This document shows positions 1 to 24,938 of a DNA stretch of 24,938 nucleotides, one piece after another. Every line of letters begins with the position of its first letter. The first letter of the stretch is position 1. A program made the translations under genes and the position numbers. The stretch is from NCBI GenBank assembly GCA_017452945.1, contig JAFTLD010000059.1, positions 1 to 24,938 of the forward strand, given 5' to 3'. The notes below the pieces were generated by a model. The model had not been told where the DNA came from and did not search any database. It worked only from the letters and a program-made list of their open reading frames with translations. This DNA comes from Clostridia bacterium (GTDB lineage: Bacteria; Bacillota_A; Clostridia; Oscillospirales; CAG-272).

Positions 1-125
1 CTTCCCCAGCGGGGAAGGCTTCTTTAGCGCATCCGTTTTGCTCAATTATCCGCTGAGGGGTTAACTTTATGAGCCTTCCCCGCTGGGGAAGGTGGCGCGT
101 AGCGCCGGATGAGGTCACCGCACGG
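1..125. repeat. Palindromic intergenic element, copy 1 (cut by window start)
   Basis: This is a relative of the complete element at 9986-10151. The right arm (from 72) reads the same as the right arm of the other copy through the GGGGAAGG palindrome, the GGCGCGTAGCGCC hairpin and GGATGAGGTCACC, then diverges after about 115. The core (about 19-71) matches the reverse complement of the other copy's core, sharing GCATCCGT and ATTATCCGCT. The left arm starts inside its CTTCCCCAGCGGGGAAGG palindrome because the window begins there. No protein reading is credible. Confidence 0.85.
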
Positions 126-157
126 ATGCTCTTTCACATCTTTTGTTTACGAAAATT

Positions 158-200
158 AACACGGAGATTGTTTCAAAATCAACCTCCGTGTTCGTTTTTC
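158..200 (+). terminator. Intrinsic terminator-like hairpin
   Basis: A nine-pair stem (158-166 with 184-192, AACACGGAG/CTCCGTGTT) is followed on the plus strand by CGTTTTTC. The opposite strand has a weaker T-rich tail, so it could act in both directions. No gene inside the window reads into it from the left; it may serve one beyond the edge. Confidence 0.6.
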
Positions 201-217
201 TCACCTGAAAAGATCCC

Positions 218-352
218 AACCGTAGGGGGCGACGTCATGCCGCAAGCGGCAAACGCCCCGTCCTACATAAACAAATCTTTTCGCAATGCAATAAGTTCTT
301 TGTGCCTGCCCGGGGTGGTCGCCGCTTGCGGCATGACGTAGCCCCTACGGTT
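218..352. repeat. MITE-like inverted repeat, about 135 bp
   Basis: Arms of about 33 bp (218-250 and 321-352) are near-perfect inverted copies. Each begins AACCGTAGGGG at its outer end and ends GCCGCAAGCGGC at its inner end, with a one-base length difference and a mismatch in the middle. The spacer (251-320) shows no coding potential. No target-site duplication is obvious. It is distinct in sequence from the elements at 1-125, 9986-10151 and 11487-11623. Confidence 0.8.
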
Positions 353-423
353 GTTTTTATGCGTATCTCGGTGTAATATTTTATTGATATGGGATGATTT
401 CTCTCCGTTTCACCGTTTATTTC

Positions 424-446
424 GCAGCCCTATCGGCTGCTTTTTT
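424..446 (+). terminator. Small hairpin with T tract beside the 3' end of the 451-840 gene
   Basis: The stem GCAGCC/GGCTGC (424-429 with 435-440) is followed by six T on the plus strand. It lies 11 nt past the stop of the minus-strand gene ending at 451, but on that strand the hairpin is followed by GAAATAAAC, not a U tract. It therefore fits a plus-strand transcript better, although no plus-strand gene is visible upstream. Confidence 0.55.
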
Positions 447-450
447 ATGT

Positions 451-840
451 TTAATCAAAGGATGTAAAACTCAGTTCTACTTGCTGCAATGATGTCTTGA
501 AGGAGGAATCGATCATCTGCGCGGAAGAACACATAACCGTCACCAGCTTGGATTGGTAGAATTGGATTGAAGGCGCTGTAAACGTTATGGAGAGTGCATC
601 CGAAGCATGAAAATACAGAATTTCGATTAATACGCGGTGATGAAGTGCCAGTTTGCAGCCGCAATACAGAGCATTGCCGTATTTTTTGAATTTTTGATAT
701 TTAGGCAATGCAAGCTCTGCCTCTGTGCGTTCCCAGGAGCGTTCCAGAAGAAGCTCTTCGTCTACGCTTGAATTTTGAGCGAGGTCAGTGAAATCGGCAT
801 GAAAAAGTAAGTCCTGATGATCGAAAAAAGAATGTTTCAT
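451..840 (-). CDS. Hypothetical protein, 129 aa, behind a structured leader RNA
   Basis: I do not recognise this protein. The start at 840 is chosen because GGAGAG (846-851) sits 5 nt upstream. The open frame continues further upstream, but only by reading through the structured RNA. The product has no signal peptide or membrane segment and looks soluble. It begins MKHSFFDHQDLLFHADF, has an acidic/leucine-rich patch near residues 30-45, three scattered cysteines including a CGC, and a serine/glutamine-rich C-terminal third. The terminator hairpin at 863-886 ends only 13 nt before the Shine-Dalgarno site, and I see no separate promoter between them, so expression probably needs read-through of that terminator. 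The function is unknown. Its reality as a gene rests on the ribosome site, the length and the context. Confidence 0.6.
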   Translation of the reverse strand: MKHSFFDHQDLLFHADFTDLAQNSSVDEELLLERSWERTEAELALPKYQKFKKYGNALYCGCKLALHHRVLIEILYFHASDALSITFTAPSIQFYQSKLVTVMCSSAQMIDSSFKTSLQQVELSFTSFD

Positions 841-853
841 TGTTTCTCTCTCC

Positions 854-886
854 AAAATAAAAAGTGCGCAGCCGAAGCTACGCACT
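854..886 (-). terminator. Intrinsic terminator ending the structured RNA, possible attenuator
   Basis: Ten base pairs (863-872 with 877-886) close a UUCG tetraloop, followed on the minus strand by TTTTTATTTT. The one non-Watson-Crick pair is G-U when read as minus-strand RNA. It lies between the structured RNA and the ribosome site of the 451-840 gene, so it either ends a stand-alone RNA or works as an attenuator. The 3' strand of the RNA's closing helix plus the next three bases (GTG-T-CGCAGC) could pair with the terminator's 3' arm (GCTGCGCAC) with one bulged base, giving a competing fold. Confidence 0.88.
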
Positions 887-1048
887 GAAAAATGGTAGCC
901 CCAATTGCTGCGACACAAGTGTTTTCGAATAGCTGAAAGTACAAGACCAAAGCATACGAAAATGGAGCGTACATTTTTACCTATGGTAAAAACGTACACT
1001 ATGATCCATGTACTTTCGGGCCGAAGCCCATTATTCACTTGTGTCGCA
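854..1048 (-). ncRNA. Highly structured RNA of about 190 nt, unidentified (riboswitch-like leader or 6S-like RNA)
   Basis: Read on the minus strand from about 1048, the transcript begins with a 12-13 bp closing helix (1036-1048 with 909-921, core GCGACACAAGTG/CACTTGTGTCGC). Inside are a small GGGC-UUCG-GCCC hairpin, an 8 bp helix GAAAGTAC/GTACTTTC (1010-1017 with 935-942), a 5 bp helix ATGGA/TCCAT (1005-1009 with 962-966), and a 15 bp apical stem with a 3-nt loop (985-999 with 967-981). All non-Watson-Crick pairs are G-U on this strand, and would be A-C on the other, which fixes the orientation. A SigA promoter places the start at the first closing pair, and a terminator follows. I do not recognise T-box, SAM, TPP, fluoride or guanidine motifs. 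The long rod with an asymmetric internal bulge recalls 6S RNA, but position before a gene suits a cis-acting leader. Identity is open. Confidence 0.75.
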
Positions 1049-1053
1049 CGTAT

Positions 1054-1082
1054 ATTATAGCACAGCTTGCAGGAATTGTAAA
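1054..1082 (-). promoter_or_regulatory. SigA promoter of the structured RNA
   Basis: On the minus strand, TTTACA (1077-1082) and TATAAT (1054-1059) are separated by exactly 17 bp. TG one base before the -10 makes it an extended -10 promoter. The expected start, about 6-8 nt downstream, coincides with the first pair of the RNA's closing helix. Confidence 0.88.
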
Positions 1083-1113
1083 CAGTTTGAGCAAAATTTG
1101 TTTTTTAGAGCAT

Positions 1114-1150
1114 AGAAAAAGGGGCTAAATCCAAGTGGTTCAGCCCCTTT
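1114..1150 (-). terminator. Terminator of the first DUF4091-type lipoprotein gene
   Basis: The stem AAAGGGGCT/AGCCCCTTT (1142-1150 with 1118-1126) is followed on the minus strand by further T residues. It begins 11 nt after the stop codon of the gene ending at 1161. Confidence 0.85.
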
Positions 1151-1160
1151 CGGGTGTATA

Positions 1161-3704
1161 TTATTCCTGATTCTGCTCAATCAGCATGCCGAGTTTTGCA
1201 CGCAAGGCGTAGAATTGCTCTTGATCTGTGCTGTATTCATACATGCTGGTGGTCCACTGTGCGATCAAGCCGTCCACGGTTTCCTCACCGTAGATTTCCT
1301 GAAGCAAGGTCAGATAGTCAAAGTCTTCCAGTCCGTCACGTACGCATTCCATGCGAAGTGCCGGAATGGGATCGCGATCCGCAAAATAAATACCGGAGTA
1401 GATCAGAATACCGTTGCCGTAAATGTCAATACCGTCGGATTCGCGTTTTTCATAAACGGGGTTAAAACCGTACAGCCATTGATTTCCGGTGGATTGAATG
1501 ATTTCGGGAGCACCTGTCCAGTCGTTCATGGCGTAATAGAGCAGACCGTCCACGTCATAAAGCTTTTGCTGCCAGAATACTGTTCTGCAGTTGACAGCGT
1601 CGGTGTTGATATCAAAGGTGATCTCAGGCTGGTTGGGAAGTCTGGTCAGATACCACCAAACCTCATCACCGCCCTCGGCCTCGGTCTTCATGCGGTCGCG
1701 GAATGTACCGAAATCGGATTCTGCGATGACGGGCATACGATAGTAAAGATCGGGGTTCTGCTTCCATTCGGCAAAGGAGTGGAAGAAGAAATTGTGCGGA
1801 CACCATGCAGTCACAGAGTCGGCTACGTAGGAGAAGAAGTCACCACCGGCGATCATGCTGTTCAGATGCATGGGGATGATCAGTTTGTAGCCGGGGAAGT
1901 GCTCTTTAAGCAGGCTGCCTGCGGCATTGATCCTGTTGAGATCGTTGACGTCCTTGGGCTCGTCGACCGGGTAGAAATACGCCTTATCCAACCATTCCTG
2001 CTTTTGCGAGAGTACGGCATAAGCATTGGAAACGTTGGTTGCGTTCAAATCAGTTTTCCAACCGAGTGTCTGGAAGCATTGCACGCGCGGGTCGTCCAGA
2101 TATTGCATGAGTATTTCGCTGTCGAACAGACCGTCTTTGTTTTCAACGGGGAGAGAATAGGGATTGATGCGGTAATCAAGGGCAAATTCGTAGTAGCCCT
2201 GAATCAGCGTTTGTCCCTCGTAATTCAATACCTCACCGGGATAATCTCTGTAGGTCATGTAGATGCTGTAGCTGTCCAGATCCATCAGCGTCTTGCAAGA
2301 GGGAGTAAGCGGCAGAGAGAAATCCCAAACGTATGCAAATACGGTTGCTTTTTTGATCTCGTTGCCATCTGCATCGGTTACGGTAAAGGTTGCGGTATAT
2401 TCACCTGCGGGCGCATCTGTGGGGGCTGTTGCCTTGATCACAAAAGTCTGGCTTTGTCCGGCCTTGATGTCAAAGCCGTCGTATTTCTGGAAGTTGGGAA
2501 TGATGTCACCGGTTGAGTTTTGGCCGTTTTGGCGGTCGATCATTTCCTGGTCGCGCTCGTAGGTGACCTTGGGAAGCGGCTCAATGACCGTTTTGCCGCC
2601 GATATCAACAAAGTAGTAGCCCCAGCGCAGATCACTTTCCAGCACGTCACCGGCAGCATTGGTAAAGTCGGTAACGTAGACCTTGAGACCGCTTACGTCG
2701 GTGGCGGGTGCGAGCAATACCTGGCAGCCCTCGGTTTCGTTGCCGGCAAGGAAGATCTGATAGGTATCTCTGCCGGTGGAGGTCACGTTGTCCTGCGGTG
2801 TACGGTTGTACAGGTGATCAAACCACATGGAAAGCGTTGCATCCTCATGCTCGGCAATCAGAGGAGAGTAGGAATCAAAGGCGGTTGTGGGAAACGTAAC
2901 GCCCGAGAGCAGTTCAAGCGCATCGGCCTTGGCCTTGTCGCTGATCGGAATACCAACGGCATTCATGTCAAGGTTAAGCGATTCGTAGAAGAAATCTGCA
3001 TTGGGCAGCAAACGGATTTCAGCGATTTGCAAGGTCTCACCTGCTGCGAGTGCGTTTGTCATGTAGTCAAAGCGCAGACTGTTCAGGCGTTCCTTCCATT
3101 TGCTTTGGGTGGTCATATCAAACATGATGTATTGCCATTCGGACTTGTCTGGAGAGAAGACCGAGGTCACGTAAGCGTCACCTGAAATGCCGGACATGCC
3201 CTTGGCTTTATAAAACAGCTCAAACGTGCCAGTGGAGCAGCCAACACTGCGCACCTTGAGCAAAACGTAAGGATAATCGCTGATGTTGGGAGAGTCCAGG
3301 CCGGTGTATCTGTAGAACTTGCTGCAATCAAACATCACGTTGGGGTCGTTGGCATTTGCTTGATTGGTAGTTAGCGAAAAGTATTTTTCTCCGCCCTCTT
3401 CTACCTCTACCGTAAAGGTAGTCTGTCCGGCAGAGCCAAAGCATTTCGCCAGCTTTTCATCGTCCAAAAGGTCGAAATCCATAATACAGTTTTCCGGAAT
3501 CGGTACCTCAAGTACCTCAGTGGTCAGTTCTTCGCTGCTTGCAGGCGCATCCGTGGTTCCCTCGGTGGAAGGCTCTTCGGTGGACACGTCCGAAGTGTCG
3601 GGAGCATCGGTTTCCGTGTCGAACGAGGAATCGCCGCCTGTGCAGGAGGCGAGCAGCATGCAAAGCAAAAGCAGCATGGCAATGACAATTGTGAGTTTTT
3701 TCAT
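1161..3704 (-). CDS. DUF4091/GH123-like surface lipoprotein, 847 aa (paralog 1)
   Basis: This is a large extracellular lipoprotein. The start at 3704 gives a type II signal peptide with lipobox LASC (Cys21), and AGAGAGGTG lies just upstream; the longer open frame would spoil the signal. A low-complexity Ser/Thr/Glu/Asp linker (about 22-70) follows, then beta-rich N-terminal domains (about 75-460), then a region like the catalytic domain of DUF4091/GH123 proteins. It contains YPVDEP with an adjacent Asp581-Glu582 pair and ends with the DUF4091-type RMECVRDGLEDFDYL. In GH123 N-acetylgalactosaminidases an Asp-Glu pair is catalytic, with the substrate acetamido group taking part; a hydrolase acting on glycans at the cell surface is therefore likely, but the substrate is inferred. 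It has its own promoter and terminator. It is closely similar to the neighbour at 3818-6343 over nearly its whole length. Confidence 0.85.
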   Translation of the reverse strand: MKKLTIVIAMLLLLCMLLASCTGGDSSFDTETDAPDTSDVSTEEPSTEGTTDAPASSEELTTEVLEVPIPENCIMDFDLLDDEKLAKCFGSAGQTTFTVEVEEGGEKYFSLTTNQANANDPNVMFDCSKFYRYTGLDSPNISDYPYVLLKVRSVGCSTGTFELFYKAKGMSGISGDAYVTSVFSPDKSEWQYIMFDMTTQSKWKERLNSLRFDYMTNALAAGETLQIAEIRLLPNADFFYESLNLDMNAVGIPISDKAKADALELLSGVTFPTTAFDSYSPLIAEHEDATLSMWFDHLYNRTPQDNVTSTGRDTYQIFLAGNETEGCQVLLAPATDVSGLKVYVTDFTNAAGDVLESDLRWGYYFVDIGGKTVIEPLPKVTYERDQEMIDRQNGQNSTGDIIPNFQKYDGFDIKAGQSQTFVIKATAPTDAPAGEYTATFTVTDADGNEIKKATVFAYVWDFSLPLTPSCKTLMDLDSYSIYMTYRDYPGEVLNYEGQTLIQGYYEFALDYRINPYSLPVENKDGLFDSEILMQYLDDPRVQCFQTLGWKTDLNATNVSNAYAVLSQKQEWLDKAYFYPVDEPKDVNDLNRINAAGSLLKEHFPGYKLIIPMHLNSMIAGGDFFSYVADSVTAWCPHNFFFHSFAEWKQNPDLYYRMPVIAESDFGTFRDRMKTEAEGGDEVWWYLTRLPNQPEITFDINTDAVNCRTVFWQQKLYDVDGLLYYAMNDWTGAPEIIQSTGNQWLYGFNPVYEKRESDGIDIYGNGILIYSGIYFADRDPIPALRMECVRDGLEDFDYLTLLQEIYGEETVDGLIAQWTTSMYEYSTDQEQFYALRAKLGMLIEQNQE

Positions 3705-3734
3705 GTTGCACCTCTCTTTTCCTGAGTTACCTTT

Positions 3735-3763
3735 ATTATAAACGAAAATGACGCGCTTGTCAA
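3735..3763 (-). promoter_or_regulatory. Perfect consensus SigA promoter of paralog 1
   Basis: On the minus strand, TTGACA (3758-3763) and TATAAT (3735-3740) have a 17-bp spacer, a full match to the SigA consensus. The -35 begins just after the T-rich tail of the upstream gene's terminator, so the two tandem paralogs are insulated and separately transcribed. Confidence 0.92.
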
Positions 3764-3808
3764 TAAAGAAAGGGCAGAGTTGCACAATAACATCGTGCAA
3801 CTCTGCCC
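3762..3808 (-). terminator. Strong terminator of the three-gene lipoprotein operon
   Basis: A perfect 14-bp stem (3795-3808 with 3772-3785, GGGCAGAGTTGCAC and its complement) with a 9-nt loop is followed on the minus strand by TTTCTTTATT. It starts 9 nt after the stop codon at 3818. Confidence 0.92.
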
Positions 3809-3817
3809 ATAAGGGAT

Positions 3818-6343
3818 TTACTGATTGGCGTTTTGCTCCAGCAAGAGTCCGAGCTGCGTGCGCAGCGCATCGAATTGCTCTTCGTCCGTGCTGTAAACGC
3901 CCAAACCTGTGGTCCAGGTCGAGATCATTCCGTTGACTACCTCGGTTCCGTAGATCTTTTCCAGCATGGTCAGGTATTCAAAGTCCTCAATACCGTCGCG
4001 TACTGCCTCCAGACGAAGGCTGCCAACAGGCTCCGGCTGTGCGAAATTGATGCCGCTGTAAAGCAACACGCCATTTCCGTATACCGTGATATTGTCACCC
4101 CAGATCTCACGCTTACCGTCCAGACCCGAATTCAGATGACTCCAATCACAGACCGAATAATACAGGTAGTGATCTACCCCGTACAGCTTCTGCTGCCAGA
4201 ACAGCGTTCTGCAATTGACGGTTTCGGTATTGATCACAGTTGCGATTTCCGGCTCAATGGGATATGCAGTGACGTACCACCATACCTCATCGCCGCCTGC
4301 CTGCTCCTGCTTCATTCGCTCTCTGATCGGGCCCAGCTTAGACTCCAGCACCATGGAGGTGTCATAAGTCAGATTGCGGTTTCCGTACCATTCCGCGAAG
4401 GTGGTAAAGAAATAGGTGTGCATGCACCAAGCGGTCACGCTGTCCTGCAGATAGGAAATGTAGTCACCGTTGGCAATATTATAGTTCACGTGCATGGGAG
4501 CGATCAGCTTATAGCCGGGGAAATGCTGCTTGAGCAGATCCGCATTGGAAACGATTCTGTCCAGCATGTCCTTATCGGCAGGCTCGTCAACGGGATAGAA
4601 GTACGCTTTATCCAGCCATTCCTGCTTTTGTGAGAGGAACGCGTATGCATTGGAAACGTTGGTTGCATTCAGATCTGTCTTCCAACCAAGCGCTTGGAAT
4701 GCGGTTACGCGAGGATTGTCCAAATATTCCACAATGCCTTCTGCCGAGAAGGTACCGTCCTCATTATCAAAGGGCAGCGAATAGCCGCAAATGCGGTTCT
4801 CAAGCATGTAATCATAATAAGCGCGGTACAGGGAGCGACCGTTTTCGTCTGTCAGAATGCCTGCATAATCAATATAGCTTGCGTAAATAGAGTAGGAACT
4901 CAGATCCATCAGTGTTTTACATGCGGTGGCATCCGAAAGCTCGAAATTCCAAACGTATGCGAATACGGTAGCCTTTTTGATCTCGTTTCCGCTCTCGTCT
5001 GTAAATGTGACCGTGGCGCTGTATTCACCTGCAGGGGTATCCTTGGTGGAGTGAGCCTTGATTACAAAGCTTTGGTTTTGTCCTGCGGCAATATCAAAGC
5101 CGTCGTATTTCTGCAGGTCTTCAAAGATCTTACCTGTCGAGTTGCCGCCGTTCAGCCAGGCTTGCATATCGGGATCGGGGGTGTAATCCACGCGGGGCAG
5201 GGGATCGATCAGCATCTGTCCCTCCACGTCAAAGTAATATCCCCATAAAACCTCGGTTTTCATGATGTCACCGTTTGCATTGGTAAAGTCGCTGACGTAT
5301 ATCTTGACGTTTTGCACGTCCTTGTCAGCAGCTAAAATGACCTGACAACCTTCGATCTCGTTCTTGGCAAGGCGGATCTGATAGGTATCCAAGCTAAGGG
5401 AAGTGTTGTCATTTTGCGCAGTTCGGTCAAAGAGGTGATCGAACCATACGTGCAGGGCACTGTCCTCATGCTCTGCTGTTAAGGGTGTATAGGTATCATA
5501 AGCCGTGGCAGGCATTTTCAGATCCGAAAGTAATGCGGCTGCCTGATCCTTGGCTGCCTGATCTACGGGGATTCCGATAGCGTCCCAATCAATGGAAAAG
5601 CCCTTGTAATATTCCTCGTCGGTTGTGACAAAATGGATGTCTGAGATGCACAGTGCCTGTCCTGCAGCACTCGTACCGGATGACCAGTCCAGACGCAGCG
5701 TTTCCAGAGTCCCTGTCCAGAGGGGATTGTCGGAAAAATCGAACAGGATATATTGCCAATCGCTCTCTCCCGTATCAAAGGTTGCAGAGTAAACCTTGGC
5801 ACCGTCGATGCCGGAGGAGGATTTGGTAGCAAAGAACAGATCAAAGGAACCGCCCTCCAGTCCGTTTTCGCATTTGATTCGCATGATCACGTAGGGTGTT
5901 TGTGTCAGCTCGATCGCTTCCGTAGAGAAGGTCCTTCTGAATCTCGAGTAGCTGAACATGATGTTGGGATCCTGCGAGGGGGCTGTTGCTGTCAGCTTAA
6001 TATAAGTGTGACCGTCTTCTCCTGTTTCCAGAGTCGCCTCGGTTGCGTTTGCGCCCGAAAAGGCTCGCAGCAGTTTGTCCGCATTGTCCGGATCCATATC
6101 GAAGCTGATGGAGGGGGAATCCTCGGGAGTGTCGGTCGGGGGTTCTGTTTGCGTCTCTGTTATGGTGGTGTCCGAGGCGGTGCTCTGTTCTTCGGGAACT
6201 TGGGTGGTTTCCTCGGCGGAGGGCTCGGATGTCGTGTGGTCGGTCGTTTCGATCGTGTCACTTTGTCCGCCCGTGCAGGCAGCAAGAATGACCGTGCTAA
6301 ACAAGAAGACCAGCAAAAGTATTAAAAACACGTGCTTTCTCAT
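3818..6343 (-). CDS. DUF4091/GH123-like surface lipoprotein, 841 aa (paralog 2)
   Basis: The layout matches paralog 1: signal peptide with lipobox LAAC (Cys23), Thr/Glu-rich linker (about 24-75), beta-rich N-terminal region, then the DUF4091/GH123-like domain with YPVDEP (Asp586-Glu587) and the C-terminal RLEAVRDGIEDFEYL. Long stretches are identical to paralog 1, including SQKQEWLDKAYFYPVDEP and VNCRTLFWQQKLYGVD. The two differ mainly in the linker and around residues 700-760, where this copy has an extra LNSGLDGKREIWG segment. AGAGAGG lies just upstream of the ATG. The gene starts 17 nt after the acyltransferase-like gene, so it is probably the third gene of the operon driven from 8157-8185. 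A glycan-acting surface enzyme is the likely role by family; the substrate is unknown. Confidence 0.85.
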   Translation of the reverse strand: MRKHVFLILLLVFLFSTVILAACTGGQSDTIETTDHTTSEPSAEETTQVPEEQSTASDTTITETQTEPPTDTPEDSPSISFDMDPDNADKLLRAFSGANATEATLETGEDGHTYIKLTATAPSQDPNIMFSYSRFRRTFSTEAIELTQTPYVIMRIKCENGLEGGSFDLFFATKSSSGIDGAKVYSATFDTGESDWQYILFDFSDNPLWTGTLETLRLDWSSGTSAAGQALCISDIHFVTTDEEYYKGFSIDWDAIGIPVDQAAKDQAAALLSDLKMPATAYDTYTPLTAEHEDSALHVWFDHLFDRTAQNDNTSLSLDTYQIRLAKNEIEGCQVILAADKDVQNVKIYVSDFTNANGDIMKTEVLWGYYFDVEGQMLIDPLPRVDYTPDPDMQAWLNGGNSTGKIFEDLQKYDGFDIAAGQNQSFVIKAHSTKDTPAGEYSATVTFTDESGNEIKKATVFAYVWNFELSDATACKTLMDLSSYSIYASYIDYAGILTDENGRSLYRAYYDYMLENRICGYSLPFDNEDGTFSAEGIVEYLDNPRVTAFQALGWKTDLNATNVSNAYAFLSQKQEWLDKAYFYPVDEPADKDMLDRIVSNADLLKQHFPGYKLIAPMHVNYNIANGDYISYLQDSVTAWCMHTYFFTTFAEWYGNRNLTYDTSMVLESKLGPIRERMKQEQAGGDEVWWYVTAYPIEPEIATVINTETVNCRTLFWQQKLYGVDHYLYYSVCDWSHLNSGLDGKREIWGDNITVYGNGVLLYSGINFAQPEPVGSLRLEAVRDGIEDFEYLTMLEKIYGTEVVNGMISTWTTGLGVYSTDEEQFDALRTQLGLLLEQNANQ

Positions 6344-6360
6344 AGTAACCTCTCTGTAGT

Positions 6361-7581
6361 TTATTTTTTGAATTGACCGCGCAGCGCCCGGAAAAGCTGC
6401 GCGTATTTATAAGCGCAAAAATTCGGTGCTCCCGTGATTTCCCACGTGCCTTGGGCGGTAGTCAAAGAGAGCTTGGTCTTACCAACAGGCTTGAGAACAG
6501 AAACGGAATCCAGGGAAAAACCAACCGATCGTATACCTGCTTCTCCATCCTCAAAACGCAAAAGCAGCCGTTCGCGTGTCATGATCAATTTGCCAAAAAG
6601 GGGTTCGTCGGCGGGTGTTTTGTCCACGGAAAGGATGGTCACTCCCTCGTCGGTAAAAATCTCACCGTCCATTTCATCCAAATGTACTTTGAGCCAGGAA
6701 AGCTGATAATCCATCCATGCATCGGGGGTGGCGATGGGTGTTTCACAGTTGAGAAAAACGAAATTTCCTGTTTCCGTATAATTGGCGGTCATGCCGCAAC
6801 CGCGGCAGCTGACGTGATTGCCCGAGGTGTACAGTACGGAATGTTGTCGGCAACGGGGGCAGACGTACAGTACACGTTCTAATTTTTCTGCACGGTGATT
6901 TCCCATGTAGGTCAGTCCCAAGGGCTTATCGTTAATGCAGAGCGTGCGGCTGATCAGCTCGTAAAGCGCCTCGTCGGTCATACCTTCATACTCGGACGGT
7001 GTGAGCGTTTTCTCACTTCTGCCGATAAAAGGCCCTTTTCTTCTGCCGTCGCCCCAACGGGGAAGCGCTCCCGTACCGCCGTGTATTGTGTACAGAATGA
7101 CGGGAACGTTCAAGGCGCGGATGAGCGGCACGGTCTGCTTGGAAATCGTGCCGGGCGCATTCCCGTACGGTGCGTCGCCCATGGGAAACAGGCAAACGCT
7201 GCCTCCCTCGCTTATGACTTGCGTGATCTTTTGCACGCAAGTCGACGACCAGCGCACAGAGCAGGGCTTTTGCTCGATGGGGGCGGTCAGAAGATCCGCA
7301 AGCACACCGATCGGATTGCGACGCACGGCACGCGTTTGTACGCAGTAAACGGGATAATCAAAGGCCAAACGTACCAGCCACGCATCCTGCAGCGTTTGCG
7401 AATTGGCAAGGATCAGGTGCGGCCCTTGCAGGTCGTGCCTGATCTTTTGCGAGCGAAATCCCGCATATGTCTTTGCATAGATCCTGCCCGCCAGGCGATA
7501 AAGCCCGAAGGTAAGCTTATGGTACGTGCGGCAATGCGCGGTATTTTCGGGGTTTGTGGGCGTGTTTTTTTGCTTATTCAT
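6361..7581 (-). CDS. PlsC-like acyltransferase with degenerate active site and a zinc ribbon, 406 aa
   Basis: The N-terminal half (about 50-215) resembles 1-acyl-glycerol-3-phosphate acyltransferases: a hydrophobic strand leading into ANSQTLQD at 59-66, and later SVCLFPMGDAPYGN. In active PlsC enzymes these places read NHxxxxD and FPEGTR. Here the catalytic His is Ser61 (Asp66 is kept) and the motif-III Glu is Met, so acyl transfer to glycerol phosphate is doubtful. A four-cysteine zinc ribbon follows (C241, C244, C259, C262), then a beta-rich C-terminal domain. The ATG at 7581 overlaps the stop of the upstream lipoprotein gene by 8 nt (ATGAATAA) and has no clear Shine-Dalgarno site, which suggests translational coupling; a TTG at 7596 is the alternative. 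I see no signal peptide. A lipid or carrier binding role, or a diverged acyltransferase, is inference. Confidence 0.7.
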   Translation of the reverse strand: MNKQKNTPTNPENTAHCRTYHKLTFGLYRLAGRIYAKTYAGFRSQKIRHDLQGPHLILANSQTLQDAWLVRLAFDYPVYCVQTRAVRRNPIGVLADLLTAPIEQKPCSVRWSSTCVQKITQVISEGGSVCLFPMGDAPYGNAPGTISKQTVPLIRALNVPVILYTIHGGTGALPRWGDGRRKGPFIGRSEKTLTPSEYEGMTDEALYELISRTLCINDKPLGLTYMGNHRAEKLERVLYVCPRCRQHSVLYTSGNHVSCRGCGMTANYTETGNFVFLNCETPIATPDAWMDYQLSWLKVHLDEMDGEIFTDEGVTILSVDKTPADEPLFGKLIMTRERLLLRFEDGEAGIRSVGFSLDSVSVLKPVGKTKLSLTTAQGTWEITGAPNFCAYKYAQLFRALRGQFKK

Positions 7582-8128
7582 CGTTCTGCGTACCAAAAGT
7601 GTCGGGCGTGATGGTTTTTTGCGTGGTGGTCACGATCTGGCCGGGATAGTCACCGTCAACCACAAGCTCGGGCAGCACGCGCAGGTCGCTGTCAGCCTGC
7701 AGTGTCAGATACACAAGATCGTAGCCATACTGCGATTTGTCCGAGGAGGTATAGGTGCAGGTTACGGTCAAAAGCTCTCCGTCCTCGGCAAAGGATACCT
7801 CGAAGGACTTTGCGTCATGTTCGGTTGCAGAGCGGTAAAGCAGCAGGTGATGGGTGGAGGTGCCGTCCCCGTTGTCCACGGTATTGCGCAGCACGTAATG
7901 TCCGATTCCGTCGCGCTCATCGGTAGAGCACAGCTCGATCCATGCAGCCACGTCGGGATTCTTGCACACGCTTTCCTTGGAAAAGCCGGTCACAAAGCTG
8001 CTTTCGTATTGTCCGCCGCTTTGCTCGACGGGTTGGCGGTCAGTCTCTGTATCGGGGCCGTTTGCGTTGCAGGCGCACAACAGGCAAAGCATAGCTAAGA
8101 TCATGGCGATCGGTCTGATATATTTCAT
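7574..8128 (-). CDS. Small lipoprotein, 184 aa, unknown function
   Basis: The start at 8128 gives a clean lipoprotein signal with lipobox LCAC (Cys20) and a GGGAGA ribosome site; the longer open frame adds 30 residues with no signal character. The mature protein has a short polar linker, then a predicted beta-rich domain (about 45-165) with alternating hydrophobic residues (HYVLRNTV, THHLLLYRS, LVYLTLQAD), ending in a Thr-rich tail. I do not recognise the family. It is the first gene of an operon with the acyltransferase-like protein (8-nt overlap) and the second DUF4091-type lipoprotein, and it has its own promoter at 8157-8185. Confidence 0.75.
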   Translation of the reverse strand: MKYIRPIAMILAMLCLLCACNANGPDTETDRQPVEQSGGQYESSFVTGFSKESVCKNPDVAAWIELCSTDERDGIGHYVLRNTVDNGDGTSTHHLLLYRSATEHDAKSFEVSFAEDGELLTVTCTYTSSDKSQYGYDLVYLTLQADSDLRVLPELVVDGDYPGQIVTTTQKTITPDTFGTQNDE

Positions 8129-8156
8129 TGAGAATTCTCCCATACAGTTTTTTACC

Positions 8157-8185
8157 ATTATACCATATACGTCTGCATCTGTCAC
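8157..8185 (-). promoter_or_regulatory. SigA promoter of the three-gene lipoprotein operon
   Basis: On the minus strand, GTGACA (8180-8185) and TATAAT (8157-8162) are 17 bp apart. It lies 29 nt before the ATG at 8128 and diverges from the spoIIGA promoter region. Confidence 0.85.
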
Positions 8186-8257
8186 CTGTTTTTTTGTAAA
8201 TTTTATTTTTTTGTGCATTGCTCCTTGATGTGACCTTATCCGTCACGCGTTGCGGAG

Positions 8258-8280
8258 TATAATGGAATCGGAGGTGAGGG
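8258..8280 (+). promoter_or_regulatory. spoIIGA promoter -10 and overlapping ribosome site
   Basis: TATAAT (8258-8263) is perfect, but nothing like TTGACA stands 17 bp upstream (that position reads CTTATC); the nearest match, TTGATG, is 27 bp away. In Bacillus subtilis the spoIIG promoter is SigA/Spo0A-dependent with an abnormal -35 spacing, so activator dependence is plausible. I see no clear Spo0A box. GGAGGTGAGGG (8270-8280) begins about where transcription would start, so the leader would be only about 15 nt. Confidence 0.55.
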
Positions 8281-8283
8281 AGT

Positions 8284-9141
8284 TTGGACGTGTATGCGGA
8301 TCTGTTGTTTCTGATCAACTTCAGTATGGATTTTCTGTGTATGTTTCTGAGCGTCAAGCTGCTGCATTTGCGGCAGCATAAGGGGCGCATGCTGCTTGCA
8401 GCGATACTTGGCGGACTATACAGCGTTGTGTCGTTGCTGGTTTCTGTCAGGGAATGGATAGCTTTGACTCTGGATATTGGGATGTGCCTTGTGATGTGCG
8501 CTGTGTGTTCGGCAGGTAAGGGCGTTCGCTTTTCCAGATTGCTGCTGCTTTGCGGTACGTATTTCGGCATTTCAGCCCTCATGGGTGGCGGCATGACCGC
8601 ACTTTACAATTTGCTCAACAAGCTGGATCTACCGCTTGGTGACGTGCAAGGAGATGGAATTTCCGCATGGATGTTCCTGTTGCTTGCCGCAGCTGCGGCT
8701 ATGGCTGCCGCTTTTGGGGGGAGGCTGTTTTCACGGCAGACTACACATCATACCTGTACTGTGCACGTGCGATTGGCAGATGCTGCCTGGGAGCTGACGG
8801 GGCTTTGCGATAGCGGAAACCTTTTGTGTGATCCGATCAGCGGGACGCCCGTAATCGTTGCGGACAGGGAAGTCTGGCTTGCACAATTGCCGGATGAGCT
8901 GCGCTGCGCCGTGGAGAGTGATGGCAAGCATCTGGACATGGCAGGGCAGGAAAGGCGACTGCGGATCATTCCCATGCAAACTGCACAGGGAAACAGCTTA
9001 ACGGTGGCACTTTTGCCCGATGAGATACGGATCGAGGAGCAAAACGGTAAGAGCCGCGCGGTACATGCACTGATCGCTCCCTCAGGCCAGGCATTGCCCG
9101 GGGATTTTCACGCGGTTGTGCCTGCAACGCTGTTACGGTAG
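8284..9141 (+). CDS. spoIIGA: Sporulation sigma-E processing peptidase SpoIIGA, 285 aa
   Basis: SpoIIGA is the membrane aspartic protease that removes the pro-sequence of SigE at the sporulation septum in response to SpoIIR. The N-terminal half has about five membrane helices (roughly 5-25, 35-55, 58-76, 84-105, 128-148). The cytoplasmic half carries CDSGNLLCDP, with catalytic Asp176 in a D-S-G motif, which is diagnostic for the family. The start is a TTG at 8284: it lies 3 nt past GGAGGTGAGGG and gives MDVYADLLFLINF, matching where family members begin. Length is normal. sigE follows 12 nt downstream, the conserved arrangement. Confidence 0.95.
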   Translation: MDVYADLLFLINFSMDFLCMFLSVKLLHLRQHKGRMLLAAILGGLYSVVSLLVSVREWIALTLDIGMCLVMCAVCSAGKGVRFSRLLLLCGTYFGISALMGGGMTALYNLLNKLDLPLGDVQGDGISAWMFLLLAAAAAMAAAFGGRLFSRQTTHHTCTVHVRLADAAWELTGLCDSGNLLCDPISGTPVIVADREVWLAQLPDELRCAVESDGKHLDMAGQERRLRIIPMQTAQGNSLTVALLPDEIRIEEQNGKSRAVHALIAPSGQALPGDFHAVVPATLLR

Positions 9142-9153
9142 AAGGAGGATGGT

Positions 9154-9855
9154 ATGAATAAGATCAGAAAATTGCTGTTTTGGTTAAGGCTAAAGCTGTC
9201 GAAAAAGAACGGTGTCTATTACATAAACGGCCCTGAGCTGCTGCCGGCACCATATAGCCCCGAGAAGGAGGCAGAGGTGATCGAGGCGTTGGAGGCGGGC
9301 GACCCCGATGCCAGAAATGCGTTGATCGAGCACAATTTGCGGCTTGTAGTATACGTGGCTAAAAAATTTGAAAGTACGGGGACGGGGATCGAGGATCTGA
9401 TCTCAATCGGTACCATCGGGCTTTGCAAGGCGGTCAACACGTTTCGGTCGGATAAGAATATCAAGCTGGCTACGTATGCCTCCCGGTGCATTGAGAATGA
9501 GATTCTGATGTATTTGCGCAAGCAGTCGGGTAAGGGCGGGGAGGTTTCGTTGGATGAGCCGCTTAACGTGGATTTCGACGGGAACGAGCTGCTGCTCTCG
9601 GATATTCTGGGGAACGATGAGGATGGCGTGGCATATGAGCTGGAGCAAAGGGAGGAGCGCGAGGCGATACGGCGTGCGGTTGCATCCTTGGGCGAAAGAG
9701 AACGGTTGATCATTGAGCTGCGGTACGGTCTGTCGGGTAAGGAGGAGATGACGCAAAAGGAGGTCGCGGCCTATCTGGGAATTTCGCAGTCCTACATTTC
9801 AAGATTGGAGAAAAAGATCATTGCCGACCTGCGTGAGCGGATGGCAAATGTCTGA
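9154..9855 (+). CDS. sigE: RNA polymerase sporulation sigma factor SigE, 233 aa
   Basis: This is the early mother-cell sigma factor, made as inactive pro-SigE and cleaved by SpoIIGA. The amphipathic, basic N-terminus MNKIRKLLFWLRLKLSKK is the pro-sequence; cleavage is expected near residues 20-30, before YYINGPELLP. Region 2 is clear (HNLRLVVYVAKKF, DLISIGTIGLCKAVNTF, and KLATYASRCIENEILMYLRK for -10 recognition), and region 4 ends with the helix-turn-helix TQKEVAAYLGISQSYISRLE. GAAGGAGG precedes the ATG. Co-transcribed with spoIIGA. In many Clostridia sigG follows directly; here it does not, and a terminator and palindromic repeat follow instead. Confidence 0.96.
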   Translation: MNKIRKLLFWLRLKLSKKNGVYYINGPELLPAPYSPEKEAEVIEALEAGDPDARNALIEHNLRLVVYVAKKFESTGTGIEDLISIGTIGLCKAVNTFRSDKNIKLATYASRCIENEILMYLRKQSGKGGEVSLDEPLNVDFDGNELLLSDILGNDEDGVAYELEQREEREAIRRAVASLGERERLIIELRYGLSGKEEMTQKEVAAYLGISQSYISRLEKKIIADLRERMANV

Positions 9856-9935
9856 ACTTTGAAAGGTACAGATAAAACCAATCAAAAGGCATACCGGATG
9901 GGGATGCGGAATTAGCGGTAAAAATGAACAAAGCG

Positions 9936-9967
9936 AAAGCAGAAGTCACACGGCTTCTGCTTTCTGT
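9936..9967 (+). terminator. Terminator of spoIIGA-sigE
   Basis: The stem AAAGCAGAAG/CTTCTGCTTT (9936-9945 with 9954-9963) with an 8-nt loop runs into CTGTTGT. It lies 81 nt after the sigE stop. Confidence 0.75.
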
Positions 9968-9985
9968 TGTATAAGACGTGAAAGA

Positions 9986-10151
9986 GCGACCGTATGGTGA
10001 CCTCATCCGGCGCTACGCGCCACCTTCCCCAGCGGGGAAGGCTCATCAAGGTGTCCCGAAGCGGATAATCGAATAAGACGGATGCACAAAATAAGCCTTC
10101 CCCGCTGGGGAAGGTGGCGCGTAGCGCCGGATGAGGTCACCATACGGTCGC
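9986..10151. repeat. Perfect 166-bp inverted-repeat element, copy 2
   Basis: Two 58-bp arms (9986-10043 and 10094-10151) are exact inverted complements from GCGACCGTATGGTGACC at the outside to GGGGAAGGCT inside, around a 50-bp core. Each arm holds two smaller hairpins, CCTTCCCC/GGGGAAGG and GGCGC/GCGCC. The core is homologous, in reverse orientation, to that of 1-125. No open frame of interest and no transposase. It lies between the sigE terminator and the terminator of the minus-strand operon at 10248-11074. A non-autonomous mobile element or a bacterial palindromic repeat is likely. Confidence 0.92.
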
Positions 10152-10173
10152 TTCTTCACCAAGCGCAGCGCGG

Positions 10174-10199
10174 AAAAAAGCCACCACTTTCGCGGTGAC
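10174..10199 (-). terminator. Terminator of the lipoprotein/membrane-protein operon
   Basis: On the minus strand, an 8-pair stem with a GAAA tetraloop (10192-10199 with 10180-10187, two G-U pairs) is followed by TTTTTT. It lies about 50 nt past the stop at 10248. Confidence 0.85.
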
Positions 10200-10247
10200 C
10201 CATTTCAAAAAAACTGTTAATTTTGCATCCCGATGGCGATTTCGTTT

Positions 10248-10646
10248 TTATCTTTCCATTCTCTCTCTATCCAATAATACAAGCACGGTCGTGATGATCA
10301 AGCAAAGTGTGATCAGCAGCCCGACCAAGGAATAATACGAAATCCCCAAAAGCAGGGGTGCAAGAGAGAGCAGGCTTGCCACGGCTGCCACGGTCAAAAC
10401 AGGTACGCGCATGCGTTGCCCGACAAACACGTAGATCGCAACCAGCACAAGCAACGCACAACTCAGTATGGCTACAATAAAGGGCGCAAAATTGGCATAC
10501 CCGAAAGGGACGAGCGAGAAATAGGAGTAGGTCAGGCGCAGGGGCGGCTCATCCGGCGGCGTCATGAAATTGCAGACCGCGCCGTAAGGCATGATCTCAA
10601 GTGCGAGAGCCAGCAGCACTGCCGATAGGGAAAAAACTTTTTTCAT
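10248..10646 (-). CDS. Small membrane protein, 132 aa, about four helices
   Basis: I do not recognise the family. It has four hydrophobic stretches (about 5-24, 53-74, 80-100, 105-124) and a short basic cytoplasmic tail, DRERMER. A polar Pro-rich loop (about 28-42) follows the first helix. An excellent AAGGAGG stands 6 nt before the ATG. The start overlaps the stop of the upstream lipoprotein gene by 4 nt (ATGA), so the two are translationally coupled and probably work together at the membrane. A terminator follows. Confidence 0.75.
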   Translation of the reverse strand: MKKVFSLSAVLLALALEIMPYGAVCNFMTPPDEPPLRLTYSYFSLVPFGYANFAPFIVAILSCALLVLVAIYVFVGQRMRVPVLTVAAVASLLSLAPLLLGISYYSLVGLLITLCLIITTVLVLLDRERMER

Positions 10647-11074
10647 TGTGTACCTCCTTTTTGGGAAACGGGCGTCAGCTTTGCTACGATCCCGTTCAGA
10701 TATGCAACTACGTCACAGTCGCTTGTGATCTTGTGAATATCCCCGTTGTAATCTACGTAATTTCCGAAAACGACCGATATGATGCAGATCCTTCTGTGCG
10801 CAAGGTTGTAAAAGGTCAGCTGACATGCCATGCCAAGCGGCTCTGTGATCCTGACTTTTTCAAGCGTCAGCGATTGCAGCGTCGCACAGACCTCGTCCAC
10901 CTCGCGGTAATCCGAGATCACGTAATCCGTATAGGATTGGTCGGTGTTTGAAAATGCGCGCACCTTGATGTACGACGTGCGGGACAGATCATCGATCTGC
11001 ACGGTCCGTGCGCATCCGCAAAGCAGCCCGGACAAGGCAAGCAGCGCGAGAAAAAAGGGAAGAGAGCGTTTCAT
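10643..11074 (-). CDS. Small lipoprotein, 143 aa
   Basis: The start at 11074 gives a lipoprotein signal with lipobox LCGC (Cys21) and GGAGGT 4 nt upstream; an ATG at 11086 would lie upstream of that ribosome site. The mature domain (about 30-135), with ISDYREVDEVCATLQSL and a later YNGDIHKI, loosely recalls small DUF5301-like lipoproteins, but the match is from memory and weak. It overlaps the membrane-protein gene at 10646 by 4 nt. A GCCGCC-TTT-GGCGGC hairpin (11087-11101) lies just upstream of the ribosome site and could affect translation. Confidence 0.75.
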   Translation of the reverse strand: MKRSLPFFLALLALSGLLCGCARTVQIDDLSRTSYIKVRAFSNTDQSYTDYVISDYREVDEVCATLQSLTLEKVRITEPLGMACQLTFYNLAHRRICIISVVFGNYVDYNGDIHKITSDCDVVAYLNGIVAKLTPVSQKGGTQ

Positions 11075-11220
11075 GTTAACCTCCATGCCGCCTTTGGCGG
11101 CTTAAATAGTGATGGAAACTTCACCGTGGAGCTTCGCTCCAAAAATGGGCTCGGACCCATTTTTAGGTGAAGTTTAAGCGTGAATGGTTGCGTATAAAGG
11201 AATATAACGTGAACTTTCAC
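11071..11220 (-). other. Possible 49-codon leader ORF running through a structured repeat
   Basis: A GTG at 11220, 5 nt after GGAGGT (11226-11231), opens a 49-codon frame ending in a TGA that overlaps the next ATG by 4 nt (ATGA). The layout looks like a coupled small gene, but its sequence is mostly the translation of the palindromic element at 11116-11175, so it may be fortuitous. I cannot decide between a real leader peptide and an accidental frame. Confidence 0.25.
11116..11175. repeat. Compact cruciform-like element, 60 bp
   Basis: The outer stem AAACTTCACC/GGTGAAGTTT (11116-11125 with 11166-11175) encloses two adjacent hairpins: GGAGC-TTC-GCTCC (11128-11140) and AAAAATGGG/CCCATTTTT (11141-11149 with 11156-11164). 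Nearly every base is paired, as in a three-way junction. It lies in the 5' region of the minus-strand operon beginning at 11074. It looks like a dispersed repeat unit; no second copy occurs in this window. Confidence 0.7.
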
Positions 11221-11228
11221 GCTATACC

Positions 11229-11486
11229 TCCATGTGAGTTTCTATATATATAGACGGATTTATTTGGAAAAGGTTTCACTTTTTTGAAAAATCGGGAACA
11301 TTTTTGCATTTTCATCGTATGTATAAGTAAAGAATGACTTGGTGCGAGTTAGTTCATAAATCGTTTATAAATTTATTTTTGCATTTTTGAAGAATTTTGC
11401 TCAAAAAAATGACTTTATATAAATAGGGGGATGAAAAATGGGGGTATAAAACGTTTACAAAAATTGCGCTCCCTTTGGTCGCAGCA
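11229..11486. other. AT-rich gene-free stretch
   Basis: This stretch is mostly A/T with runs such as CTATATATATAG. I see no ribosome site with a credible frame, no RNA gene and no consensus promoter. It separates the minus-strand operon (10248-11074) from the inverted repeat at 11487-11623. Confidence 0.5.
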
Positions 11487-11623
11487 ACGTAACATAGAAG
11501 CCGTCCCCACGGTTACACGCTTGCTTGTGCTGCGGGAGCAAGCAAGCGCCCTACGTCCCAAAAGCAAAACAATACTATGACGCGCTCGGGATCGCGTGTA
11601 ACCGGGGACGGAGCATTGTTACG
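11487..11623. repeat. MITE-like imperfect inverted repeat, about 137 bp
   Basis: Outer arms of about 31-34 bp (11487-11520 and 11593-11623) pair imperfectly, with CGTAACA, CCGTCCCC and GGTTACACGC shared between one arm and the complement of the other. Just inside the left arm is a further hairpin, GCTTGCTTG/CAAGCAAGC. No transposase and no coding frame. The 120 bp between it and the lipoprotein gene at 11745 hold only weak promoter-like matches (TTGCAG at 11687, TATTTT at 11710). Confidence 0.75.
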
Positions 11624-11744
11624 CGCAACACGCAAAACCCCTTACGGTATAAGGAAAATTAATGTAATAGAGAATTCCGTCCACTGTTGCAGTATTACGT
11701 CCGCAATGATATTTTAATTGAAATAGTTAAAGGAGTATAATTTT

Positions 11745-12686
11745 ATGAAAAAATATGTGTTGTTTTTATTGACGGTGTTACTTCTGGCATTATCCGCATG
11801 TAATACGCAAGGATCAACGCCCGGAACAACCGAAGAGAGCTCGAATTTAACGGAGGATTCCGTGTCAGAATCTGAAGCAATTCAGTATTTTGATGATTTT
11901 TCGGTATTGGTTGTTGGCGGAGACATAGAATCCGAATGCGGTGTTTCCGGACACGGTGAGATTGAATTGGGGGCATCTTCTTGGATAGATGAACAAGCAT
12001 TAAAGGAACGAACGATTTCATGGAATGGCGAAAGCGTAATACTCTCATATGTGGAAACCTGTTCGGAATATTTGTACCAAGAAACGTATCATGTATATGA
12101 AAATCGAGAAAAACGTGTGAGGATTCGAGTTAATACATTTAATGATGAAATCACTTTTTTCACTACTTCTTCACCGATTCCTGTAAATCCCGAGCATCCG
12201 GTATATACCGAGCAAGAGTTGTATGAAGTAGCATATGCGTTTTTATGTGATAAGGTGAGCGATCCTGAAAATTATCAGATAACAGATCGCGAGTTGTTTG
12301 TGGAAGACGGGCTATCCGACGAGTTAATGATTGAATTTTCAAGAGTAGTTGAGGGAATCCCCACCTCTGACAGTATCTTAGTATATGCTTCAAACGGACA
12401 GGTCAGCTTTTATAAGATGCAATGCCTGGAACTTATGGATAAAATCCCGCCATTGACAGCAGAACAACTCTCCAAAATAGAAAACGCCGTAATTGCAAAG
12501 GTGGAGCACCTTTACCAAAGTATTGAGTCCAAATATGAGTATACACACCTTGATACAACATATAAGATTTTGCGTATGAGCGATGGACGAATGGCAATCA
12601 GATGCTATCCCGTAGTAGAAGTCGTGAACTCTGAGACTGAGACGTCTGTTAAAGACATCTTGGATATGATTGTCTATTTAAATTAG
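11745..12686 (+). CDS. Orphan lipoprotein, 313 aa, unknown function
   Basis: It has a signal peptide with lipobox LSAC (Cys19), a Thr/Ser/Glu linker (about 20-45), then a predicted alpha/beta mature domain. I do not recognise the family. AAAGGAG lies about 11 nt before the ATG. Codon use and composition are visibly more AT-rich than in the housekeeping genes to its right, and the gene is bounded by a MITE-like repeat on one side and a terminator on the other, so recent acquisition is possible. No partner gene is in the same direction next to it; rpmE beyond the terminator has its own promoter. Confidence 0.75.
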   Translation: MKKYVLFLLTVLLLALSACNTQGSTPGTTEESSNLTEDSVSESEAIQYFDDFSVLVVGGDIESECGVSGHGEIELGASSWIDEQALKERTISWNGESVILSYVETCSEYLYQETYHVYENREKRVRIRVNTFNDEITFFTTSSPIPVNPEHPVYTEQELYEVAYAFLCDKVSDPENYQITDRELFVEDGLSDELMIEFSRVVEGIPTSDSILVYASNGQVSFYKMQCLELMDKIPPLTAEQLSKIENAVIAKVEHLYQSIESKYEYTHLDTTYKILRMSDGRMAIRCYPVVEVVNSETETSVKDILDMIVYLN

Positions 12687-12699
12687 TTTTTCCTAATAC

Positions 12700-12729
12700 C
12701 CCCGCGGTAATTTGCCGCGGGGAATTTTT
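12700..12729 (+). terminator. Terminator after the orphan lipoprotein
   Basis: The GC-only stem CCCCGCGG/CCGCGGGG (12700-12707 with 12715-12722) with a 7-nt loop is followed by AATTTTT, 14 nt past the stop. Confidence 0.88.
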
Positions 12730-12784
12730 ACTGAAAACCCAAAATACAAAAAAATCAAAAAAATAATAAAATTTCAAAAACACC

Positions 12785-12813
12785 TTGACAACGGGCATAA
12801 TATATGATATAAT
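12785..12813 (+). promoter_or_regulatory. Perfect consensus SigA promoter of rpmE
   Basis: TTGACA (12785-12790) and TATAAT (12808-12813) with a 17-bp spacer fully match the SigA consensus. Transcription should start near 12820, giving a leader of about 55 nt. Confidence 0.93.
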
Positions 12814-12830
12814 ATCTCCGCTTGTGAATC

Positions 12831-12848
12831 CGATGTCAAAGAACATCG
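12831..12848 (+). promoter_or_regulatory. Hairpin in the rpmE leader, possible L31 autoregulatory site
   Basis: CGATGT/ACATCG (12831-12836 with 12843-12848) forms a 6-bp hairpin 14 nt before the GAGGT ribosome site (12862-12866). Leader motifs bound by ribosomal protein L31 are known in Firmicutes; whether this hairpin is one I cannot tell from the sequence. Confidence 0.4.
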
Positions 12849-12874
12849 AGAAAATTTATGCGAGGTATGAAAAA

Positions 12875-13084
12875 ATGAAAAGCGGAATCCATCCCAATTA
12901 CGTAGAGTGTGTCGTTAAGTGCGCTTGCGGCGAAACTGTCGTTACCCGTTCCACCAAGGGCAGCGAAATGAGAGTTGAAATTTGCTCCAAGTGCCATCCC
13001 TTCTTCACCGGTAAGCAGAAGTTCGTTGATGCCGGCGGTCGTGTTGACAAGTTCAAGAAGAGACTGGAAGCTGTAAGAAAGTAA
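12875..13084 (+). CDS. rpmE: 50S ribosomal protein L31, 69 aa
   Basis: L31 bridges the two ribosomal subunits. The start at 12875 follows GAGGT by 8 nt and gives the standard [10 protein letters not shown]-terminus; the upstream extension of the open frame would lie in the promoter and leader. Cys16, Cys18, Cys37 and Cys40 (CxC and CxxC) make it the zinc-binding C+ type. The family block [20 protein letters not shown] is intact. It has its own promoter and terminator, so it is a single-gene unit. Confidence 0.97.
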
Positions 13085-13103
13085 TTTTTGCGACATTGAT
13101 GAT

Positions 13104-13157
13104 AAACGGGCAGACTCTACGCTGATAAGGTGGAGTCTGCCCGTTTTCGTTTTTTTT
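13104..13157 (+). terminator. Terminator of rpmE
   Basis: A 14-bp stem (13104-13117 with 13133-13146, AAACGGGCAGACTC and its complement) is followed by a T-rich tail, TCGTTTTTTTT. Genes to the right may depend on read-through or on a promoter I cannot identify between 13157 and 13220. Confidence 0.92.
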
Positions 13158-13220
13158 ATGAGCGTTTATCTCGCACCAAGGCACGATTTACTTCGGAGCC
13201 AAGGGGAAAGAAGGACAGAT

Positions 13221-13790
13221 ATGGAAATGCTGGACGTTTATACGCATGATGGGATCAGAACGGGCAAGCTGGTTGAGCGAGGCCGCCGTTATCGTCTTGG
13301 CGAGGATGAATATACCATGGTGGTACACGCCTTTATTTATCACAGGGATCATGGCTTTCTGATTCAAAAAAGATCTGCCACCAAAAGAGTGCTGCCCGGT
13401 GCATGGTGCATGACCATGGGCGTGGTGCAGGCAGGCGAGGACAGCGAAACGGGTATGCGCCGCGAGGTGCGCGAGGAGCTGGGTCTTGAGATCGGGGAAG
13501 GACAGATCCGTAACTGCGTCCGTACCTATAACGGGCATAAGATCGTGGATATTTATCTGGTCTATACCGATGCCGAGATCGAGGATATGGTGCTGCAAGA
13601 GGAAGAGGTCGAGCAGGTATGCTGGATCAGCGGACGTGAGGTGCTTGCCAGATTCGGTGGCAAAAACACGCGCTTGCATGAGGATTACGTGTCTTGTATG
13701 CAGCGCTACGTGCACGTGACGCATAAGGCGGAGAAGAGAAGGAGAAGAAGACAGAATGCAAGAATTGCAAAACAAGGAAATACAGAATGA
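13221..13790 (+). CDS. NUDIX hydrolase, YfcD/IDI-like, 189 aa
   Basis: NUDIX enzymes split nucleoside diphosphates linked to another moiety. The box is complete: GVVQAGE, seven residues, then REVREELGL. The N-terminus MEMLDVYTHDGIRTGK is of the type shared by isopentenyl-diphosphate isomerase-like NUDIX proteins (YfcD group), whose natural substrate is unclear. The start at 13221 follows AAGGA; an ATG at 13158 lies in the T tract of the rpmE terminator. The last residues are strongly basic (KAEKRRRRRQNARIAK), and this tail lies where the purine-rich ribosome site of hflX and the 35-nt overlap with hflX fall. Likely co-transcribed with hflX. Confidence 0.88.
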   Translation: MEMLDVYTHDGIRTGKLVERGRRYRLGEDEYTMVVHAFIYHRDHGFLIQKRSATKRVLPGAWCMTMGVVQAGEDSETGMRREVREELGLEIGEGQIRNCVRTYNGHKIVDIYLVYTDAEIEDMVLQEEEVEQVCWISGREVLARFGGKNTRLHEDYVSCMQRYVHVTHKAEKRRRRRQNARIAKQGNTE

Positions 13791-15072
13791 GGCTCAAACA
13801 CGCGCGGTGCTGATTGGCATTGTGACAAGAGAAGCTGATGCACAAGCAGTGGAATCCGGGCTTGACGAGCTGGAAAGGCTTTTGGACACTGCGGGCGGTG
13901 TTGCTTTTGCGCGTGTGGTGCAAAGCAAGGATACGCCCGATCCCAGAACGCTGATCGGTTCGGGCAAGGTGCAGGAGATCGCAGAGCTTTGTAAGAATAA
14001 CGATATCGATCTGGTTGTGACAGACGAGGATCTCTCACCTGCGCAGATCAGAAATTTAGAGGATGACATTGGCAACGACGTTCGCGTGATCGACCGTTCC
14101 ATGCTCATCCTTGATATTTTCGCGCGTCATGCCGTGACGGGCGAGGGAAAGCTGCAGGTGGAGCTTGCGCAGCTGCGCTATACGGCACCCAGATTGATCG
14201 GTAAGGGAACGCAGCTGTCCCGTCTGGGCGGCGGTATCGGTACGCGCGGTCCGGGTGAATCCAAGCTGGAAAGCGACCGCCGTCATATTCAGCGTCGCAT
14301 TACTGCGCTGGAAGCACAGCTTTCGGAAATGGAAAAAAACCGCATGACCATGCGCGCTTCGCGCGACAAGAGCGGTCTTCCCAAGGTGGCCATCGTGGGA
14401 TACACAAACGCAGGCAAGTCCACGCTGCTCAACCGCATGACCGATGCGGGTATCTTAGCGCAGGATAAGCTGTTTGCCACGCTGGATCCTACTACAAGAA
14501 AATTTGAGCTGCCGGGCGGCGAGAGCATTTTGCTGACCGATACGGTCGGTTTTATCCGCAAGCTGCCCCACCATCTGATCAAGGCCTTCCGCTCCACGCT
14601 GGACGAGGCGGTGTATGCGGATATCTTGGTCATTGTGATCGATGCAAGCGATCCCGAGCATGAGCAACAGTTGGAGGTGACCGAGCAGGTGCTTTGTGAC
14701 CTGGGGGCTGCAGGAAAGCCCACGCTTTACGTGTTCAACAAGTGCGATCTGGTACAGGGCGCGTTGCCCACGGTCAACGGCAGAAACGCGGAGCATCAGG
14801 CGCACATCTCGGCTTTGACGGGACAGGGCTATGAAGAATTTGCCCAAGAGCTGGAGAGCATGATCCACGCGGGCAAGACGCGTGTGACGTTTGTCATTCC
14901 CAACGCAAAGCAAGGCGCTTTGAATACGCTGTACCGTTTTGCGACTGTAGAGGACGTGGAATACGGTGCAGACGCAGTCAAGGTCACGGCCGTGGTGGAT
15001 GCCAAGGTGCGCGGCATGCTGCGCGAATTTGATCCCACCGCATCCGCAAAAAAGCCCGATTGGGAGGAATAA
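13756..15072 (+). CDS. hflX: GTPase HflX, 438 aa
   Basis: HflX is a ribosome-associated GTPase that splits stalled or hibernating 70S ribosomes, especially under stress. The N-terminal HflX domain (about 10-190) includes TLIGSGKV and RLGGGIGTRGPGE (156-168). The G domain has the P-loop GYTNAGKST (215-223), DTVGFI and NKCD, followed by a C-terminal domain. Length is normal. The start at 13756 has a GGAG-rich purine tract upstream and overlaps the NUDIX gene by 35 nt in another frame. The second NUDIX gene begins 32 nt after its stop, so a NUDIX-hflX-NUDIX-yigZ transcription unit is likely, ending at the hairpin near 16263. Confidence 0.96.
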   Translation: MQELQNKEIQNEAQTRAVLIGIVTREADAQAVESGLDELERLLDTAGGVAFARVVQSKDTPDPRTLIGSGKVQEIAELCKNNDIDLVVTDEDLSPAQIRNLEDDIGNDVRVIDRSMLILDIFARHAVTGEGKLQVELAQLRYTAPRLIGKGTQLSRLGGGIGTRGPGESKLESDRRHIQRRITALEAQLSEMEKNRMTMRASRDKSGLPKVAIVGYTNAGKSTLLNRMTDAGILAQDKLFATLDPTTRKFELPGGESILLTDTVGFIRKLPHHLIKAFRSTLDEAVYADILVIVIDASDPEHEQQLEVTEQVLCDLGAAGKPTLYVFNKCDLVQGALPTVNGRNAEHQAHISALTGQGYEEFAQELESMIHAGKTRVTFVIPNAKQGALNTLYRFATVEDVEYGADAVKVTAVVDAKVRGMLREFDPTASAKKPDWEE

Positions 15073-15104
15073 GGCGGAATATCACAACGATTTGTGAGGA
15101 AGAT

Positions 15105-15623
15105 ATGGAAAAAAGAGATCTGTTTGACGCATCGGGCAAAAATCTCGGCACGACCATCGTGCGCGGTGATCCCATGCCCGAGGGCACTTACGTGCTCAGC
15201 GTCAGTATTTTTACGGTCAATGACAAAGGAGAACTTTTGTTGACGTTGCGTGCGCCCGAAAAACCCAATTTCCCGAACATGTGGGAGATCACGGCGGGCG
15301 GTGCGATTGCGGGGGAGAGCGGTATGGAGGCCGCCTTGCGCGAGCTGCGCGAAGAAACAGGGTTGAAGGCCAAGCGCGAGGAGCTGCAGCTGTTGCAGGT
15401 CATCCGTGAGCCCTCGGCCTTTGTCGAGTGCTATTTGTACAGAACCAACATCCCCGCGTCTGCCGTTGTGCTGCAGGATAAGGAAACGGTTGCGGCAAGA
15501 TTTGTGTCGATCAAGCGCTTCGAGGAGCTTTTGCACACCGACAGCATTGCGCAGCCCGTGGCCTTCCGCTACGGGGTGATACGCAAGGATCTGTATTGCG
15601 CGGCAGGGCTTGGCGAGGTGTGA
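15105..15623 (+). CDS. NUDIX hydrolase, 172 aa
   Basis: It carries a complete NUDIX box, GGAIAGE, seven residues, then RELREETGL (about 65-90). The N-terminus MEKRDLFDASGKNLGTT again recalls the IDI/YfcD-like group. It differs in sequence from the NUDIX protein at 13221-13790, so the pair are not a recent duplication. TGAGGAAG precedes the ATG at 15105; the open frame extends 15 codons further up into the hflX end but without a ribosome site. yigZ starts 2 nt after its stop. The substrate cannot be told from the sequence. Confidence 0.88.
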   Translation: MEKRDLFDASGKNLGTTIVRGDPMPEGTYVLSVSIFTVNDKGELLLTLRAPEKPNFPNMWEITAGGAIAGESGMEAALRELREETGLKAKREELQLLQVIREPSAFVECYLYRTNIPASAVVLQDKETVAARFVSIKRFEELLHTDSIAQPVAFRYGVIRKDLYCAAGLGEV

Positions 15624-15625
15624 GT

Positions 15626-16267
15626 ATGGCAAACGAACAGCTTTATATGACGCTGGAAAAAATGGCGTCTGCCGAATTTGAGGAGCGTAATTCACTCTTT
15701 ATCGGCCATGCAGCTCCCATCAAAAACGAGCAGGAGGCTATGGCGTTCGTCAAGCAAAAGCAAAGAGAGTATGCGGATGCCACGCATAACGTTTGGGCGT
15801 ATTTGCTCAACGGTGGGATTGTAGCACGCTATTCGGACGACGGTGAGCCGCAGGGAACCGCGGGCGTTCCCGTGCTGGAATGCATGCGCAAATCGGGGGC
15901 TACGGACATGGTTGTGGTGGTCACCCGTTATTTTGGAGGCATTTTGCTGGGTGCGGGCGGACTTGTGCGTGCGTATTCGCACGCGGCAAGGATCGCGCTG
16001 GATGCGGCGCATATCATTACGTATCATAAATACGGTGAGTACAGCATGAGATGCACCTACTCGGATTATCAGAAATTCAATTTGCTGCTGCCCAAGATGG
16101 GCGCTTTGGTGGATGACGTGGAGTACACCGACAGCGTGACGGTGCGCTTTGCGGTCAAGGATGAGCATAAGGACGCCTTGTGGCGTCGCATCTCGGAGAT
16201 CAGCAACGGCAAATGCGAGCCCGAAAAGACGGGCGAGAGATACGATTACCATGAGATCGGGGAGTGA
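15626..16267 (+). CDS. yigZ: YigZ/IMPACT (UPF0029) family protein, 213 aa
   Basis: This conserved family is related to the regulator IMPACT, but its bacterial role is not settled. Both signatures are present: SDDGEPQGTAGVPVLE and VVVTRYFGGILLGAGGLVRAY. The C-terminal ferredoxin-like region (about 140-205) has the usual RYDYHE-like end. The ATG at 15626 lies 2 nt past the previous stop and 5 nt after AGGTG, so it is coupled to the NUDIX gene. The stop codon lies inside the stem of the terminator that ends the unit. Confidence 0.93.
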   Translation: MANEQLYMTLEKMASAEFEERNSLFIGHAAPIKNEQEAMAFVKQKQREYADATHNVWAYLLNGGIVARYSDDGEPQGTAGVPVLECMRKSGATDMVVVVTRYFGGILLGAGGLVRAYSHAARIALDAAHIITYHKYGEYSMRCTYSDYQKFNLLLPKMGALVDDVEYTDSVTVRFAVKDEHKDALWRRISEISNGKCEPEKTGERYDYHEIGE

Positions 16268-16292
16268 CCGGGCGGTCACTCTTCGATTTTTT
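16263..16292 (+). terminator. Terminator ending the hflX-yigZ unit
   Basis: AGTGACC/GGTCACT (16263-16269 with 16274-16280) with a 4-nt loop is followed by CTTCGATTTTTT. The stop codon of the preceding gene (16265-16267) is part of the stem. The 107 nt beyond it, before the next gene, are A/T-rich with no promoter I can name. Confidence 0.8.
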
Positions 16293-16399
16293 AATATTTC
16301 ATAAACTTTCAAAAAATACTGCAAGAAAAAAAGGAAAATCGCAAAAAAATGCGTATATTATTAATGTAAGAATAAAAATGGGGAAAGTGAGGTAGCATC

Positions 16400-17428
16400 A
16401 TGGTACAAAAAGAGGACAGCTTTGTCAATATTTTTCTGGAAAGAGAAGAGCAATCGCTCTCTCCGTATGCATTCCGCACCTCGCAGACGCGCGGACGCGA
16501 GCGGTATCAGCCCCCCTGTCAGCTGCGCACCGAGTTCCAGCGCGACCGCGATAAGATCACCCATTGCCAATCCTTCCGCCGCTTGATGAATAAGACGCAG
16601 GTGTTTCTGGCACCGGTCGGTGACCACTACCGCACCCGTCTGACGCACACATTGGAAGTCACGCAGATCGCGCGCATTATGGCGCGTGCCTTGCGCCTGA
16701 ACGAGGACTTGACCGAGGCGGCTGCGCTTGGACATGACCTTGGACATACGCCGTTCGGTCATGCAGGCGAGCGTGCGCTGCAAAAATGTTATTCTCCCGA
16801 TTTTTCTCACTACGTGCAAAGTCTGCGCGTGGTAGAGGTGTTGGAAAATGACGGGCAAGGTCTGAATCTGACATGGGAGGTCAGGGACGGCATTCTCAAC
16901 CATTCAGGTTCACTGGATTTTTGCGGTGCAAGCACCCTTGAGGGTGTTTTGGTCAAATATGCCGATAAAATTGCTTACATCAATCACGATATAGACGATG
17001 CCTGCCGTGCAGGAATTCTTTCCCTTGAGGACATTCCCGCGCACCTGCGCGAATGCCTGGGACAGCGGCACAGCCAACGCATCAACACCATGGTTACCTC
17101 GGTCATCCGCGGCTCTGCCGATAAGGATCATATCTGCATGACGCCCGAGGTGCAGGCAGCGACCGATCAGCTGCGCGACTTTTTGTTTGAAAGCGTATAT
17201 CTCAACCCCGTCGCAAAGGGCGAGGAGGGAAAGGCTGAGGAAATGCTGATCAAGCTTTACGAGTATTTCGTGGGGCACCCCGAAAAGCTGCCCGAGTCTT
17301 ACCGCCGCAATCTTGAACGGGAGCCTGTGGAGCGTTGCGTTTGCGATTACGTTGCGGGCATGACCGACAGATACGCGATCCAGCTTTATAACGATCTGTT
17401 CATTCCGCAGGTCTGGAGGGGCAGATAA
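16400..17428 (+). CDS. dgt: Deoxyguanosinetriphosphate triphosphohydrolase-like protein, 342 aa
   Basis: This is an HD-domain phosphohydrolase that cuts dNTPs to deoxynucleoside and triphosphate and helps set nucleotide pools. The metal ligands are visible: His83 in LTHTLEV, His112-Asp113 in GHDLGHTPFGHAGE, and Asp189 in KYADKIAY. The N-terminal RERYQPPCQLRTEFQRDRDKI and FRRLMNKTQVF are typical of the dGTPase-like family. Length fits the shorter Firmicutes form. GTGAGGT precedes the ATG. Its stop codon is immediately followed by the dnaG ATG; the dgt-like/dnaG/rpoD order is common in Clostridia. Exact nucleotide specificity is unknown. Confidence 0.93.
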   Translation: MVQKEDSFVNIFLEREEQSLSPYAFRTSQTRGRERYQPPCQLRTEFQRDRDKITHCQSFRRLMNKTQVFLAPVGDHYRTRLTHTLEVTQIARIMARALRLNEDLTEAAALGHDLGHTPFGHAGERALQKCYSPDFSHYVQSLRVVEVLENDGQGLNLTWEVRDGILNHSGSLDFCGASTLEGVLVKYADKIAYINHDIDDACRAGILSLEDIPAHLRECLGQRHSQRINTMVTSVIRGSADKDHICMTPEVQAATDQLRDFLFESVYLNPVAKGEEGKAEEMLIKLYEYFVGHPEKLPESYRRNLEREPVERCVCDYVAGMTDRYAIQLYNDLFIPQVWRGR

Positions 17429-19195
17429 ATGAGGATCCCAAAGGAAGTTGTGGAGGAGGTACGCCACCGCACGGATATTGTGGAGCTGATCGGCAGTTAC
17501 GTCACGCTCAAGCGTGCGGGCTCCAATTACGGTGGGCTTTGTCCCTTCCACAGCGAAAAAACACCGTCCTTTACGGTGTTTCCGGACAGCGAAAGCTTTT
17601 ATTGCTTTGGCTGCGGCGCGGGCGGTGACGCCATCACCTTCGTCATGAAAAACGACAATCTGGATTACCCCTCGGCAGTCGAGGTGCTTGCCGGACGCGC
17701 GGGGATTCAGATCGTCAGAGAGCAGGAGCAGAACACGGGCGGACTTACGCGCAAGCGCGTGCACGACATGAACCGTGATGCCGCCAAGTTCTTTCATCAG
17801 TGCTTGCTCGCTCCCATCGGTGCAGAGGGCTTGAAGTATCTGACCGAAAAGCGCGGATTGAGCATGGCTCTTATCAAGCATTTCGGCCTGGGGTTTGCCC
17901 CCGGATCATTCAATGCTCTGACCGATTATATGCACAAAAAGGGCTATACCGACGGGGAACTGGCGCAGGGCTTTCTCTGCGGCATCAGCCAAAAGAACGG
18001 AAGAGCCTACGACTATTTCCGTAATCGCGTGATGTTTCCCATTATAGATACGGCAGGCAACGTGATCGCTTTCGGCGGCCGCGTTATGGACGACTCCAAG
18101 CCCAAGTATCTCAATTCGTCCGATACTCCCGCGTTCCAAAAGCGCAAGAATTTGTTTGCGCTCAATTTTGCCAAGAATTATTGTTCCGAGCGTCTGATCC
18201 TTTGCGAAGGGTATATGGACGTGATCTCGCTGCATGCCTACGGCTTCGAAAACGCCGTGGCAACGCTGGGTACCGCCATCACACCCGAGCAAGCAAGGCT
18301 GATGACAAAGTATACAAAGCAGGTGGTCATTTGCTACGATGCCGACGAGGCAGGGCAACGTGCTGCCGTCAAGGCCATGGACGTGCTTGGACAGGTTGGC
18401 ATGGACGTACGCGTGTTGCACGTCAACGATGCCAAGGATCCCGACGAATACTTGCGTAAATTCGGAAACGGGCGTTTCCGTCGACTCATCGAGGGCAGCC
18501 GCACCGAATTTTCGTATAAGTCCGAAAAGATCTTTGCAAAATACAGCATGGAGATCCCCGAGGAGCGCATCAAGGCCTCCGAGGAGCTGTGTGAGCTGAT
18601 CTCGCAATCTCCGTCTAAGGTTGAACGAGAGATCTATGCGTCCATGGTTGCGGACAAGCTGGGCATCAGCGTCGACAGCCTGAAAAACGACGTAGAACGC
18701 GCCATCCATAAAAGGATCAAGGCCATGAAGCAAAAGCAAAGCAAGGAGGCAGGACTTTCCGCCAAGGGGTACGGTGACCGCGTCAATCCCGACGCGGCCA
18801 AAAACGTGCAGGCGGTTGCTGCAGAGGAAGCCATTCTCGGGCTTTTGATGATGTATCCCGAGCACAGAAAGCAGATCACCTCGGGAGATATCGCACTTTG
18901 CGAAGACGATTTCTTCTCGGCACTTGGCAAGCGTGCTTTTTCCTGCATCATGAGATTGGACAGGGAAGAGGGCGGTTTCTCGTACGCGCTGATGGGCGCG
19001 GAATTTTCTCCGGATGAGATGGGCAGGCTGCAGAGCATGATGCAAAGACGGCGCGCCCTTGCCGAAAACGGCATACCGGTGCTGCGCGCCAGCGTGCAAA
19101 CGCTGATAGATCAAAAGAAAAAAAGCGATGCAAAGGCTTCGGGCGATACGGTCGATGCGATCAAGCAGCTGCTGGATGCGAAAAAGAAAAAATAA
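17429..19195 (+). CDS. dnaG: DNA primase DnaG, 588 aa
   Basis: DnaG makes RNA primers for replication. The N-terminal zinc-binding domain has Cys38, His41, Cys59 and Cys62 (CPFH and CFGC). The catalytic core holds FGGRVMDDSKPKYLNS and a TOPRIM fold with Glu260 in CEGYMDV and Asp304/Asp306 in CYDADEAG. A C-terminal helicase-binding domain follows (about 435-588), ending in a lysine-rich tail. GGAGGG precedes the ATG, which abuts the stop of the dGTPase-like gene with no gap. rpoD begins 45 nt later, completing the macromolecular-synthesis cluster. Confidence 0.97.
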   Translation: MRIPKEVVEEVRHRTDIVELIGSYVTLKRAGSNYGGLCPFHSEKTPSFTVFPDSESFYCFGCGAGGDAITFVMKNDNLDYPSAVEVLAGRAGIQIVREQEQNTGGLTRKRVHDMNRDAAKFFHQCLLAPIGAEGLKYLTEKRGLSMALIKHFGLGFAPGSFNALTDYMHKKGYTDGELAQGFLCGISQKNGRAYDYFRNRVMFPIIDTAGNVIAFGGRVMDDSKPKYLNSSDTPAFQKRKNLFALNFAKNYCSERLILCEGYMDVISLHAYGFENAVATLGTAITPEQARLMTKYTKQVVICYDADEAGQRAAVKAMDVLGQVGMDVRVLHVNDAKDPDEYLRKFGNGRFRRLIEGSRTEFSYKSEKIFAKYSMEIPEERIKASEELCELISQSPSKVEREIYASMVADKLGISVDSLKNDVERAIHKRIKAMKQKQSKEAGLSAKGYGDRVNPDAAKNVQAVAAEEAILGLLMMYPEHRKQITSGDIALCEDDFFSALGKRAFSCIMRLDREEGGFSYALMGAEFSPDEMGRLQSMMQRRRALAENGIPVLRASVQTLIDQKKKSDAKASGDTVDAIKQLLDAKKKK

Positions 19196-19240
19196 ATAAT
19201 ATATAAATTATCCAAAACGTGAAAGGAACCCTGAAAAACT

Positions 19241-20359
19241 ATGACTGATACCACTATTGTAAACGGTGAGCACGAAGAAAAAAAGCTCACAATGGATGAA
19301 CTGATTGCCAAAGGAAAGAAAGGCAATCTTTCCAACGAGGATCTGGATGATGCGTTGGAAGAGATGGATTATGATCTTGACAGTATTGATAAGCTTTACG
19401 AAACTCTTGAAGATAACGGCATCCCGATCGGTGACGACATTTCTTCTGCTGAAATGGATGAGATCGAGAGTGAGGTCGAAAAGTTCAGCGACGGTGAGAA
19501 TATGGAGAGATTGCTGGGGCAAGAGGGCTTGGCAATCGATGACCCTGTTCGTCTGTATCTCAAGGAGATCGGCCGCGTGCCGCTGCTGACCGCAGAAAAA
19601 GAGCGCGAACTGGCTGAGAGAATGGCAGCAGGGGATGAGGATGCCAAGATGGAGCTGGTGGAGGCCAACCTGCGTCTTGTCGTCAGTATCGCAAAGAGAT
19701 ACGTGGGCAGAGGCATGTTCTTCCTTGACTTGATCCAGGAGGGTAACCTCGGCTTGATGAAGGCGGTGGACAAGTTCGATTACACCAAGGGGTATAAGTT
19801 CTCTACGTATGCAACATGGTGGATCAGACAGGCCATCACCCGCGCTATTGCAGATCAGGCAAGAACGATTCGTATCCCTGTTCATATGGTGGAAACCATT
19901 CACAAGGTTTCCAGATATTCCAGACAGATGCTGCAAGAGCTGGGCAGAGAAGCGACCGCTGAGGAAATCGGTGAAAAGATGGGCATGAGTGCGGATAAGG
20001 TTCGCGAGATCCTTAAGATCGCGCAGGATCCCGTATCTCTTGAAACCCCTATCGGTGAGGAAGAGGACAGCCATCTTGGCGACTTTATTCCCGATGAAGA
20101 TACTCCCGCTCCCTCCGAGGCTGCTTCTGCAACCATTCTGCGTGAGGTTATTGAGCGTGAGCTTCATACGCTTACTCCCAGAGAAGAACACGTCATCAAG
20201 CTGCGTTTCGGCCTTTACGATGGCAGAACCAGAACGCTTGAGGAAGTCGGACAGGAGTTCGAAATCACCAGAGAACGTATCCGTCAGATTGAGGCAAAAG
20301 CGCTGCGTAAGCTGCGTCATCCCAGCCGTGCACGCCATCTCAAGGGCTTTTTGGACTGA
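19241..20359 (+). CDS. rpoD: RNA polymerase primary sigma factor RpoD/SigA, 372 aa
   Basis: This is the housekeeping sigma factor, consistent with the consensus promoters found across the window. A short region 1.1 (about 15-80, acidic) precedes region 1.2 ([12 protein letters not shown]), region 2 ([31 protein letters not shown] in parts, then [19 protein letters not shown] for -10 recognition), region 3, and region 4 with the helix-turn-helix [20 protein letters not shown] for -35 recognition. AAAGGAA lies about 13 nt before the ATG, a slightly long spacing. It probably shares a transcript with dnaG. Confidence 0.97.
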
Positions 20360-20560
20360 TTTATTGTAAAAATTTTGTGAATTGTCAGGCCCTGATATGC
20401 ACCGATCAGGGTGCAAAAAAGGCCGTAAGACCGAATTTTCTCGGCAATAGTTTACAAAGAAAGTGAAATGGATTTGTGATAAATGACGGGGATTTTCAGC
20501 GCTCGGAAATCCGGGGCGCAAAAGGTCAAAAAAGGTTTACAATCTCAGCCAAAATTATCC
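20360..20560. other. Intergenic region after rpoD
   Basis: It holds CCCTGAT/ATCAGGG (7 bp) overlapping an alternative GCACC/GGTGC stem around 20390-20415, but this is followed by A residues, not T, on the plus strand, so it is not a standard intrinsic terminator for rpoD. I see no gene. The remainder is AT-rich up to the promoter at 20561. Confidence 0.4.
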
Positions 20561-20589
20561 TTGACATTGGGATATTTTTAGTGTAAAAT
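20561..20589 (+). promoter_or_regulatory. Strong SigA promoter of the solute-binding-like lipoprotein
   Basis: TTGACA (20561-20566) and TAAAAT (20584-20589) are 17 bp apart, one mismatch from consensus. The leader of about 70 nt contains a small CTTTGC/GCAAAG hairpin and ends in a perfect AAGGAGG, 7 nt before the ATG at 20668. Confidence 0.88.
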
Positions 20590-20667
20590 ATAATAGTATG
20601 AAATAATATGCCGACGCTTTGCTTTGGCGCAAAGAGAAGGCGGTACGATTTGTAAGGAGGAATTCCA

Positions 20668-22905
20668 ATGAGAACCAGATTTATCTGTCTGACGCTGTGC
20701 ATGCTGATGCTGCTGAGTGTGCTCCTGACCGGTTGTAATCAGGACAAGGACGTAGCAGACGTTGAGCAGATCTCGGGTATTACGCTGACTATGTGGGTGA
20801 TTTCCGATAAGGAAGTTGCCAATACCGATGCCGAGATGGCAGAGCTTAAGGCTGAGCTTCTCGAAAAGCATGGCCAGGGTGCAGCTTACGATCAGGCTGT
20901 TGCCGAGGCTGAGGCTACCAGAGCCGCTTACGAGGAGGTAGAGGCCGAGATCACCAAGATCACCAAGTCCAAGTTCAAGGTAAACCTTGATCTGTACTTC
21001 TATACCGAAGAACAGTATTACGGTGAGCAGGAGTTTGACCGCGAGGAATATGAGGATCTCAAGATGAACGCAACCGATGAAGAGGTTGAGGCTTATCTGA
21101 AGAAGTGCGGCAAGCTGATCTATACCAATATTCAGAATGAAGAGTATCAGGCACTCAAGGAAAAGGCTGCCAAGGCACTCAAGAAGTATCTGAAGGATGC
21201 AAAGGCAGAGGGACGTGTGGATACCGACAAGCTCAGAGAGGAATTCTACGCAAAGAATCCTCAGTATGCTGAGTTTGCTAACGTTTCCGACGATGAAGAG
21301 GAAGAGACCGAGATCGTCGAAGAGGTAACCTCCTACAACGAGTATGAGATCGCTGAGATCGTTTACCCCGAGCTGGAGAAGCATCAGATTGATATCATTT
21401 ATCTCTCCGGCTTTGACCGCTATAACGAATTTATCAACAATGAGTGGGTTCAGCCCCTGGACGAGGAGATCTCCGGTGCTTCCAGAAAGCTGACCGACTA
21501 CATCTCCGCAACGCTTTTGGGCGGTGTACAGATTGAGGGTTCTACTTATGCAATCCCCAATAACGTTTCCATTGGCGAGTATACCTACCTGACCATTGAT
21601 AAGGAACTGTTTGATAAGTATTACTACAACATCACCGATATCGAGGACGTTCTGGATTGCAGATACTTCCTGGCAGATATCGTGAAGTATGAAGAAGGCG
21701 TGCTTCCCTTGGATGCAACCTATGAGGAATGCATGAGCATGCTGGTTTGGTACTGGTCCATGACGTATGAGGAGCAGGAAAAGACCGAGGAAGATGAAGA
21801 CGTCGACATCGGTGACATCGGTGACTCCGAAGGTGATAAGGAAGAAGAGCCTGCTGTTCTGTACGACTACTATTACGACAAGGAGGGCGATCAGTTCTCC
21901 ATGTTCGGTACCGTATACGGATCCGCTGCAAACCGTAACCGCGGTAGCATCCGCCTGCAGTTCAGCAATCTGTTTACCAAGACCGACTATTTGAATATTC
22001 TTCGTGAACTGATGACCTTCAAGTTTGAGGGTTACTTCGGTGAAGCTGCTGAAGGTCAGACCGTTGCGGTCGATTTCGTAAAGGGCAATTCTGATATCAA
22101 GAAGGCCATGGAAAAGGACGGTTACTTCACTGCTGAAAATGGCAGAAAGTACTATGCTGTGATTGCAGAGTATCCTGAAGCAACCGAGAATGAACTGTAT
22201 GGCAACATGTTTGCTGTCAGCGCATATTCTCACTTTGCTGTGGGCAGATCCATGGATATCATTACCTATCTGAATACCAACTCCACCATTCGTAACCTGC
22301 TTCAGTACGGTATCGAAGGCAAGAACTATGAGCTCAGCGAGCCCAGCGAGGGTGAAGTTCTGACCATACTCAACGATTCTTACCAAATGTCTATCGAAAA
22401 GACCGGTAACGTATTCATGGCACATCCCGGTGAAGGCAAGAGAGCAGATGCATGGGAAGGCGCAAGAGAGCAGAACAACGAATCTCTGATCGACCCGCTG
22501 CTTGGCTTTGATTTCAATACGGTTCTGGACGGTGATGAGACCGGTCTGGATATCGACCCCAAGTATTCCGATGCGAAGGCTAAGGACGATCCCGACTATC
22601 AGCCTAAGGGTTTGATCGATAAGATGACTGTAAAGAGCGCAGATATCCAGGCAAGACTGGATGCGTGCACCAATATCAATGAGCTCAACGAGCTGATCGA
22701 GGCGCTCAAAGAGGAACTGAAGGAGTCCACCAAGGATAATGCATGGATCAAGAAGGCAAACAACCCTGCGTATGATCCTGATGCAGCAACGGCAACGCTT
22801 GAGGATGAGGACGCTTCCAACGACGACTTCTCCAAGGGGCATTCTCCTTACACCATTTACGTAAACTGGCTGACTGAGTACGGCTACGACGTTGCAGCGC
22901 AGTAA
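20668..22905 (+). CDS. Large solute-binding-like lipoprotein, 745 aa, without transporter partners
   Basis: It has a signal peptide with lipobox LTGC (Cys23). The start of the mature part, ITLTMWVISDKEVAN, is typical of ABC-transporter family 1 sugar-binding proteins, as are DIIYLSGFDRYNEFINNEWVQPLDE and YAIPNNVSIGEYTYLTIDKELFDKYY. It is much longer than usual for that family (about 400-550). Extra material includes a charged helical segment (about 45-205), an acidic low-complexity loop (about 367-397), and a charged C-terminal extension with a helical stretch near 650-690. No permease or ATPase gene is adjacent, so the substrate and even a transport role are uncertain. The promoter, a perfect ribosome site and codon use resembling that of rpmE suggest high expression. 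A terminator follows. Confidence 0.75.
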   Translation: MRTRFICLTLCMLMLLSVLLTGCNQDKDVADVEQISGITLTMWVISDKEVANTDAEMAELKAELLEKHGQGAAYDQAVAEAEATRAAYEEVEAEITKITKSKFKVNLDLYFYTEEQYYGEQEFDREEYEDLKMNATDEEVEAYLKKCGKLIYTNIQNEEYQALKEKAAKALKKYLKDAKAEGRVDTDKLREEFYAKNPQYAEFANVSDDEEEETEIVEEVTSYNEYEIAEIVYPELEKHQIDIIYLSGFDRYNEFINNEWVQPLDEEISGASRKLTDYISATLLGGVQIEGSTYAIPNNVSIGEYTYLTIDKELFDKYYYNITDIEDVLDCRYFLADIVKYEEGVLPLDATYEECMSMLVWYWSMTYEEQEKTEEDEDVDIGDIGDSEGDKEEEPAVLYDYYYDKEGDQFSMFGTVYGSAANRNRGSIRLQFSNLFTKTDYLNILRELMTFKFEGYFGEAAEGQTVAVDFVKGNSDIKKAMEKDGYFTAENGRKYYAVIAEYPEATENELYGNMFAVSAYSHFAVGRSMDIITYLNTNSTIRNLLQYGIEGKNYELSEPSEGEVLTILNDSYQMSIEKTGNVFMAHPGEGKRADAWEGAREQNNESLIDPLLGFDFNTVLDGDETGLDIDPKYSDAKAKDDPDYQPKGLIDKMTVKSADIQARLDACTNINELNELIEALKEELKESTKDNAWIKKANNPAYDPDAATATLEDEDASNDDFSKGHSPYTIYVNWLTEYGYDVAAQ

Positions 22906-22919
22906 GAATTAAAAACTAT

Positions 22920-22950
22920 GGGCTGTTGCAAGCGCAACAGCCCTCTTTTT
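22920..22950 (+). terminator. Terminator after the solute-binding-like lipoprotein
   Basis: A perfect 10-bp stem (22920-22929 with 22934-22943, GGGCTGTTGC and its complement), an AAGC loop and then TCTTTTT. The next ribosome site follows within 5 nt, so the HAD gene may be fed by read-through. Confidence 0.93.
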
Positions 22951-22960
22951 CGGAGATGTT

Positions 22961-23605
22961 ATGAAGTATACACATATTGTTTGGGATTTCAACGGCACAC
23001 TGCTCAATGATATCAATGCCGGTATTGATGCTGTCAACGTTATGCTGGAGAAGCGAGGGCTTGCTACCATAAAAAGCGTAGAGACGTATCGCGAGCTGTT
23101 CTGTTTTCCTATCATTAAATATTATGCAAAGCTGGGCTTTGATTTTGAAAAGGAAGATTACTATACGGTGTTGGCACCCGAGTGGGTGGAAATGTACCTG
23201 GAGAACTACAAGCGCAGCCCATTGACCGAGCATGCCGTGCAAACGCTGCAACGCTTGGGCGCGATGGGATACCAACAAACGCTGCTTTCGGCAACCGAGC
23301 TGCAAATGCTCAAGGGACAGCTCAAGGGACTTGGATTGGAGCAGTATTTCGGGGAGGTCTGTGGACTGGATAATATCCACGCGGGCAGTAAGGTGGATAC
23401 GGCTATTGCTTGGCGTGAGGCTCATCCCGATGCGGTCGCGTTGTTTGTGGGCGATACGGTGCACGATTATGAGGTTGCTTGCGCTGCGGGTGCGGATTGC
23501 GTCCTGTATAGCCAAGGGCATCAGAGCCGTAGCCAACTCTCGGGATGCAAGTGTCCGATCATCGATCATCTTTCGGAGCTGATCGAACTGTTATCCTCTC
23601 AATGA
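22961..23605 (+). CDS. HAD-superfamily hydrolase, phosphoglycolate-phosphatase-like, 214 aa
   Basis: Motif I is WDFNGTLL with the nucleophile Asp9; the second acidic residue of the usual DxDGT is Asn11. Motif II is LLSAT (about 109-113), the Lys is in AGSKVD, and motif IV is GDTVHD. An alpha-helical cap (about 15-85) puts it in the subfamily I group with phosphoglycolate phosphatases. Asn at the second position occurs in some HAD members and may alter the acid/base step, so the substrate is uncertain. CGGAG precedes the ATG, directly behind a terminator. Its 3' end overlaps the convergent gene at 23591 by 15 nt, with no terminator between them. Confidence 0.85.
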   Translation: MKYTHIVWDFNGTLLNDINAGIDAVNVMLEKRGLATIKSVETYRELFCFPIIKYYAKLGFDFEKEDYYTVLAPEWVEMYLENYKRSPLTEHAVQTLQRLGAMGYQQTLLSATELQMLKGQLKGLGLEQYFGEVCGLDNIHAGSKVDTAIAWREAHPDAVALFVGDTVHDYEVACAAGADCVLYSQGHQSRSQLSGCKCPIIDHLSELIELLSSQ

Positions 23606-23923
23606 ATTGACCAATTCGCGCAAATGGTGGCAAGCACGGAGATATCCGCTGCGATCCTCTGTGATTGTACAGGCTTTGGCTACAGACAACTGGATATCGA
23701 TCTGATCTAAAACCGCAAGTGGCACGGAAAGCGAGAGCAAGCCCTTGCGGTTTTTCCACGTTTGCTCGAGCGTGTCGGGGGCAGAGATCTCTTCTGTGTT
23801 TTCGCACATCTGGTTGATGTGCTGCAGCATTTCAAGACGTACGGAAAGCACATATATATAATTGAAGAAAACTATTAAGAGCAAGATGCAGAAGATGATT
23901 GCGGCGGTGCGCATCCGTTTCAT
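23591..23923 (-). CDS. DUF4363 family protein, 110 aa
   Basis: It is a small protein with one N-terminal membrane helix (about 7-27) and an extracellular helical domain. Its size, layout and position directly after a DUF421 gene fit the DUF4363 family, which is found in such pairs in Clostridia. Its ATG overlaps the DUF421 stop by 4 nt (ATGA), so it is translationally coupled. Function is unknown; a role with the DUF421 protein in the spore or cell membrane is inference. The 3' end converges on, and overlaps, the HAD hydrolase gene. Confidence 0.8.
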   Translation of the reverse strand: MKRMRTAAIIFCILLLIVFFNYIYVLSVRLEMLQHINQMCENTEEISAPDTLEQTWKNRKGLLSLSVPLAVLDQIDIQLSVAKACTITEDRSGYLRACHHLRELVNSLRG

Positions 23924-24591
23924 GATTTTCTCCTTTCAACAACCACTCCGCCAAGATCGTCTGCGATCATGTAGAAAACCTGATCGGGTGAGAGGCCGTG
24001 CTCCTTCATTTTCTCTTGTACCCATATGCGATCCTTTCCGAGCGCTTGGAGGGTTTGATCGGAATATACTCCGTCACAAAAAATGATGTGCTGAATACCG
24101 CATTCCTGCGGTGCCATGCCGAATTGATTTGCAACGGGCGGGGTGTAAGCGGCCTTGGTGATGATGCTGATCTTTCCGTTGCTTTCTAATATAGCGTAGT
24201 CTACCTGATTGATATCTGAGATGCTTTTTTGCCGAAGCTCGGACAGTAATTCATCAAGAGAAATGCGAACCTTCTGCATTTCGCGTCGATCTGCCTTTCC
24301 GTTACGGATCAGCACAGCGGGCTTGGGGGAGAGGAACTTCTTAAGCTTGGGATATTTCAGGGTCAGCCCGGAGGTGAAAACCTCAAAAGAAGCCAGTGTT
24401 ACTACGGGAACGATGGCATATAAGAGCGGCGTGCTTTTATCTGTAATGGGGATGGTTGCAATTTCCGAAAGTAAAAGCGTGATAACAAGATCGGTTACCT
24501 CTAACTCTCCGAGCTGCCTCTTACCCATCAAGCGCATGGTGCCGATCAGGAAAATATAAATCAGAACGGTGCGAAATAAAATAATGAACAT
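23920..24591 (-). CDS. DUF421 (YetF-like) membrane protein, 223 aa
   Basis: The family hallmark MRLMGKRQLGELEVTDLVITLLLSEIA is split around residues 19-45 and is followed by the YetF-type cytoplasmic domain: PKPAVLIRNGKADRREM, RISLDELLSELRQKSI and VDYAILESNGKISII. About three N-terminal membrane helices (3-20, 30-47, 53-72). The start at 24591 is preferred to an ATG 17 codons upstream because GGAG lies 6 nt before it and the shorter form matches where relatives begin. YetF-type proteins are known in Bacillus spores and membranes, but their activity in this lineage is not known. First gene of an operon with DUF4363; I see only weak promoter matches upstream. Confidence 0.88.
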   Translation of the reverse strand: MFIILFRTVLIYIFLIGTMRLMGKRQLGELEVTDLVITLLLSEIATIPITDKSTPLLYAIVPVVTLASFEVFTSGLTLKYPKLKKFLSPKPAVLIRNGKADRREMQKVRISLDELLSELRQKSISDINQVDYAILESNGKISIITKAAYTPPVANQFGMAPQECGIQHIIFCDGVYSDQTLQALGKDRIWVQEKMKEHGLSPDQVFYMIADDLGGVVVERRKS

Positions 24592-24732
24592 AATGATCTC
24601 CGCGTAACGTTGTTTTATTATTGTGATAAGAGGGCAGTGCATTTTATGTATGGAAAATACTGTCTGGATGAAAGTTATGCAACCTGCACAAAATCAAAAC
24701 ATAAAACCTATATACTTTGTCAAAACCCACAC

Positions 24733-24761
24733 TTGACAAAATGAGATGAAAGTGGTAGAAT
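24733..24761 (+). promoter_or_regulatory. Promoter P1 of a probable rRNA operon
   Basis: TTGACA (24733-24738) and TAGAAT (24756-24761) with a 17-bp spacer. It stands 123 bp upstream of a second, stronger promoter in the same direction; tandem promoters are usual for rRNA operons. Confidence 0.85.
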
Positions 24762-24855
24762 ATTCAAGGTCGCGAGAGCGGCGGGGTCGCAACGAAAAGC
24801 GAGGAAGTTGATAGAAAAAAGTCAAAAATTTTCGAAAAAAGTTTTGAAAAACCTA

Positions 24856-24884
24856 TTGACAAACGAAAAACGTTGTGATATAAT
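24856..24884 (+). promoter_or_regulatory. Promoter P2 of a probable rRNA operon
   Basis: TTGACA (24856-24861) and TATAAT (24879-24884) with a 17-bp spacer, a perfect match to consensus. An A/T-rich tract with A runs (about 24811-24850) precedes it and could act as an UP element. Confidence 0.93.
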
Positions 24885-24938
24885 AATCAGGCTGTCGCGA
24901 AGAGCGGCAGGAAATTGGTCCTTGACAATTGAATAACA
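24885..24938 (+). other. Probable rRNA operon leader, cut by window end
   Basis: After P2 comes a hairpin, CTGTCGC/GCGGCAG, then CCTTGACAATTGAATAACA. This last piece is very like the sequence found just before 16S rRNA and between rRNA genes in Clostridia. The 16S gene itself would start beyond the window, so the call rests on the leader and the tandem promoters. A tRNA operon is the main alternative. Confidence 0.65.

Follow-up and report, generated by a model that had tools for sequence, protein, structure and literature searches.

The locus

The window analyzed here, a stretch of 24,938 nucleotides from a Clostridia bacterium (contig JAFTLD010000059.1), had been described in a first-pass annotation as carrying, in front of an orphan gene, a structured RNA equipped with a promoter and a terminator of its own. 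When the minus strand is read from 1082 to 840, we found in this order a promoter, a closing helix, an inner domain, a linker, a UUCG terminator, a ribosome-binding site, and the gene. The individual features are the following.

1054 to 1082, minus strand: SigA-type promoter, with a -35 element TTTACA at 1082-1077 and an extended -10 element TGcTATAAT at 1062-1054; start expected near 1047
1036 to 1047, minus strand: 5′ strand of the closing helix P1, GCGACACAAGTG (fold; covariation)
1018 to 1029, minus strand: GGGC-UUCG-GCCC hairpin, located in the variable arm of the window copy (fold)
935 to 1017, minus strand: inner arm P2, variable in sequence and length, its base formed by 1017-1009 with 943-935 (fold, alignment)
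994 to 1000, minus strand: pivot strand AGTGTAC, whose partner is 957-951 (P2b) or 972-966 (P3 extension)
973 to 993, minus strand: apical hairpin P3, GTTTTTACC-ATA-GGTAAAAAT, carrying the conserved GGYAAAA motif (fold, alignment)
964 to 973, minus strand: J strand TGTACGCTCC, partner of the linker or retained in the P3 extension
910 to 921, minus strand: 3′ strand of P1, CACTTGTGTCGC (fold; covariation)
905 to 909, minus strand: conserved unpaired AGCAA after P1, 86-96% per position in 100 model-found units
887 to 904, minus strand: linker with U5, antiterminator strand or J partner
874 to 902, minus strand: hairpin of the antiterminator, formed by 902-891 and 886-874 at -11.2 kcal/mol; it and the terminator exclude each other
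859 to 886, minus strand: UUCG-capped intrinsic terminator with U-run, -14.7 kcal/mol
850 to 853, minus strand: GGAG, the ribosome-binding site of the gene that follows (sequence)
451 to 840, minus strand: orphan gene of 129 aa, the expected read-through target (open reading frame; database comparisons)

The promoter, TTTACA-17-TATAAT with the extended TG, matched 11 of 12 positions, in agreement with the extended -10 SigA promoter of the annotation. P1 forms 12 perfect base pairs between 1047-1036 and 921-910, or 13 when U1048-A909 is counted, as predicted, and the predicted UUCG-capped terminator hairpin lies at 886-863 with its U-run reaching 859. An apical stem of 15 bp had also been described; the stem is present, but in the minimum free energy (MFE) structure of the window RNA the pivot strand pairs as the P3 extension and the stem has 16 bp (1000-985 with 981-966). 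For the RNA at 1050-854, the MFE was -83.4 kcal/mol vs -46.3 kcal/mol (sd 3.9) for shuffled sequences, corresponding to z -9.4, and 0 of 200 shuffles folded as low. The promoter match and this z score confirm the overall description of the element. The assignment to the minus strand likewise held, as the family model described below scored 120 bits on that strand and 31.7 bits on the plus strand.

An Rfam comparison including 6S RNA had been suggested in the annotation, whose author recognized no known riboswitch or T-box motif. We found no Rfam release 15 family at its gathering threshold in the window, and at E values up to 10 there were four weak matches, all on the plus strand, the best with 22 bits against a threshold of 77. 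The same scan of 19 loci with relatives returned four tRNAs and nothing else. A T-box was set aside, since neither the window nor these 19 loci matched the T-box model.

The orphan protein (P0001) has four other members in a set of 5.8 billion proteins and matched 0 Pfam and 0 NCBIfam families. A profile of the five proteins found nothing in 394 genomes of the order, an empty result that is uninformative because the search had no known positive. No relatives of P0001 were found in viral_contigs, and we found no similarity between it and the DUF6809 small proteins beside other units of the RNA.

Several other features of the window were noted. Near-perfect inverted repeats with arms of ∼43 bp lie at 217-260 and 311-353 and could form a long intergenic hairpin. 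At 1-17 there is a short GC-rich palindrome, cttccccagcggggaag, which resembles a sequence near 75-92. On the minus strand, 1161-6343 holds two consecutive large open reading frames of 879 and 841 aa with matches to the GH123 catalytic domain. The first GH123 frame probably starts further in than annotated by the open reading frame, since a promoter match of 12 of 12 positions (3763-3735) lies within its 5′ end.

Relatives and distribution of the RNA

A blastn search with the leader returned two contigs from human faeces that are filed under phage; on each of them, the gene that directly follows the RNA is an unrelated one. Patterns derived from these contigs recovered three true relatives among eight IMG/VR loci, the other five (L007, L008, L010, L012, and L013) being chance matches by eye. 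Under the name "Bacteriophage sp.," MT835845.1 (L002) codes for proteins of bacterial appearance and is therefore probably host DNA; we take these proteins to be an iron hydrogenase, a Rex-like protein, and a YicC-like protein.

Pattern scanning of the GTDB genome set gave at least 119 stretches, and the pattern matches in all loci together yielded at least 112 distinct relatives. Nearly all of the 80 matches listed are titled Clostridia (Oscillospiraceae, Ruminococcaceae, Ruminococcus, Clostridia, and similar), mostly MAGs, and the clear taxonomic exception among them, L066 from Pseudomonadota, is a chance match. For the pattern set we took 126 matches, skipping the copies L004-L006, and removed the chance matches L066 and L112 together with L043, L048, L056, L083, L090, and L109, which have no recognized 5′ strand; the resulting 118 became 113 distinct RNAs, window included, after removal of five near-duplicates. 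The invariance of part of the P1 3′ strand, of AGCAA, and of the linker end in these 113 rows is no proof of conservation since the scan pattern fixes them. A pattern built on the terminator only found one locus, already among the known relatives.

The covariance model has 161 positions and 36 pairs. With stricter filters it matched 50 of 50 source genomes, as expected by construction, at 1 to 24 copies each. Among genomes sampled around G023 (titled Ruminiclostridium sp.), with up to seven candidates scored per genome, 142 of 394 from the order and 99 of 391 from the class carried a match. From the model we assembled a second set of 100 units, of which 77 fall outside the scan pattern and 23 match it; eight have the same sequence as pattern-set RNAs. 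Sixty loci of this set were drawn from the best-scoring among the matches listed, and most of L163-L182 were picked for their tandem appearance or their origin in multicopy genomes. None of the papers listed by literature searches describes this RNA; our search terms had no match in PMC11109978 and matched passages of PMC8632094, PMC2864571, and PMC8040213. This is apparently a large, undescribed RNA family of gut bacteria. Carriers make up about a third of the sampled order and a quarter of the sampled class, one genome has up to 24 copies, and none of the curated RNA families describes it.

Some relatives merit separate mention. In a short subtype (L041, L047, L091, L104, and L116), P3 is without its long U strand. 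The proteins downstream of this subtype belong to a cluster of five, AMP-binding-like enzymes among them, in L047 and L104, and are related to each other and probably membrane-bound in L091 and L116. L003 has on its minus strand (2566-2734) a unit accompanied by a gene of 65 aa, located at the edge of a contig that by eye carries phage-like genes, and it adjoins what by eye resembles a nucleotide-sugar epimerase gene. The leader of L003 is found again in L110, and the units of L028 and L053 have related small genes behind them.

Covariation supports the fold

Standard pairs make up 97.6% of the P1 cells in the 100 model-found units, where two-sided changes occur in 12 of 12 pairs. The two strands vary jointly, with GCCACGTAAATT facing AATTTGCGTGGC, GCAGTTAAATTG facing CAATTTAACTGC, and ACCACACTAA facing TTAGTGTGGT. 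The whole structure scored 0.482 in these units vs 0.188 when shuffled and at most 0.093 when slid, in an alignment that was fitted to the model and is biased towards it. The 113 pattern-set rows were not fitted to structure; here the nested fold with the J-linker pairing scored 0.283 vs 0.166 shuffled, and the other fold (P1, P3, P3 extension, and antiterminator) scored 0.269 vs 0.165, each out of reach for all 500 shuffles, with the qualification that the shuffle and slide controls leave relatedness in place. The number of two-sided pairs was matched by 35 of 500 shuffles for the nested fold and by 12 of 500 for the other fold. The annotation had proposed a search for relatives followed by a covariation test; relatives exist, and covariation among them is strong. 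Short motifs, namely GGYAAAA, CUC, AGCAA, and UUUU, are conserved. Thus, like a riboswitch, the RNA has a conserved, covarying structure in a gene leader.

Competing pairings of the linker

As the two whole folds share P1 and P3, the four switch helices were tested singly in the 113 rows. P2b scored 0.488 (0.293 shuffled, at most 0.110 slid), the J-linker pairing 0.376 (0.278 shuffled, at most 0.159 slid), the P3 extension 0.374 (0.231 shuffled, at most 0.258 slid), and the antiterminator 0.265 (0.229 shuffled, at most 0.073 slid), and for each helix 0 of 500 shuffles reached the score. Counts of two-sided pairs were reached by 66 of 500 shuffles for the J-linker pairing, by 152 for P2b, and by 175 for the five such pairs of the antiterminator. 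The antiterminator is the weakest of the four, with 92.3% of cells paired vs 90.5% when shuffled, and its changes are often exchanges among G-C, A-U, and G-U. Among single pairs of this alignment, 52-92 (91% vs 52% shuffled) and 88-184 (96% vs 83%) are strong, and 91-181 (64% vs 63%) and 49-95 (39% vs 41%) are weak. Covariation of the J-linker pairing may partly follow P3 since one strand serves both.

Pairing energies were computed in the same rows. J pairs with its own linker at -11.27 kcal/mol vs -8.58 kcal/mol with the linker of another unit, and the linker pairs with its own terminator arm at -14.18 kcal/mol vs -12.31 kcal/mol when re-paired; 0 of 200 shuffles did as well in either case, although these controls, too, leave relatedness in place. 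The segment from linker to arm has an MFE of -5 kcal/mol or lower in 113 of 113 units (median -11.3 kcal/mol), compared with -4.4 kcal/mol for a subset with shuffled linkers. In the window, the J-linker duplex comes to -8.8 kcal/mol. A window transcript ending at 874, before the 3′ arm of the terminator, has the antiterminator in both its MFE and centroid structures, and the MFE structure of the full transcript has the terminator. The computed folds therefore contain a mutually exclusive terminator and antiterminator, as in a riboswitch, with modest covariation of the latter. The J-linker and antiterminator pairings are both favored by the controls, the antiterminator less strongly.

That folds might compete as in a riboswitch had been anticipated in the first-pass annotation, and the comparative evidence upholds it for the linker, which can pair with J or with the 5′ arm of the terminator. 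The particular pairing it named, between the P1 3′ strand and the terminator 3′ arm, fared less well. It is energetically possible, with -16.1 kcal/mol in the window and a matched mean of -12.99 vs -12.23 kcal/mol re-paired (z -4.7), and a mean of 8.2 of its 9 pairs form in the 67 units with the common P1 vs 7.0 of 9 in the 33 others. However, at column 290, the most variable, 28 of those 33 units are unpaired and five have G-U; since no unit has a partner change that would re-establish the pair, compensation does not maintain the pairing there. It is possibly a further contact, perhaps used, and the competition between linker-J and linker-terminator 5′ arm has the better comparative support.

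Promoters, spacing, and tandem units

At a fixed distance, 93 of 113 units of the pattern set and 78 of 99 of the model set have a -10 element with at least 5 of 6 matches, vs 5.2% of 1000 random 45-mers. Adding a -35 element with at least 4 of 6 matches leaves 64 of 113 and 61 of 99 units, respectively, vs 1.0% of the random sequences. In the pattern set without the window (n = 112), 105 single units are followed within 400 nt by an open reading frame with a Shine-Dalgarno (SD) sequence, at a median of 23 nt past the RNA end; the spacing is below 60 nt in 78 of the 105 and 60 nt or more in 27. The remaining units have a frame without an SD sequence (4), no frame (1), a contig edge (1), or another unit (1) behind them. 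The model-found set (n = 100) gives a similar picture: 19 units are followed by another unit, and 78 of the 81 others precede an SD-preceded frame at a median of 21 nt, below 60 nt in 58 of the 78 and 60 nt or more in 20.

These observations bear on the main alternative of the annotation, a 6S-like RNA, which would bind RNA polymerase. The size, close to 190 nt, and the long closing helix suit such an RNA. However, neither the window nor the 19 relative loci contain an Rfam 6S match, genomes carry 1 to 24 copies, and most units lie less than 60 nt before genes that are diverse. We therefore rejected this candidate as exceedingly unlikely.

At some loci, two to four units stand in a row, 47-153 nt apart, with four plus a weak partial match in L173. 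Among the arrays listed, each unit has by eye a promoter-like sequence before it, and the last one stands before a gene; a promoter-like sequence before each unit is unusual for tandem riboswitches. Adjacent units often differ in P1. Among 60 other loci, one has two units. The array of L173 (G010:C26), from a genome with 24 matches, precedes a gene similar to one in L031.

Genes downstream of the RNA

We scanned 148 of 151 downstream proteins, leaving out L011, L073, and L205. They fall into 86 blastp clusters, the largest with 36 members, and their Pfam matches include LRR_5 (BspA-type leucine-rich repeats) in 36, HTH_3 in eight, AMP-binding in five, and DUF6809 in five. The DUF6809 small proteins thus recur downstream of the RNA, in L119, L203, and L239 individually, and YspA-type YAcAr is matched by two of the 148. 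By a simple sequence rule (not SignalP) applied to the 120 proteins of at least 100 aa, 90 look exported vs 139 of 606 neighboring frames (Fisher p 3e-27) and 35 look like lipoproteins vs 32 of 606, counts that kinship makes dependent. Judged from their sequences, the genes that the RNA would regulate are mostly exported and diverse, with no common pathway.

Surface proteins are a typical cyclic di-GMP regulon, so the surface-protein genes downstream would fit a cyclic di-GMP riboswitch of a new form. Such a sensor nevertheless appears very unlikely, as 22 of 40 carriers chosen from the 142 have no GGDEF match in genomes that may be incomplete, and 14 of 20 listed non-carriers have one.

The RNA could also be a stand-alone small RNA acting in trans, with the downstream gene reached by terminator leak only. 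Its own promoter and terminator, the promoter-like sequence before each tandem copy, the several copies in many genomes, and the units without a close SD-preceded frame are consistent with this. Against it, most units lie within 60 nt of an SD-preceded frame on the same strand (78 of 105 and 58 of 78), the class of the downstream gene is non-random, and a competing antiterminator segment is present in 113 of 113 units. We regard action in trans as unlikely.

Proposed mechanism

Our computations establish the structure of this RNA, its covariation, its pairing energies, the promoter-like sequence, and its position before genes. We think that the RNA is probably a cis-acting conditional terminator, a riboswitch-type leader packed as a cassette of promoter, sensor domain closed by P1, linker, terminator, ribosome-binding site, and gene. 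Once the linker and the terminator 5′ arm are transcribed, the antiterminator would form and transcription would read on. If J holds the linker, the terminator 5′ arm would be free, the terminator would form, and transcription would stop after ∼190 nt. The pivot strand (994-1000) would free J when it pairs in P2b and hide J when it pairs with it. We infer this order of events, the bound state, and the existence of a signal, which would act on the choice of the pivot.

A small molecule or an ion is the most likely signal, at somewhat below an even chance, and a protein comes second. In the latter case the RNA would be a protein-responsive attenuator, in which an RNA-binding protein or a processive antitermination factor reads P3, GGYAAAA, and AGCAA and sets the switch. 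The short conserved motifs would suit a global factor no less than a metabolite, and so would the broad range of unrelated downstream genes and the whole promoter-RNA cassette. No direct evidence speaks against it; among the downstream genes, the commonest regulator domain, HTH_3, occurs in 8 of 148 proteins. A protein-responsive attenuator seems rather unlikely, though it comes next after the small molecule or ion.

Returning to the conditional terminator, we tentatively propose a new orphan riboswitch class with an unusually broad regulon that would sense a signal common to gut Clostridia and switch surface and secreted proteins through a three-way competition for the linker. It would spread as a promoter-sensor-terminator cassette, at times in tandem, with private P1 sequences preventing misfolding between neighbors. 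If the switch reading is true, the RNA is a regulator of cell-surface proteins in poorly cultured gut bacteria, and its signal is a concrete target that can be screened for in vitro from one leader sequence.

Comparison with known systems

Unnamed entries of the Fremin and Bhatt 2021 catalogue (PMC8040213) could overlap with the family, and the catalogue may hold pieces of it without a name. 6S RNA is of similar length and has its own promoter; the present family differs in having no Rfam match, in being often multicopy, in its place before genes, and in its competing folds.

In ToxI-type RNAs of type III toxin-antitoxin systems, a promoter, a structured RNA, and a terminator stand directly before a gene, and the same arrangement is found here. 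However, the units are domains of ∼160 nt, unlike the short repeats of ToxI, and the 148 downstream proteins form 86 clusters; for these reasons, a ToxI-type RNA was set aside. No ToxN/AbiQ-type toxin is among the 25 commonest of the 64 Pfam families in these proteins.

A terminator/antiterminator switch in Firmicutes leaders is a feature of T-boxes, and the present family shares it in its computed folds. In contrast to T-box leaders, we recognized by eye no tRNA-pairing bulge in the family, and aminoacyl-tRNA and amino-acid genes are absent from the 25 commonest downstream Pfam families.

Riboswitches that terminate transcription, such as SAM-I and glycine riboswitches, consist of a sensor domain, P1, a shared linker, and a terminator before the ribosome-binding site. 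The present family resembles them in being a leader RNA with a sensor domain closed by P1, with a linker shared by the antiterminator and an upstream strand, and with a terminator placed before the ribosome-binding site. It differs in that no Rfam family matches, in that tandem units each have a promoter-like sequence in front, and in that the downstream genes are mostly exported or orphan and do not belong to one pathway. A leader that switches between terminator and antiterminator is a known kind of device, and the family, its cassette form, and its gene set appear to be new.
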